Positions 1 through 53,721 of a DNA stretch of 53,721 nucleotides are shown in pieces. Source of the DNA: Gracilinema caldarium (GTDB taxonomy: Bacteria > Spirochaetota > Spirochaetia > Treponematales > Breznakiellaceae); NCBI RefSeq assembly GCF_029265695.1, contig NZ_JAJUHW010000018.1, positions 1-53,721 of the forward strand, read 5' to 3'. The notes beneath the pieces are model-generated. The model saw only the letters and a program-made list of their open reading frames with translations. It was not told the origin of the DNA and ran no database searches. Position numbers and translations under genes: made by a program. How positions within the stretch are numbered: the stretch's first letter is position 1; every line of letters begins with the position of its first letter.

Positions 1-4
1 ATCA

Positions 5-487
5 ATGATTGATGAACAAAATCCATCTCGCAGCCGTTCCGCCCTATATGGAAGGCTTTACGAGCAGCTAAAAGAGCTTATTTCTACTAAGTCTCCGAAC
101 CTTATTGCCGGCATGGCGACCATGGCGGCTCTGCTCCATGCAAAGCTCCGTCATCATTTTTGGACCGGTTTTTATTTTGTCGCTGGAGAGGATGAACTCC
201 ATGTGGGTCCCTACCAGGGTGCGGTGGCTTGCCAGGTCCTAAAAGGCAGGGGGGTATGTCTTGCCTGCGCCCGGTCCGGAGAACCGGTCATTGTACCCGA
301 TGTGGAAGCCTTTCCGGGGCATATCGCCTGCGATTCCCGTTCCAAGAGCGAGATTGTCATTCCCCTTAAAAAGGACGGCCAGGTCGTCGCGGTTTTAGAT
401 GTGGATTCTGACAAACTTGCCCAGTTTGATGAAGGAGATGCGGAAGAGCTCCAAAAAATCGTGAATTTGCTGGTACCTCTTTTATAA
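5..487 (+). CDS. msrC: Free methionine-(R)-sulfoxide reductase, GAF-domain type
   Basis: A 160-residue single GAF domain that should reduce free L-methionine-(R)-sulfoxide in the cytoplasm using thioredoxin as electron donor. The family hallmarks are visible: FWTGFYF near residue 52, GPYQG at 68-72, and the three cysteines of fRMsr enzymes in VAC (Cys76), GVC (Cys85) and HIAC (Cys109), followed by SEIVIPL and VLDVDS. An additional cysteine (Cys88) follows GVC, where the E. coli YebR sequence as I recall it has no cysteine. The length fits the family. The ATG lies four bases from the window edge, so an upstream start cannot be excluded. The next gene starts 31 nt downstream behind its own possible promoter, so co-transcription is uncertain. 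Confidence 0.88.
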   Translation: MIDEQNPSRSRSALYGRLYEQLKELISTKSPNLIAGMATMAALLHAKLRHHFWTGFYFVAGEDELHVGPYQGAVACQVLKGRGVCLACARSGEPVIVPDVEAFPGHIACDSRSKSEIVIPLKKDGQVVAVLDVDSDKLAQFDEGDAEELQKIVNLLVPLL

Positions 488-517
488 ACTGCTATACTTA
501 AAGGGAGGGGGTATTGT

Positions 518-1012
518 ATGAAACGTCTCCTCTCTCTAGTAGGGCTCTTAATTCTCACTGTTTCAATAGCAGGCGCGCAGGCCGCGCCCAAAAGGGTATT
601 AACCCAGGCAAAACTGGATAAATTCGTAACCGATTTACCAAAGATTGCCAAGGATCTTGAAAAGTTCGCTGAAAAATATGACCAGGATATTGGTATGAAC
701 AATCCTGAACTTGCCGAATCCTTTAGCCAATTTACCGTTCCCAATGTGGCTGCCATGTTCAAGGCTATCCAAGCAGACGCCCAGGTAAAGGCTTTGCTTG
801 CAAAATACGGTTGGAGCGATTTTTGGGAAGTCTATGGGGCCGTGCTCTCAGGCTACTTTCTTGTTACCTTTGAGGATATTGCAGCCCAAATGAACTCGGC
901 AGAGTTTACCAAGGCGGTGGAAAAAAGCAAAGCAGACTACAATAAGGATGATTACCAACTGGTCAAGAAGAACCAGACAAAGATTGCCGCCTTATTCGAA
1001 AGCCTGGAATAA
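518..1012 (+). CDS. Small secreted protein of unknown function
   Basis: A 164-residue protein with a clear signal peptide (basic MKR, hydrophobic core to about residue 18, AGAQA cleavage region near 19-22). No lipobox cysteine is present, so it is predicted soluble in the periplasm or secreted. The mature part is Lys/Asp/Glu-rich and mostly helical in character, with no domain I recognise. A strong ribosome-binding site (AAGGGAGGGGG, 500-510) precedes the ATG, and an extended -10 box (TGCTATACT, 490-498) sits just upstream, so it may have its own promoter. A hairpin terminator overlaps its stop codon. Confidence 0.75.
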   Translation: MKRLLSLVGLLILTVSIAGAQAAPKRVLTQAKLDKFVTDLPKIAKDLEKFAEKYDQDIGMNNPELAESFSQFTVPNVAAMFKAIQADAQVKALLAKYGWSDFWEVYGAVLSGYFLVTFEDIAAQMNSAEFTKAVEKSKADYNKDDYQLVKKNQTKIAALFESLE

Positions 1013-1036
1013 GGCAGGCTTTATTTTATTTATTTC
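999..1036. terminator. Bidirectional hairpin terminator between convergent genes
   Basis: Arms AAAGCCTG (999-1006) and CAGGCTTT (1015-1022) form an 8-bp perfect stem with an 8-nt loop that contains the TAA of the upstream gene. A T-rich run follows on the plus strand (attttatttatttctttt). It separates the secreted-protein gene from the convergent S1-protein gene. Confidence 0.75.
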
Positions 1037-2190
1037 TTTTTAAGCAGCGCCGCGAAGGGGTTATAGGTATCGTTCTCATCATCGCCGGCCATATATTTCT
1101 GAGATACCGCTTCTTCTTCGGCGGAGCCTGCCGGCTTAAGTGAGATACGCTTTCGGCTGCGGTCCACCTCAAGCACTTGGACCGCCAGGGTTTGACCAAT
1201 ACTCACCGCGTCTTTTACATTGTTGTACTTGCCGCCGCCCCGGAGTTCTGACACATGCACAAGGCCGTCCAATCCCGGCTCCAGGTTTACAAAAGCCCCG
1301 TAGTCGGCAATTCGGACCACTTTGCCTGAATGTTTTGAACCTGCAGGATACTTTTCCGCCGCCTTGTCCCAGGGATCTTCCTGGAGACTTTTAAGGCTTA
1401 AAGTGATTTTTTCCGTGTTCCAGTCCAGCTTAATGATTTCTGCTCGGATTTCCTGACCAACCTTTATCGCCTTGCTAATATCTTCCACCCGTTCACGGCT
1501 GATTTCCGAAACAGGAAGCAGGGCTTGCACCGCGCCGAGGTCCACAAAGGCCCCAAAATCCTGGATAGAAGTCACCTTTCCGGTGACTATACTGTGTTCT
1601 GTGAGTGTTTCCTTAAGCTTAGCCAGCTGCTCTGCATGCAGGGCTTCTTCTATTGCCCGGTTAGAGACAATAAGGTTCCGGCCGCCGTCCTTGTATTCCT
1701 GGATCAGGAAGGTGAGGTGTTTCCCGACCCAGCTTGCAGTGTCCTCTACACGTTTTAAGCCCATTTGGGAATAGGGACAAAAGGCCCGCGCTTCGCCGAT
1801 TTTTACTTCGTAGCCGCCTTTAATTTCCTTTTCAACCACCCCTTCCACGGGGATCTTATTTTTATAGGCCTGTTCCAGCATGGAAGAATCTGTTTTATCC
1901 GCGCTAAGGCGTTTTGTAAAATAGAGCTGTCCGTTTTGAGCCTTAACAAAGAAAACCCGGATAGGATCTCCTTCTTTAACAGTTAGGTTTCCATCCTTGT
2001 CCAGCACTTCCGCTTTATCCAGGATACCTTCGCTCTTGCCGCCGAGCTGCAAAAACACGGTATCATCCGATATATATTCAATCCTCGTTTCTACCATCTG
2101 GCCGATTTCGTATTTTTCCCTGCTCCCCAGGTTCTGTTCCATGTAACGGGCGAAACTACTGTCTGCCGCTTCTGCTGCGCGCTTTGCCAT
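1030..2190 (-). CDS. Protein of four S1 RNA-binding domains (ribosomal protein S1-like)
   Basis: A 386-residue cytoplasmic protein built almost entirely of four S1 OB-fold repeats at roughly 20-100, 110-185, 195-275 and 285-360. Repeats 3 and 4 are the most canonical (GKVTSIQDFGAFVDLG and GKVVRIADYGAFVNLEPG, followed by LLPVSEIS and LVHVSEL). It probably binds mRNA or the 30S subunit. Canonical S1 has six repeats, so this is a shorter S1-like protein. I place the start at 2190 (MAKRAAEAAD) because AAGGAG lies 8 nt upstream on the minus strand; the frame remains open to an ATG at 2229 but that has no such site. The last residues (FAALLKKK) form a basic tail. Confidence 0.85.
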   Translation of the reverse strand: MAKRAAEAADSSFARYMEQNLGSREKYEIGQMVETRIEYISDDTVFLQLGGKSEGILDKAEVLDKDGNLTVKEGDPIRVFFVKAQNGQLYFTKRLSADKTDSSMLEQAYKNKIPVEGVVEKEIKGGYEVKIGEARAFCPYSQMGLKRVEDTASWVGKHLTFLIQEYKDGGRNLIVSNRAIEEALHAEQLAKLKETLTEHSIVTGKVTSIQDFGAFVDLGAVQALLPVSEISRERVEDISKAIKVGQEIRAEIIKLDWNTEKITLSLKSLQEDPWDKAAEKYPAGSKHSGKVVRIADYGAFVNLEPGLDGLVHVSELRGGGKYNNVKDAVSIGQTLAVQVLEVDRSRKRISLKPAGSAEEEAVSQKYMAGDDENDTYNPFAALLKKK

Positions 2191-2262
2191 CTTATTACTC
2201 TCCTTATCAGGTTGATGAAAGCATACCAAAAAAAATTATTTATGGGGAGGTCCATTACAAGC

Positions 2263-2291
2263 TTGAAATGGTTCTGCCAAAGCGCTATAAT
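2263..2291 (+). promoter_or_regulatory. Sigma-70-type promoter of the efflux operon
   Basis: TTGAAA at 2263-2268 and a perfect TATAAT at 2286-2291 are separated by exactly 17 bp. Transcription is expected to begin near 2298, inside the palindromic operator described next. It drives the TetR gene and presumably the pump genes behind it. Confidence 0.75.
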
Positions 2292-2324
2292 TACACAATA
2301 AATGTGTAAAATGTGTAATTATAG
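2285..2324. promoter_or_regulatory. Palindromic operator, probable TetR autoregulatory site
   Basis: CTATAATTACACA (2285-2297) and TGTGTAATTATAG (2312-2324) are perfect 13-bp inverted repeats. Nested within is TTACACA-ATAAA-TGTGTAA (2291-2309), a 19-bp palindrome of the size bound by TetR-family dimers. It covers the -10 box and the predicted transcription start, a typical repressor position. That the adjacent TetR protein binds it is an inference from location. Confidence 0.72.
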
Positions 2325-2337
2325 GGGGCAAGGTAAA

Positions 2338-3030
2338 TTGGCCGATATCACACGGGACCGTATTATCAGTGCTGCCCAGGGAATTCTGAAAACCCGAGGG
2401 GCAGAAGCGCTTACCATGGAGACTGCCGCAGAACTCGCGGGGGTGAGCCGGAAAACGGTGTACAATTATTTCCAGAATCGTTTTGAACTCATTGATGCAG
2501 CGGTAGCCCGGTGGATGCGCCATGTCCTCGATGGAGTGGAAGGTATCGCTGCGGATAACAGTCTCCCCTTTATCGACAAGCTCAACGCTATCGTAGACCG
2601 GGGGTTTCGGGATCTCCGGGAAGGGGGCCGAATCTTTGGCCGGCCCCACCGGGAATTGCTTGACCCAAACGAGCTTGATCTGCGGAATAGCCTCCAAAAT
2701 TCGCTGGAAAACCTGATTAAAAGCATCGTTAATTCCGCCGCCGGGGAAGGGTACATACGAGAGGAATTTAGTCCCCATCAAATTACCTGGATTATCATCA
2801 ATATAATTACCGGAATTACCGTCCTTGAGCAGGTGGAGAACCAGAGTTTTTCCAAGGCAGAACTGCTCCAGGACTCTCTTAAAGCAGTGGTCCTTGGGGT
2901 CTTAAGTCCCGCCGGTTTGGCCGCCATGAGGGATTCTCCGCTGCTTATGGGACAGCCCGCCGCAAAGACCATGCCTGAGGATGAAGCGAAAGTGTTACGG
3001 CCCCAAGGAGCGCCCCATTATGGCAGCTAA
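2338..3030 (+). CDS. TetR/AcrR-family transcriptional regulator of the RND efflux operon
   Basis: The N-terminal helix-turn-helix is typical of TetR (TRDRIISAAQGILKTRGAEAL, then ETAAELAGVSRKTVYNYF), followed by an all-helical ligand-binding and dimerisation domain of about 170 residues. It probably represses its own operon until an effector binds. I favour the TTG at 2338 (AGGGGG and AAGG just upstream), giving 230 residues. The ATGs at 2302 and 2311 in the same frame lie inside the operator and within about 15 nt of the predicted transcription start, and the extra residues they add look non-protein-like. A nearly leaderless start at 2302 is still possible. The 3' end overlaps the next gene by 11 nt. 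Confidence 0.87.
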   Translation: MADITRDRIISAAQGILKTRGAEALTMETAAELAGVSRKTVYNYFQNRFELIDAAVARWMRHVLDGVEGIAADNSLPFIDKLNAIVDRGFRDLREGGRIFGRPHRELLDPNELDLRNSLQNSLENLIKSIVNSAAGEGYIREEFSPHQITWIIINIITGITVLEQVENQSFSKAELLQDSLKAVVLGVLSPAGLAAMRDSPLLMGQPAAKTMPEDEAKVLRPQGAPHYGS

Positions 3031-4084
3031 AAAGCTTACGGTCGGCCGGATTGCACGGTTTTTTATCCCCCTGCTTATCCTCGCGGGTGCTTTTTTTATG
3101 AGCCGCGGAATGGGAAAGAGCGGCGAAACCGAAAAGAAGGCGAGTCCTATTCCAGTCCGGGTGGAAAAGCCCCGCTTCGGAGATTTAGTCCGGACCTTGA
3201 CTATTAACGGCTATGTGGAATCAGAGCGAATGGTGACGGTACTTCCCCTTGTTTCCGGGGTGCTCCAGGACCTCTATGTGGATGTGGGGGACCGGGTGCG
3301 GGCGGACCAGATAATTGCCCGAATTGACCCTGAACGGTATCGGCTCCAGTTTCAGCAGGCTGAAACCGCGTACCTTTCTGCCCAATCTACGTTTGATCGG
3401 GTGTCCCAGCTCTACAAATCAAACGCAACCAGCACCCAGAACTATGAACAAGCCAAGGCTCAGGCGGAGGCTTATAAATCTCAGTACGATTTAGCAAAAT
3501 TACAGCTCGAGTATACCAATATTAAAAGTCCCCTGGATGGGGTGGTTCTGAAAAAACATCTTTCGGTTGGATCCTTGGCTGCCCCTGAACGGCCCCTGGT
3601 AACCATTGCGGATCTCAATAACCTCCTTATCCGCTGCCAGATTCCTGAACGGTATTATTCCCAGTTTCAGAATGCCCACAGGACGGGCGGGGGAGACCTC
3701 CGGATTAGTATCCGGCGCAGCGACGGCTCGGTATTCCCTGGCCGCATTAAAAGTATAAGCCCCTTCGTATCGGCGGAAACGAAAAACTTCGAAGTGGTCA
3801 TTACTGTCGCTTCTGGTACGGAGTCCCTGCGGCCCGGTATGTTTGTGACTACTTCCTTTGAACTTTCCCGGATAAAAAATGTGTACACCCTGCCTTTTGC
3901 AGCCCTTGCGGGGGGAAACACCCTGTGGTACGCCGAGGATGGCCGGGCAAAGAAAGCAGAAATTGCCATTACCGAGAGCAACGACGATAGGTTTGTGGTG
4001 GGCAAGGAATGGGCTGACCGGGATGTGATTGTGGAAGGCTGGTATTTCCTGCGAGAACAGAGTCCTGTGGCGGTAAGTCAATGA
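3020..4084 (+). CDS. RND efflux periplasmic adaptor (membrane-fusion protein, HlyD/AcrA family)
   Basis: A 354-residue adaptor linking the inner-membrane pump to the outer-membrane channel. One N-terminal membrane anchor (about 10-30) is followed by the split lipoyl/barrel-sandwich motif (SGVLQDLYVDVGDRV and, after an alpha-hairpin around FDRVSQLYKSNATSTQNYEQ, IKSPLDGVVLKKHLSVG). A beta-barrel follows (RPGMFVTTSFEL). The start at 3020 is chosen because AAGGAG (3005-3010) precedes it by 9 nt; the frame is open to an ATG at 2981 inside the TetR gene, without such a site. Its stop overlaps the pump start by 4 nt (ATGA), which points to translational coupling. Confidence 0.88.
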   Translation: MAAKKLTVGRIARFFIPLLILAGAFFMSRGMGKSGETEKKASPIPVRVEKPRFGDLVRTLTINGYVESERMVTVLPLVSGVLQDLYVDVGDRVRADQIIARIDPERYRLQFQQAETAYLSAQSTFDRVSQLYKSNATSTQNYEQAKAQAEAYKSQYDLAKLQLEYTNIKSPLDGVVLKKHLSVGSLAAPERPLVTIADLNNLLIRCQIPERYYSQFQNAHRTGGGDLRISIRRSDGSVFPGRIKSISPFVSAETKNFEVVITVASGTESLRPGMFVTTSFELSRIKNVYTLPFAALAGGNTLWYAEDGRAKKAEIAITESNDDRFVVGKEWADRDVIVEGWYFLREQSPVAVSQ

Positions 4085-7000
4085 TACTCTCAGATTTTTC
4101 GGTCAAACATCCGGCTATCATCGTTATACTCCTTGCGGCGCTGCTCCTCTTTGCCATGCTTGCTCTGGGGGCGCTCAATACAGAAATGATTCCGCCGGTT
4201 ACCATGCCCAAGGCAACTATTATCACGAAACTTCCCGGGGCGGGGGCCAGGGAAATGGAACGGAATGTGAGCCGGATAATTGAAAACCAGATGGCCACTT
4301 TGCCGGGTTTAACGGAGCTTACTTCATCAAGCTATGCGTTCTATTCGTCGGTAACCCTTTCTTTTAACGCTTCGGTCAATGTTCGGGACAAGCTCCCCCA
4401 AATACGGGAACTTTTGAACGGCATTCTGGACGAACTCCCTGAAAATATTGATGGAGCCCCGGTTATCTATATTATGGAAGCCGGCGCGTTTTTGCCAATT
4501 TTTTCTGTCCGTATCGACAGTTCCATGGATCTGGAACAGCTCACTACCTATTTGGAAGACCGGCTGGAACCTTCCCTGGCCCGGATCGACGGGGTCTCTA
4601 AAATAAATCTGGTCGGCGGACTCCACAAGGAAGCCCGCATTACCCTGCGTCTCGATGACCTTGCGTCCCGAAAACTTTCGGCCCTGCAGATTTACCAGGC
4701 CTTGCAGTACAACAACCGGAACATCCCGGCGGGAAACGCCCAGTTCCGTGAGCGGGAGCTTTCCTTTACCGCCGCAGGATCCCTGGAAACCCTTTCTGAC
4801 CTGGAAAACCTTACTGTAGGCTATGCTGATAATACGCCTATTTATCTCAAGGATGTTGCCACGGTGGCCCTGGTCCAGGAAAGGCAGGAATTCCGCGTCC
4901 GTTCCGCCGGTAAAAACTATGTTATGGTGGATATCCTAAAACGGGACGAAGGGAACACGATAAAAATAGTTTCGGAGGCAAAAAAGGTCCTGGAGGAGAT
5001 CCGCCAGGAGACCAATGGAAATGTAAGCTATCAGGTCATTAGCGACCAGAGCGAAACTACCCAGCGTTCTTTGGAAACGGTCATATCCGCCGCCATAAGC
5101 GGGCTGTTACTTACAATCCTCGTTATACTGCTCGTGCTTCACAACTTCAGAGCCACCCTTATCATCAGTCTTTCCATTCCCCTTTCCATCCTCTTTGCTA
5201 TTCTGGGCCTCTATGCCACGGGCCGGTCCTTGAACCTGCTTTCCCTGTCGGGCATGACCGTGGCCATCGGTATGATTGTGGACAATTCCATTGTTGTGCT
5301 GGAAACAACCTACCGGAAATTCAAGCAGAGCGGTGACCGGAAGGACGCGGCCCGCCGCGGGGCAGATGAACTCGGGGCCGCAGTGCTGGCCTCTACCGTT
5401 ACCAGCATCTGCGTTTTTGCGCCCCTCCTTTTTCTCAAGGGTATCATCGGTATTATTATGAACGACCTGTCTTTGGCCATCGTGTTTGCCCTGGGGGCCA
5501 GCGCCCTCGTGGCGGTCGTGGTGGTCCCCTGGCTTTCTTCGCTCATCCTGGCCGATGAAGATACGTTGAAGCGGCCCAAAGTGCTGACCCGGATAGAAAA
5601 GGCCATAGACCGGACGTTAGACCGGCTCGAAGGGGGCTACCGGCGTCTCCTTTCCTGGGTCCTATCCCACAAGCTGTTTACCATTACCCTCTCCCTCTCT
5701 CTTTTAGCCGGGTCGCTCCTTTTTATCAGCGCCCTTAAAATCAGCTTCCTGCCCCCCACTGATACGGGGGAGATTGAAATCTATATCCAGACCCCTCTGG
5801 GCTATTCACTGGAGCGGACCCAGGCCAAGGTTGATGAACTGGACCGCCAGGTGCGGACTCTTGTGCCTGAACTCGAGGCTGCAGTCTATTATGTGGGCTC
5901 AAGCAGCGCCATAACCATCTCTGGCGCTCCGAACCGGGCCTACGGCAGGCTCAGGCTTGTTCCGAGCGAAAAGCGGAAACGGACCGTCCAGGACCTTATT
6001 CCCCTTTTACAGAAGACCCTCTCGGAAACGATTCCCGATGTGGATGTGACGGTTTTGAACGGCGGCTTTGATGCACTCCTGGCTCTCGGAACTGGCGGTC
6101 AGGGCTTCCAAATGGAAATTTACGGCCCTGACCTGGAGGGGGTAACGAAAACGGCTTCCATGGTCCAGTCCCTTTTGGACCAGGATCCGGATGTGTTCAA
6201 AACGGAACTCTCGGTCCGCAGCGACGCGGAACAGCTCTATATGGACCTGAGCCAGCTTTATATGGGAAGTCTCGGTGTTACGCCCTACGAGGCGGGCATT
6301 ACAAGCCGCATTCTCTTTTCCGGCATGCGGTCCGGCAAACTGAGGCTCGGCTCAAAGGATTATACCCTCAGGCTTACCTCCGATGCGGCAGACAGGCCGA
6401 TTAACCAGGACCTCCTGAACCAGATTACGGTAAAAACCCAGGACGGAAGGCTCATCAGTTTTTCCGCCTTTTCCAATCTGGAGGCCCGGGAAAGCCTTTC
6501 CCGGATAGACCGGAAAAACAGAACCTTTTCTGTCGAGGTCCGGGGCTATCTCAGGACCGAGGACCAGTCCGGGGTAAGCCGACGGATCCTGGCGGCCATG
6601 GAAAGTATGAACCTTCCCCTGTCAGTCAAATACCGGACCGCCGGGACGAGCGCCCTTATCGGCGAATCCCTTTCCAGCCTGAGCCTCATGCTGCTTATCA
6701 GTATCTTCCTTATATACGCAGTGATGGTCATCCAGTTCGAACGGTTCATGCAGCCCCTCATCATTATGGCTTCCATTCCGTTCTGCCTTATCGGGGTCGT
6801 ATTCGGGCTCCTTATCTTTAATTCGGGTCTGTCTATGATTGCCATGCTCGCGATTATCGCCCTGGGGGGCACGGTGGTGAATAACGCCATAGTTATGGTG
6901 GATTACACGAACCAGCTCCGTGCCGGCGGTGCGGCCGACCTCCGAGCCGCGGTGATCGATGGGGCAGCGACCCGGCTCAGGCCCATCCTTATGACCGCCA

Positions 7001-7176
7001 TGACTACCCTCTTTGGTGTCCTGCCCATGGCCCTGGCCCACGGCAATGGATCCGAGGTCTACGCGCCCCTGGGGCAGGCAATTTTCGGGGGCCTCCTCAC
7101 GAGCACCCTCATTACGTTGCTTATTATTCCAATCCTGTATGAACGCCTGGAAGGGCGAAGAAGGGTACAAGTATGA
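4081..7176 (+). CDS. RND-family efflux pump, inner-membrane permease subunit (HAE1/AcrB type)
   Basis: A 1031-residue proton-driven exporter, full length for the family. There is one N-terminal membrane helix, a large periplasmic loop, a block of helices starting near residue 335 (ISGLLLTILVILLVLHNF), a second periplasmic loop and C-terminal helices. The proton-relay motif in TM4 reads GMIVDNSIVVLE: the first Asp is kept and the position often occupied by a second Asp is Asn, as in many HAE1-like pumps. The matching C-terminal motif is GGTVVNNAIVMVDYTNQLR. It should export hydrophobic or amphiphilic compounds with the adaptor and the TolC-like protein encoded alongside. The substrate cannot be predicted. 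It is joined to both neighbours by ATGA overlaps. Confidence 0.93.
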   Translation: MILSDFSVKHPAIIVILLAALLLFAMLALGALNTEMIPPVTMPKATIITKLPGAGAREMERNVSRIIENQMATLPGLTELTSSSYAFYSSVTLSFNASVNVRDKLPQIRELLNGILDELPENIDGAPVIYIMEAGAFLPIFSVRIDSSMDLEQLTTYLEDRLEPSLARIDGVSKINLVGGLHKEARITLRLDDLASRKLSALQIYQALQYNNRNIPAGNAQFRERELSFTAAGSLETLSDLENLTVGYADNTPIYLKDVATVALVQERQEFRVRSAGKNYVMVDILKRDEGNTIKIVSEAKKVLEEIRQETNGNVSYQVISDQSETTQRSLETVISAAISGLLLTILVILLVLHNFRATLIISLSIPLSILFAILGLYATGRSLNLLSLSGMTVAIGMIVDNSIVVLETTYRKFKQSGDRKDAARRGADELGAAVLASTVTSICVFAPLLFLKGIIGIIMNDLSLAIVFALGASALVAVVVVPWLSSLILADEDTLKRPKVLTRIEKAIDRTLDRLEGGYRRLLSWVLSHKLFTITLSLSLLAGSLLFISALKISFLPPTDTGEIEIYIQTPLGYSLERTQAKVDELDRQVRTLVPELEAAVYYVGSSSAITISGAPNRAYGRLRLVPSEKRKRTVQDLIPLLQKTLSETIPDVDVTVLNGGFDALLALGTGGQGFQMEIYGPDLEGVTKTASMVQSLLDQDPDVFKTELSVRSDAEQLYMDLSQLYMGSLGVTPYEAGITSRILFSGMRSGKLRLGSKDYTLRLTSDAADRPINQDLLNQITVKTQDGRLISFSAFSNLEARESLSRIDRKNRTFSVEVRGYLRTEDQSGVSRRILAAMESMNLPLSVKYRTAGTSALIGESLSSLSLMLLISIFLIYAVMVIQFERFMQPLIIMASIPFCLIGVVFGLLIFNSGLSMIAMLAIIALGGTVVNNAIVMVDYTNQLRAGGAADLRAAVIDGAATRLRPILMTAMTTLFGVLPMALAHGNGSEVYAPLGQAIFGGLLTSTLITLLIIPILYERLEGRRRVQV

Positions 7177-8522
7177 AAAGAATCGGATCATCCATATTGA
7201 TGAACACCGCGGTCCTCTTTGGACTTATTTTTGGTTTTGCCTCCTGTTCGGTAGTGTTCACCTCCAGCATTAACGGCCGGGTAATCGATAAGGAAGAGCG
7301 GGAAAACAACAACAATGTGGTCGGTATCTCCGATGCCCGGGTTTACCTGTATACGGACAGCGCTTCCTGGGAGGCGGATTATAACGCCTATGTGGAAGGA
7401 AACACCGCAACACTCCCAGACGCGCCGAACCGAAGGCCCTACCGGTATTTCCAAAGCACCACCACGGACAATAACGGCAACTACCAGTTTGCCGGAGTGG
7501 TTTGGGAAACAATGAACTCCACCTACGGTAAGACCGCAGACCGGAGGGAGGTTTATCTTCTGGTCTACCACCCTAACTATGGCCTCTGGAAAAACCCGAA
7601 CCCCTACATCGTAGTCTCCGGTGTTACCAGCGAATTTCCCCCCATGGAGATTGAAGACCTTTATAACGAGGGCCGCCTCTCAGGCCGGGTCCTCAACTGG
7701 AGGGACGACAAGGCCCTGGCTAACGTGCCGGTTAATATCTATGTGCCTAAAAGCTGGTCCTATACTGCAGGTTCGGTGGATACGACAAGCCTCGTGTTTC
7801 CCACCGCTGCGGCCTATACGGTGAATACGGACGGTGAGGGCTACTGGTCTGCTACGATCCGCTACAAGAAAATGGGGGGCCACGCCGATAGCGTTAATAA
7901 AACCCGGGTCCGGGTCGCCTGGAACCAGACGGACTATCGGGCAGAAGACCCTGCGGCAGGAACTCCCGCCGAGACCAGCATTAACGGCGGAAAAGTATAC
8001 GGCGACGAAGACCTGGACGGGAACGGCCGCACCGCTTTAGACGGGGACAGCAAGGACTGGTACCTCCTGTCGGTTGACATCCCCGCCTCTACGAGTTCTG
8101 ATCCCCGGACGGTGGTCACGCCGGAAGTAACCCTGCAGCGCTATCATTTTACGGTCAATGTGACTGGCCGAGTGTTTGCGCATGAGACTGAAAACGACCC
8201 TTATGTTGCTATTAACGGCGCCAAGGTGGTGCTCACGGTCCCTGACAGCCTAAGCGGCCAGGAATTTGCCGCCTACTCCCAAACCCGGGATACCCAGAAC
8301 GGCAGCGAAGAGGGCTACTTTAACCTGGGGACCGTGGAATGGTATTTGGAGGATATTACTTCTGATGAGGCGGACCAGAAAAGCGGCACCGTAACGGTAA
8401 AAACCGAGGTATTTCTTGACGGTTCCAACACCCCTGCCAGTTCCGTAGCTGGCCAACCAACAACGCTCAAACCTGACACGCCGGTTTATCTTAACCTCAA
8501 GGTGACGGTGCCCACCCCATGA
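7173..8522 (+). CDS. Lipoprotein with carboxypeptidase-regulatory-like beta-sandwich repeats
   Basis: A 449-residue lipoprotein with signal peptide and lipobox FASC (Cys25). The mature part shows three repeated beta-sandwich units of the carboxypeptidase D regulatory/Cna-B style: INGRVIDK...DARVYLYT...DNNGNYQF; LSGRVLNW...VPVNIYV...DGEGYWSA; VTGRVFAH...GAKVVLTV. Such domains usually mediate protein or carbohydrate contacts at the surface. It overlaps the pump gene upstream and the channel gene downstream by 4 nt each, so it is made together with them. It may be an accessory subunit of the pump or a surface protein. I recognise no enzymatic motif. Confidence 0.78.
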   Translation: MKRIGSSILMNTAVLFGLIFGFASCSVVFTSSINGRVIDKEERENNNNVVGISDARVYLYTDSASWEADYNAYVEGNTATLPDAPNRRPYRYFQSTTTDNNGNYQFAGVVWETMNSTYGKTADRREVYLLVYHPNYGLWKNPNPYIVVSGVTSEFPPMEIEDLYNEGRLSGRVLNWRDDKALANVPVNIYVPKSWSYTAGSVDTTSLVFPTAAAYTVNTDGEGYWSATIRYKKMGGHADSVNKTRVRVAWNQTDYRAEDPAAGTPAETSINGGKVYGDEDLDGNGRTALDGDSKDWYLLSVDIPASTSSDPRTVVTPEVTLQRYHFTVNVTGRVFAHETENDPYVAINGAKVVLTVPDSLSGQEFAAYSQTRDTQNGSEEGYFNLGTVEWYLEDITSDEADQKSGTVTVKTEVFLDGSNTPASSVAGQPTTLKPDTPVYLNLKVTVPTP

Positions 8523-10171
8523 ACGGTTCGATACGGCGCAAGCCCCTTGTGGCGCCTTTACTTTTATTAATAGGAATGGCCCCCAGCCTGATCGCTCCAG
8601 GTTCTCTTGCGGCCCAGACCCGCAACGCCCCCTTTGCGGCGGACTATGCGGAGGCCAGCGGGAGCCTTGTCTCGCTCCTCGATTTTCAGGTCCCCTTTGA
8701 ACCCGCGCCTCTGGGACGGCCCACTCAACCCGTACCGCACGCCGCATTAGAGCGGCCCACTCAGCCCACGGTTGCTGTCACTGCGGGACCGGCACCGCAG
8801 TCTGCGCCTGCCGCCTCCGCGGGACAGGCGCCTCAGCCCACCGCAGCGACCAGGGGCCCCTATAGCCTCGCGGACCTGGAGTCTTTGGCCCTAAGTTCAA
8901 GCCCCCTTATCCGTTCTGCCCAGGCTGGGCGGCAGGCTGCGGAGGCGGACCTCCGATCCGCTCAGGCCCAGCGGCTCCCTGTCTTTGCCCTGGACACTTC
9001 GGCCTCCTATCTCGGAAATCCCCTGGGGCCCATCACCATAAAAAAAGGCGAGTTCGGTTCTGTTGCAAATCCCCAGGATCCCAGCGGTTCAACTATTCTG
9101 CTACCTCCACGGGATACCACCCTTTATAAGGGTATGGAAAGCTCCCTGTACCAGTTCAAGCTCAGCGCCGACATTCCCCTGTTTACCTGGGGCAAAATCA
9201 ATACCGGTATCGAGGCTGCACTGGCGGCCCTGTCCGCTGCCCGCATCAAGGAAAATCAGACGATACACGAATTGCGATTCAAGTTGCAGGGCACCTGGGA
9301 AGCTCTGGCTTATGTGGTCCAAACCGAAAAAATCCTGGAGCTGCAGTACAAGGCAGGAAGCCGCCTTCTTGAGCTTGCCCGGCAAAGCTATGCCTCTGGT
9401 TTCAGCACCCGTTCAGAACTCCTTGCAGCGGAGGTAAAAATTAAAGAAATCGAAATAGGAAAGGCCATGGCGGCGGAAAAACGAAACCGTCTCCTTTCTG
9501 ATCTTATCTATATGACGGGGAACAGGGATCTTACTCTTGGGGATCTGGCTTTATCACCCATACCCGCAGGTCGACCGCGGCTCTCGCAGCCTCAAGCTTT
9601 GGCAGAGCTTCCCCGGAAAAACCTTAACCTTGCCTATGGCAGGGCCATGTTGGAAGCCCAAAAACGGATGCAGAACCTGGCGGAGATCCAAAGCTGGGGG
9701 CTTCCCGATATAGGACTTCATTTAGAAGCCTCCTATGGGGGCTCCCGGTTCCCCTTCTTTGAAACCGACTGGTATGGTAAGGACGACTACCAGTTTACCC
9801 TGAGCCTCGGCACCAAGGGGAGCCTATTTGGGAACCCCGTAAAGGCCGGTGAAGCCCTTAAGGCAAAAGCCAGGACTGAGGATGCCTTAGCCCAGCTTGC
9901 CCAGGGTGAACAGAATCTCGCTTCCTTTATACGGGAGCATTATCTTACCCTGGATCTCCAAAAGAGCAGGCTCGAATATGCCCAGCTCAAGCTTTCAGCC
10001 CAGGCAGAAGAACTGGAACGTCAGAAACAGCTCCTCTCTAGCGGGAGCGGAGCCGAATCGGAGTACCTCAGTAAACTCCTTGAAAGCCTCAGTACCCTGA
10101 CCGACGCTTATAGCCAGCTTGCGATCTACCGCAGCACCCTCCTCAGCTTGGAAGCCGCAGGGGCGGAATAA
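8519..10171 (+). CDS. TolC-family outer-membrane efflux channel with Pro/Ala-rich N-terminal linker
   Basis: A 550-residue protein with a signal peptide (to about residue 32, SLAAQ). An unusual Pro/Ala/Gln-rich stretch follows at about 60-117 containing the repeated motif RPTQP. The TolC/OEP fold starts at YSLADLESLALSSSPLIRSAQAG. Two long helical hairpins are visible, with typical motifs such as TWGKINTGIEAALAAL, ARQSYASGFSTRSELLAAEVK and a second SSGSGAESEYLSKLLE. It should form the outer-membrane exit duct of this RND system. The linker is longer than usual for the family and may span periplasm or peptidoglycan. It is the last gene of the operon; no strong terminator is visible after it. 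Confidence 0.86.
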   Translation: MNGSIRRKPLVAPLLLLIGMAPSLIAPGSLAAQTRNAPFAADYAEASGSLVSLLDFQVPFEPAPLGRPTQPVPHAALERPTQPTVAVTAGPAPQSAPAASAGQAPQPTAATRGPYSLADLESLALSSSPLIRSAQAGRQAAEADLRSAQAQRLPVFALDTSASYLGNPLGPITIKKGEFGSVANPQDPSGSTILLPPRDTTLYKGMESSLYQFKLSADIPLFTWGKINTGIEAALAALSAARIKENQTIHELRFKLQGTWEALAYVVQTEKILELQYKAGSRLLELARQSYASGFSTRSELLAAEVKIKEIEIGKAMAAEKRNRLLSDLIYMTGNRDLTLGDLALSPIPAGRPRLSQPQALAELPRKNLNLAYGRAMLEAQKRMQNLAEIQSWGLPDIGLHLEASYGGSRFPFFETDWYGKDDYQFTLSLGTKGSLFGNPVKAGEALKAKARTEDALAQLAQGEQNLASFIREHYLTLDLQKSRLEYAQLKLSAQAEELERQKQLLSSGSGAESEYLSKLLESLSTLTDAYSQLAIYRSTLLSLEAAGAE

Positions 10172-10213
10172 ATTCCGGAGATTTATATATCGTCTTTTTA
10201 ATCGATATTTTAA

Positions 10214-10293
10214 ATATTCGATATTATAGTCGAATATGAATAATATAGACTATAAAGTCGAATATTGTAAGATTTGACTAATTAGGCGATAAT
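10214..10293 (+). promoter_or_regulatory. Palindromic operator and promoter of the SatD-family gene
   Basis: ATATTCGA (10214-10221) and TCGAATAT (10230-10237) form a perfect inverted repeat with an 8-nt spacer. The longer element AGTCGAATAT recurs 28 bp later (10228 and 10256). A promoter TTGTAA (10265-10270), 17 bp, GATAAT (10288-10293) overlaps the last copy, and the ATG follows 6 nt after the -10 box. The repeats are about 2.5 helical turns apart, which fits a dimeric regulator. The protein that binds is not known; self-regulation by the adjacent HTH protein is a guess. Confidence 0.55.
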
Positions 10294-10299
10294 ATAAAT

Positions 10300-10911
10300 A
10301 TGCACGCTATTTTGACCGGTGATATTATAGGATCCTCTCGTATGAAAGCCGATCTCTGGCTTCCTGTTCTGAAACAGGAACTGCAGGGTTTGGGTGAGGC
10401 GCTACTGATATGGGAAATATTCCGAGGAGACAGTTTCCAATGTATGCTTAAACCAGAGATTGCCCTGGAGAAGGCTATTCTCATCAAAGCAAAGATTAAG
10501 CAATTTTCTGTACTAGATGTGCGTATAGGTATAGGTATTGGAGATATCTCGTATCAAAGTGAACGGATTACCGAATGCAACGGAACTGCCTTTGTGAATT
10601 CCGGAACAAGTTTTGATGCATTAAAGAAATATACTTTAGGTTTAAAAACGCCTTGGAAAGAATTTGATGAACCAATGGGGATAATGCTCCAGGTGGCTTC
10701 TTTCATAATGGACTCCTGGTCTGCGAAGGAATCAATATTTATATATGAACGGTTGAGATCTCCCGATCTTTCTCAAAAAGATCTTGCCCAAAGAATGCAG
10801 AAAAGTCAAAGCACGGTGAGCGACGCATTAAAACGATCTGGTTATAATGAAATAGAAGCAGTGCTAGAGTATTACCGGAAGAGGGTAGGAAAGCTATGTC
10901 AGAGTTCATAA
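10300..10911 (+). CDS. SatD-family protein with C-terminal helix-turn-helix
   Basis: A 203-residue protein matching the SatD family: it opens with ILTGDIIGSSRM, has FRGDSFQ near residue 45 and GIGIGDISYQSE near 80. The C-terminal part resembles a sigma-factor-like helix-turn-helix (QKDLAQRMQKSQSTVSDALKRSGY, about 155-178). The biochemical function of SatD proteins is not established; the family name comes from a Streptococcus acid-tolerance locus. The start at 10300 matches the conserved N-terminus, yet no Shine-Dalgarno sequence precedes it and the -10 box is only 6 nt away, so the mRNA is probably leaderless. The gene and its upstream region are more AT-rich than the operons on both sides, suggesting separate acquisition. 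Confidence 0.72.
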   Translation: MHAILTGDIIGSSRMKADLWLPVLKQELQGLGEALLIWEIFRGDSFQCMLKPEIALEKAILIKAKIKQFSVLDVRIGIGIGDISYQSERITECNGTAFVNSGTSFDALKKYTLGLKTPWKEFDEPMGIMLQVASFIMDSWSAKESIFIYERLRSPDLSQKDLAQRMQKSQSTVSDALKRSGYNEIEAVLEYYRKRVGKLCQSS

Positions 10912-10957
10912 CACCCATCAATTCAATTCTTTTAGAAACTTTTTTTTTATGGGTGTT
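10910..10957. repeat. Inverted repeat after the SatD gene
   Basis: AACACCCAT (10910-10918) and ATGGGTGTT (10949-10957) are perfect 9-bp arms around a 30-nt loop that contains a run of nine T. The T run lies in the loop rather than after the stem, so this is not a classical terminator. It could end transcription of the SatD gene or help shape the control region of the next operon. Confidence 0.4.
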
Positions 10958-10964
10958 TCGCTTC

Positions 10965-11001
10965 TTGACGTATTATAGTTTATAATATAAACTAGTTTAT
11001 A
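10965..11001 (+). promoter_or_regulatory. Promoter with tandem overlapping palindromes (operator of the ABC operon)
   Basis: Downstream of a -35-like TTGACG (10965-10970) lie two overlapping perfect palindromes. One is TAGTTTATA-A-TATAAACTA (10976-10994) and the other TATAAACTAGTTTATA (10986-11001). Together they provide three alternating copies of the half-site TAGTTTATA. They fall between the -35 box and the expected transcription start, where a repressor would block polymerase. The small HTH protein encoded second in this operon (11708-12028) is the natural candidate to bind here. Confidence 0.62.
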
Positions 11002-11031
11002 TAAATGCGTCGCCGCATAAGGAGTCGTTAT

Positions 11032-11715
11032 ATGGACACAAATGAGATGCCGGATCTGGAACATATTATTAAGGATATCCAGGCAATAAAGACTGCCCTG
11101 CATCGGCATGACCATGTTATCAGGCAGATACTGCTGCCAAAATACTTTGGCCTCATGAGCGCCTATTATGGGGGAGCCATGCTTTTTGTCTTTGGCTTAT
11201 TCCAGGGCTTTATTGTGTATTACGGCGCTTACGATCATATCCCCCCTGTAGTGCGTTACCTCCTCTGGGCTTTATTTGCCTTTGCTACGGTGAGCGGCGG
11301 TATTATTAAACTCGTTAGCCTTACCAGGGCAAGCAGAGAACTTTCTGGCCCCACGGGGGTTTTCTCTCTGATGCGGGAGTTTTTTATACTGCCCCTTAGG
11401 CATGTTTATATAGGAGCTGCCATCGGCGCCCTCCTGGTATCGGTTTATCTGGTGCAAACCGGGCTTGCTATGCTCGTTATTTCTGTGGTGGTTCTGATGG
11501 TCGGTATTATTTGGAACCAGTTGGGCGAATTTATAAAAAGTCGATCCTATCTTATGGTGGGTTATTGGCTCATCGTGAGTGCCGGTCTTTCCTTTTTCTA
11601 TGTTCAGACCTATCCCTTTGCGGTCCTGGCCCTCAGCCCCAGCCTGGGTTTTTTTGTATTCGGCCTCCTCGGACTTTGGGAAGGTCACAAGGACAGGAAG
11701 GCCTCCCATGAGTAA
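11032..11715 (+). CDS. Six-TM membrane protein of unknown function, first gene of an ABC operon
   Basis: A 227-residue inner-membrane protein. A short soluble N-terminus (MDTNEMPDLEHIIKDIQAIK) precedes about six hydrophobic segments arranged as three pairs (about 45-65, 75-100, 125-145, 148-165, 178-195, 200-218). I recognise no family motif. The start at 11032 follows AAGGAG (11019-11024) by 7 nt; an in-frame ATG at 11005 lies upstream of that site and is unlikely. Its 3' end overlaps the regulator gene by 8 nt, so the two are coupled. It may sense membrane state for the regulator or be a transporter accessory; both are guesses. Confidence 0.72.
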   Translation: MDTNEMPDLEHIIKDIQAIKTALHRHDHVIRQILLPKYFGLMSAYYGGAMLFVFGLFQGFIVYYGAYDHIPPVVRYLLWALFAFATVSGGIIKLVSLTRASRELSGPTGVFSLMREFFILPLRHVYIGAAIGALLVSVYLVQTGLAMLVISVVVLMVGIIWNQLGEFIKSRSYLMVGYWLIVSAGLSFFYVQTYPFAVLALSPSLGFFVFGLLGLWEGHKDRKASHE

Positions 11716-12028
11716 ACCGGGCCAGGGCCCACGGCTGGACAAGGTTATCCACGAGCGGTCCAGGCTTATGATTCTGACCTACCTCGCATCTGCGGATAAC
11801 CTCAGGGCGGCCTTTACGGAACTGCGGGACCAGCTTGGCTTTACCGCGGGAAATCTATCAATACAACTAAAAAATCTTGAAGATGCGGGCTTTGTACAGA
11901 TCGAAAAATCCTTTGTGGATAACAAACCCTTTACCGATGTGGCATTAACGAAAGCGGGAGAAGCGGCTCTGCAAACCTATCTTGATGAGATGGAGCAGCT
12001 TATCATGGCCCTTAAAAATAGGTCGTAG
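11708..12028 (+). CDS. Small winged-helix transcriptional regulator (HTH_34/MarR-like)
   Basis: A 106-residue single-domain DNA-binding protein. It opens with LDKVIHERSRLMILTYLAS, followed by the recognition region LGFTAGNLSIQLKNLEDAGFVQIEKSF and the wing FTDVALTKAGEAAL, and ends in a dimerisation helix. This pattern fits the HTH_34 group of winged-helix regulators, which often sit in front of ABC transporter genes. It probably controls this operon through the tandem palindromes at 10976-11001. The start at 11708 overlaps the upstream gene, with AGGAAGG just ahead; the longer in-frame ORF beginning at 11579 is read-through of the other frame. Confidence 0.85.
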   Translation: MSKPGQGPRLDKVIHERSRLMILTYLASADNLRAAFTELRDQLGFTAGNLSIQLKNLEDAGFVQIEKSFVDNKPFTDVALTKAGEAALQTYLDEMEQLIMALKNRS

Positions 12029-12043
12029 CACAAGGAGGCTATT

Positions 12044-12739
12044 ATGTCGGCAATTTTAGAACTGGAAGGTATTACAAAAATTTATAAAAAGGGAGAATCG
12101 GAAGTACATGCCCTAGATGGGGTGAGCCTTTCTATTGAAAAGGGAGAATTTACCGCCATTGTGGGACCCTCAGGGTCCGGCAAGACGACCCTTCTTAATA
12201 TTATCGGGTGTCTTGATACCCCAACTACGGGGGTAGTCCGTTATAATGGCAGTCCCCTGGGTGCGATGAGCGAAGATGAACGGTCAGCCTATCGGAAACA
12301 GCATATTTCGTTTATTTTCCAATCCTACAACCTTATTCCGGTGCTGACGGTCCGGGAAAACGTAGAGCTGCCCCTGGTCATTGAACGGCGGCTCTCTAAG
12401 CCGGAAATTCGGCAGAAGGCAGAGGAAGTCCTCGCTGCCGTGGGGCTTGCCGGACTGGGTGATCGGTTTCCCCGGGAGCTCTCTGGCGGCCAGGAACAGC
12501 GGGTTGCCATAGCCCGGGCCCTGGTAAAGGATCCCTACATTGTGCTTGCCGATGAACCTACCGCCAACCTGGATTCTCATATGGCCGAGGAAATTGTGGA
12601 GCTTATGCGGAATATCAATAAAACCCTCAAGGCCACCTTTATTTTTTCCACCCACGACGCCCTCGTTCAAAGAAACGCCCGAAGGGTCATCAATATACGG
12701 GACGGGATTATTCATAGTGATGAAAAGAAAGGGGAATAA
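12044..12739 (+). CDS. ABC transporter ATP-binding protein, LolD/MacB type
   Basis: A 231-residue cytoplasmic ATPase. Walker A is GPSGSGKTT (41-49), the signature is LSGGQEQRVAIARAL with Glu in place of the more usual second Gln, Walker B with the catalytic Glu is YIVLADEPTANLDS, and the switch His is in FIFSTHDA. The sequence style (ITKIYKKGESEVHALDGVSL at the start, IIGCLDTPTTG after Walker A) places it with the LolD/MacB/FtsE group. It probably powers the two FtsX-type permeases encoded directly downstream. It follows the regulator by 15 nt with AGGAGG as ribosome-binding site, and 1 nt separates it from the next gene. Confidence 0.93.
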   Translation: MSAILELEGITKIYKKGESEVHALDGVSLSIEKGEFTAIVGPSGSGKTTLLNIIGCLDTPTTGVVRYNGSPLGAMSEDERSAYRKQHISFIFQSYNLIPVLTVRENVELPLVIERRLSKPEIRQKAEEVLAAVGLAGLGDRFPRELSGGQEQRVAIARALVKDPYIVLADEPTANLDSHMAEEIVELMRNINKTLKATFIFSTHDALVQRNARRVINIRDGIIHSDEKKGE

Positions 12740-12740
12740 T

Positions 12741-14021
12741 ATGAATAACCGTAAGGAACGCACCGCTTGGACCACCCTTGCCACCATTGCCTGGCGTAAT
12801 GTTTGGCGCCACGGCAAACGGACCGCACTCACGGTCATCACCATGACCTTTGGTCTCGGACTCTATATTGGTATGGATTCAATCCTAAAAGGTATGGACC
12901 GAATGGGCCTTGAAAATATGATGGAACTCTCCGATTCGTCGGTAAAGATTACGACCCGTGCCTATGACGAAGAAGCCCAAAGTATGCCCCTGGACTACGG
13001 TATTCCCGATGTGGCCGCGGTCAAGGCTTTTCTTATGCAGGATAAACGGGTGCTGGCGGTTTCCGAACGGCTCCGTTTTGTGGGTCAGCTTTCCAATGGG
13101 CAGGATGCCCTGCCGGTTCAGATTATCGCAATAAATCCGCAAGATGATGACCAGGTGTTTTCTCTTGCAGCCTATCGGACCGGCGATTCTTTGGCGGCCC
13201 AGACTGAGGGGCCAGCAATCATGCTGGGCAAAAAACTTGCTTCTGAACTGGGGCTCCAGATTGGTTCCTGGGTAACCCTGTCGGCCCGTACTCGTTACGA
13301 TGCGCAGAACGCCCAGGATTTTCTTGTGGCAGCTCTGCTTGATACACCGGACCCCACCATTAATAACGGGAACGCCTATATCAGTTTTGCCGCTGCTGAA
13401 CCCTTTTTGGATTTGGAGGGGCTCAGAACAGAATTGGTTGTCCGGATGCAAAAACGGGTCAATCTTAAAGACGCCATGAAGGATTCGGATGAAATTGCCG
13501 CCAAGGTCAATGGCGCCTTTCCTGACCTTTCGGCTAAAAGTTTCGGTGAAATTGGCCGGCAGTTCTTAGAGCTCTCCAAGGCAAAGTCCAAAGGGGCGGG
13601 GATGATCATCTTTATTATGATGATAATCGCTGGGGTAGGCATAGCCAATACGGTGCTTATGAGCGTTTATAGCCGGATCCGGGAGATTGGGGTGCTCCGG
13701 GCCTTTGGTCTTACCGCTCGGGATATTCGGCGCCTCTTCCTATTGGAAGGGGGGCTTATCGGACTTGTAGGCTCCCTTGCTGGTGTGGCCTTCGGCATAC
13801 TCCTCGATGCATATTTTATTTTCTGGGGTATGCCCCTCGATGCCATGATGGGAAATATCGATATGGGGCTTCCCGTTGGAGGAAACCTCTACGGCGAATG
13901 GAATCCGGACCAGATGCTCACTGCCGCAATTGTCGGAATTCTAATAGCCCTCTTTGCAAGCCGTTCCCCGGCGAAACGGGCGGGGAAACTGGAAGTAACC
14001 AATGCACTGCGCTTTGTGTAG
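12741..14021 (+). CDS. ABC transporter permease, FtsX/MacB/LolC type (first of two)
   Basis: A 426-residue inner-membrane protein with MacB/LolC architecture. One N-terminal helix (about 28-50) leads into a large periplasmic domain (about 55-275), followed by three C-terminal helices. The coupling region MSVYSRIREIGVLRAFGLTARDIRRLFLLEG lies between TM2 and TM3. I use the ATG at 12741 (GAAAGGGG upstream); the same frame is open to 12540 through the ATPase gene but that part is not coding. It probably pairs with the next permease as a heterodimer, as LolC and LolE do, to extract or move an envelope lipid, lipoprotein or peptide. Confidence 0.88.
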   Translation: MNNRKERTAWTTLATIAWRNVWRHGKRTALTVITMTFGLGLYIGMDSILKGMDRMGLENMMELSDSSVKITTRAYDEEAQSMPLDYGIPDVAAVKAFLMQDKRVLAVSERLRFVGQLSNGQDALPVQIIAINPQDDDQVFSLAAYRTGDSLAAQTEGPAIMLGKKLASELGLQIGSWVTLSARTRYDAQNAQDFLVAALLDTPDPTINNGNAYISFAAAEPFLDLEGLRTELVVRMQKRVNLKDAMKDSDEIAAKVNGAFPDLSAKSFGEIGRQFLELSKAKSKGAGMIIFIMMIIAGVGIANTVLMSVYSRIREIGVLRAFGLTARDIRRLFLLEGGLIGLVGSLAGVAFGILLDAYFIFWGMPLDAMMGNIDMGLPVGGNLYGEWNPDQMLTAAIVGILIALFASRSPAKRAGKLEVTNALRFV

Positions 14022-14057
14022 CTTCGCTGCGAGAGAAGAGAAGCAGGGAGAACCTTT

Positions 14058-15335
14058 ATGAACTGGATTTTTGATTTAGCCCTCAGGAATATCAAACGGA
14101 ACAGGCGCCGCACGGTGCTGGCGGTTATATCTATCGCCCTTGCGGTAGCTTTAACAACCTTCCTCAATGGTTTTACCAGCGGGGTCCTGCAAAATATGGT
14201 AAAAAATATCACTAAAAACGAAAGCGGACACATCCGTATCGCCTCAAGCGGTTTTGTAAAACGGTCCCGCTTTATGCCTATGGATGAACTGGTCAGCAAT
14301 CCCAAAGCGGTCATTCAAGCGATACGGTCTATCCCCGAGGCTGAAAAAGAAATAGTAGCCATTGCGCCCCGTATCGTCTTTGGGACCCTCCTTTCTAACG
14401 GCCCCAATACGGTCCCCGCCTACGGTATTGCGGGGGACAGCGAAACCGAGGCTGGGGTACTCAACATGAACCGGAGTATTGTAAAGGGCCGGTATTTGGA
14501 AAAGAAGGGTGAAATCATTTTGGGCGAAAAAGCCGCTTCGTCCCTGGGCCTTACGGTGGGGGGCAGTATCCGTATCGTTACCCAGGGAGCCGATTACAGC
14601 CTGCGGCTGCGCCGCTTTACCATTGTGGGTCTCTTTTCTACCGGCCTTGTGCAAATGGACAAGGGTTTCTTTCAAATACCCCTGGAGGATGCCACGGAAT
14701 TCTTAAGGACCGGCGGGGCAGTGCAGCAGATTCTCATCTTCCTAAAAGATTATACCCATGCCGATCAGGTAAGCGCTCAGATAAAAAAGAGTCTTGCCAA
14801 GGCGGGGATTCCAATTGCAGGAAGCGGCTCTGACGCGGATGGAGAGCTCAGCATTCAGAGCTGGACCGAAATCGGCGAATACCCCCGGCTCATCAAATTG
14901 ATGGAAGTGATCTACTTTTGGATTGAACTTGTCATCACCTTTTTGGGGGCTTTTATTATTTCCAACATCATGATGATGGTAGTCTTGGAGCGGAAACGGG
15001 AAATTGGGATACTCAAGGCTCTGGGACTTAACCGGCGTGAGACACTCAGGCTTTTCCTTGCCGAAGGGGCTGTCATGGGTCTTATCGGAAGCGGGGCTGG
15101 CGCTCTCGTAGGCCTCCTCTTGTGCTGGGTCTTTTCGGTCTATGGGATCGATTTCAGTTCAGCCGTCGGATCCCTGACCTTCCCCATAGATCCGGTTTTT
15201 TATTCCGTAGTGAATCCCCTGAACGTGGTTGCCCTTTTTATCATGGGGCTTTTCGTTTCGCTTGTGGTTTCGTATCTGCCGAGCCGCCGGGCTGCCCTGC
15301 TCGATCCAGTGGAAGCCATCAAATCCGTCGCCTAG
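14058..15335 (+). CDS. ABC transporter permease, FtsX/MacB/LolE type (second of two)
   Basis: A 425-residue partner permease with the same layout: N-terminal helix (about 20-40, TVLAVISIALAVALTTFL), a periplasmic domain, and three C-terminal helices with MVVLERKREIGILKALGLNRRETLRLFLAEG. The two permeases share architecture and these motifs but differ clearly in sequence, so the pair looks like an old duplication. It is separated by 36 nt from the first permease with AGGGAG ahead of the ATG. The LolA-like and outer-membrane genes downstream support a role in transfer of material from inner to outer membrane. Confidence 0.88.
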   Translation: MNWIFDLALRNIKRNRRRTVLAVISIALAVALTTFLNGFTSGVLQNMVKNITKNESGHIRIASSGFVKRSRFMPMDELVSNPKAVIQAIRSIPEAEKEIVAIAPRIVFGTLLSNGPNTVPAYGIAGDSETEAGVLNMNRSIVKGRYLEKKGEIILGEKAASSLGLTVGGSIRIVTQGADYSLRLRRFTIVGLFSTGLVQMDKGFFQIPLEDATEFLRTGGAVQQILIFLKDYTHADQVSAQIKKSLAKAGIPIAGSGSDADGELSIQSWTEIGEYPRLIKLMEVIYFWIELVITFLGAFIISNIMMMVVLERKREIGILKALGLNRRETLRLFLAEGAVMGLIGSGAGALVGLLLCWVFSVYGIDFSSAVGSLTFPIDPVFYSVVNPLNVVALFIMGLFVSLVVSYLPSRRAALLDPVEAIKSVA

Positions 15336-15408
15336 CCGGTTCCTGAAAATGGCCTGCATAGTAAAACCAGCGCTGGGCCCACGGGCGGCCCGGAAAGGAG
15401 TTATATCG

Positions 15409-16212
15409 ATGAAAAAGATGATGTTTATATTGCTTATCCTCATATCAATGTTTGCCGTGGGTGCGAACCTCTTTGCCCAGACGGAGGCGGCATCCTCTAG
15501 TACGCCTGCAGCACTGGCATCGCCTGCCCTTCCTGCCCTGTCCGGCGAAGCGATTCTTGCTAAAATTGATGAAAACGCAAGCTTTAGTACCATAAGCTAC
15601 CGGGGCATTATGGAAATACAGCAGCAGTCCAAAAAAATGCTCAAAGAGTTTTCTGCCCTCGCTGAGGGAGATAAAAAGGCCTTTGTGGAATTTATCAATC
15701 CGGAAGACCGGGGCATCCGGTACCTTAAAATAGACAAGGACCTCTGGATGTATTTCCCGGATGAGCAGGAAACGATTAAAATATCGGGCCATCTCCTTAA
15801 GGAAGGTATGATGGGCTCCGACGTTTCCTACGAAGATGCCCTGGAATCGGGAAACCTCCTCTCTAAGTATTCTGTTGCTGTGTCAGGTACCGAAACACTC
15901 GACGGCCGGCCATGCTATGTGCTTGAGCTCTCAGCCACCGCCAAAACAGCCCCCTACGACAAACAAAAATTCTGGGTCGACGGAGAACGTTTCATCGTAC
16001 TGAAAACCCACATGCTTTCTAAAAGCGGAAAACTCATTAAAGAAAGCCAGGCCCTTAAGGTTGCCCAGTACGGAAAACGCTGGTTTGTGACCGAACTGCG
16101 CATGGAAGACAAGCTAAAAAAGGGCGGGGGTACCACCTTTAAGATGACCGATATAAAGTTTGATGTAAGTCTTCCGTCAGATCAGTTTAGCCTCCGCCGT
16201 TTAAGCCGTTAG
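15409..16212 (+). CDS. LolA-like outer-membrane lipoprotein-sorting protein
   Basis: A 267-residue secreted protein with a signal peptide (hydrophobic core to about 18, NLFAQ). After an Ala/Ser/Pro-rich spacer the mature part follows the LolA-like fold: ILAKIDENASFSTISYRGIMEIQ, EFINPEDRGIRYLKIDKDLWMYFPDEQETIKIS, SDVSYEDAL, YVLELSATAKTAPYDKQKFWVD, and a final FDVSLPSDQFSLRRLSR. Such proteins carry lipid-like cargo across the periplasm. The start at 15409 has AAAGGAG at 15394-15400; the frame is open from 15229, inside the permease gene, but without a ribosome-binding site. Its place behind a LolCDE-like ABC set suggests it accepts cargo from that transporter. Confidence 0.82.
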   Translation: MKKMMFILLILISMFAVGANLFAQTEAASSSTPAALASPALPALSGEAILAKIDENASFSTISYRGIMEIQQQSKKMLKEFSALAEGDKKAFVEFINPEDRGIRYLKIDKDLWMYFPDEQETIKISGHLLKEGMMGSDVSYEDALESGNLLSKYSVAVSGTETLDGRPCYVLELSATAKTAPYDKQKFWVDGERFIVLKTHMLSKSGKLIKESQALKVAQYGKRWFVTELRMEDKLKKGGGTTFKMTDIKFDVSLPSDQFSLRRLSR

Positions 16213-16221
16213 GGGTACTTT

Positions 16222-17472
16222 ATGTTTATATTGATGAAAAAACGGTGGCCCATGATACTCGCCTGTCTGCTCTTCGCCCTTGTCTCCGGGGCACCCATTC
16301 AAGCCCAAGAGGTGAGCCTGGCGCAAGAAAATAGCCCCGCCCAGAATCGGGGCCTTTCCTGGAACGCTGCTCTGAGCACAGACCTGGTGTACAGCTATAC
16401 AGATGCAGCGCAGATAATACAGGCTGATTCCTGGGCAGATTTTGCCAACGCCCTCGGAAGCGGTTATTATGGAGGTTTTACCACTTTGAGTCTCGGTTTT
16501 CAGGGCGGGGACCGGGATTCGGCCCAGCTTGTGGGGCTCATCAAAATGCTTGTACCCTATGGTGTTGCTGCGGCCCAGCTTAGTCAGGCAGGTATACCGG
16601 TCCCCTTTGGGCTTGATATCTCAAAGCTCTATGTCACGCTCAGCTTTGCAAAGGCTGATCTTTCTTTTGGCCGTATGATCGTGAACTATGGAAAGGGTCG
16701 GCTCTTTTCACCCTCGGACCTTTTTTCCGCGGTGAACCTGCAGGACCAGGCCTTAGGCCGCCTCGGTACCGATGTGCTCCGCCTTCAGATTCCCCTGTCG
16801 GATCTTGCGGGCCTTGATTTTGTAGGAACCCTGGTCCTGCCTCCCGAAAAGGCTGTGTTTGGCGGCAGGGCCTTTGCATCCCTGGGCAGCTGGGATGTTT
16901 CAGCTATGATCTTCCAGAATAACGGCGGCCTTGCGTCGCTTAAGGCGGGCATGCTGACCCAAGCTCTCGTCCCTGGCGGCCCTGCCGCCGCATCAACAGA
17001 ACCCTCTTTAATAGGCAGCATCGATGTTAAGGGGAATCTTGTTCTGGGTCTCTATGGGGAAGCTCTTATGTCTATCCCTTATGAAAACTATCATCTTGTT
17101 CCGGACCGGAGCAGCCTTTCGGTCGTCTTAGGCGCAGATTATTCTTTTGGGGGAACCCTTTTTTGTGCCCTGGAATACCAGGGTAACTTTGGAACAGGAT
17201 CGCCTGTGGGCCAGTTCAAGGCTGACACGAGCCTCTTTGCAAGCCTTTCCTGGAAACTGGATGATTGGACAAGCACCGCCGGGCACCTTATCTATGCCCC
17301 AGATATCCAGGCCTGGCAGGCAAATGTATCGCTCAGCCGAAACCTCATGCGCCGAACCAGCCTCGTCGTATATACCGGCGCTTCCCAGGGCGATGTGCGG
17401 AGCAGCGGAGCGCAAAGCGGCGCCGATAACATAAGCCTTGCCCTGGGTCTTACCCTGCGTGCGGCTTTTTGA
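16222..17472 (+). CDS. Predicted outer-membrane beta-barrel protein, last gene of the Lol-like operon
   Basis: A 416-residue protein with a signal peptide (MKKRWPMILACLLFALVSG...AQA). A Ser/Gly/Tyr-rich mature region shows alternating hydrophobic strands (FTTLSLGFQGGD, VTLSFAKADLSFGRMIVNYG, DLVLGLYGEALMSI-like segments) and ends in Phe, as expected for a BAM-inserted barrel. I recognise no named family. It could be the outer-membrane receiver for the LolA-like protein encoded 9 nt upstream. AGGGG precedes the ATG at 16222 by 7 nt; the in-frame ATG at 16234 has no comparable site. No terminator is obvious before the convergent AT-rich gene. Confidence 0.7.
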   Translation: MFILMKKRWPMILACLLFALVSGAPIQAQEVSLAQENSPAQNRGLSWNAALSTDLVYSYTDAAQIIQADSWADFANALGSGYYGGFTTLSLGFQGGDRDSAQLVGLIKMLVPYGVAAAQLSQAGIPVPFGLDISKLYVTLSFAKADLSFGRMIVNYGKGRLFSPSDLFSAVNLQDQALGRLGTDVLRLQIPLSDLAGLDFVGTLVLPPEKAVFGGRAFASLGSWDVSAMIFQNNGGLASLKAGMLTQALVPGGPAAASTEPSLIGSIDVKGNLVLGLYGEALMSIPYENYHLVPDRSSLSVVLGADYSFGGTLFCALEYQGNFGTGSPVGQFKADTSLFASLSWKLDDWTSTAGHLIYAPDIQAWQANVSLSRNLMRRTSLVVYTGASQGDVRSSGAQSGADNISLALGLTLRAAF

Positions 17473-17487
17473 TAGTCTCATATAATA

Positions 17488-17766
17488 TTACATTATTTTC
17501 CCGTCAAATAGATCATCGATGTGCTTTTTTGCCATACTATCGTCCAGAATATTGGTTTCTTCTTGAACATAATATTTTAAGTAGCACTCGTTCCACTTCT
17601 TAATAATTGGAGTAATATTAAATGCATTAAGATAAGAATTTAAAAATTGGGAATTAAAGGATTCATCAATAAAGAACTCAACCTTTGATTGATCATGTTT
17701 GATAAAGCCAGAAACAATTATATTTGAATTTGGCTCGCTTTTGTTTATTTGAATCTTATAATCTAT
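17488..17766 (-). pseudogene. In-frame coding extension beyond a TAA stop (probable 3' part of an interrupted gene)
   Basis: Immediately after the TAA that ends the upstream coding region (17767-17769 on the minus strand) the same frame stays open for 92 more codons to a second TAA at 17488-17490. The translation looks like genuine protein: it begins IDYKIQINKSEPNSN, continues IIVSGFIKHDQSKVEFFIDE, contains NITPIIKKWNECYLKYYV and ends HIDDLFDGKIM. No ATG or good ribosome-binding site lies near its beginning. The simplest reading is one gene of about 327 sense codons split by a nonsense mutation. A recoded stop, a sequencing error, or a chance open frame in AT-rich DNA are the alternatives. 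Confidence 0.55.
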
Positions 17767-18471
17767 TTAAAGATCGGATTTATTTATTTTGATATGGATA
17801 TCATTTTCTATCACAAAAAAGCAGCCTTGTCTTTCGGTGTGCTCTGGTTTTTCAAATTGAAGATCCTCGTAAAAATTTTGAATTACATATGAATTCGTCT
17901 TGAAAAAATAATCTTCATTTTTATGGTTTTTTCCTCGGATCATATCCTTAAAGGTCTTAAGTTTTAATTCTTCCAGAGTTTTATTTTCTTTCTTCTTTGT
18001 TTCTTCTAAGGAGGTTTTTAGTTTTTCAGCTTTTATTTTTTCTTCTTCGTCGACAAAAAGTTTCTGATAACTTAATAGTCGATTCATTTTGTCGATTGTA
18101 AAGGTAATGGCTGCGTTTTTATCATGAATTAAAAATTGGATAGCATCCTTAACAGAGTATAACATTTTTTCTTTTATAAAAAGTTTTTGATCGTAGAGCT
18201 TAAGTTCGTTTTTTATAGTTTGAATAATTGGTATAGCATTTTTATCAATATACTTAAAAATATCTTCCTGATTAAAATCGTTGACCCGCAAAGAAAGCAA
18301 TTTTGCAGTCAATGCGTTGATATCATTAGTTATACTTTCTGCCTTGTTAAAAGCGTCTATTTTTTCATAGGTGCTTAAGTTTACGCTCTGTTGAATATGC
18401 GCAAGATACACAAGGTATTGGTTAACACTTTCATCTAGATCGAAAATGGTTTTATTAAACAAAACATACAT
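17767..18471 (-). CDS. AT-rich gene of unknown function (possibly truncated)
   Basis: A 234-residue protein, rich in Lys, Ile, Asn and Glu, without signal peptide or membrane segment. Residues from about 165 to 200 form a highly charged, probably coiled-coil stretch (KIKAEKLKTSLEETKKKENK). I recognise no family. AGAGG lies 9 nt before its ATG, and it starts 14 nt behind the rhomboid gene, so it is probably the last gene of the exonuclease-rhomboid transcript. Base composition is far more AT-rich than both neighbours, which hints at acquisition by transfer. The reading frame continues past its stop for 92 codons (see the adjoining entry), so this may be the N-terminal part of a longer broken protein. 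Confidence 0.6.
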   Translation of the reverse strand: MYVLFNKTIFDLDESVNQYLVYLAHIQQSVNLSTYEKIDAFNKAESITNDINALTAKLLSLRVNDFNQEDIFKYIDKNAIPIIQTIKNELKLYDQKLFIKEKMLYSVKDAIQFLIHDKNAAITFTIDKMNRLLSYQKLFVDEEEKIKAEKLKTSLEETKKKENKTLEELKLKTFKDMIRGKNHKNEDYFFKTNSYVIQNFYEDLQFEKPEHTERQGCFFVIENDIHIKINKSDL

Positions 18472-18485
18472 TTATTTTTTCCTCT

Positions 18486-19046
18486 TTATCTCCGTGCAGG
18501 GCGGAAAAAGCCGAAGAGACTGCCGCAGAATCCGCCGACAATGTGGGCGAATTCCGAAATATTGTTATTGCTGAATGAATTAAAGATTTCCCGTCCCAGG
18601 TAGAGAGTAAGGACGAGAATAAAGGTAAGCGGAATTTCTCCCTGCTTAAAATTAGTAAAAGACGCAAGCAGTATCATCATAAATACCACGCCGCTGGCGC
18701 CCAACAGGGCTGTGGGGAGCAAAAAGGCATTGAGGATGCCGGTTACGAAGGCAGTAACGGCTATCATGAACAGAAGTGAGAGGGACCCGTAGGTTTCTTC
18801 CAATATAGGGCCTATGAGCAGGATAAATGAAAAGTTGGAAATCAGATGGGTCCAGTTTGCATGGCCTATAACATGAGTAAAGACCCTGACCCAGTTCAGT
18901 ATATCCCGGGGGCTAAATTGGTTCTTTCCCGGTACCATAAAAAGAGACGTTGTGAGGCTGGGAAGCAGAGTCTGGCTTAAAATGAGGACGATGGCGCTCA
19001 CAAAGGCGTAGGTTAATACCGTAGGTGAATTGTACTTAATATGCAT
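18486..19046 (-). CDS. Rhomboid-family intramembrane serine protease
   Basis: A 186-residue membrane protein with about six hydrophobic segments. The rhomboid hallmarks are present: HANWTHLISN in TM2 (His62 to Asn71), the catalytic serine in GASG (Ser118) and the catalytic histidine in EFAHIVGG (His168). It should cleave transmembrane substrates within the bilayer. The length is near the minimal six-TM rhomboid core. It begins 6 nt after the exonuclease III stop. Its ribosome-binding region AAGGTAGG overlaps that stop codon, so translation is likely coupled, although no functional link between the two is known to me. Confidence 0.87.
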   Translation of the reverse strand: MHIKYNSPTVLTYAFVSAIVLILSQTLLPSLTTSLFMVPGKNQFSPRDILNWVRVFTHVIGHANWTHLISNFSFILLIGPILEETYGSLSLLFMIAVTAFVTGILNAFLLPTALLGASGVVFMMILLASFTNFKQGEIPLTFILVLTLYLGREIFNSFSNNNISEFAHIVGGFCGSLFGFFRPARR

Positions 19047-19052
19047 AGGTTC

Positions 19053-19829
19053 CTACCTTAACACTAATTCTATAGGACAATGGTCAGATCCGGTAATTTC
19101 TGGTCTGATAAGAGACTTGGCAATTTCGGGTGCGAATGCTTGATTTACGCAATGATAGTCGATACGCCAGCCAATATTCCGTTCCCGGGCCCTGGTCCGG
19201 TAGGACCACCAGGTATAGTGTCCGCCTTCGCCGGGGTGCTCGGCGCGGAAGGTATCCACATAACCGGTGGCTAAGAACTTGGTCATCCAGGCCCGCTCTT
19301 CGGGCAGGTATCCGGGATTTTCTTCGTTATCCTCTGGCCGGGCCAGGTCTATGGGGGTATGGGCAATATTGTAGTCCCCGCATAAAATAATGTTTCTGCC
19401 GGACTGGACGAGGCTGTTGCAGATTTCCAGCATGGCATCGCAAAACGCAAGTTTGTAATCCAGCCGGGCGCCGGCTTCCTGGGAATTAGGAAAATAGGCG
19501 CAAATAATCGATACCCGATCAAAATCGGCGATAAGAACTCGGCCTTCGTTATCAAATTCCTGGATGCCCATGGTACGGACATTGTTCGGCTCGATTCTGG
19601 AATAGATAGCTGTTCCTGAGTAGCCTGCCTTTTTTGCGCTTGCCCAATAGGATTTATAAGGCCGGCCCTCAGCGTCCAGAGGGGTAAGCAGCTCAGGAGA
19701 AATTTGGCCGGGATGGGCCTTTGTTTCCTGAATGCATACCACATCGGCCGATTCTTGCTGCATCCACTGGATAAAACCTTTTTTTTCAACCGCCCGCAGG
19801 CCGTTCACATTCCACGAAAGTATACGCAT
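19053..19829 (-). CDS. xthA: Exodeoxyribonuclease III (AP endonuclease)
   Basis: A 258-residue DNA-repair enzyme of the exonuclease/endonuclease/phosphatase superfamily that cuts at abasic sites and trims 3' ends. Catalytic motifs are intact: SWNVNGLRA at the N-terminus, IQETKA (metal-binding Glu34), YSGTAIYSR, LCGDYNIAH, WRIDYHCV and the final GSDHCPIEL (Asp-His pair). The length is normal. On the minus strand a promoter TTGCCC-17 bp-TATAGT (-35 at 19862-19867, -10 at 19839-19844) ends only 9 nt before the ATG and no Shine-Dalgarno sequence is visible, so the leader is probably only two or three nucleotides long. It is the first gene of a short minus-strand group with the rhomboid gene. Confidence 0.93.
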   Translation of the reverse strand: MRILSWNVNGLRAVEKKGFIQWMQQESADVVCIQETKAHPGQISPELLTPLDAEGRPYKSYWASAKKAGYSGTAIYSRIEPNNVRTMGIQEFDNEGRVLIADFDRVSIICAYFPNSQEAGARLDYKLAFCDAMLEICNSLVQSGRNIILCGDYNIAHTPIDLARPEDNEENPGYLPEERAWMTKFLATGYVDTFRAEHPGEGGHYTWWSYRTRARERNIGWRIDYHCVNQAFAPEIAKSLIRPEITGSDHCPIELVLR

Positions 19830-19956
19830 GTTGTAAAAACTATAGGTAAAAACTATAAACTGGGCAAGGGTTGTTACAGATATTCAGCGGCTGCCGATCG
19901 AGCTGTGGAAAAAAATATTATACAGAGCCGATTGCCATACAGGATGACCGGTATAT

Positions 19957-20676
19957 TTACCAGGCGAGTGGCTTTCCTTCCCAATCAATATAAAGAGGCA
20001 TTTCAGCTGCTGCTGGGCTTTGTATAGTGAGCATGATTTGATTGAAAACTGCCTGAGCTGATTCTTCGGGGCTCAACTCTGCATTACTGCCGCCCATATC
20101 GGTTCGTACCCAGCCAGGATGGATTAAGCGGATCCGGAATTGTTCATCCTTCAACCTGTTCTGGAGAATCCGCATGCCCATGTTAAAAGCTGCTTTAGAC
20201 ATGCAATAGGCATATTCCCGGTCCCGCCAGCAGCTGCCGATACTGCCTGCTTCGGAGGAAATGTTTATGATACATTTTTTAGTTCCCGCTCTGAGCAGCG
20301 GCAGGAATGAGACTGCTGTCATGAGGGGGGCCACCGCGTTCACCTCAAGTGTGGGAAGGTATACAGAAAAATCAAGTTCATCAATATCTGGCTTGTTCTG
20401 TTCTAAATGTACCGCCGCATTGTTGATGAGTATATCTAATGAAGGGCTCATGGCCTGAATGCGGTCGCAAGCTGTGCGCAGCTGGGCTTCATCGGTAACA
20501 TCGCACTGAATTGGCACAAGATGTGCTTTATTATGATCGGCTTGCTCGTTTGCGAGCTTTTCAAGGGTTTCTCCTTTGGACCGATAGAAAGCAAAAACCC
20601 TATGACCCGATACCAGAAAAATTTTACAGAGGGCTAGACCCAAGCCGCGATTTGCGCCGGTAATTAAAATATTCAT
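19957..20676 (-). CDS. Short-chain dehydrogenase/reductase (SDR)
   Basis: A 239-residue NAD(P)-dependent oxidoreductase of the classical SDR fold. The cofactor loop GANRGLG begins at residue 7, CDVTD and the structural NNAA motif follow, the catalytic Ser is in INISSEAGS, and the YxxxK pair is in YCMSK. The C-terminal HPGWVRTDMGG resembles C-factor-like SDRs. The substrate cannot be told. The gene stands alone on the minus strand, with 127 nt of unassigned sequence between it and the exonuclease gene. Its own promoter lies 11 nt before the ATG, without a ribosome-binding site. Confidence 0.88.
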   Translation of the reverse strand: MNILITGANRGLGLALCKIFLVSGHRVFAFYRSKGETLEKLANEQADHNKAHLVPIQCDVTDEAQLRTACDRIQAMSPSLDILINNAAVHLEQNKPDIDELDFSVYLPTLEVNAVAPLMTAVSFLPLLRAGTKKCIINISSEAGSIGSCWRDREYAYCMSKAAFNMGMRILQNRLKDEQFRIRLIHPGWVRTDMGGSNAELSPEESAQAVFNQIMLTIQSPAAAEMPLYIDWEGKPLAW

Positions 20677-20687
20677 AGTTATTTTTT

Positions 20688-20716
20688 ATTGTATCACCGG
20701 CAATTGGGCTGTACAA
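20688..20716 (-). promoter_or_regulatory. Promoter of the SDR gene
   Basis: Read on the minus strand: -35 TTGTAC (20711-20716), 17-bp spacer, extended -10 TGATACAAT with TACAAT at 20688-20693. The ATG is only 11 nt after the -10 box, leaving a leader of about four nucleotides and no Shine-Dalgarno sequence. The -35 box abuts the terminator of the next minus-strand gene. Confidence 0.6.
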
Positions 20717-20748
20717 CTAAAAAACCGTCCCCCGAGATGAGGGACGGT
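20717..20748 (-). terminator. Rho-independent terminator of the Gln/Thr-repeat protein gene
   Basis: On the minus strand ACCGTCCC (20741-20748) and GGGACGGT (20724-20731) form an 8-bp GC-rich stem with a 9-nt loop, immediately followed by TTTTTAG. It lies 26 nt beyond the stop codon at 20775. Confidence 0.82.
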
Positions 20749-20774
20749 CAGAAATGGTTAGGTAAGGGCGCTCA

Positions 20775-21263
20775 TTATTTCTTGCCCGTGCTGGTCTGAC
20801 TCTGGGTGGCTGTACCGGTGCTAGTCTGGCTCTGTGTCTGAGTCTGTGTTCGTGTCTGGGTCTGGTCTCCGGTCCCGTCTTTAAGCTGTAGGCGGAGCCG
20901 CTCCTGGTCCTGGGTTGTAAGCTGTACCGCATTCTTGACCTGTTCTTGTTTTCCGTTCACTTCGCAGGTGCGGGCATACAGTCTGGTTTGAATCTGAGCT
21001 GCGTTATCACCCTGTACTAATACTCCCTGGAACCGGATCTGGGCTCGTTCCCGGATTTGAAGCCGCTCAACTTCTGCTGCGGGAAGAACTACTTCTACCG
21101 TTTCACCGTTTGCTAGCTGCAGTGCAACCCGTGCTTCTGCCTGGAGCGGGGCTACCTGAAGCACCGTCCCTTCCACAGTACTCAGCTTTTCTGCATTCCC
21201 ATTTGCCCACAGGGCACCGACACTGAGCGCTACAAGCACTGCAATCAAACTAATCCGTTTCAT
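20775..21263 (-). CDS. Secreted protein with Gln/Thr/Ser repeat tail, unknown function
   Basis: A 162-residue protein with a signal peptide (MKRISLIAVLVALSVGALWA). The mature domain (about 25-130) alternates short strands (STVEGTVLQVAPLQAEARVALQLANGETVEVVLP) suggestive of a small OB-like or beta-barrel fold. A low-complexity tail from about residue 134 is made of QT/QS dipeptides with two copies of TQSQTSTG, and ends in KK. The tail may be a flexible anchor or adhesion segment. AGGAGG precedes the ATG. It is divergent from the ECF sigma gene across 149 nt. Confidence 0.72.
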   Translation of the reverse strand: MKRISLIAVLVALSVGALWANGNAEKLSTVEGTVLQVAPLQAEARVALQLANGETVEVVLPAAEVERLQIRERAQIRFQGVLVQGDNAAQIQTRLYARTCEVNGKQEQVKNAVQLTTQDQERLRLQLKDGTGDQTQTRTQTQTQSQTSTGTATQSQTSTGKK

Positions 21264-21296
21264 GTTAACCTCCTGGTTACTGGTCTCTGGAATAGG

Positions 21297-21404
21297 GCAT
21301 GCTCATTTTTGCATGCTCTCTAACCTTATATACCTCGCAGCCAGGGAACTGGTTGCAGGCTGATCGAGAAAAATTGGGAAAAAATGTCTTTCCCATGCTA
21401 TAGT
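21297..21404 (+). promoter_or_regulatory. Divergent control region of the ECF sigma locus
   Basis: The 149-nt gap between the divergent repeat-tail gene and the sigma gene holds two direct copies of GCATGCTC (21297-21304 and 21311-21318) 14 bp apart; each contains the palindrome GCATGC, so they can also pair as an inverted repeat. A -10-like TATAGT (21399-21404) lies 8 nt before the GTG start of the sigma gene, and no good 17-bp-spaced -35 box accompanies it. An ECF-type self-promoter is possible but cannot be recognised with confidence. Confidence 0.35.
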
Positions 21405-21412
21405 TTTCTTCT

Positions 21413-21997
21413 GTGAATGATTCAAACATGAAAACGGAAGACAAGATTCTTCTTGCAGTGCAGCATGTGCTTGCGGGAGATAAAAATGCCTTTCGTGAAA
21501 TAGTAGAAGTCTATAAAGATATGCTCTATCGGTATTGCCTTGCCAGGACTGGAAACGAAGAACGGGCTGGGGATTTGGTTCAGGAAATATTTATACGAAC
21601 CTACCGGGCGCTTCCATCCTTTAAACTTGGTAAACAGTTTAGCCCCTGGATTTTTACTATTGCATCGAATGTGCTTCGATCTTCTTGGCGCAGGCTGAAA
21701 CGTGAACAGAATATAGCTGAAAAGCTTTTTTATCCCGATGACCCTGAACAGAACAACCCTGAAAAAGATGCTTTACAGGCTGAAACTTCTGCGGAATTAC
21801 TGCAGGCCCTCAGGAATCTTCCACACGAATTATACGAGGTGCTCTATCTTTATTATTTTGAAGGTCTCTCGGTCAGCGAAATAGCAAAAACGCTTTCTTT
21901 AGGAGAAGAAAATGTAAAATCCCGTCTTTTTAGGGGAAGAAAAAAAATCCGCCAAACCATGCAACCGGAAACACTTACGAAGGGTATAATAGAATGA
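21413..21997 (+). CDS. ECF-type RNA polymerase sigma factor (sigma-70 family)
   Basis: About 190 residues, the standard ECF size. Region 2 (about 28-95) contains FREIVEVYKDMLYRYCLARTGNEERAGDLVQEIFIRTYRALPSF; region 4 (about 125-180) contains LPHELYEVLYLYYFEGLSVSEIAKTLSLGEENVKSRLFRGRKKI. Regions 1.1 and 3 are absent, as expected. It should direct transcription of an envelope-related regulon and be held inactive by the membrane protein encoded next. Both the GTG at 21413 and the ATG at 21428 are possible starts; neither has a ribosome-binding site. Its stop overlaps the anti-sigma start by 4 nt (ATGA), the classical arrangement for a sigma/anti-sigma pair. Confidence 0.92.
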   Translation: MNDSNMKTEDKILLAVQHVLAGDKNAFREIVEVYKDMLYRYCLARTGNEERAGDLVQEIFIRTYRALPSFKLGKQFSPWIFTIASNVLRSSWRRLKREQNIAEKLFYPDDPEQNNPEKDALQAETSAELLQALRNLPHELYEVLYLYYFEGLSVSEIAKTLSLGEENVKSRLFRGRKKIRQTMQPETLTKGIIE

Positions 21998-22638
21998 TGA
22001 ATTGTGAACAGATCGCTACCCTGCTGAAAAGCTGGGAACAGAATGGGACCCTCTCTCACCGTGAATTTGAAGATACATCGGCTCATCTTGCTGTATGTCC
22101 CCGCTGTGCAAAACGGTACGCTTCCCTGATGCCCTTACTCAAACGGGATGCGGGTGACGTTCCCAACTTGAGCCTTCCTAGCTGGACAAAATCTGTTCCT
22201 GATTCGGACCGAATCATGGATAGCATTGCACGTAGTACCCAAACAACAAGAGGCAAAGCCCGTCCCGAACCATTTGTCCGCTTCCCTGGCAGATTGGTTC
22301 CCCTGGTTGCCGCGGCAGCCCTTGTACTTTTGTTGCCCCTCGGATACTTCATCTATGCTAACAGGGACTCGGATACGGTCACGGTGCGTTTTGTCCTGGA
22401 AGCCCCCGGGGCGACGACGGTCACGGTTTCCGGTAATTTTAACCAATGGTCAAGCCAGGATATCCCGCTTAAACCCGAAAAGGACGGAAAAACCTGGTCT
22501 GCCACGGTAAAACTGAAACGCTCCTTTGAATACCGGTATAATTTCGTTATTGATAACCAAATCTGGATAGCTGACCCGAATGCGGCGGTCTCTATAGATG
22601 ATGATTTTGGCGGCAAGGTTTCATTGTTGGACTTATAG
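21994..22638 (+). CDS. Anti-sigma-like membrane protein with extracytoplasmic glycogen-binding (CBM48/AMPK-beta type) domain
   Basis: A 214-residue single-pass protein. The cytoplasmic N-terminus carries the zinc-anti-sigma motif HxxxCxxC (His31, Cys35, Cys38, with Cys4 as possible fourth ligand). A membrane helix spans about 102-121. The outside part (127-214) is an early-set beta-sandwich of the AMPK-beta glycogen-binding type: VRFVLEAPGATTVTVSGNFN, then QW (Trp152), and YRYNFVIDNQIWIADPNA, matching the conserved NxW and YxYxFxVD-DP pattern. I infer that glucan binding or another envelope cue could release the sigma factor encoded upstream. Family knowledge supports each domain alone; their combination as a sugar-sensing anti-sigma factor is my inference. 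Confidence 0.82.
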   Translation: MMNCEQIATLLKSWEQNGTLSHREFEDTSAHLAVCPRCAKRYASLMPLLKRDAGDVPNLSLPSWTKSVPDSDRIMDSIARSTQTTRGKARPEPFVRFPGRLVPLVAAAALVLLLPLGYFIYANRDSDTVTVRFVLEAPGATTVTVSGNFNQWSSQDIPLKPEKDGKTWSATVKLKRSFEYRYNFVIDNQIWIADPNAAVSIDDDFGGKVSLLDL

Positions 22639-22652
22639 AGTAAAGGGAGGAT

Positions 22653-23081
22653 ATGATGCGGTGCAAGAAAATCAGTTTTATGATAACGGTTGTTTTAATT
22701 GTATCAGGTATGATATATGCGCAGGAACAAAATTCTTTTGCTTTACAAACACAAAAGATACTGCAATATCTCGATAGCTTATATCCTGATTTAGCTTCTG
22801 ACAGTGCACTGCGCGCCCAGCTTACCGCACAAATTCGCATTCAATTGCTTAAGGGATATACTGTTCAGGATGCCCTTGCCCAAGCTGGGCAGGAATTGCA
22901 GTTAAGATTTAGAAGTGAAGAAAAAGATGAAGAAATGGTAGCCCGGAGATTAGAGTCTTTAAGAAATCTTGCCATGTATCGTTCAGAACGGGATATCCTG
23001 GCCGGCAAAGCGGGATTTGACCTGAGCAGAGGAAGTTCCGGCAGTTCCTCCCGGCAAAAACCGGGGTCTCCGCATCAATGA
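22653..23081 (+). CDS. Small secreted protein in the ECF sigma operon, unknown function
   Basis: A 142-residue protein with a signal peptide ending near IYAQ (residue 24). The mature part is helical and Gln/Leu/Arg-rich (ALQTQKILQYLDSLYPDLASDSALRAQLTAQ) and ends in a Ser/Gly-rich tail. I recognise no family. It follows the anti-sigma gene by 14 nt behind AAAGGGAGG and overlaps the next gene by 4 nt (ATGA), so it belongs to the same transcript. It may be a periplasmic partner or regulator of the sigma/anti-sigma pair. Confidence 0.68.
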   Translation: MMRCKKISFMITVVLIVSGMIYAQEQNSFALQTQKILQYLDSLYPDLASDSALRAQLTAQIRIQLLKGYTVQDALAQAGQELQLRFRSEEKDEEMVARRLESLRNLAMYRSERDILAGKAGFDLSRGSSGSSSRQKPGSPHQ

Positions 23082-23770
23082 AAGGTAAATTTGTTTTCCT
23101 GTTAAGCTTTTTTATCCTCCCCGCTTTTATGATCTGGGGCGAATATGCCCCCCGTGTCTGGTTGCAGAGCAGCGCTTCCAGCGCTTACCATTCGGTATCA
23201 CAGGAATTGCAAAGCCTTATTAACGATGCAGAGTCACGGCGCATCCCTGAAAATCTTGTACTCGACAAACTCAAAGAAGGGGCGGCAAAACGGGTTCCCC
23301 CGCAACAGCTCCTGCAGGCCCTGAGGACTGAAATTGATCGATTAACCATAGCAATGCAGCTTCTGCAAAAGGGTAGCCCTGTTCAAAATGCGCAGTTAGA
23401 GTCCCTGCTTAAAAGTTTGTCTTTGCTGCTACAAGGAGGTGTACTGGTGGACACCATAGATGCGGTCATTGACTATGCCGTCATGTTAGAAAAAAGCTCC
23501 AGTCGGGCCGTCAACGCCCTTTCATCGGCTTTTAGAATCATTGCCATAGCCCAGGCTCCGGCGGAGCTATTGCGGCCACTTTCAGAGTGTCTCGTTCGCA
23601 GCAACCTTTCGGAGTCCCAGTTCCCCCAGTTACAATCCTTTGCAGTTCGCGCCAAAAGCCGGCAAGTCCTCGGAGAAAACATGATAAAACTCATTATAGG
23701 AAGTTTGGACGGGGGCTACGGATTAGTTGGCCTGGATCGGGAGCTGCAAAAAAGGAGTCAGCGCCCATGA
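23078..23770 (+). CDS. Secreted helical protein in the ECF sigma operon, unknown function
   Basis: A 230-residue protein with a signal peptide (MKGKFVFLLSFFILPAFMIWG). The remainder is predicted mostly helical. One stretch repeats the theme of its upstream neighbour: ELQSLINDAESRRIPENLVLDKLKEGAAKRVPPQQLLQALRTEIDRL parallels the QLTAQIRIQLLKGYTVQDALAQAGQEL segment there, so the two may be related. No catalytic motif is visible. ATGA overlaps couple it to both neighbours. Confidence 0.68.
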   Translation: MKGKFVFLLSFFILPAFMIWGEYAPRVWLQSSASSAYHSVSQELQSLINDAESRRIPENLVLDKLKEGAAKRVPPQQLLQALRTEIDRLTIAMQLLQKGSPVQNAQLESLLKSLSLLLQGGVLVDTIDAVIDYAVMLEKSSSRAVNALSSAFRIIAIAQAPAELLRPLSECLVRSNLSESQFPQLQSFAVRAKSRQVLGENMIKLIIGSLDGGYGLVGLDRELQKRSQRP

Positions 23771-24681
23771 AAAAATATAGCGGAATTGTCTTATTATTTT
23801 TATTAACAATCATTTATCAGCCTCAGAGCCTTAATGCAGAACTGGTATTAAAACCCGGTGCAGGTTTTGGAGCTCAGGACCAATCGTTTGCTGAACCAAG
23901 CCTTTTTTACGGTGGGCAGGCTGGTTTTTCCGCTGACATCAATCTAGGAACCGAATGCCTTGTGAGCCTCAGCGGATCACTAGACGGAACCTGGTGGCAA
24001 AAACCATCAGCAAGCCAGTTTAACGCTCAGGGCGGAGTTGATTTTTCCCTTGCTCAGGACTTCTGGGTTTACAAAGCAGGACTTTCGGGCTCCTTTGGGG
24101 AAGACCAGCTTGCAGATACGGGTGCCTCAGGCAACATCCAATTCAGCCTGGCCGGCATCCGCAATGGTGCCACCGTGTCTTATCAAATTGATGGCTCTGT
24201 TCTTTTTAATGTTGGCCAAACTCTGACCATCGATTACTTTGGCGGGATTTCCGCTTCTTTGCTCTGGGGAGAGACGGTGGTAAAACCCGGCTTTGCTCTG
24301 TATACCAGTATGGCATCCTCTGGGTTCACATCATATTCGGTGAGTCCAAAACTTGGGCTGTCTTGGTATCCCGCCTTTCCTATTGCTCTCGATATTGTGC
24401 TTCTCTATGAAAGAAATCTCCTTGAACCAGGCGATTCACTGCAAATAAATACAGACTTTTCGATGCAGCCAGTGCCGATATTCGGTGTCAGTCTATCCCA
24501 TGAGGCTTCTATGAGCAGCACTGGATATACCGGTACGGTATGGGGCGAGTTCCGTTTCAATCTTTATGCTTCCCTATGTTGTACAAGCTGGTGGTATGTA
24601 TCAGGCAGCATGGATTACACAGAATTTTTGGATACCAATACTGGGTGGAAACTCAGTACTGGTGTAGGATTCCGCTTCTAA
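23767..24681 (+). CDS. Predicted outer-membrane beta-barrel protein in the ECF sigma operon
   Basis: A 304-residue protein with a signal peptide (MKKYSGIVLLFLLTIIYQPQSLNA). The rest is a long series of amphipathic strands rich in Ser, Gly, Tyr and Trp (CLVSLSGSLDGTWWQ, FWVYKAGLSGSFGED, SVSPKLGLSWYPAF), ending GVGFRF with a C-terminal Phe, which fits an outer-membrane barrel. The start at 23767 overlaps the upstream stop (ATGA) and is preceded by AAAGGAG; the frame is open from 23587 but that is another gene's territory. It is the last gene of the sigma operon and could be an outer-membrane porin or scaffold tied to the sensed signal. Confidence 0.7.
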   Translation: MKKYSGIVLLFLLTIIYQPQSLNAELVLKPGAGFGAQDQSFAEPSLFYGGQAGFSADINLGTECLVSLSGSLDGTWWQKPSASQFNAQGGVDFSLAQDFWVYKAGLSGSFGEDQLADTGASGNIQFSLAGIRNGATVSYQIDGSVLFNVGQTLTIDYFGGISASLLWGETVVKPGFALYTSMASSGFTSYSVSPKLGLSWYPAFPIALDIVLLYERNLLEPGDSLQINTDFSMQPVPIFGVSLSHEASMSSTGYTGTVWGEFRFNLYASLCCTSWWYVSGSMDYTEFLDTNTGWKLSTGVGFRF

Positions 24682-24744
24682 ACCCGTTGTTTTATACCCT
24701 ATTTTTAGCTATCTTTATTGGTAGAAATAGTAGGGGTTCGATGA

Positions 24745-25056
24745 ATGTCAAAACGCATGAGTTTGGGTACCCTGTTAAAACCTAAACAGGAACAGAAGCT
24801 GCAGGAACCAGAACAGTACCGGGTAGTGTTGCTCAACGATGACTATACCACCATGGATTTTGTAGTAGCTGTACTGATGATGGTTTTCCATAAGGATGAA
24901 ACAGAAGCCCAACGAATCATGCTGGATGTTCATAAGAAGGGAAGGGGTGTGGTCGGTATATATCCCTGGGATATTGCAACCACCAAGGCTGAACAAGTTC
25001 ATAGCCTTGCCCGTCAGGCCGAATTCCCCCTACGCTGTCTTGTAGAGAAAGCTTAA
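24745..25056 (+). CDS. clpS: ATP-dependent Clp protease adaptor ClpS
   Basis: A 103-residue adaptor that delivers N-degron substrates to ClpAP in the cytoplasm. A variable N-terminal tail (about 25 residues) is followed by the conserved core YRVVLLNDDYTTMDFVV, which contains the Asn-Asp-Asp that reads the N-terminal residue, then LMMVFHKDETEAQRIMLDVHKKGRGVVG and AEQVHSLARQAEFPLRCLVE. The length matches the family. It starts behind AGGGG and is followed by three hairpins, then clpA and aat, so the recognition, unfolding and tagging parts of the Leu/N-degron pathway are clustered here. Confidence 0.94.
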   Translation: MSKRMSLGTLLKPKQEQKLQEPEQYRVVLLNDDYTTMDFVVAVLMMVFHKDETEAQRIMLDVHKKGRGVVGIYPWDIATTKAEQVHSLARQAEFPLRCLVEKA

Positions 25057-25062
25057 GCATTT

Positions 25063-25101
25063 AAGCCAATTTCAAAAGTCTGTCACTTTTGAAATTGGCT
25101 T
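25063..25101. repeat. Perfect 17-bp hairpin after clpS (first of three)
   Basis: Arms 25063-25079 and 25085-25101 pair perfectly over 17 bp around the loop CTGTC. No T run follows on the plus strand, so it would be a weak intrinsic terminator or an RNA-stability element. The core TTTCAAAA recurs in the third hairpin. Confidence 0.7.
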
Positions 25102-25113
25102 TGCGATTGCTTG

Positions 25114-25150
25114 CGGTTGCATGCTATTTTATATAAAAAGCATGCAACCG
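25114..25150. repeat. Perfect 12-bp hairpin in the clpS-clpA gap (second of three)
   Basis: CGGTTGCATGCT (25114-25125) pairs with AGCATGCAACCG (25139-25150). The loop ATTTTATATAAAA is itself largely self-complementary, so the stem can extend further inward. Confidence 0.7.
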
Positions 25151-25177
25151 TTGCGCCAAATCGTGAATTTTAAGGTA

Positions 25178-25210
25178 GTTCTTTCAAAACTCCCTGAGTT
25201 TTGAAAGAAC
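25178..25210. repeat. Perfect 15-bp hairpin just before clpA (third of three)
   Basis: GTTCTTTCAAAACTC (25178-25192) pairs with GAGTTTTGAAAGAAC (25196-25210) around the loop CCT. It ends 10 nt before the clpA ribosome-binding site (AGGAG, 25221-25225). A folded leader here could adjust clpA translation or partly terminate read-through from clpS. Confidence 0.7.
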
Positions 25211-25232
25211 CTCATTTTACAGGAGTTAGTTT

Positions 25233-27626
25233 ATGCAGATAAGCCGCCATGTGCAGGCTATAATAAATGCCGCTTACAACGAAGCCAAGGTCCGGAACCA
25301 CGAATACCTTACCCCGGAACACATACTCTATGCCGCGCTGGCCTTTGAAGAAGTTCAGCAGGTACTCGCTGCCTGCGGGGCAGACCTTAACCAGATTAAG
25401 AGCGGCATGGAAAACTATTTTGAGCAAAAAGTTCCGGTTGTACAAAATATGGAACCTACCCAAACTGTAGGTTTCCAGAGCGTCCTGGAACGGGCGGTAC
25501 TCCAGAGTCAGTCAGCCCAAAAACAAGAGCTCGATGTGGCAGATATTCTGGTATCCCTGTATGACGAAGAACGCAACTATTGCGCCTACTACCTCAGAAA
25601 AGCCGGTGTAAAGCGTATCGATTTGCTTGAGGTCCTTTCCCACGGAATCCGTTTCGGTGAAGAATCAGAGGAAGATGCCCCTGATAATATGGACCCATCA
25701 GCTTCTGGTTCCTGGAAAGAAAAAAACGACGAAAATGCCGAAGATTCAGAAAGTGAAGGCGGTATCGAACCGGAGCCCCGAATACGGCCGGCTCGGAAAA
25801 GCGCCCTGGAGCGCTTTACTACCGACCTCACCGCCCTCGCCCGGGAAGGAAAGCTTGAGCCGGTTATCGGCCGGGAACATGAACTTGACCGGACCGTGCA
25901 GGTCCTCTGCCGGCGGCTTAAAAACAATCCTATCCATGTGGGCGATTCGGGGGTAGGAAAAACAGCTATTACCGAGGGACTCGCCCAGCGCATAGTGGCT
26001 GGCAATGTGCCGCCAACTTTAAAGGATTTTTCAATTTACGCCCTTGATATGGGAGCCTTGGTAGCGGGCACCAAATACCGGGGTGATTTTGAGGAACGGA
26101 TAAAAAAGGTGGTTGATGAAATCCTGAAAAAGGAAAAGGCTATCCTTTTTATCGATGAAATTCACACCCTCGTGGGAGCCGGAGCAACCTCAGGCGGGTC
26201 ATTGGACGCGTCGAACCTCTTAAAGCCTGCCCTGACCTCCGGAAAAATCCGCTGTATCGGTTCCACGACCCACGAGGAATACACCAAGTATTTTGATAAA
26301 GACCGGGCCCTCTCCCGGCGTTTCCAGAAAATCGATATTAATGAACCAAGCGAAGCGGACGCAATCGCCATACTCAAGGGGCTTCGCCACAAATATGAAG
26401 AATTCCACCGGGTCCGCTACACCGATGCGGCCTTGGAAACGGCGGTGCGGCTTTCTGCGCAGTTTATCACCGAGCGGCGCCTCCCCGACAAGGCTATTGA
26501 TGTTATTGACGAAGCGGGGGCCTTCGCCCGGATACAGGCCTTCAAGGCCCGGGAAGAACAGGGAGTAAGGGCCGACATAGCACTACCTGAAAACATTGGC
26601 GATCCCTTCCCGGATGAAAGCTCCGATGCTGACTTTATAGAAATTGATGTTCCCCAGATAGAAACTGTGGTAGCCCGGATTGCCCGTATTCCTGAGCGGA
26701 CCGTTGGGGAAAGCGAAAAGGATAAACTGCGGTTCCTGGAAAAACGTCTTAAGGAGCGCATCTTCGGCCAGGATGCGGCTGTTGAAGCCGTGGTCCGGGC
26801 GGTTAAACAGTCCCGGGCAGGGTTCCGTTCTCCCAACAAGCCTGTAGCAAACTTCCTTTTTGTGGGACCCACCGGGGTCGGCAAGACCGAACTTGCCCGG
26901 AGCCTGGCGGATGTGCTGGGGATCGCCATGCACCGTTTTGATATGAGCGAATACCAGGAAAAACATACGGTGAGCCGCCTTATCGGGTCCCCGCCAGGCT
27001 ATGTGGGCTACGAAGAGGGTGGCCTTTTGACCGATGCGGTCCGGAAACAGCCCCATGCGGTAGTTCTCCTGGATGAAATAGAAAAAGCTCATCCTGATAT
27101 TTACAATATATTGCTCCAGATTATGGACTATGCCACCCTGACGGACAACAACGGCAGAAAGGCCGACTTCCGCAATGTGGTGTTCATTATGACCAGCAAT
27201 GCGGGAGCCCGGGATATCGGCAAGAGCCTTATTGGGTTCGGCGAGCGAATCCTGGACGAAGCCGTCGTGGACGGCGCTGTGGAGCGAATATTTACCCCCG
27301 AATTCCGCAACCGTCTTGATGCGGTGGTGCGCTTCGGACACCTGAACCAGGACATAGTGGCTTCCATTGTTCGCAAGGAATTGGACCTGTTCCGCCAGCA
27401 GCTTGCCGAAAAGAAGGTGGTGCTCGAGGTCACCGAATCCTGCATCATGGCCCTTGCACGGGACGGATACAGCCGTGAATTTGGGGCTCGGAATGTATCT
27501 CGCTTAATAGAAGATAAAATTAAGAGCTTCTTTGTAGACGAGGTCCTCTTTGGCAAGCTCTCCTCCGGAGGTATTGCCAAGGCGGATTGGATCGACGATG
27601 CTTACAAGATAGAGGTGGTTTCTTAA
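25233..27626 (+). CDS. clpA: ATP-dependent Clp protease ATPase subunit ClpA
   Basis: A 797-residue AAA+ unfoldase that feeds ClpP. The N-domain (1-145) has two Clp repeats. An acidic linker of about 35 residues ([10 protein letters not shown]...[12 protein letters not shown]) makes it longer than the 758-residue E. coli protein. AAA-1 has Walker A GDSGVGKT and Walker [18 protein letters not shown]-2 has GPTGVGKT and [13 protein letters not shown]. The ClpP-docking loop contains IGF ([10 protein letters not shown]). There is no ClpB-type middle coiled coil. It sits between clpS and aat, with one base separating it from aat. Confidence 0.95.
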
Positions 27627-27627
27627 A

Positions 27628-28404
27628 ATGCAATTGGTTAAGTGGTCAGAGTTTTTCTCAGATCCGGGCCCGGATCTGCCTTATTTAGACGAAACACAAC
27701 GGTATTTCTTTCCCAATCCATCGAGATGTGGAGATATTATATTTATCGGAGGCAACCTATCGCCGGGTATGTTGCTTTCGGCCTATGAGCAGGGAATTTT
27801 TCCCTGGTATGACCCCGAAGGTCCCATCATTTGGCAGTCTCCGGATCCCCGCTTTGTTATCTATCCAGAAACCCTCCATATTTCAGAATCAATGCGAAAA
27901 ATCTTGAAAAAGCACCTTTTTACCATACGTTTTGATACCGATTTTGAAGGGGTTATCCGTAATTGTGCTTCTGTACCCCGACCGGGACAGTATGGAACCT
28001 GGATCGGCGAAGATATAATAGAAGCCTATACCAAATTGCACCATCTTGGATGGGCTCACAGCGCTGAAGCCTACCTCGATGGCCATCTTGTGGGTGGCTG
28101 CTATGGTATTCGGATCGGAAAGGTGTTTTGCGGGGAATCCATGTTTGCCTTGTATCCGAATGCTTCTAAGGCAGCCTTCCTGACCCTGGCCACAAACCTT
28201 TTTAATGACGAAGTGCAATTTATTGACTGTCAGGTTCCAACAGCCCATCTGCGTAGCCTTGGCGGCCAGATGCTGTCCCGACCGGACTTTCTTATGCTGC
28301 TTGATAATGCTCTTTTTTTACGGACCGTAATGGATCGAAAGCAAGAGCAAGATCAGGCTGACCGCCGAGGTTCTTGGACAAATCGCTATACAGAAATTTT
28401 CTAG
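27628..28404 (+). CDS. aat: Leucyl/phenylalanyl-tRNA--protein transferase
   Basis: A 258-residue aminoacyl-transferase that adds Leu or Phe to proteins with N-terminal Arg or Lys, making them ClpS/ClpAP substrates. Family signatures are clear: GDIIFIGGNLSPGMLLSAYEQGIFPWY, SPDPRFVI, GTWIGEDIIEAYTKLHHLGWAHSAEAY, GGCYGIRIGKVFCGESMF, NASKAAF and QFIDCQVPTAHLRSLGG. The N-terminal extension before FPNPSRCGD (about 28 residues) and C-terminal tail are slightly longer than minimal versions. It begins one base after the clpA stop, which implies a common transcript and a working N-degron pathway. Confidence 0.95.
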   Translation: MQLVKWSEFFSDPGPDLPYLDETQRYFFPNPSRCGDIIFIGGNLSPGMLLSAYEQGIFPWYDPEGPIIWQSPDPRFVIYPETLHISESMRKILKKHLFTIRFDTDFEGVIRNCASVPRPGQYGTWIGEDIIEAYTKLHHLGWAHSAEAYLDGHLVGGCYGIRIGKVFCGESMFALYPNASKAAFLTLATNLFNDEVQFIDCQVPTAHLRSLGGQMLSRPDFLMLLDNALFLRTVMDRKQEQDQADRRGSWTNRYTEIF

Positions 28405-28421
28405 CCTTTACTGCCCTGGCA

Positions 28422-28430
28422 TGCTACAAT
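28422..28430 (+). promoter_or_regulatory. Extended -10 promoter of the sugar-sensing operon
   Basis: TGCTACAAT (TGn plus TACAAT at 28425-28430) ends 6 nt before the ATG at 28437. No convincing -35 box is spaced correctly and no Shine-Dalgarno sequence is present, so the transcript would begin at the start codon itself. Confidence 0.5.
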
Positions 28431-28436
28431 ACGCCC

Positions 28437-29453
28437 ATGCGGAAGAACAGGTTCAGCCTTTTTTTGCTTATTGCCTTTGGTACTGCCCTAGCTTTTACAA
28501 CAGCTTTAAACATCTTTTTGATAGGCAAAAGCAGAGAAGAACTGGGCAGATCGGTACTGCGCAATCCTGCATCTTTAAAAACAGTTAAAAAACATTTTAT
28601 TGCCATACTGCCCGCCATTTCCGATCCCTTTTTCATAAACCTGTTTTATGGAATCCAGCAAGGATCTACCAAAGAAACCGCAGGGCTTGAGCTGTTATCC
28701 TATTCTCCCGAAGTCGAGGTAAATCAGTTTTTTCTTTCCGCTGAAGCCTATCGTTTTTTTGATATAGCCTTACGGTCCAAGCCCGATGGCATTGTCATGT
28801 ATTTCCCGCCGGGCAGTGATATTAAAAGCTTTTCAGACAAGGCACAGGATAAACAAATTCCCTTTGTCCCTATCGCAATGGACCAACCTGTCCAAGGGAT
28901 TCCCGCTTTAGTGACCAGCGATTCCTTTGTACAGGGTTCGGAGGCGGTCAGTGTAGCCCTGGGCCTGCTTGGCAAGGATGCCCGCATCGGCGTAATTCTG
29001 CCTGCGGGGAATCCTAATTCATTCATCCTTTCAGAAGAACCCTTTTTGAACGGCGCAATCTTTGAGATTAACCGGAGGCAGCAGGGCAAAATTGTCGCCG
29101 CCGAACGGGAAGAGGAAAACATACTGGGGGGCGAGGATGTCTGCACCACCATGCTCCAGCGTTTTCCCGAATTGAACTGTTTCATCTGCACCAGCGCCCG
29201 CAGTACGGTAAGCGCTGCCCAGGTTATTATAGACCGGGGCATGGTGGGTAAAATTGTCATTATTGGATCAGATGAAGATTTGGATGTGGCCCGGTTGCTA
29301 GAAAAAGGTGTTATTCAGGCTACCGTTGTCAGGGATGCTATTAAAATGGGGGAAACCGCAGTCCTCTCCCTTTCCCAAAAGGGCGTTATGTCCAAGTTTG
29401 CTCCCATCAGCAAAGTTTCAACCTACACTAAATATGGAAAGACCACAAAATGA
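28437..29453 (+). CDS. Membrane-anchored sugar-binding protein of the RbsB/XylF type (sensor component)
   Basis: A 338-residue periplasmic-binding-protein-like (type I) domain behind an N-terminal membrane helix (about 7-30, FSLFLLIAFGTALAFTTALNIF) without lipobox or signal-peptidase site, so it should stay anchored. The fold is seen in KKHFIAILPAISDPFFINLFYGIQQGS, SKPDGIVMYFPPGSD, ARIGVILPAGNPN and GKIVIIGSDEDLDVARLLEKGVIQATVVRD. The following gene is a LytS-type kinase, joined by an ATGA overlap. This matches the XylFII-LytS design of Clostridium, in which a binding protein presents the sugar to the kinase. I use the ATG at 28437; the frame is open to 28374, inside aat. Confidence 0.82.
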   Translation: MRKNRFSLFLLIAFGTALAFTTALNIFLIGKSREELGRSVLRNPASLKTVKKHFIAILPAISDPFFINLFYGIQQGSTKETAGLELLSYSPEVEVNQFFLSAEAYRFFDIALRSKPDGIVMYFPPGSDIKSFSDKAQDKQIPFVPIAMDQPVQGIPALVTSDSFVQGSEAVSVALGLLGKDARIGVILPAGNPNSFILSEEPFLNGAIFEINRRQQGKIVAAEREEENILGGEDVCTTMLQRFPELNCFICTSARSTVSAAQVIIDRGMVGKIVIIGSDEDLDVARLLEKGVIQATVVRDAIKMGETAVLSLSQKGVMSKFAPISKVSTYTKYGKTTK

Positions 29454-30925
29454 TGAAACACCGTCTGCGGAACCGCATTGTGCTTAACTCCATGGTGATC
29501 CTCTTTATTCTTTCTGTGGTAATGATATACACAGCCATATCATCCATGGAACTGTCCCGGAGTTTCGACCTGCTTCTGCAGAACAATCTTGTTCTCAAGG
29601 ATATACGCAAAAACCTGGATGAGACCCAGAAGAACCTTACCGCATATCTGCGGGCAAAAAACTCCGAGTCCCTTAAGGAATATATCCGGTATGCCTCCAA
29701 CCTGCAGGTTTTAGCGGGGAAATTGAACCGGGAAATAAAGGACGACCAACTCCTGCTTTTGGAGCGGAACCTAGCCATACTGCTCGATAATTATCTCGTG
29801 TCCACCGACAATGCGGTACAAGCAAAGCGAGGTCGTAACGTTGCAGTTTATGTGGGCCAATACGACGAAGCAAAAAAAAGCGAAGGGCTCATCAAATTCC
29901 TTTTGGAAAAAATGAACACCCTCTACCTGGATGAAGCCCTGTCTTCGTTCATGGGGTATCGGAATAATATAAGCCTGGTTTTGTTCCTCAATTTGCTGCT
30001 TATCCTGCTCGCCTTCCTGGTGAGTTCCATTTTTATGATGCGATATTCATCAATCATAACTGAGCCTCTGGAACATCTTTCAGAAACGGTTAAGGCGGTT
30101 GAACGGGGCGACTATTCTTATAATCTACCACCCTATGAAGATGATGATGAGATCGGCACCTTGAACCAGGCCTTTAAGCGTATGCAGAAAAGCATACAGA
30201 ATGCCTTTGAAGAACTCAATAAAAAGGCGGAGCTCGAAAAACTGCTTTTAGAACAGAAAATGCAGATGCTCGACTACCAGCACAAATTAAAAGATGCGGA
30301 GCTCCTTGCCCTGCAAACCCAGATTAACCCCCATTTTCTTTACAACACCCTTTCGGCGGGCTGGCAGCTTGCCCTGGCAGAACAGGATGAGACTACCGCC
30401 GAATTTCTGGAGAAGCTTGCGGACTTTATCCGCTATGTGCTTAAACCTACCAACCGTTTTGTGCCTATTGCGGAAGAACTGGACTGTGCGCAAAAATACA
30501 TTTGGCTCTTAAAGCTTCGCTTTGCTGATCGGTACCAATTTGATATTGATGTTGATGAACGGGCGCTGGTCTATGAAACCCCCGCCTTAGTTTTGCAGCC
30601 TCTGATAGAAAACGCCATCACCCATGGCCTCCATGACCTTGAGCAGGGTGGCCGGGTTTCCATTTCCGTCCAATTGGATGATGCGGGCCGGTTTATCCGC
30701 CTCGCCGTGGCCGATACGGGCAAGGGAATGAAAAAGGACGATATCGAAGCTGCTATGAAGGCCGCCAAACTGGATGATAATTCTGAACATAGCGGCATCG
30801 GACTCTTTAATGTGATACGCCGGGTCACCCTTTCTACCGCAGGCCGCGGTCACGTTGCCATAGAAAGTACCGAAGGCCAGGGCAGCAAGGTTATTATTAG
30901 TATTCCCATGGAGCTGCACGGATGA
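29450..30925 (+). CDS. LytS/YesM-type sensor histidine kinase
   Basis: A 491-residue kinase. TM1 is at about 10-32, a mostly helical periplasmic domain spans 33-172, TM2 174-197, HAMP about 198-250 (ITEPLEHLSETVKAVERGDYSY), then a coiled coil. The His_kinase domain has QINPHFLYNTL with phospho-acceptor His295, and a HATPase domain follows (LQPLIENAITHGL, DTGKGM, SGIGLFNV). The helical sensor domain suggests it reads the conformation of the anchored binding protein encoded just upstream. ATGA overlaps join it to both neighbours. It should phosphorylate the YesN-type regulator encoded next. Confidence 0.92.
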   Translation: MMKHRLRNRIVLNSMVILFILSVVMIYTAISSMELSRSFDLLLQNNLVLKDIRKNLDETQKNLTAYLRAKNSESLKEYIRYASNLQVLAGKLNREIKDDQLLLLERNLAILLDNYLVSTDNAVQAKRGRNVAVYVGQYDEAKKSEGLIKFLLEKMNTLYLDEALSSFMGYRNNISLVLFLNLLLILLAFLVSSIFMMRYSSIITEPLEHLSETVKAVERGDYSYNLPPYEDDDEIGTLNQAFKRMQKSIQNAFEELNKKAELEKLLLEQKMQMLDYQHKLKDAELLALQTQINPHFLYNTLSAGWQLALAEQDETTAEFLEKLADFIRYVLKPTNRFVPIAEELDCAQKYIWLLKLRFADRYQFDIDVDERALVYETPALVLQPLIENAITHGLHDLEQGGRVSISVQLDDAGRFIRLAVADTGKGMKKDDIEAAMKAAKLDDNSEHSGIGLFNVIRRVTLSTAGRGHVAIESTEGQGSKVIISIPMELHG

Positions 30926-32481
30926 AACGAATTCTCATCGTAGATGATGAACAACCCATTATATCAGGGCTGAGTCTTGTCATAAAACGGTATTTCGCAG
31001 ATGAGTATACTATTGTCGGCAGCGCCGCATCGGGCCGGGAAGCTATAGAAAAAGCACGAGACCTGGTACCAGATATTGTCCTTATGGATGTACAGATGCC
31101 GGGAATATCGGGGTTAGAGGCTATCAAGTCGATAAGCTCCTTAGGTGGTTCAAAGGCCTTTGTCTTAATCACCGCCTATGAACGGTTCGACATCGCCCGG
31201 GAAGCCCTCAGCCTCGGCGTGTGCGACTATATCTTAAAACCCGTTTCCCGGGAACGGCTGGAAATAGCCCTGCATTCCGCCGCTCAATATGTGGATCGCA
31301 GCAGGGAACTGGAAAAACTTAAGCTCCAGCTGGCAGAGCAGGACCATCAAGCTGCTCCACTTATTAAAGACGCTTTTTTTTATCGCATTAAGAACGGCAT
31401 TCCCTACCAGCGGGAGCTCTCGATAATCCGGAAAACCTTGAATCTGCAATCTGAAGATGCGGCGATTGTTATTGCCTTTATTCGTGCTTCTGATGATGAA
31501 CCTGTGGCAGGTCTTTATAAACGATTGTCAGAATATGTCCAATATAAGACTGAGGCCCTGATAGGCAGCCTGGAAGAAGGGCAGTATGCCCCCATCCTCG
31601 TTTCTCTTAAAAAGCAGGATACTGAAAGGCTGCAAAATGTACTGCAAAATCTTGAATTGGCCTTTGCATCCGAAATAAATCTGGGGAGGCTGTCTCTGTT
31701 CCCTGGAGAAATTCTCCCTCTGGAATCGCTCCATGATTCTTGGGATACAGCGTTGAACCAAATACTTCTTCAGCCAAAGGCTCTACAGACGAACGAGCCT
31801 TTGATCTGGCCGCCCGGATTGGAACGAGAGCTTGCGTCTGCAGCCAGGGATGCGAATCTGGGACAGATCCAGCGGATTTATGAAACTATTTTAGAGCAGC
31901 TTATGGTCCGGGGCTTCCATGGCAGCGAAGACCTCTATCGGTTCCTCGGAATTATTTCCCTCATAGTTGGACAGTTAGCTGAATCGGCATCCCTGTCAGA
32001 GCAAGAAATAAAACAATTGCTTGACTATCGGGAGCTTATTTCTCTGTGGGAACACAAGTTCATTTCTTCTTTTTTAGAAAGAGCCAGGGAAAAGCTCTCC
32101 CGAATCTTGGAGAGGGCGAGAGAAAAGAGAAAAATTTCACCGACCGCAAAACGAGCCCTCCAGTATATGGAAAACCACTTTGCAGAACCAATCAGCCTTG
32201 AACAGGTGGCAGAAATTCTCGGGATTGCGCCTGCCAGCCTATCCCGGCTTTTTTCGGAAGAGCTGGGAACCGGTTTTGCCCGTACCCTCATTGAGTACCG
32301 GCTTAAACGGGCTAAGGAACTGCTCCGCCAGGACAACCTTTCGATAAAGGATGTCAGTAATGCCTGCGGTTACCAGGACCCAAACTATTTTACCCGTCTT
32401 TTTAAAAACTGGATTGGAATGACTCCCACAGAATATGTTGAATTCCTGAGACAAAATCCAGAAGGAGCAGATAGGCTATGA
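30922..32481 (+). CDS. YesN-type response regulator with AraC DNA-binding domain
   Basis: A 519-residue regulator. The receiver domain (1-125) has the acidic pair at DDE (8-10), phospho-acceptor Asp56 in VLMDVQMPG, and the conserved Lys in YILKPVS. A middle region of about 270 residues is typical of YesN proteins. The C-terminal AraC domain (about 415-510) has two helix-turn-helices: ISLEQVAEILGIAPASLSRLF and LSIKDVSNACGYQDPNYFTRLFKNWIG, ending MTPTEY. The likely targets are the sugar transporter genes at 33747-37764. It is coupled by 4-nt overlaps to the kinase and to the downstream binding lipoprotein. Confidence 0.93.
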   Translation: MKRILIVDDEQPIISGLSLVIKRYFADEYTIVGSAASGREAIEKARDLVPDIVLMDVQMPGISGLEAIKSISSLGGSKAFVLITAYERFDIAREALSLGVCDYILKPVSRERLEIALHSAAQYVDRSRELEKLKLQLAEQDHQAAPLIKDAFFYRIKNGIPYQRELSIIRKTLNLQSEDAAIVIAFIRASDDEPVAGLYKRLSEYVQYKTEALIGSLEEGQYAPILVSLKKQDTERLQNVLQNLELAFASEINLGRLSLFPGEILPLESLHDSWDTALNQILLQPKALQTNEPLIWPPGLERELASAARDANLGQIQRIYETILEQLMVRGFHGSEDLYRFLGIISLIVGQLAESASLSEQEIKQLLDYRELISLWEHKFISSFLERAREKLSRILERAREKRKISPTAKRALQYMENHFAEPISLEQVAEILGIAPASLSRLFSEELGTGFARTLIEYRLKRAKELLRQDNLSIKDVSNACGYQDPNYFTRLFKNWIGMTPTEYVEFLRQNPEGADRL

Positions 32482-33521
32482 AACGAATCCTTGTTGGTTT
32501 TGGCCTCCTTGTTATTGCATGCACTGTAACTATTTCGTGCACTCGAAATGCTAAAAAATCGGATACCTATAAGCCGGTCATCGGCCTTTCTCTGGACTCC
32601 CTTGTGGTAGAGCGCTGGCGTCGCGATGTGGACAGCTTTACCCGCGCTGCTACCGATTTGGATGCCTCGGTAAAACTCCGGGTTGCAAACCAGGATGCGG
32701 AAACCCAAATTGCCCAGATTAAAAGCCTTGTAGATTCTGGAATTGATGTGCTTGTGGTTATCCCTAACCATGCGGACAAATTAACCGATATCTGCCGGTC
32801 TGTTGTGCGCAGGCATATTCCCGTCATTAGTTACGACCGGCTTGTAAACCGGGCTAATGTGGACCTTTATATTTCATTTGACAACGAAGAGGTCGGTTCT
32901 CTCATGGCAAGCGCAGCCCTGTCTGCAAAGCCTGAGGGCAACTATGTTATTATTAATGGAGCTATAACTGATAATAACGCCTATATGATCAACAAGGGCT
33001 ATCACAAGGTGATGGATCCCCAAATTGCTGCAGGTAAAATCAATCTTATTAAAGAAATATGGCCCTCCGACTGGATAAGCGATGAAGTAAAATCTCGGTT
33101 TGAACAATTACTGTCGGAAGAAAAAAACATAGATGTGGTTCTCTGCGGAAACGATATGCTGGCAGAAACAGTGATAGGTGTGCTTTCGGAAAACCGGATG
33201 CTGGGAAAAACACTCGTCCTCGGTCAGGATGCGGAGCTTTCCGCCTGCCAGCGGGTTGCAGAAGGGAGCCAATTTGCAACGATTTACAAACCTATCGAAC
33301 GGCTGTCGCTCAAGGCTGCCGCTCTGGCGGTTATGCTTGCGAAGGGAGAAAAGCTTCCCGCCACATCGACTATATTTGATGGTTTATATAATGTTCCCTA
33401 TGTTAAACTCGAACCTATTCTCGTAACCAAGGACACTCTGGAGAAAACAGTAATCAAGGACGGTTTTCATAGCTATCAAGATGTATTCAGGAATGTTCCC
33501 AATCATAAAAAGAAGGAATAG
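32478..33521 (+). CDS. Sugar-binding lipoprotein, XylF/ChvE type
   Basis: A 347-residue lipoprotein with a relaxed spirochaete-style lipobox VTISC (Cys21). The type I sugar-binding fold is clear: KPVIGLSLDSLVVERWRRDVDSF, GIDVLVVIPNHADKL, VISYDRLVNRANVDLYISFDNEEVG, INGAITDNNAYMINKGYHKVM, VLCGNDMLAETVIGVL and LGQDAELSACQRVAEGSQFATIYKPIERL. The tail is basic (NHKKKE). It is clearly related to the ChvE-like protein encoded next but is lipid-anchored and sits in the regulator transcript (ATGA overlap), so it may serve sensing or chemotaxis as well as uptake. Confidence 0.88.
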   Translation: MKRILVGFGLLVIACTVTISCTRNAKKSDTYKPVIGLSLDSLVVERWRRDVDSFTRAATDLDASVKLRVANQDAETQIAQIKSLVDSGIDVLVVIPNHADKLTDICRSVVRRHIPVISYDRLVNRANVDLYISFDNEEVGSLMASAALSAKPEGNYVIINGAITDNNAYMINKGYHKVMDPQIAAGKINLIKEIWPSDWISDEVKSRFEQLLSEEKNIDVVLCGNDMLAETVIGVLSENRMLGKTLVLGQDAELSACQRVAEGSQFATIYKPIERLSLKAAALAVMLAKGEKLPATSTIFDGLYNVPYVKLEPILVTKDTLEKTVIKDGFHSYQDVFRNVPNHKKKE

Positions 33522-33746
33522 CTGGTCTCAAACCAGGATAAATTTGACTCTCTTGTATGTTAAAAAAGTGCTATTTGGTTTGTAGTACATAAAATATTAA
33601 AAAATACCAGAAAAATGCAAATTCTTTCCTGATGCGGGATTCTAAAAACCGGGAGACACTGGTACTCGGCAGGGGGCTGGTTCAGCTGCCCTGTCACTGC
33701 AGTTCTTAGTAACTGCAGATAAAAAGTCCCCATGTAGGAGGAAGCA
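33522..33746 (+). promoter_or_regulatory. Leader region of the ChvE-type transporter operon with hairpin
   Basis: This 225-nt gap precedes a gene with signs of strong expression. It includes a -35-like TTGACT (33545-33550) with only a weak TGCTAT (33570-33575) beyond it, and a leader hairpin CTGCAGTT (33697-33704) / AACTGCAG (33711-33718). The ribosome-binding site AGGAGG (33736-33741) is strong. Direct targets for the YesN-type regulator probably lie here, but I see no clear repeat that identifies them. Confidence 0.4.
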
Positions 33747-34856
33747 ATGAAACTGGTACGTGGTTTGTTCATTGCACTGCTCTCTGTAGCCGTTATCGGC
33801 GGTGTGTTTGCAAGTGGCCAGGGCGAAGCTGGCAAGACCCAGGTTGGTATCGTTCTGCCGACCAAGGATGAGCCCCGCTGGATTCAGGACCAGACCCGGT
33901 TCATGGATGCCCTAAAGGCTGCTGGTTTTTCCGCCAACGTTCTGTTCAGCCAGGGCGATTCTGCCAAGGAAAAATCAAATGTCGAATCCCTGATCAGCCA
34001 GGGTATTAAAGTTCTGGTTATCTGCCCCCATGACAGTGCTGCCGCAGCTGCTGCTGCCGACCTCGCTGCTAAGGCAGGTGTAAAGGTCATTTCCTATGAC
34101 CGGCTTATCACCGGAACCACCTCTGTTGATTACTATGTAACCTTCGACAGCGTCCAGGTTGGTGCCGCTTGGGGTGATTACCTCAATTCCAAGGTTCCCG
34201 CCGGTTCCAAGAACAACAACCTCTATATCTATGCTGGTGCTGCTTCTGACAACAACGCCTTCCTGTTCTTCGAAGGTGCCTGGAGCAAGCTGCAGCCCAA
34301 GATTGCTGACGGAACCTATATCGTTCGCAACTCCGACAAGGCTGTCGCCCTTAAAGATAAGGCTAAACTGACCCGCGATGAAATGGCCCAGATCATTGGC
34401 CAGGTTACCACCAACTGGAACTTCAACGATGCGAAGAGCAAGGCTGAAGCGAACCTGACCGCTGTTGACGCCGATGCCAAGGGCACCGTATACATCTGCG
34501 CCCCCAACGATGGTACCGCCCGGGCTATCGCTGATGCATTCGCCGCTGACAAGGCTGTGACCAAGTACTACATCACCGGCCAGGATGCTGAAATCGCGTC
34601 CATCCAGTACATCATCGATGGCAAACAGTCCATGACCGTCCTTAAGGACGTCCGCACCCTGGTTCAGGATGCTATCAATGCAGCAATTGCCTATATGAAG
34701 GGCCAGACTCCTCCTGTTACCGCCTACTATAACAACGGCAAGAAGGATGTTCCTGCAAAGCCCACCGCTATCGTGACCGTAACCAAAGAGAATGTAAAGA
34801 AAGAAATCATTGATTCCGGTTACTGGCCCGCTGACAAGTTTACCGGCCTGAAATAA
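33747..34856 (+). CDS. chvE: ChvE-type periplasmic monosaccharide-binding protein
   Basis: A 369-residue soluble binding protein with signal peptide (MKLVRGLFIALLSVAVIGGVFA). The match to Agrobacterium ChvE is extensive: VGIVLPTKDEPRWIQD, SLISQGIKVLVICPHD, VISYDRLITGTTSVDYYVTFD, SDNNAFLFFEGAWSKLQP, ITGQDAEIASIQYIIDGKQSMTVLKD and AIVTVTKENVKKEIIDSGYW. It should bind xylose, arabinose, galactose or glucose and hand it to the GguA/GguB transporter encoded next. The gene uses a narrower codon set than its neighbours (GCT/GCC, AAG, AAC, GGT), pointing to high expression. Hairpins after its stop probably reduce transcription of the transporter genes. Confidence 0.9.
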   Translation: MKLVRGLFIALLSVAVIGGVFASGQGEAGKTQVGIVLPTKDEPRWIQDQTRFMDALKAAGFSANVLFSQGDSAKEKSNVESLISQGIKVLVICPHDSAAAAAAADLAAKAGVKVISYDRLITGTTSVDYYVTFDSVQVGAAWGDYLNSKVPAGSKNNNLYIYAGAASDNNAFLFFEGAWSKLQPKIADGTYIVRNSDKAVALKDKAKLTRDEMAQIIGQVTTNWNFNDAKSKAEANLTAVDADAKGTVYICAPNDGTARAIADAFAADKAVTKYYITGQDAEIASIQYIIDGKQSMTVLKDVRTLVQDAINAAIAYMKGQTPPVTAYYNNGKKDVPAKPTAIVTVTKENVKKEIIDSGYWPADKFTGLK

Positions 34857-34874
34857 ATAACCGGTACAAATCAG

Positions 34875-34933
34875 CCCTGTAGGCGCTGCTTACAGGGTTT
34901 GCAGCCTGAGCCTGCTGTGGCAGGCTTGTTTTT
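34875..34933 (+). terminator. Tandem hairpins after chvE, probable attenuating terminator
   Basis: CCCTGTA (34875-34881) pairs with TACAGGG (34891-34897); AGCCTGC (34909-34915) pairs with GCAGGCT (34920-34926) and is followed by TGTTTTT. Located between the binding-protein gene and the ATPase gene, it fits the common arrangement in which most transcripts stop after the abundant binding protein. Confidence 0.65.
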
Positions 34934-35036
34934 AGGGCTGCATGAAAGTCTGGGAATGTGGTTGTCCGGAGAAACAAAAGAGGATCTCCGGACAATCCAT
35001 TGTTTGGCTTTTAATACATTATGAGCAGGTAATCCA

Positions 35037-36563
35037 ATGAGCGAATCCATACTGGAAATGCAGCATATCACCAAAACCTTTCCCGGGGTACGGGCTCTCA
35101 GCGATGTCACCTTTTCGGTAGCAAAGGGAGAAATACATTGCCTCGTTGGTGAGAATGGAGCTGGTAAGTCAACCCTGATGAAAATTTTAAGCGGTGTTTA
35201 TCCACATCACGAATTTCAGGGAAAAATTATTTTTGATGGAAAGGAAGTAAAATTTAACGGCATCCATGACAGCGAGGAAGCCGGTATCGGAATTATCTAT
35301 CAGGAACTGGCCCTGGTTCCGGAAATGATGGTCTATGAAAATGTGCTCCTTGGTCATGAAATAAAACGGGGCTTTACCATAGATACCCATGAAATGATAA
35401 AAGAAACGGAGCTTTTGCTTGAACGGGTTCACCTTAAGGTTAATCCCACCACTAAAATTAAGGACCTGGGAATCGGAAAACAACAGCTTGTAGAAATTGC
35501 GAAAGCTCTCAGTAAAAATGTAAAATTGCTGATTCTGGACGAACCCACCGCAGCCTTGAACGAAGACGACTGCGAAAACCTATTGAATATTATCCGGGAA
35601 CTCAAGAGTCAGGGTGTAACCTGCATCATGATTTCCCATAAACTTAAAGAAGTACTGAGCATTGCGGATACCATTACGGTCCTCCGGGACGGCAAGACAA
35701 TCTGCACCATGGACCGGGAAAAGGACAAGGTCACCGAACAGGTGCTGATCAAGCACATGGTTGGCCGGTCTATCGAAAATATTTATCCTAAACGCAATTC
35801 CCGAATTTGGGATGATGTGGTTATCGAAGTAAAGAACTGGACCGCTTTTGATCCTAAGCTGGGCCGTACGGTTCTTAAAAATGTCAATTTCAAGATCCGG
35901 CGGGGCGAAATTGTAGGTCTCGCGGGCCTCATGGGTTCTGGCCGCACTGAGCTTGCCCGCAGCCTTTTTGGGAATCCCGACGGTTACGAGATTTCCGGAG
36001 AGCTGGTGTTCAAGGGCAAGAGCCAGCGATTCAATCACCCGGCAGAAGCAATCGAGGCTGGTATGGCCTATGCCTCAGAAGACCGGAAACGAAATGGTCT
36101 TGTGTTAATACAGCCCATTAAGACCAATATAACCATGGCAAACCTGGAAGAAGTGGCAACAAAACAGGGCGTTATTATTGATGAAAAGGAAATCCAGGTT
36201 GCTTCCGAATACGTCAAGGATATGACGATTAAAACCCCCAGTATTCAGCAGTTAGTGCTGAATCTGTCCGGCGGCAACCAGCAGAAAGTTTCAGTTGCCA
36301 AATGGCTTTTTGCTAAACCAGATCTGCTCATTCTAGATGAACCCACCCGAGGTATCGATGTGGGTGCGAAATATGAAATCTACACCCTCATGAATGAGCT
36401 TGTAGCCCGGGGCATGAGCATCCTTATGATTTCGTCGGAATTGCCAGAGGTGCTCGGGATGAGCGACCGGGTCTATGTCGTAGCCAACGGACAAATAACC
36501 GGTGAATTGCCGATCAGCGAAGCCACCCAAGAACGTGTCATGGAACTCGCTACCCAATATTAG
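35037..36563 (+). CDS. gguA: Monosaccharide ABC transporter ATP-binding protein, GguA/MmsA type
   Basis: A 508-residue protein with two fused nucleotide-binding domains, as in all CUT2 sugar importers. NBD1 has Walker A GENGAGKST, a degenerate signature LGIGKQQLVEIAKAL and Walker B LLILDEPTAAL. NBD2 has a degenerate P-loop (GLMGSGRTELA), a good signature LSGGNQQKVSVAKWL and Walker B LLILDEPTRGIDVG. The asymmetry is normal for the family. It supplies energy to the GguB-type permease encoded 16 nt downstream. The GguA name rests on linkage to a ChvE-like protein and a GguB-like permease; XylG is a close alternative name. Confidence 0.88.
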   Translation: MSESILEMQHITKTFPGVRALSDVTFSVAKGEIHCLVGENGAGKSTLMKILSGVYPHHEFQGKIIFDGKEVKFNGIHDSEEAGIGIIYQELALVPEMMVYENVLLGHEIKRGFTIDTHEMIKETELLLERVHLKVNPTTKIKDLGIGKQQLVEIAKALSKNVKLLILDEPTAALNEDDCENLLNIIRELKSQGVTCIMISHKLKEVLSIADTITVLRDGKTICTMDREKDKVTEQVLIKHMVGRSIENIYPKRNSRIWDDVVIEVKNWTAFDPKLGRTVLKNVNFKIRRGEIVGLAGLMGSGRTELARSLFGNPDGYEISGELVFKGKSQRFNHPAEAIEAGMAYASEDRKRNGLVLIQPIKTNITMANLEEVATKQGVIIDEKEIQVASEYVKDMTIKTPSIQQLVLNLSGGNQQKVSVAKWLFAKPDLLILDEPTRGIDVGAKYEIYTLMNELVARGMSILMISSELPEVLGMSDRVYVVANGQITGELPISEATQERVMELATQY

Positions 36564-36579
36564 GATTTTGGAGGAAAAA

Positions 36580-37764
36580 ATGGCCTATAAAGAAATTAGA
36601 ACCATGATCCGCAGAAACCTGCGGGAATACGCAATGTATATCGCCCTCGTGGCAATTATGATTATTTTCAGTATTTTTACCAACGGGAATTTTACATCTT
36701 CTCGTAACATCGCTAATCTGCTGAACCAGACCGGGTATATCGCGGTTCTTGCGGTTGGTATGACCCTGATTATCGTCATCCGGCACATTGACCTTTCTGT
36801 CGGCTTCTTAGCCGGTTTCCTTGGCGCGGTTGCGGCGGTCCTGATGACCCAGGTACACCTTAACGCCTGGTTAACCATACTCCTCGTGTTAGTGCTTGGC
36901 GCCGCCGCTGGTTTTGTAACCGGTTTTCCCGTTGCAACCCTGGGGATCCCTGCCTTCGTATCCTCCCTGGCTGGCTGGCTCATTTACCGCGGCGCCCTCA
37001 TGCTGACCACCGCCGCAACCGGCACGATTATTGTTCCCAACGAGGATTTTAACGCCCTAGGTAACGGCTATATTCCTGAGCTGCTTCCTCTGGATAACCT
37101 TCTCCCCGGTCTTCATAAGACGACACTCCTTATCGGGCTTATCGCTATCGTTATTATGATTGTGACCCAATTCTTGGATCGCAAGCGCAAGCAGCAGTAC
37201 CATTTCGATGTCCTTTCCATGCCCATGTTTATCCTCAAGCTTCTGCTTCTTTCGTTGGTCATCGCATATATCACCTGGATCCTCGCAGGATATAACGGCC
37301 TTTCGTGGACATTCGTGATCATGATGCTGGTTGTCTTTGTCTATGATTTCCTTGCCCGCAAGACTGTTTTGGGACGGCACATTTTTGCCGTCGGCGGCAA
37401 CCCGGAAGCTGCAGAACTTTCCGGCATTAACGTAAAAAAGATTACTCTCTTTGTATTTGCCTCTATGGGGCTCCTTTCAGCATTGGCTGGTATCCTCTTT
37501 ACTGCCCGGCTCAAATCCGCCACTCCCCAGGCAGGCACCCTGTTTGAACTGGACGCAATTGCAGCCTGCTATATAGGCGGTGTATCCGCTGCCGGCGGTA
37601 TCGGATCTATTACTGGTTCCCTTGTCGGTGCCCTGGTGTACATGTCCCTCATGAACGGCATGAACCTCATGGGAACCGATATATCCTTGCAGTACATTAT
37701 CCGCGGTCTTGTTTTGGTGGGCGCCGTTATCTTTGATGTCACTTCCCGGAAACGAAAGGCATAA
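36580..37764 (+). CDS. gguB: Monosaccharide ABC transporter permease, GguB/MmsB type
   Basis: A 394-residue inner-membrane permease of the CUT2 family. It has about ten hydrophobic segments, the conserved GMTLIIVIRHIDLSVG, TLGIPAFVSSLAGW, and near the C-terminus HIFAVGGNPEAAELSGINVKK and AIAACYIGGVSAAGGIGSITGSLVGALV. An inserted stretch with RKRKQQYHFD in mid-protein is typical of the GguB/XylH-like longer permeases. The start at 36580 follows GGAGG by 5 nt; the frame is open from 36502 inside gguA. With ChvE-like and GguA-like partners it completes a high-affinity importer for several aldoses. Confidence 0.9.
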   Translation: MAYKEIRTMIRRNLREYAMYIALVAIMIIFSIFTNGNFTSSRNIANLLNQTGYIAVLAVGMTLIIVIRHIDLSVGFLAGFLGAVAAVLMTQVHLNAWLTILLVLVLGAAAGFVTGFPVATLGIPAFVSSLAGWLIYRGALMLTTAATGTIIVPNEDFNALGNGYIPELLPLDNLLPGLHKTTLLIGLIAIVIMIVTQFLDRKRKQQYHFDVLSMPMFILKLLLLSLVIAYITWILAGYNGLSWTFVIMMLVVFVYDFLARKTVLGRHIFAVGGNPEAAELSGINVKKITLFVFASMGLLSALAGILFTARLKSATPQAGTLFELDAIAACYIGGVSAAGGIGSITGSLVGALVYMSLMNGMNLMGTDISLQYIIRGLVLVGAVIFDVTSRKRKA

Positions 37765-37826
37765 TGTGTTAGAGATAATGTAAATAATAAATATAATAGA
37801 AAAAATATGCTTCTAGTGATATAATA

Positions 37827-37854
37827 AAAGGGCTGTCTGATGAGGCAGCCCTTT
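37827..37854 (+). terminator. Terminator of the monosaccharide transporter operon
   Basis: AAAGGGCTGTCT (37827-37838) pairs with AGGCAGCCCTTT (37843-37854) over 12 bp with one G-T pair and a 4-nt loop. The T residues at the end of the stem continue as gttgt. It lies 63 nt beyond the permease stop. Confidence 0.75.
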
Positions 37855-37872
37855 GTTGTAAGGGGGTAAGTG

Positions 37873-39945
37873 ATGAAGCAAACAATCCGATTAAAAATGA
37901 TTTTTAGTTTCGGGTTATTGGCCATACTTATCCTGAGTACCATAACCTTCGTTATTAGTCTTCGAATTGGCTCTGATGTCCAGCGGATTTCTCAGGACGA
38001 TATTCTTCAGCTTTCGCAGGCAAAAGCTGAAGTTTTGAACAGGCAAATCGAACAGCTCCGCTGGGAACTGAGCATCCTTGCTTCAGTTTATCCTATTAAT
38101 GAAAAAGACAGCATGGAGGTGTTGCAAAAACTTCGCCGTCAGGTTTCCGAGGAAGTCCTGGGGGTATTTTATACAACTGCCGATGGCACTACTTATACGG
38201 ATCTTCGGTCAACATATTCATCAAAAAATAATGATTTCTATAAAAAAATTGTACAGGGAACCGACTTTGTCATCGGAAAGCCGGAAATATCACAGAATTG
38301 GGGTATCCCCATAGTTGTATTGGCAAAGGGGATACGTGATCCTAACGGACAGTTAAACGGTATCCTTGGTTTTCAAATTAAGCTTTCTACTCTTTCTAGT
38401 ATTACTGAACGAATCAAGGTAAATAAAAGCGGCTTTGGCTGGCTTGTGGATCAGGATGGGCTTGTACTTGCCCATCCGGACGAAAGCATTGTCATGGATA
38501 TGCAAATCCAGGATGCGGATTCAAGAGGGTACAAAGGTCTTGGGGCGCTCAGTTCCCGTATCCTTACTACAGAAGCTGGTTTTGGATCCTATACGGATAA
38601 TTGGAAGAAATCTTATGTATGTTTTTTTTCCAAAGTTCATGAAGTTTCCCAATGGAAACTGGTTATTTCGGTTCCCACCTATGAATTGAATAAACCTATA
38701 CGGGATCTTTTTATTTTTATCATAGCCCTTTCTGTACTAGCGCTCTTTTTTACCATCTTGGTATCATTGCTCATAGCTCGTTCTATTACAAAACATTTGC
38801 AGAAAACGGTCTTTACCTTTCAGGCTCTTGCCCAGGGGGATGCGGATTTAACGAAGCGTATCTCTGTGCCTGGATCTGATGAAGTAGCCGATCTCGTGAG
38901 CAGCTTTAATGCATTTATAGAGAAACTGCACGCCTTGGTGACAAGCCTCAAGCAAACGCAGCAAGAATTGTCGTTAGTTGGAAAAAATCTGGAAAACGAA
39001 AGCTTACAGGCTAAAAATACGGCAGAAAAAATAATCAATACGGTTGTAATGGTCCAAAATAAATCGGAAGATCAGGTTCAAAGTACCGATCAGGCTTCCG
39101 ATGCAGCAGGACAGATAACACAATCTATAGAAGACCTTAATGCAATCATTAAGACCCAGGCCGAGAGTATAGGTCAGGCTTCATCGGCTGTAGAAGAAAT
39201 GATTGGCAACATTGGTTCAGTGACCGCCTCTGTGGAAAAAATGGCGCAGCAATTCGAAGAGATCAACAGGGCCTCGGGTCTTGGTTCGGAAGCCCAGCAG
39301 GATGTGGTCGATCGGATCAGTCAGGTTGCGAACCAATCTCGGGCGCTGATAGAAGCTAACGAAGCGATTGCGGCCATTGCGAGTCAGACAAATCTGCTTG
39401 CCATGAACGCTGCCATAGAAGCGGCTCATGCGGGTGAGCTCGGCAAAGGTTTTTCAGTTGTGGCTGATGAAATACGCCGTCTTGCGGAGACCGCAAGCGA
39501 ACAGTCCAGGACGATTGGTGCAAATTTGGCTTCCATGGGGGCCGAAATAGAGGGCGTTGTGTCGTCCTCCCAGGCCTCTGTTCAAACCTTTGGGAGTTTG
39601 TTGAATCATATTGAAGCCACTGGTTCATTGGTATTGGAAATAAAGCATGCGATGGAGGAACAAAACACCGGTTCCTCCCAAATTCTAGAGGCTCTAAAAA
39701 ACATGAATGATATTACCGACCAGGTTCAGCGGGCCTCAGGAGAAATGGCATCCAGTATATTGGTAGTACGGGATGAAATTGAAAGCCTCCATGAAAGTGC
39801 CCATGATATACAAGACCTCATGGATGTTATCGTTTCTGAAGTCAAAGAAATAGAAGGCACTACAGGGGTGGTGCTCGATTCTTCCGATAGGACTGGAAAA
39901 ATCATCTCCACTATGGAAAGCTATATCGGCCGGTTTAAGGTATAA
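37873..39945 (+). CDS. Methyl-accepting chemotaxis protein with Cache-type sensor domain
   Basis: About 690 residues. TM1 is near residues 10-30; a periplasmic Cache domain (about 35-275) includes [39 protein letters not shown] and [17 protein letters not shown]2 (about 280-305) leads to a HAMP domain ([22 protein letters not shown]). The signalling hairpin is intact: [47 protein letters not shown]. No C-terminal CheR pentapeptide is present. The ATG at 37873 follows AAGGGGG; a GTG directly before it (37870) is an alternative. Next to the sugar transporter and a binding-protein/kinase pair it may steer the cell to nutrients, but the ligand is unknown. Confidence 0.93.
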
Positions 39946-39986
39946 GTTATTGGCTTTTTTTTGAGTTCTCTACTATCTTTTTTAGT

Positions 39987-41348
39987 ATGAATGCAGTTCC
40001 GCATGAACGGCCTTCTTTACTTAAAGAAGTATCCTTTTCCGTATTTAAGGTCTTTTTTGCAATGCTTCTTTGCATAAGTCTGGGATGGTCTGTTTTTGCG
40101 TTTTTTTCAGTCAGGAACGCTGTTCATGTAGAAGATCAGTATATCACCACGATTTTTAGGACATCCCTTAATGAAGCCCTTTGGGAAATGGACTCTCAAA
40201 AAATCAGAGAACTTGCACAGCTTATTGTATCGAATACTTCTTTGTCATCCCTGGAAATCATTGATGAAGAAGGAATTCTTCTTTTTTCTTATAGCAAAAA
40301 TCAAATAAAATTGTTCGGCTATAGTGTGCAATCCCGATTTGAGCATATCAAAAACGGTTATAAAATAGGTGAAAGCCGGTACTCGCTTGACTATATACTC
40401 ATAATAAAAGGAATTGCAGGCGGTTTTTTATTTTTTTTAGGAGCCGTTTTGTTCATTTTTTTCTTTATGCAATTTTTCTTAAGAAATATCCTCAAGCATA
40501 AGCTGCAGGATCCCCTGGACGAAATTGCCCAGCTCATTTCAACTTATGGAGTATTAACCACCGAGATAAAAGAGGAAGACGAAACAAGGATACTATTTTC
40601 TGACTCGATTCACAAAGGGTATATAGAGTTTGAAGGAATCCGAGGGCTTCTTCTCTCTCTCAGGGATACTATTTTAAACCAATTTAAAGAATTAAAGCGT
40701 TCTATCGCCGAACGAGATATACTAATGCGCGAATTAAATCATAGAATTAGAAATAACCTCCAGCTGCTCTCCGCAATTATTAACCAGCAAAGAGCCGCAG
40801 CTATAGAAGCAGCTACAGATGAAACTGATATCCTTACCAAGTTATTAGGTCGTATTGACACTATTGCAGAAGCCTACGGTCTTCTTATTGAAACTCGAAG
40901 AATTAATGGCATAGAAATGGCGTCGTATATCGCTTCAATTTGCGGTCTCAGCAAGGAAATGACGGGTAACGGTTCAATTACTTGTATCATGGATATACAG
41001 CCGATGGTGTTCCCTATCGATTATGCGGTAGCAAGCGGACTCATCATTTTTGAGCTTATCTCCAATGCAGCGGAACATGCCTATGAAGGTGGATCTGGTG
41101 CAGTACGTATTACATTGCGGCAAGAGGGAGACCTGATCATCCTTTCAGTTGCTGATCAGGGAAAGGGGTGTCCCTTTACTATAGCTAATCCACCCAACGG
41201 AACCCTGGGTTTCCGTTTTGTAGCTGCCTTGAGCAGTCAGATGAAAGCCCTTATTCATGAATCATCGAAAAATGGCTTCGAAGTTGTTTTGGAGATGAAA
41301 AGAAAAGAAATAGAAGATTCGCTCAAACGGGAAATCTATTCGCGATGA
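39987..41348 (+). CDS. Sensor histidine kinase of the HisKA_2 (HWE-like) type
   Basis: A 453-residue kinase. TM1 is at about 20-42, a short periplasmic domain spans 45-138 (LNEALWEMDSQKIRELAQLIV resembles the extracellular domain found in many chemoreceptors and kinases), TM2 141-166, and there is a linker with a divergent HAMP. The kinase core has RELNHRIRNNLQLLSAIINQQ with phospho-acceptor His252, then SGLIIFELISNAAEHAY and VADQGKG in the ATPase domain. No response-regulator gene is adjacent, so its partner must be elsewhere. The gene is AT-richer than the left half of the window. TACTAT (39971-39976) lies 10 nt before the ATG without a ribosome-binding site. Confidence 0.85.
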   Translation: MNAVPHERPSLLKEVSFSVFKVFFAMLLCISLGWSVFAFFSVRNAVHVEDQYITTIFRTSLNEALWEMDSQKIRELAQLIVSNTSLSSLEIIDEEGILLFSYSKNQIKLFGYSVQSRFEHIKNGYKIGESRYSLDYILIIKGIAGGFLFFLGAVLFIFFFMQFFLRNILKHKLQDPLDEIAQLISTYGVLTTEIKEEDETRILFSDSIHKGYIEFEGIRGLLLSLRDTILNQFKELKRSIAERDILMRELNHRIRNNLQLLSAIINQQRAAAIEAATDETDILTKLLGRIDTIAEAYGLLIETRRINGIEMASYIASICGLSKEMTGNGSITCIMDIQPMVFPIDYAVASGLIIFELISNAAEHAYEGGSGAVRITLRQEGDLIILSVADQGKGCPFTIANPPNGTLGFRFVAALSSQMKALIHESSKNGFEVVLEMKRKEIEDSLKREIYSR

Positions 41349-42070
41349 AAATGCGTTCAATAATTATTTTTTATATCTTGCTTGCAACTCTGCTTACTGC
41401 ACAGGGGGAGAACACTTTAAACTTTGCTATCGGCGAATGGAATCCCCATACAGGAACAAGTCTGCCAGAATATGGATTTGTAACCGCTGTTGTCCGCAAA
41501 GCATGTTTAGAAGCAGGATTGTCTCCGACATTCTATTTTTTCCCTTGGCCTCGGGCAGAGTATCTTGTTCAAAAGGGCGATTTTTTCGCAACCTTTCCAT
41601 ACCTTCAGATACCGGAACGGGAAGATTTTTTTTATTTTTCGGACCCCTTATTTATTTCAAAATTGATAATAGTCCGAAATAAAGACTCTAAAAGAACCGC
41701 AGAATTTAAATATTCAGGGAGAATAGAGGAGTTAAAGTCCTATCGAATCGGCACTACTGCGGGGACCAAAGCGGTTGTTGTACCACTTCGCAGCAGAGGT
41801 ATTCTGGTAGAAGAATCTGCCAGTCTAGATTTTGCATTGAAAAAGCTTGCGAAAGGAAGACTCGATTTTGTTATAGATGAATATAAGGTAATTTTGGATG
41901 CCTCTAAAAATTTGTTCCGCGGTCAAGAAAATCCAATTGATATAATTGAAAAACCTTTTGCTGAAAATTTGGAATATTGTCTCATGGTTTCCAAAGCCTA
42001 TCCAAATGCACAGGTCCTTTTGAAGCGTTTTAATGAAGGCTTAAGAAAAGTATTGGGTCAAGAAAAATAA
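41345..42070 (+). CDS. Periplasmic solute-binding protein, SBP_bac_3-like
   Basis: A 241-residue protein with a signal peptide (MRSIIIFYILLATLLTAQG). The small type II binding fold is seen in TLNFAIGEWNPHTG, GFVTAVVRKACLEAGLSPTFYFFPWPRAEYLVQKG, IPEREDFFYFSDPLFISKLIIVR, YRIGTTAGTKA and DFALKKLAKGRLDFVIDE. Transport-type proteins of this family bind amino acids or similar small solutes. No transporter genes are nearby and the gene overlaps the kinase by 4 nt (ATGA), so it probably serves as a ligand-presenting partner of that kinase rather than in import. Confidence 0.85.
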   Translation: MKMRSIIIFYILLATLLTAQGENTLNFAIGEWNPHTGTSLPEYGFVTAVVRKACLEAGLSPTFYFFPWPRAEYLVQKGDFFATFPYLQIPEREDFFYFSDPLFISKLIIVRNKDSKRTAEFKYSGRIEELKSYRIGTTAGTKAVVVPLRSRGILVEESASLDFALKKLAKGRLDFVIDEYKVILDASKNLFRGQENPIDIIEKPFAENLEYCLMVSKAYPNAQVLLKRFNEGLRKVLGQEK

Positions 42071-42103
42071 AGGCTGACCACATACGTGAGCCAGCCAAAC
42101 CGA

Positions 42104-42125
42104 CGCCGGTTCTTATGAACCGGCG
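42104..42125. terminator. Hairpin between convergent genes
   Basis: CGCCGGTTC (42104-42112) and GAACCGGCG (42117-42125) pair perfectly over 9 bp around TTAT. It lies between the convergent binding-protein and amylase genes and could serve both. There is no real T run on either strand, so efficiency is uncertain. Confidence 0.55.
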
Positions 42126-42137
42126 AAATTACATCAA

Positions 42138-43628
42138 TTATAGTCCATCGACAGAGTAAACCGCATAGCCCCGAGGTGGAGCCCACACCTCTACCCAGCC
42201 GTTGCTGTCGCAGTATTTCGTCTGGGGTTGGTAATTTTGGCCACTGACCGGAGAATACCAGGCATATACCTTAAGATTTTTATTCTTTAAATAATTATTT
42301 CCTGTCTGCACCCAAGAACCTTTCCAGCTTGTGGGATGGTCATTGATAATAACGATGTAACCAGGAGAACTAGTTGAAGTCCCATAGCTGCCATAAATGA
42401 GCATGTCACCATCATTGGTTTTAAGATTTTGTATAGTTGGTGCTCCAGAAGCTAGTTTCCCTCTGACCCAGACCAATTGTTTAATACCATTACCCCACTG
42501 GCCGCCTAGGTTGCTCAGTCCATAATTGTAATAATCTTTCCACCAGATACAGGGGTAACCCTGGTATGTAAGTATGAACGCATAAGCCATCATTTTATCT
42601 GTGTAAATTTCGTCTGTGTCGTGGTTCCCAACAAAAGTGACAGCCCTCATGGGATTCTTGGCTGCGAAGGACTTACTATAATCGACCAGATTGGGCAAAT
42701 ATCCGCCACCGCTGGTATTATTGCAGATATCCTTCATGGTGTAATAGAGGGCAAAATCAAATGCAGAAGCATTGGCTTCATTGGTCCACCAGTTCAAAGT
42801 ATCGGTATTCGCATCCCAATATTCGCCGACTGAGAAAGCTCCGCCAGTAGCGGCTTTCATGTCTTTTATTACCCACGGTTCAAGACCTTTAACATAGTCA
42901 AAACGCCACTGGGTAAAGCCCGCATTGGTGGTACTCATCAACCAGTTCATCCATGCCTTCTGATCATTGTATGCAGAGCCAGATACAAAACAGACATCAG
43001 GGAACCCTGCAAATGCACCGGGATCGCTGGAACAATAATTATTGGGATGGAAGGAATCCCAATGCCATTTATTCTTTCCTGAGGCAACTGCAGAAAAGTC
43101 TGTCCATGTATTGGCACCAGTTTTAGGATTAAATTCGCTATTTCCTCCAGATCGGTGGTTCAAAACTATATCAGCCATACTGGCGATACCGTAACTTTTA
43201 AAAGCTGCAATAGTACTCTTTAATTCCGCCTGTGAACCGAAGCGGGTTTCGATAGATCCTTTTTGATTGTATTGGCCGAGATCGTAATAATCGAATGGAT
43301 CGTAGCCCATGGAATAGGCTCCATTGTCAGCCTTGGAAGGTGGCGGGAACCATATCGCATCAATACCATAGCCGCCAGCCATATTGGCAAGTTCCGCAGC
43401 CTTGCTTTTCATGGTGTTATACCAGGTACCCCCTGCAGGGACGTCCCAATAAAAGCCCTGCATCATGACCCCAGATTTACCGGTTATGGAACGGGCTATG
43501 CCGGTATCATTAGTGCCAGCCTGATCATTCTGGCTCGATCCAAAAAACTGTGTGTCACATCCTGAGAACAGTAGTAAAAGGCTTGCTGCAACAGCAAGCA
43601 CAATACTAAATCTCATACCCCTTTTCAT
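42138..43628 (-). CDS. Alpha-amylase lipoprotein (glycoside hydrolase family 13)
   Basis: A 496-residue secreted enzyme with lipobox LFSGC (Cys24), so it should sit on an envelope membrane. It hydrolyses alpha-1,4-glucans. The four GH13 regions are present: DIVLNHR, WRFDYVKG with nucleophile Asp244, SVGEYWD with acid/base Glu269, and FVGNHDTDE with transition-state Asp337. A C-terminal beta domain follows (VWVRGKLASG ... GYAVYSVDGL). The pattern resembles the liquefying bacterial alpha-amylases (GH13_5-like). AAGGAGG precedes the ATG. The divergent neighbour encodes a starch-binding-like protein, and the sugar importer upstream could take up the products after further breakdown. Confidence 0.94.
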   Translation of the reverse strand: MKRGMRFSIVLAVAASLLLLFSGCDTQFFGSSQNDQAGTNDTGIARSITGKSGVMMQGFYWDVPAGGTWYNTMKSKAAELANMAGGYGIDAIWFPPPSKADNGAYSMGYDPFDYYDLGQYNQKGSIETRFGSQAELKSTIAAFKSYGIASMADIVLNHRSGGNSEFNPKTGANTWTDFSAVASGKNKWHWDSFHPNNYCSSDPGAFAGFPDVCFVSGSAYNDQKAWMNWLMSTTNAGFTQWRFDYVKGLEPWVIKDMKAATGGAFSVGEYWDANTDTLNWWTNEANASAFDFALYYTMKDICNNTSGGGYLPNLVDYSKSFAAKNPMRAVTFVGNHDTDEIYTDKMMAYAFILTYQGYPCIWWKDYYNYGLSNLGGQWGNGIKQLVWVRGKLASGAPTIQNLKTNDGDMLIYGSYGTSTSSPGYIVIINDHPTSWKGSWVQTGNNYLKNKNLKVYAWYSPVSGQNYQPQTKYCDSNGWVEVWAPPRGYAVYSVDGL

Positions 43629-44007
43629 GTGATCCTCCTTACTTTGATTTTTATCCGCCCCAGCGAAATTGATACGAATAGAATTACAATGGAGATAATA
43701 GAGTTTGTGTAGATAATCTATGTCGTATATAAAAATGGTAAACCTACTCTAAAAATCTGTCAACAAAAATCTAAACCGTTTTATGTTACATTATTAAAAA
43801 TATCTATATATGTATTAAATGATATAAAACACCTGTTTTATTTATTGGGATTCATATGTTATTATATTATAATATAATAAAGAGAATAAAAATTTATTGA
43901 TGAGTATGGTATTAGCGACATCTTATTATATAGTTTGTATTTGATATAATGAGTATTGTTTATCTGGTTTACCGTTTTAGTATTATATATGTACTGAGGG
44001 TTGTGCA
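43629..44007. promoter_or_regulatory. AT-rich divergent intergenic region with a 22-bp palindrome and an extended -10 promoter
   Basis: This 379-nt gene-free stretch between the amylase and the CBM21-like gene is strongly AT-rich. It contains a perfect AT-only 22-bp palindrome (arms TTATTATATTA at 43859-43869 and TAATATAATAA at 43870-43880). An extended -10 box TGATATAAT (43942-43950) on the plus strand would start the CBM21-like transcript about 50 nt before its GTG. The amylase promoter on the other strand is not clear. No open reading frame of note is present. Confidence 0.5.
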
Positions 44008-44346
44008 GTGGAAGAGCTATGGCTCGTATCGGCAGAAAAATTGTTATATACCCGTGAGGATGGCCGCCTTATTATTGCTGCACAGCTCAAAGTTGTGACC
44101 CAAGTAAAGAATCTTAGTTATGAAAAACGTGTTGGCCTTCGATATAGTATGGATCAATTCGAACATTATGTTGATATGATTGGTCAATGGAGCCGGCAAG
44201 TAAACAATGAGATCGATGAGTTTGTTGTTCTAAGCCGTGCCGATATTCCCCCCGGAGTTCTGGTACAGTACTCTCTGTTTTACCAGGTAGAAAACATTAC
44301 TTATTGGGATCCTCCTGATGGGACTTTTTATTCAATCCAGCTGTAA
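44008..44346 (+). CDS. Stand-alone CBM21-like starch/glycogen-binding protein
   Basis: A 112-residue protein with no signal peptide, so predicted cytoplasmic. Its sequence follows the carbohydrate-binding module 21 pattern found in fungal amylases and in glycogen-targeting subunits of eukaryotic protein phosphatase 1: VKNLSYEKRVGLRYSMDQFEHYVD corresponds to the conserved VxNxxxEKxVxVRYTxDxW segment, and LFYQVENITYWDPPDGTFYS to the conserved YxxxGxxYWDNNxGxNY end. The start is GTG with GAGGG 7 nt upstream. The divergent neighbour is a secreted alpha-amylase. I infer binding to intracellular glycogen or a targeting role. The assignment rests on motif reading only. Confidence 0.7.
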   Translation: MEELWLVSAEKLLYTREDGRLIIAAQLKVVTQVKNLSYEKRVGLRYSMDQFEHYVDMIGQWSRQVNNEIDEFVVLSRADIPPGVLVQYSLFYQVENITYWDPPDGTFYSIQL

Positions 44347-44420
44347 GTGTAGTGTATCCAATACCAAGAGAAATATAAGCAAGTGTTACCCGTTACCTGA
44401 ACAAACTATATAGCCTCCGT

Positions 44421-45140
44421 TCAGGGCACAAAGCGGTACCCTAGACCGCGGACTGTCTGGATATGGTAGGGGGCCGGCTCGGTATCTCCGATTTTTTTGC
44501 GAAGCCAGGCAATATGAACATCCACCGTGCGGGTTGTAGTTTCGGTCCCATAGCCCCAGACTGCATCGAGGAGCTTGTCCCGGGAAATGATTTGTCCTGG
44601 GTGTCGGGTAAGGAAGGCGAGCAGCTTGTATTCCTGGGCAGAGAGACTCTGTATTGTACCTGAATGTTCCACCGTACCGGTCTGGAAATCCACCGTAAAA
44701 TGGGTGTACCGTTCGGTTCCCCGAGATCTCTCAGAAGGAGTCCCGCCTATTGGCCCTTCCTCCTGGGGCTGGGCTCGTCGCAGCAGCGCTTCTATACGGG
44801 CAAGCAGTTCGTTCATATCAAAGGGTTTACAGAGATAGTCGTCGGCTCCTAATTTTAGCCCTAATACCCGGTCGATAACCTGGCTCCGGGCGGTAAGCAT
44901 AAGGATGGGCAGCTTATAACCGAGAGCCCGCAGGTCACGGCAGATATCAAAGCCCCCTTTGCCGGGAAGCATCACATCTAAAATAATAAGATCATAGGAG
45001 CCGTTTTTTGCCTTTTCAAAACCAGCTGTTCCATCACTGGCGGTATCGCAATGATAGCCTTCGGCGGTAAGCCGGTCTGAAATGGTCAATACCAGGCCCG
45101 GCTCATCTTCCACAAGGAGAATAGAGCTAGTCTTTCCCAT
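44421..45140 (-). CDS. OmpR/PhoB-family response regulator
   Basis: A 239-residue regulator. Receiver domain: acidic patch EDE (11-13), phospho-acceptor Asp55 in LIILDVMLPG, Thr in LMLTAR and Lys in CKPFDMNELLARI. A short linker leads to a winged-helix domain (about 145-239) with LSAQEYKLLAFLTRHPGQIISRDKLLDAVWGYG and RTVDVHIAWLRKKIGD...VRGLGYRFVP. The start at 45140 has AAGGAG upstream; the frame runs open to 45371 through the kinase gene. It overlaps the kinase by 14 nt, so the two are coupled. Its probable target is the divergent efflux operon at 46991. Confidence 0.93.
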   Translation of the reverse strand: MGKTSSILLVEDEPGLVLTISDRLTAEGYHCDTASDGTAGFEKAKNGSYDLIILDVMLPGKGGFDICRDLRALGYKLPILMLTARSQVIDRVLGLKLGADDYLCKPFDMNELLARIEALLRRAQPQEEGPIGGTPSERSRGTERYTHFTVDFQTGTVEHSGTIQSLSAQEYKLLAFLTRHPGQIISRDKLLDAVWGYGTETTTRTVDVHIAWLRKKIGDTEPAPYHIQTVRGLGYRFVP

Positions 45141-46839
45141 GTCCAGTCTCCTTATGTAAAGGCAGTTTGATGATAAACAGGGCCCCCAGATCTCCCATGC
45201 TCTCGCAGGAAATGGTTCCCCCATGGGTTTCGATAATCCGGCGCACAACATTAAGGCCGAGCCCGCTGCCGGGGACCTGGTTTTCCCTTGCCTGGACGCC
45301 GCGGTAAAAGGCCTCAAACACCTGTTTTCGTTCCTGCCGCGGAATACCGGGACCATGGTCGCGGACCGCAATAATAGCCCATTTGTTTTGTTCCTGCCGA
45401 ATATCTATTCCTAAAAAAGCTCCGTCCCTGGCATGTTTGAGCGCATTGTTCACCAAATTGCCCAGGGCAAGACCAAGGGTTTGTTCGTCTCCCCTCACAA
45501 ACAAGCTTTCCGGGGCTATTACTTCGACTCGGAATTCAGCTTCCGCAAGGGCTGATTCATATTGCTGCAATACCATGTTGATGAGCTTCCGTAAGTCCAA
45601 TGGTGCAAGTTCTAGTTGCTTGTGGCTCGAAAGCCGTGAATAAATGAGGAGCCGGTCCACCATGGTGGCTAATTTGTTGCTTTCTCCCATAATCATGGCG
45701 CCGTACTTCCTAGCCCTTTCCGGCTCAGCGACGATGCCCGAGGCCAGGTTGTCCGCCGCTGCTTTAATGACCGCCACCGGAGTTTTAAGTTCATGGGTTA
45801 CGGTGGCGATAAAATCCTGCTGACGCTCTGCCAATTCCTGGTTTCTCCGGACTGCTATGGTAAGCGCAAGTATGGCCAGGGCAAGCAAAAGAAAGGTTCC
45901 CATACTAAGTATGGTATTTCGGAGCATGATAGTATTTACCACCGCCTTGAGGGACCCCGATTTATGAACCGCCTCGAGCACCCATCGAGCCCCTTCGATA
46001 CGGTCTCGCTGTTCTGGCGGTCTTGGTTCTGAAAAACCTTCAGCAGCCAGGTCGGGATTCTTCTGGGTTGCCGCGTACTGACGCCTGAGCTGCAGTATAG
46101 TCATGGCTGGTACGGTATCAAAATTGGGATCCCTATTTTCCGGCAGTCTGCTAAAGGTAAACAAAAAATCTGGCCGCAAGAGAGGATACCGAATATCGGG
46201 ATTGTCAAAGATTCCATCGGGAATACTGATTGAGGATTCGTACACTACAGTTTGGTTTACCCGGTCGATCACTCTAAAATAGTAGTCGTTTTTGCCGAAT
46301 AAAAATTGTTCTGCCAGCGGTGGAATTAATTTTTTGCTTAATACATCGTTGTTAAATTTAATAACCAATTTGTACCGATTTGCTGTGTTCCCTGGCCGCA
46401 GGGGAAAGACAAAAAGACCGGAATCTTCGATCTTAAAGGCAACACGTTCAAAAGCTGTTTCTTCCCATTGCCAGGCGGTTGAGGTTATATCAAAGCGCCC
46501 TTCATCAACTATAATATAGAGCTCTGAAATGATGTCCGGACTTTGTGCATAGGTTTTCCAGGCAGTCCAACGTTTTTCGAATTCTTCAAAGTCTCCCCGG
46601 CTGAGAATGTAGGCCATTTCATCACAGTCGAAATCAAAAAGAACAGGGATGACGGCAATTTCGTTTTGAATGGCGTTTCCCAGCTGGTTCGCCGTAGAAT
46701 GCAGGGCCTGTACTAGCCGGTACCGTTCCCGGACTCCAAGATCCCTAATCCACCTGATCTGGTTTACCGCAAGAAAGAGTAACAGGGGTATCATTGCGGC
46801 GGTCAGTACTATAGACCAGTAACGCTTAAAAAACTTCAT
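45127..46839 (-). CDS. Sensor histidine kinase (HisKA type) paired with the OmpR-like regulator
   Basis: A 570-residue inner-membrane kinase. TM1 is at about 8-28, a long periplasmic sensor region (about 30-310) carries no domain I recognise, and TM2 is at about 312-330. The kinase core has FIATVTHELKTPVAVIKAAADNL with phospho-acceptor His349, ALGNLVNNALKHA (N box), VRDHGPGIP (G1) and GSGLGLNVVRRIIETHGG (G2). There is no obvious HAMP domain between TM2 and the kinase core. I start it at 46839, because an extended -10 box ends 6 nt before this ATG, implying a leaderless message; the in-frame ATG at 46875 lies upstream of that promoter. Confidence 0.92.
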   Translation of the reverse strand: MKFFKRYWSIVLTAAMIPLLLFLAVNQIRWIRDLGVRERYRLVQALHSTANQLGNAIQNEIAVIPVLFDFDCDEMAYILSRGDFEEFEKRWTAWKTYAQSPDIISELYIIVDEGRFDITSTAWQWEETAFERVAFKIEDSGLFVFPLRPGNTANRYKLVIKFNNDVLSKKLIPPLAEQFLFGKNDYYFRVIDRVNQTVVYESSISIPDGIFDNPDIRYPLLRPDFLFTFSRLPENRDPNFDTVPAMTILQLRRQYAATQKNPDLAAEGFSEPRPPEQRDRIEGARWVLEAVHKSGSLKAVVNTIMLRNTILSMGTFLLLALAILALTIAVRRNQELAERQQDFIATVTHELKTPVAVIKAAADNLASGIVAEPERARKYGAMIMGESNKLATMVDRLLIYSRLSSHKQLELAPLDLRKLINMVLQQYESALAEAEFRVEVIAPESLFVRGDEQTLGLALGNLVNNALKHARDGAFLGIDIRQEQNKWAIIAVRDHGPGIPRQERKQVFEAFYRGVQARENQVPGSGLGLNVVRRIIETHGGTISCESMGDLGALFIIKLPLHKETGHGKD

Positions 46840-46845
46840 ATTATT

Positions 46846-46875
46846 ATTGTAACAAAGAGCCCCGTTTCCTGTCAT
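46846..46875 (-). promoter_or_regulatory. Promoter of the two-component system, leaderless type
   Basis: On the minus strand: -35 ATGACA (46870-46875), 18-bp spacer, extended -10 TGTTACAAT with TACAAT at 46846-46851. The ATG begins 7 nt after the -10 box, where transcription itself should start, and there is no Shine-Dalgarno sequence. Confidence 0.62.
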
Positions 46876-46900
46876 AACTGGGCTTCCTGAGATCGCATCT

Positions 46901-46940
46901 TTTTACAATTTTAACATAAGGTTTTACACACTCTTAACCA
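46901..46940 (+). promoter_or_regulatory. Phased TTTTACA/TTAAC repeats upstream of the MacA-type efflux operon
   Basis: Four related elements lie in a row: TTTTACA (46901), TTTTAACA (46909), TTTTACA (46922) and CTTAACC (46933). Their cores are spaced 9-12 bp, close to one helical turn, which suits tandem binding of an OmpR-family regulator. The divergent response regulator is the obvious candidate. The spacing is not fully regular, so this is a tentative assignment. Confidence 0.4.
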
Positions 46941-46990
46941 CAGCAGCTTCGTTATGCAGTACGTTTAGCCTGTCGAAGGAGAAAAATGCT

Positions 46991-48289
46991 ATGCCAAATA
47001 CAAGTCCTATTTTTCAGAATGGTCCAGAGACGACAAAAAAACAGACGGTCTCTTGGCTGCTTGTGGCGGGACTCATTGTGGTGATAGGAATCGCCGCTTT
47101 GGGTCTCAGTACCCTTTTATCTGCCAAACCCCAGAACAGCACTGCGGTCGTTAAGGCCACATCCCAGGCGGTGGTGGAAAAAAAGACCATCCGGGATATC
47201 GTGTCAGTATCAGGCGTCCTTGAACTTGCAAAAAAAGAAATTATTACCTCCCCCGGTGACGGTGTAGTTACCCAGGTATATGTACAGGAAGGTGACCAGG
47301 TTGCTCCGGGGCAGGTCTTGCTGCAGATCGGTGTCTCTGATCTGGAGTCCCAGCTCCAGAGCAAACAGCTGTCCTTAGAAAAGTTGAACCGTCAGATTGA
47401 ACAAGCCACGGTTACCCAGCAATACAGCCGTAAACAACGAGCAATCGAGATCGATGCCGCATCCAGGGCTGTCGATGATGCCCAGCGGGAGCTGGATAAG
47501 GTTCAGGCTCTTAAGGGTAAAAACCTTGCCTCAGACCAGGAAGTTCTGGCAGCCCAGCTCAAGCTGCAGAGCGCCAAGGATACGCTGGTAAAAGCCCAGA
47601 TAAACCAGGACCAGGCGGAGGCTTCCTATCAGCTTGATATGAAAAACTCCCAGGCCGACCGGACTATTTTGGAAAAGGACATTAAGGACCTTAAGGACAA
47701 GATCGCTGCCTATACGGTCCGCACCAGCCGGGGCGGCACGGTCTACAGTGTATCAGTGGAGGCCGGAGGCACGGTCAGTAATTACAAGGAACTGGCGGTT
47801 GTGGCCAATCCTGCCGACAGCCGTGCCGCCCTCGATGTGCCGGAGACCCGGATAAGCTCCGTAACAAAGGGGCAAGCAGTGACTGTTTACGTAGGGGAGA
47901 ATGCCTACGCGGCCACCGTAGATACCATTGCACCCTCGGCGACCAGTTCATCAAGCTCATCGGGCTCGGTGGTTAAAGTAACTGCCGTGTTCAAGACGAA
48001 GCCCGAAAAACCCACCATCGGGGCTTCCGTATCGGGCGAAATTGTGGCTGGTACCTTGCAGGATGCACTCGTACTGCCCCGGGGACCATATCTATCCAGC
48101 GGAAACTATTCCACCGTTTATGTGGTATCCGGCGGGGTAGCAAAAAAGCAGACCGTTAAATTCGGTGTTGCTGACGGTTCTTATATTCAGGTTGTTTCGG
48201 GACTTAAAGAGGGGGACCGGGTCATTATTTCTGACTACCGGGACTTTATCCATCTCGATTCATTCACCGTCGATGAGTCGGCTAAATAA
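46991..48289 (+). CDS. Efflux periplasmic adaptor (MacA/HlyD family)
   Basis: A 432-residue membrane-fusion protein. One membrane anchor (about 20-44) is followed by the lipoyl half-motif SPGDGVVTQVYVQEGDQVAPGQVLLQIG, a long coiled-coil hairpin (about 118-235) and the second half TVRTSRGGTVYSVSVEAGGTVSN. Beta-barrel and membrane-proximal domains follow. A Ser-rich patch (SATSSSSSSGS, about 316-326) is unusual in the barrel. It should connect the ABC permeases encoded downstream to the TolC-like channel. AAGGAG precedes the ATG. It begins an operon divergent from a two-component system. Confidence 0.9.
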   Translation: MPNTSPIFQNGPETTKKQTVSWLLVAGLIVVIGIAALGLSTLLSAKPQNSTAVVKATSQAVVEKKTIRDIVSVSGVLELAKKEIITSPGDGVVTQVYVQEGDQVAPGQVLLQIGVSDLESQLQSKQLSLEKLNRQIEQATVTQQYSRKQRAIEIDAASRAVDDAQRELDKVQALKGKNLASDQEVLAAQLKLQSAKDTLVKAQINQDQAEASYQLDMKNSQADRTILEKDIKDLKDKIAAYTVRTSRGGTVYSVSVEAGGTVSNYKELAVVANPADSRAALDVPETRISSVTKGQAVTVYVGENAYAATVDTIAPSATSSSSSSGSVVKVTAVFKTKPEKPTIGASVSGEIVAGTLQDALVLPRGPYLSSGNYSTVYVVSGGVAKKQTVKFGVADGSYIQVVSGLKEGDRVIISDYRDFIHLDSFTVDESAK

Positions 48290-48323
48290 TTTTAACTAAA
48301 TCATTTTATAGCAAGGAGTATGT

Positions 48324-49013
48324 ATGCTGCAATTAACGAATATAACTAAGGCTTGGAACACTGGCACAGGCCAGATCGTGGGATTAAAGGACATTAATCT
48401 GGAAATTAAACGGGGCGAATTTGTGACTATAATGGGGCCCTCTGGGTCTGGAAAATCAACGCTGCTTCAGATTATTGGTCTTCTTGATATGCCGACCTCC
48501 GGGGTGTACAGCATCGAGGGCCGGGATGTGATGGGGCTCCGGGATGCAGACCTGGCTCGGATACGAAACCGCCACTTTGGTTTTGTATTCCAAAAATTCC
48601 ATCTGCTGCCTGAGCTGACGAGCCTCGAAAATGTAATGCTCCCCATGGGGTATGCGGGGGTTCCCTTAGCCCAGCGTAAGATTCGGGCACAGGAATTGCT
48701 TAATAGGATGGGACTATCCCATAGGCTCCACGCGCGGCCTACTACCCTGTCGGGAGGTGAACAGCAGCGGGTGGCTATTGCGCGCTCACTGGCAAACGAT
48801 CCGGGCTTCCTTTTGGCGGACGAACCGACGGGAAACCTGCCCTCTGACCAGGGAGCGGAAATTATGGAAATTCTCCATGCCCTTAATAAGGAAGGCATGA
48901 CGGTTATTATGGTTACCCACGACGAAAAACTCGGTGCCCAAGGGACCCGGACAGTACGACTTAAAGACGGTCTTATTGAGCAGATTGTGGAGCGTGAGCC
49001 ATGGACAAAATAA
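48324..49013 (+). CDS. ABC transporter ATP-binding protein, MacB/LolD type
   Basis: A 229-residue ATPase. Walker A is GPSGSGKST (about 38-46), the Q-loop is FVFQKFHLLPELT, the signature is LSGGEQQRVAIARSL, Walker B is FLLADEPTGNLPSD and the switch His is in VTHDEK. In the D-loop the Asp usual after GNL is replaced by Pro (GNLPS). It energises the two permeases encoded next. The gene ends 13 nt inside the first permease gene, so they are coupled. Unlike E. coli MacB, ATPase and permease are separate proteins. Confidence 0.93.
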   Translation: MLQLTNITKAWNTGTGQIVGLKDINLEIKRGEFVTIMGPSGSGKSTLLQIIGLLDMPTSGVYSIEGRDVMGLRDADLARIRNRHFGFVFQKFHLLPELTSLENVMLPMGYAGVPLAQRKIRAQELLNRMGLSHRLHARPTTLSGGEQQRVAIARSLANDPGFLLADEPTGNLPSDQGAEIMEILHALNKEGMTVIMVTHDEKLGAQGTRTVRLKDGLIEQIVEREPWTK

Positions 49014-50563
49014 TGTTAAGCTGGCGACAGATCCGGATTCACTGGGTCGATTCGCTTTTAGCGGTGCTGGGAATTGCACTGGCAACCGCTATACTTGCGG
49101 CGGTAATATCCTTAATAGGTTCTTATAATACTGTTTTTGATCGTTTTACCCAGCAGCCCCAGGCCCGGCAGATTACGGTTCGCGGTGTTTTCCAGGCCAT
49201 GGGATCCGGTGAAGCTGCGGTCAGGGTCGATGCGGCTTCGAGCGAACCGGTACGGTTCAATCTGCAGGATGTCCCCAAAATATTGGAGGATAATCCTGAC
49301 ATTGTGGCCTCTTACCAGGCCCGGTATATGCGGTTTACCACCACCTCTGTTGCGGGTGGTGGATTCTTCGGCGGTGCTGGACCTGGTGCTGGTACCGGTG
49401 CGGCTTTATTCGCCGGTGCCGCTTCTAGCGGTACTGCGCCTGGCGGCACCTCGGCTGGCGGTGCTATGGCTGCTGCAAGCAGCACTGCGCAAGCCAGCAG
49501 GACCAGCCCTACTCAAGCCAGTGGAGCAAGTTCTGGACAAGCCGGCGGCCCCGGGTCTGCTGGAGCCGGACAGGCCGGCGGACCCGGGCCGGGTGGGGAC
49601 TTCGGTCCGCCTGAGATCATGGGTTTTGCTCAAGAAACCACAAGCCAGGCTGTCGATACGCCCCTGCTTGAGCAGGTTCAGGGCTATATGGCCAGTGCTT
49701 CCTTCTTTACGGCCTATGAACTTACTGCCAAGGAAGGCATCCTTTTTGATGACCGGGATGTGAGCCAGGGCAATGCGGTGGCAGTGGTCGGTTCGGAACT
49801 GGCTAAAAAGCTCTATGCGGATCAGCAGGTCCTGAATAAAAAGATTCGCCTGAATGGCCGCATCTATACCATAGTCGGTGTGCTTGCGCCCTATGCGTAC
49901 AGCACCGAAGGTCTTGCTGCTTCTTTTGATGAGCTTGTGTTTGTGCCGACCCGGGAAGGCATAGCCCGGACCGGAGCGGGGGCCAATGCAACCTTTTTTG
50001 GCAGAGTAGGGGAGCTGTCCTTTACGGCGCGGAAAGGGGCTGACCTGGCCGCCGCGGCTCGAAAACTCGAAGCCTCCTTTACCCGCATTTACGGTGAGGA
50101 CAAAGCTGTAGCGCAAACCCAGATTAGCCAGATAAAGAAAGATCTGGATAAACGGCTAAAAATCCTGTCCCTTTTGGCCTTAATGGCCAGCGCAGTTGGT
50201 GTTGCGGCGGCCATCAATATCTTCAATTTGATGATCGGCCGGGTTTCCCGCAGGACCCGTTCTATCGCGATTCAACGGTCCCTGGGAGCTACCTCTAAAA
50301 GTATGCTGGGGCAAACCCTTATCGAAACGCTGCTGCTTGGAGCAAGCGGAGCTGTTTTAGGCTTTGCTGCATCCTTCCCCCTCGCGAGTACCCTGCAGGG
50401 TATACTGGAAAAAAGTCAGCTCCGCGGTATGGTGCTGCCCCAGCGGCTCGATCTCGCCCTAGGGGTGTCGGTTCTGGCAGTCATTGTTGCCTGTATCTTT
50501 GCAATTCCTGCGGCCCTTGCGGCGGCCAATACGGATATTGTTGATGCGCTTCGCGAAGAATAA
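49001..50563 (+). CDS. MacB-type ABC permease with a long Gly/Ala/Ser-rich periplasmic insertion
   Basis: A 520-residue permease with an N-terminal helix (about 17-41), a periplasmic domain and three C-terminal helices. The coupling segment is RRTRSIAIQRSLGATSKSMLGQTLIETLLLG. Inside the periplasmic domain, residues about 118-203 (49352-49609) are low-complexity, made of Gly, Ala, Ser, Pro, Gln and Thr with repeated GQAGGPG. This makes the protein about 90 residues longer than its partner. The insert is in frame and the flanking MacB domain resumes normally (ASFFTAYELTAKEGILFDDRDV). It pairs with the next permease, probably as a heterodimer. Confidence 0.88.
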   Translation: MDKIMLSWRQIRIHWVDSLLAVLGIALATAILAAVISLIGSYNTVFDRFTQQPQARQITVRGVFQAMGSGEAAVRVDAASSEPVRFNLQDVPKILEDNPDIVASYQARYMRFTTTSVAGGGFFGGAGPGAGTGAALFAGAASSGTAPGGTSAGGAMAAASSTAQASRTSPTQASGASSGQAGGPGSAGAGQAGGPGPGGDFGPPEIMGFAQETTSQAVDTPLLEQVQGYMASASFFTAYELTAKEGILFDDRDVSQGNAVAVVGSELAKKLYADQQVLNKKIRLNGRIYTIVGVLAPYAYSTEGLAASFDELVFVPTREGIARTGAGANATFFGRVGELSFTARKGADLAAAARKLEASFTRIYGEDKAVAQTQISQIKKDLDKRLKILSLLALMASAVGVAAAINIFNLMIGRVSRRTRSIAIQRSLGATSKSMLGQTLIETLLLGASGAVLGFAASFPLASTLQGILEKSQLRGMVLPQRLDLALGVSVLAVIVACIFAIPAALAAANTDIVDALREE

Positions 50564-50577
50564 TAAGGAATACCTGT

Positions 50578-51879
50578 ATGAAATTATCTGTTAAGTTATC
50601 GGGCCATGCATTCCGCCGGTTTTTACTGGTCCTTGTGGTAACGGTAGGGACCGCAGCTTTGGCTGTATCTTATGCTATATCAGCCCAGCTTGATCGGCTC
50701 GTTACCGTAGCGGTCCAAGGCGGGGGCCGGCGGGTCATTATTGCAAACGCTAATCTCAGTGCCGATTCCTCCCTGGATTGGCAGTCACCACTCATACTGA
50801 GCCCTCAAGACAAGCAGACCCTTTTGGATGCAAATGTGGGGCTCAAAGCCGTTTCCATTATTAATGAATTACCCTGGCGACAGATCGAAGTAGCCGGAAC
50901 TGCCTACCGGCCAGGCACGGTACTCGGAGCCGACGACCAGTATGCGGATATCATGGGTCTACGCTTTGCAGCGGGGAGTTTCTTTTCAGGATCCGATGTG
51001 AGTGGCCGCGCTCGTGTGGCTGTCCTTTCTGAACGGGCTGCCAAGCTACTCTATGGCTCAAGCCAAGACGCGGTCGGCAAGACCTTCCGGGGAGACCGCA
51101 ATATTTTTGTACAACGGCAGGTAAGCGGCGCTCCCAGCAGGGCCGAATCATCCTACGATTCATATACGGTAGTCGGTGTATTCAAGGATGTAACCGCCTT
51201 TGAGCGGGATGTTTACGGTGTTCCCGATTATATCGTTCCCTATACAGTTATGTTCCCTGCCGATATGCCCATCCTCCCCTTTGCGCGGACCTTTGTAGGC
51301 CGGACCGTGGATGTGCGGCCCTTGGAAGGTATCACCGCGGGTCTCAGAAGTTATTTGAGCCAGGTAAAAAAACTTGATACGGTAAAAATCGCCGTCTGGG
51401 AAGGATCTATCGATCGGGGAGGGGCATCGTCGGTTGAACAGGTTCGTTCCACGCTCCAGGGCCTTTCGTTAATCACCGAACTATTTGGTTTTGCCATATT
51501 GATAGTGGCAGCCTTTGGTGTGGTGTCCAGCATGATGGCCGAAGCAGCGGAACGCCGCCGTGAAATGGCCATTAAGCGTGCCATTGGCAACACGGTGTTA
51601 AAGGTCACACTGGAACTGATATTGAATGGTCTCAAACTGACCGCTTTGGGGGGACTTGCCGGTTTTATCATATCCCTCTTTATTCATGGCTTTAGCAAGG
51701 ACCTGCTAAGCCCCTTCCTTGAGGCCTTGCAGATGAACGGCACGGATCTAACCGCTTCTGTGTTTGAACCAAGAAGCCTCCTTGCGCCGATTGTGGCTGT
51801 CCTCCTTTCGGGCCTCTTCTCTTTCCTTCCGGCCATGAAGTCCGCTTCAGAGCCCATTGTAGATGGTCTAAAGGAGTAA
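50578..51879 (+). CDS. MacB-type ABC permease, second of the pair
   Basis: A 433-residue permease of the same family without the low-complexity insert. An N-terminal helix (about 13-33) is followed by a periplasmic domain with ADDQYADIMGLRFAAGSFFSGSDVSGRARVAVLSERAAKLLYG, and three C-terminal helices with MAEAAERRREMAIKRAIGNTVLKVTLELILNG. It starts 14 nt after the first permease behind AAGGA and ends 3 nt before the channel gene, so all five genes form one operon. The exported substrate may be a peptide, antibiotic or lipid-like molecule; nothing here decides this. Confidence 0.88.
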   Translation: MKLSVKLSGHAFRRFLLVLVVTVGTAALAVSYAISAQLDRLVTVAVQGGGRRVIIANANLSADSSLDWQSPLILSPQDKQTLLDANVGLKAVSIINELPWRQIEVAGTAYRPGTVLGADDQYADIMGLRFAAGSFFSGSDVSGRARVAVLSERAAKLLYGSSQDAVGKTFRGDRNIFVQRQVSGAPSRAESSYDSYTVVGVFKDVTAFERDVYGVPDYIVPYTVMFPADMPILPFARTFVGRTVDVRPLEGITAGLRSYLSQVKKLDTVKIAVWEGSIDRGGASSVEQVRSTLQGLSLITELFGFAILIVAAFGVVSSMMAEAAERRREMAIKRAIGNTVLKVTLELILNGLKLTALGGLAGFIISLFIHGFSKDLLSPFLEALQMNGTDLTASVFEPRSLLAPIVAVLLSGLFSFLPAMKSASEPIVDGLKE

Positions 51880-51882
51880 GGT

Positions 51883-53217
51883 ATGAATCAACATAAGCGG
51901 TTTGTTCCCCTCCTTGTATTGCTCTGTCTTGCCTTTTCTGGGCTGGGCCAGCACCTCTTTGCCTATGACAGCTTGGATGAGGTGGTTTCTCTGGCCCTCT
52001 CGAATAATCTGGATGTGGCGGCGGCGGCGATTAAACTAAAAAACAGTGCCGCTTCTCTCGCGTCGGAACCTGCCTGGCGTTCCAGTTCTGTTAGCCTTTC
52101 GGCTAATACAGGCGGTTCCTTTGGCGCTGTCCCAACTGGTCCTGCTTCTTCCGCAGGAGCAAACGGTACAAGCTATGGGGCATCCCTGTCGGTCCCCCTG
52201 GCAGACTGGTTTTCCTTGGGAGCCACAGGGACGATTAAAAGCGACGGAACTATAGCTTCGACCATTTCGGCGACTTTGAGTCCCCTTTCTGGTCAACCAT
52301 CTAAGGCAGCAATTGATAACCTTTCGAGCCTTCAGTCTTATCGCAGTACGCTCCGCGCCGCGGTACTCCAGTTCCGCAGTACGGTTCGCAGTCTTGTGGT
52401 CAGCAAGGCTGAGGTGGCTTACAAAAAGGCAGCCTTGGATGCGGCGCAGGCAAAATATGACCAGTCCCAGGTTCTGATGAGCCGGGGCGAGGCATCCCAG
52501 ACGGATGTTTTGGATGCTATGGCTAACTTGACCCAGGCTCGGTTGGATTATGAAACCGCATCAGCAAATTATGAGAGTATTCATCAATCTTTAGCAATGA
52601 GCCTTGGCATTCCTACAGGTGATTTACCGGACTTTGAACAGCTCCTTAAAGCAGAAGGTGATGTCCCTGCTCTTGAATCCGCTGCGCTGCTAGAAAAATC
52701 TACCTATCTAGCAATAAGCGATACCTATGTCAAAGCCAAACTGGATGCGGAATCGAGCAAAATTGATGCACAGACGGCCCAACCGAAGCCGGATATTACC
52801 ATAAAAGGTGATTTTTCTCCCTCATCAAACACCTGGTCTGCTCAAGCTATGGTAAAGCTGCCCCTGGATCTAGTGTTTCGGGAAAAGGCGGCTCTTGCTC
52901 AAGAGACAGCCGTACTCAAACAAAAACAAGCAGACCGGACAGGGGAGACTGTAGCCTTAGAATATGAGCAAAAAGTAAGGGAGTTAAACCGGCTCTATGA
53001 AAGCTGGAAAAAGACTGCCACTTCCTATAATTCTGCCCAGCTTGTCTACGACCAAATGGAAATACTCGCTTCATTGGGGCAGAAGTCGCGCCTCGATCTC
53101 TCATCTGCCCAGGCTGAGCTCCTGCGTTCAGCCTGGCAGCTCGCGAGCGCGGAAAAATCTTACCGGGACGCTTTGGAAGCCCTTTCGCAGCGGTATGTCT
53201 TTACAGATGAAAAATAG
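51883..53217 (+). CDS. TolC-family outer-membrane efflux protein
   Basis: A 444-residue protein with a signal peptide (to about residue 28, QHLFA). The TolC repeat begins at YDSLDEVVSLALSNNLDVAAAAIKL. Two helical hairpins are evident, each with the family turn motif (AKYDQSQVLMSRGEASQTDVLDAMANLTQARLDYETA, and QLVYDQMEILASLGQKSRLDLSSAQAELLRSAWQLASAEKSY). It should be the outer-membrane duct for the MacA/ABC system encoded upstream. It differs clearly from the TolC-like protein at 8519 and lacks that protein's Pro-rich linker. Confidence 0.87.
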   Translation: MNQHKRFVPLLVLLCLAFSGLGQHLFAYDSLDEVVSLALSNNLDVAAAAIKLKNSAASLASEPAWRSSSVSLSANTGGSFGAVPTGPASSAGANGTSYGASLSVPLADWFSLGATGTIKSDGTIASTISATLSPLSGQPSKAAIDNLSSLQSYRSTLRAAVLQFRSTVRSLVVSKAEVAYKKAALDAAQAKYDQSQVLMSRGEASQTDVLDAMANLTQARLDYETASANYESIHQSLAMSLGIPTGDLPDFEQLLKAEGDVPALESAALLEKSTYLAISDTYVKAKLDAESSKIDAQTAQPKPDITIKGDFSPSSNTWSAQAMVKLPLDLVFREKAALAQETAVLKQKQADRTGETVALEYEQKVRELNRLYESWKKTATSYNSAQLVYDQMEILASLGQKSRLDLSSAQAELLRSAWQLASAEKSYRDALEALSQRYVFTDEK

Positions 53218-53261
53218 GGGTTACAAGAGCCTGTTACCCTTTATGTAAAAATATATATTTT

Positions 53262-53312
53262 ACCGGGACTGCTCTTAATGATTGCTGTTTAAGAAGCAGT
53301 TCCGGTTTATTT
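53262..53312 (+). terminator. Terminator of the MacA-ABC-TolC operon
   Basis: ACCGGGACTGCT (53262-53273) pairs with AGCAGTTCCGGT (53295-53306) over 12 bp with one G-T pair. The inner CTTAA/TTAAG can lengthen the stem. TTATTT follows. It is 45 nt past the channel stop. Confidence 0.72.
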
Positions 53313-53378
53313 CGCCCAACATTGTCAGTATTCGTCTAAAATGTCGAATTGTCTTTAATATCTCCAAAAAGATAATTT

Positions 53379-53409
53379 TTTACAATTTTGTAAAACGTTC
53401 CGATATAAT
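53379..53409 (+). promoter_or_regulatory. Palindrome and promoter-like boxes before the final lipoprotein gene
   Basis: The 282-nt gap after the channel gene holds, beyond the terminator, the palindrome TTTACAA-TT-TTGTAAA (53379-53394). TATAAT (53404-53409) lies 19 bp after TTTACA, so the palindrome would overlap the -35 region. The stretch TTTTTACAATTTT also occurs near 46901, upstream of the MacA-type operon, hinting at shared control. A second extended -10-like TGGCATAAT lies further down near 53451-53459. Confidence 0.42.
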
Positions 53410-53499
53410 AAATAATCTAAAAATGAAAATTTTGTTAGCAATAAGTTAGTTGGCATAATATTTGCTAATTTTTTAAAAGGTGTCTTTTTGGGGGAATAT

Positions 53500-53721
53500 A
53501 TGCGTTCATTAAAGCTTTCTGTTGTCAGTACTCTGGCCGCTCTGGTCCTCAGCCTTTCAGGCTGTGATCTCTTTACCGCCGGTCTCGGTGCTAAGGTAGA
53601 CTTAAGTCCGCCGGTTGCCAAAATTCTGTCGCCGGTGCCGAACACTTATGTGAATAGTGCTGAGTTTACGGTAACTGGAACAGCGAGCGATGATAGCGGA
53701 AACCCTTCACTGACCATACGG
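53500..53721 (+). CDS. Lipoprotein with Ig-like/cadherin-like repeats (partial, runs off the window)
   Basis: The first 74 codons of a lipoprotein: signal peptide MRSLKLSVVSTLAALVLSLS followed by GC (lipobox LSGC, Cys22). Next comes a linker and the start of a beta-sandwich domain, VAKILSPVPNTYVNSAEFTV followed by TGTASDDSGNPSLTIR. This is the usual opening of Ig-like or cadherin-like repeats seen in large surface lipoproteins. GGGG lies shortly before the ATG. The 3' end is outside the window, so length and function cannot be stated. Confidence 0.75.
   Translation, partial: MRSLKLSVVSTLAALVLSLSGCDLFTAGLGAKVDLSPPVAKILSPVPNTYVNSAEFTVTGTASDDSGNPSLTIR

Follow-up and report, generated by a model that had tools for sequence, protein, structure and literature searches.

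A predicted ECF sigma factor module with a CBM48-bearing membrane anti-sigma protein and an exported helical partner in Gracilinema caldarium

In a 53,721-nucleotide contig of Gracilinema caldarium (the window; source genome of 3.04 Mb in 88 contigs), we identified a gene for an extracytoplasmic function (ECF) sigma factor followed by genes for a single-pass anti-sigma protein with a CBM48 domain outside the membrane and, further downstream, an exported all-helical protein named here p4. We regard it as evenly balanced whether these genes form a self-contained envelope module, in which the sigma factor drives its own brake together with envelope genes and a ligand, most likely of the glucan type, frees the sigma factor. 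A wider proposal, which we place somewhat below an even chance and hold tentatively, is that the ECF factor, the CBM48 anti-sigma protein and p4 make up a trans-envelope sensor of three parts, not described before and present in three phyla or more. In it, a glucan-binding module of the AMPK type would gate an anti-sigma factor in diderms, and p4 would represent a new family of periplasmic signalling partners.

The initial annotation described five genes in one overlapping operon. All five open reading frames were found, and the three downstream genes do encode exported proteins (p3, p4 and a barrel candidate). ATGA overlaps join the ECF and anti-sigma genes, p3 and p4, and p4 and the barrel gene; a gap of 14 bases between the anti-sigma gene and p3 interrupts the series. 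That annotation had passed over p4 as an obligate third component, the two promoter motifs, and a divergent gene lying outside the interval it covered. The features are listed in Table 1.

Table 1. Predicted features of the ECF/CBM48 locus, in window positions
Feature	Position	Strand	Basis and remarks
Divergent gene, exported protein with TOBE/OB-like region and Q/T-rich tail	20775..21263	-	ORF; neighbour conservation; upstream motif
TGCAACC-N17-GTATA, towards the divergent gene	21329..21357	-	Same site in G002, G018 and G003 (one mismatch)
TATAGT, -10-like box, 8 bases 5' of the ECF GTG start	21399..21404	+	Kept in the window, genomes G002, G003, G018 and loci L063, L064, L067
ECF sigma factor gene, regions 2 and 4	21413..21997	+	GTG start; Pfam and NCBIfam
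TGCAACC-N17-GTATA, in the last ECF codons, 34 bases 5' of the anti-sigma ATG	21960..21988	+	Locus comparison
Anti-sigma gene, single-pass product, 214 aa	21994..22638	+	HLAVCPRC motif, transmembrane helix, CBM48
Transmembrane helix of the anti-sigma protein, residues 102-123	22297..22362	+	Hydropathy and AlphaFold helix; sole hydrophobic helix
CBM48/AMPK1_CBM outer domain, residues 127-214, with W152 and W191	22372..22635	+	Pfam, model
p3, exported small helical protein, accessory	22653..23081	+	ORF and signal peptide; orthologues in G002, G003, G018
p4, exported protein with an all-helical model; obligate partner of the CBM48 anti-sigma protein	23078..23770	+	27/27 named loci; AlphaFold
Barrel candidate, exported, probable outer-membrane beta-barrel, accessory	23767..24681	+	Periodicity, C-terminus, profile comparison

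The assignment of the ECF product is clear: Sigma70_r2 (59.6 bits) and Sigma70_r4_2 (50.8 bits) were both detected above the Pfam cut-off, as was TIGR02937 in NCBIfam (110 bits against a cut-off of 42.9), and sigma regions 2 and 4 lie within a protein of about 190 residues, as in the ECF family. The TATAGT box of this gene is more like a housekeeping promoter, and its position suggests a leaderless transcript of the sigma-70 type.

For the anti-sigma protein, the initial annotation had predicted a zinc-anti-sigma (ZAS) motif inside the cell and a CBM48/AMPK-beta-type domain outside, coupled to the ECF gene, and both were recovered. HLAVCPRC near the N-terminus is a literal HxxxCxxC, the motif that defines the ZAS class, although zf-HC2 reaches 11.8 bits, under the Pfam cut-off, and an NCBIfam antisigma profile also stays below its cut-off. 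The motif occurs in 19 of 33 members and is absent from the other 14; this counts against the preferred reading. By its sequence the protein is thus of the ECF/ZAS kind, with one branch lacking the zinc motif, and its inhibition of the sigma factor is predicted from gene coupling and the conserved pairing. Residues 127-208 score 41.1 bits against CBM_48, where the cut-off is 22.4, and 37.6 bits against AMPK1_CBM, where it is 26.8. The AlphaFold model has a mean pLDDT of 77.6 (77-93 in blocks of the outer domain), its top Foldseek matches are the starch phosphatase SEX4 and AMPK-beta, and residues 125-214 align with AMPK-beta at Z 12.4 (rmsd 1.8, 82 residues aligned), a beta-sandwich of this type rather than a different one, with both platform tryptophans in place. 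The outer domain is the best-conserved stretch of the protein.

W100 and W133 of AMPK-beta stack on the sugar. On AMPK-beta1 numbering, W152 corresponds to W100 and W191 to W133, and tryptophan occupies both platform positions in all 33 anti-sigma domains, from three phyla, including those of loci without a barrel gene. The fold itself does not need the second tryptophan, since control CBM48 domains from the same searches (amylases, esterases and short proteins) often have M, Y or a gap in the W133 column. The polar contacts of AMPK-beta are not kept in the 33 members: K126 is replaced by N, I or M in all of them, T148 is mostly G and N150 is variable, so the members do not keep a canonical glycogen site like that of AMPK; the L146 equivalent is F, L or M. 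A saccharide platform is therefore kept, with details unlike those of AMPK-beta, and sequence alone does not name the bound ligand. CBM48 domains typically bind alpha-1,4/1,6-glucans, and GH13 genes number about ten in the genome, one of them lying within the window. Fold, invariant platform and GH13 genes together make a glucan the likeliest single choice, and the predicted ligand acting on the CBM48 domain is probably glucan-like.

The scan of species genomes for CBM48 anti-sigma genes gave 46 loci, of which 27 (L055-L081) have an ECF gene ahead of the CBM48 gene. All 27 have the ECF gene, the membrane CBM48 protein and a p4 relative in that order; 24 are from spirochaetes or probable spirochaetes, two from Nitrospirota (Thermodesulfovibrionales) and one from Kiritimatiellales. 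The order of the genes also recurs in related genomes, and with the core kept in all 27 loci this synteny excludes a chance arrangement. As the loci had been picked by CBM48 sequence alone, the presence of p4 is independent evidence. The p4 proteins of the Nitrospirota and Kiritimatiellales loci were recovered at E values of 4e-7 to 2e-10 with a profile built without those three. Among 59 genomes (the source genome and its relatives), p4 was found once per genome in 15, all of them carriers of the anti-sigma gene, and never without it; the ECF-linked CBM48 anti-sigma gene occurs in 16, and the only one of these lacking p4, G025, stops at a contig edge. The module is patchy among close relatives and missing from the complete genome G001. 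Near relatives of the window's genome have been deposited as Treponema sp. MAGs.

p4 is an exported protein of about 230 residues with a conserved core around LxEGAAKxVxPxxL, and its AlphaFold model is all-helical (pLDDT 92.9). It matched no Pfam family, and its model gave no Foldseek match among solved structures at E <= 0.001; the best structural Z of 7.0 lies within the background of helical proteins, and a likeness to any solved structure was dropped since no match stood out. Its co-occurrence with the anti-sigma protein makes p4 a candidate physical partner.

The two remaining downstream genes are accessory. The initial annotation proposed looking for all five genes across spirochaetes; the three-gene core is linked throughout the 27 loci, but p3-like exported frames and the barrel gene are each present in fewer than half. 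Neither product matched a Pfam family. Exported frames of similar size occupy the p3 position in other loci with mostly undetectable homology, and a single p3 family everywhere is unsupported, profile comparison linking groups only once. The barrel candidate has a signal peptide, a two-residue hydrophobic periodicity (z of about +5 against shuffles, with alpha periodicity at z -2.7) and the C-terminus GVGFRF, which make a beta-barrel probable; it is one family across four groups of loci (profile comparison probabilities of 61-97%). It is present in about 13 of the 30 spirochaete loci, p4 in all of them. The initial suggestion that the barrel may deliver a glucan is therefore unsupported as a general mechanism, and a universal ligand importer is ruled out by the absence of the gene from L059, L062, L065, L068, L069 and the f5-type loci.

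Comparison of upstream regions revealed a conserved plus-strand GGTTGCA, which reads as TGCAACC in the direction away from the sigma gene, and the same element with a GTATA box precedes the anti-sigma gene. Of the 30 spirochaete loci, 18 have GCAACC-N17-GTA no more than 60 bases from the start of the anti-sigma gene, and 19 have it on the divergent side. On the anti-sigma side, no site had a spacer of 10-16 or 18-20 bases (other spacers 0-3 overall in the 30 loci), and the motif was not found in 200 shuffled sets. In the whole genome GCAACC-N17-GTAT has four sites, two of them at this locus, against three for a reversed control pattern, while TGCAACC-N15-18-GTATA has four matches, again two here, against none for its control. 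An AAC triad has been noted for ECF promoters (PMC6056542), and with its AAC core TGCAACC fits as a -35 box of such promoters. A by-product of protein conservation is ruled out, as the motif is intergenic in L063 and L064 and also precedes the divergent gene. At the window's site within the sigma gene, the -10 box stops 5 bases short of the anti-sigma ATG, an arrangement suggestive of a leaderless anti-sigma transcript. From this layout, feedback by the sigma factor is predicted for its brake and for the envelope genes, but not for the sigma factor itself. The motif is absent from the Nitrospirota and Kiritimatiellales loci, which counts against the preferred reading.

The sigma factor appears to control only a small neighbouring set of envelope genes. 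A wide alpha-glucan regulon was rejected on present evidence, the extra sites in the genome being few (C1, C14, C73 (15-base spacer)); the C1 site sits at the end of a coding sequence, and extra matches in ten relatives mostly have other spacers or lie inside genes. Two further points weigh against the preferred reading: no alpha-glucan gene was found in the operon or with the motif, and the predicted targets are envelope proteins without an assigned role. The divergent gene, a probable ECF target, also neighbours the ECF gene in four relatives; its TOBE similarity is weak and below the Pfam cut-off. In the window's group it encodes an OB-like exported protein; other lineages have a DUF4382 lipoprotein (87-122 bits) or other small exported proteins in its place. 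In L072, a third motif site precedes one more exported protein.

In the preferred reading, the sigma gene would be transcribed from its own housekeeping-type promoter, and the membrane anti-sigma protein would hold the sigma factor through its cytoplasmic domain, with the CBM48 domain facing the periplasm. The CBM48 domain would change state in response to a ligand, which is most likely a saccharide of the glucan type stacked on the W152/W191 platform; p4 may take part in the sensing. The anti-sigma protein would then be inactivated, probably by intramembrane proteolysis, and the sigma factor freed; the genome has a peptidase M50 (site-2-protease family) gene, and RseP followed by ClpXP carry out release for RsgI (PMC12203970). 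From GCAACC-N17-GTATA promoters, the freed factor would transcribe the anti-sigma, p3, p4 and barrel genes as a first unit, whose start within the 3' end of the sigma gene would give negative feedback without amplifying the sigma factor, and the divergent exported protein (often a DUF4382 lipoprotein in other lineages) as a second. Saccharide signal, proteolytic release, promoter use and a physical role of p4 are all predicted steps.

Protein binding between CBM48 and p4 is a serious rival to a glucan ligand. The locus would then be an envelope-stress module in which sugar plays no part: the early-set fold of CBM48 would have turned to protein binding, its conserved surface contacting p4, and an RseB-like p4 would sense outer-membrane proteins, for example the barrel, that are misfolded or mislocalised. 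The strict linkage of p4 to the anti-sigma gene, the loss of the polar sugar contacts, the envelope nature of the predicted targets and the barrel gene within the operon at many loci all suit this explanation, but it leaves both platform tryptophans unexplained, invariant as they are in three phyla and even where no barrel is encoded; we consider it unlikely, if far from negligible.

The saccharide could also be one that the cell makes itself, the CBM48 domain sensing a periplasmic or surface glucan so that envelope proteins are matched to the cell's own coat and not to food. Targets that are envelope proteins instead of sugar-catabolic genes would agree with this, as would the alpha-glucan binding usual for CBM48 domains; linkage to glucan synthesis genes is absent, however, and the patchy distribution among close relatives, with G001 lacking the module, speaks against it, so that we judge it improbable. 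Least probable is that the CBM48 domain is a structural relic and that the transmembrane or cytoplasmic part reads the signal without it: the system does persist while the cytoplasmic domain varies (one group having no zinc motif), but the outer domain is the best-conserved part and its platform tryptophans never vary.

The kind of sugar-binding module found in the outer domain senses glycogen in animal cells. Carbohydrate-sensing anti-sigma factors have so far been known mainly from SigI/RsgI of cellulolytic clostridia, and a conserved ECF version placing the AMPK glycogen-sensing module in the spirochaete periplasm would, if true, extend the principle to diderms. It would also be a compact system open to testing through a pair of predicted promoters, a pair of predicted ligand residues and p4 as the one new partner protein. 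A literature search returned no description of an ECF factor with a CBM48/AMPK1_CBM anti-sigma protein; the main ECF classification work lay outside the search and may list one.

The locus shares with SigI/RsgI of Clostridium thermocellum (PMC6056542, PMC12203970) a membrane anti-sigma protein with an outer substrate-sensing module, encoded in one operon with its sigma factor, and a counterpart of the RseP and ClpXP release is predicted here. SigI lacks region 4, is not an ECF factor and controls cellulosome genes in a Gram-positive organism, whereas the window's system has CBM48, an obligate p4 and a local envelope regulon in a diderm; because its sigma factor is a true ECF with region 4, it is not a member of the RsgI systems, though it may work similarly. 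ATGA coupling, a single transmembrane helix and a cytoplasmic HxxxCxxC domain (in the 19 members) are those of ZAS/ECF pairs, from which it differs by the outer CBM48 domain, the p4 partner, the branch without the zinc motif, and a promoter motif in the sigma gene end that would feed back on the anti-sigma but not the sigma factor. As in RpoE/RseA/RseB, a sigma factor, a membrane anti-sigma protein and an exported partner are encoded in order and the targets belong to the envelope; in contrast, p4 is all-helical, and neither Pfam nor Foldseek (E <= 0.001) detected a relation to RseB. RseA is not known to have a CBM48 domain. Finally, the outer domain has the fold (Z 12) of the CBM48 domains of AMPK-beta and SEX4 together with the two tryptophans that stack on the sugar, but the K126, T148 and N150 equivalents differ, and it is predicted to belong to an anti-sigma protein and to lie outside the inner membrane.

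The zinc-binding motif was not found in every anti-sigma protein. Those of loci L047-L051 and L070-L081 lack HxxxCxxC and retain the TM-CBM48 part, and their cytoplasmic portion is often far shorter; this set comprises the f5-type spirochaetes, locus L072, the Nitrospirota and the Kiritimatiellales. Both Nitrospirota loci encode two CBM48 proteins in a single gene row, because a short stand-alone CBM48 protein is encoded ahead of the ECF factor.

Leaderless transcripts are expected for the sigma and anti-sigma genes, since apparent -10 boxes lie very near their start codons. Most zinc-type anti-sigma genes open with ATGATG. Several p4 proteins, like the exported proteins encoded by the divergent genes, have low-complexity C-terminal tails rich in Q/T/G/N.

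The clpS and clpA-type pair immediately follows the module in the window and in the related genomes G002 and G003. As it does not do so in G018, the adjacency is probably not functional. A GH13 alpha-amylase gene lies 18 kb from the module.

The metagenome-assembled genome USDV_maxbin.089 carries the module twice, on separate contigs (L070, L073), the copies being alike, not identical. In genomes G025 and G050, a frameshift apparently splits the ECF gene (L042:47-1102; L071:1396-1964), reflecting either gene decay or an assembly error.

Positions of features in the window and in related loci (L-handles)
Feature	Position	Strand	Remark
Apparent -10 box and start codon, sigma gene	21399-21413		
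Apparent -10 box and start codon, anti-sigma gene	21984-21996		
Protein ending in Q/T/G/N-rich tail	20775-21263		
Protein ending in Q/T/G/N-rich tail	L041:7020-7631		
Protein ending in Q/T/G/N-rich tail	L069:3674-4357		
Short stand-alone CBM48 protein gene	L079:3720-4097		Nitrospirota; 5' of ECF gene
Short stand-alone CBM48 protein gene	L080:3597-4010		Nitrospirota; 5' of ECF gene
clpS	24745-25056		Directly downstream of module
clpA-type gene	25233-27626		Directly downstream of module
Secreted alpha-amylase, lipoprotein-like	42138-43628	-	GH13 match
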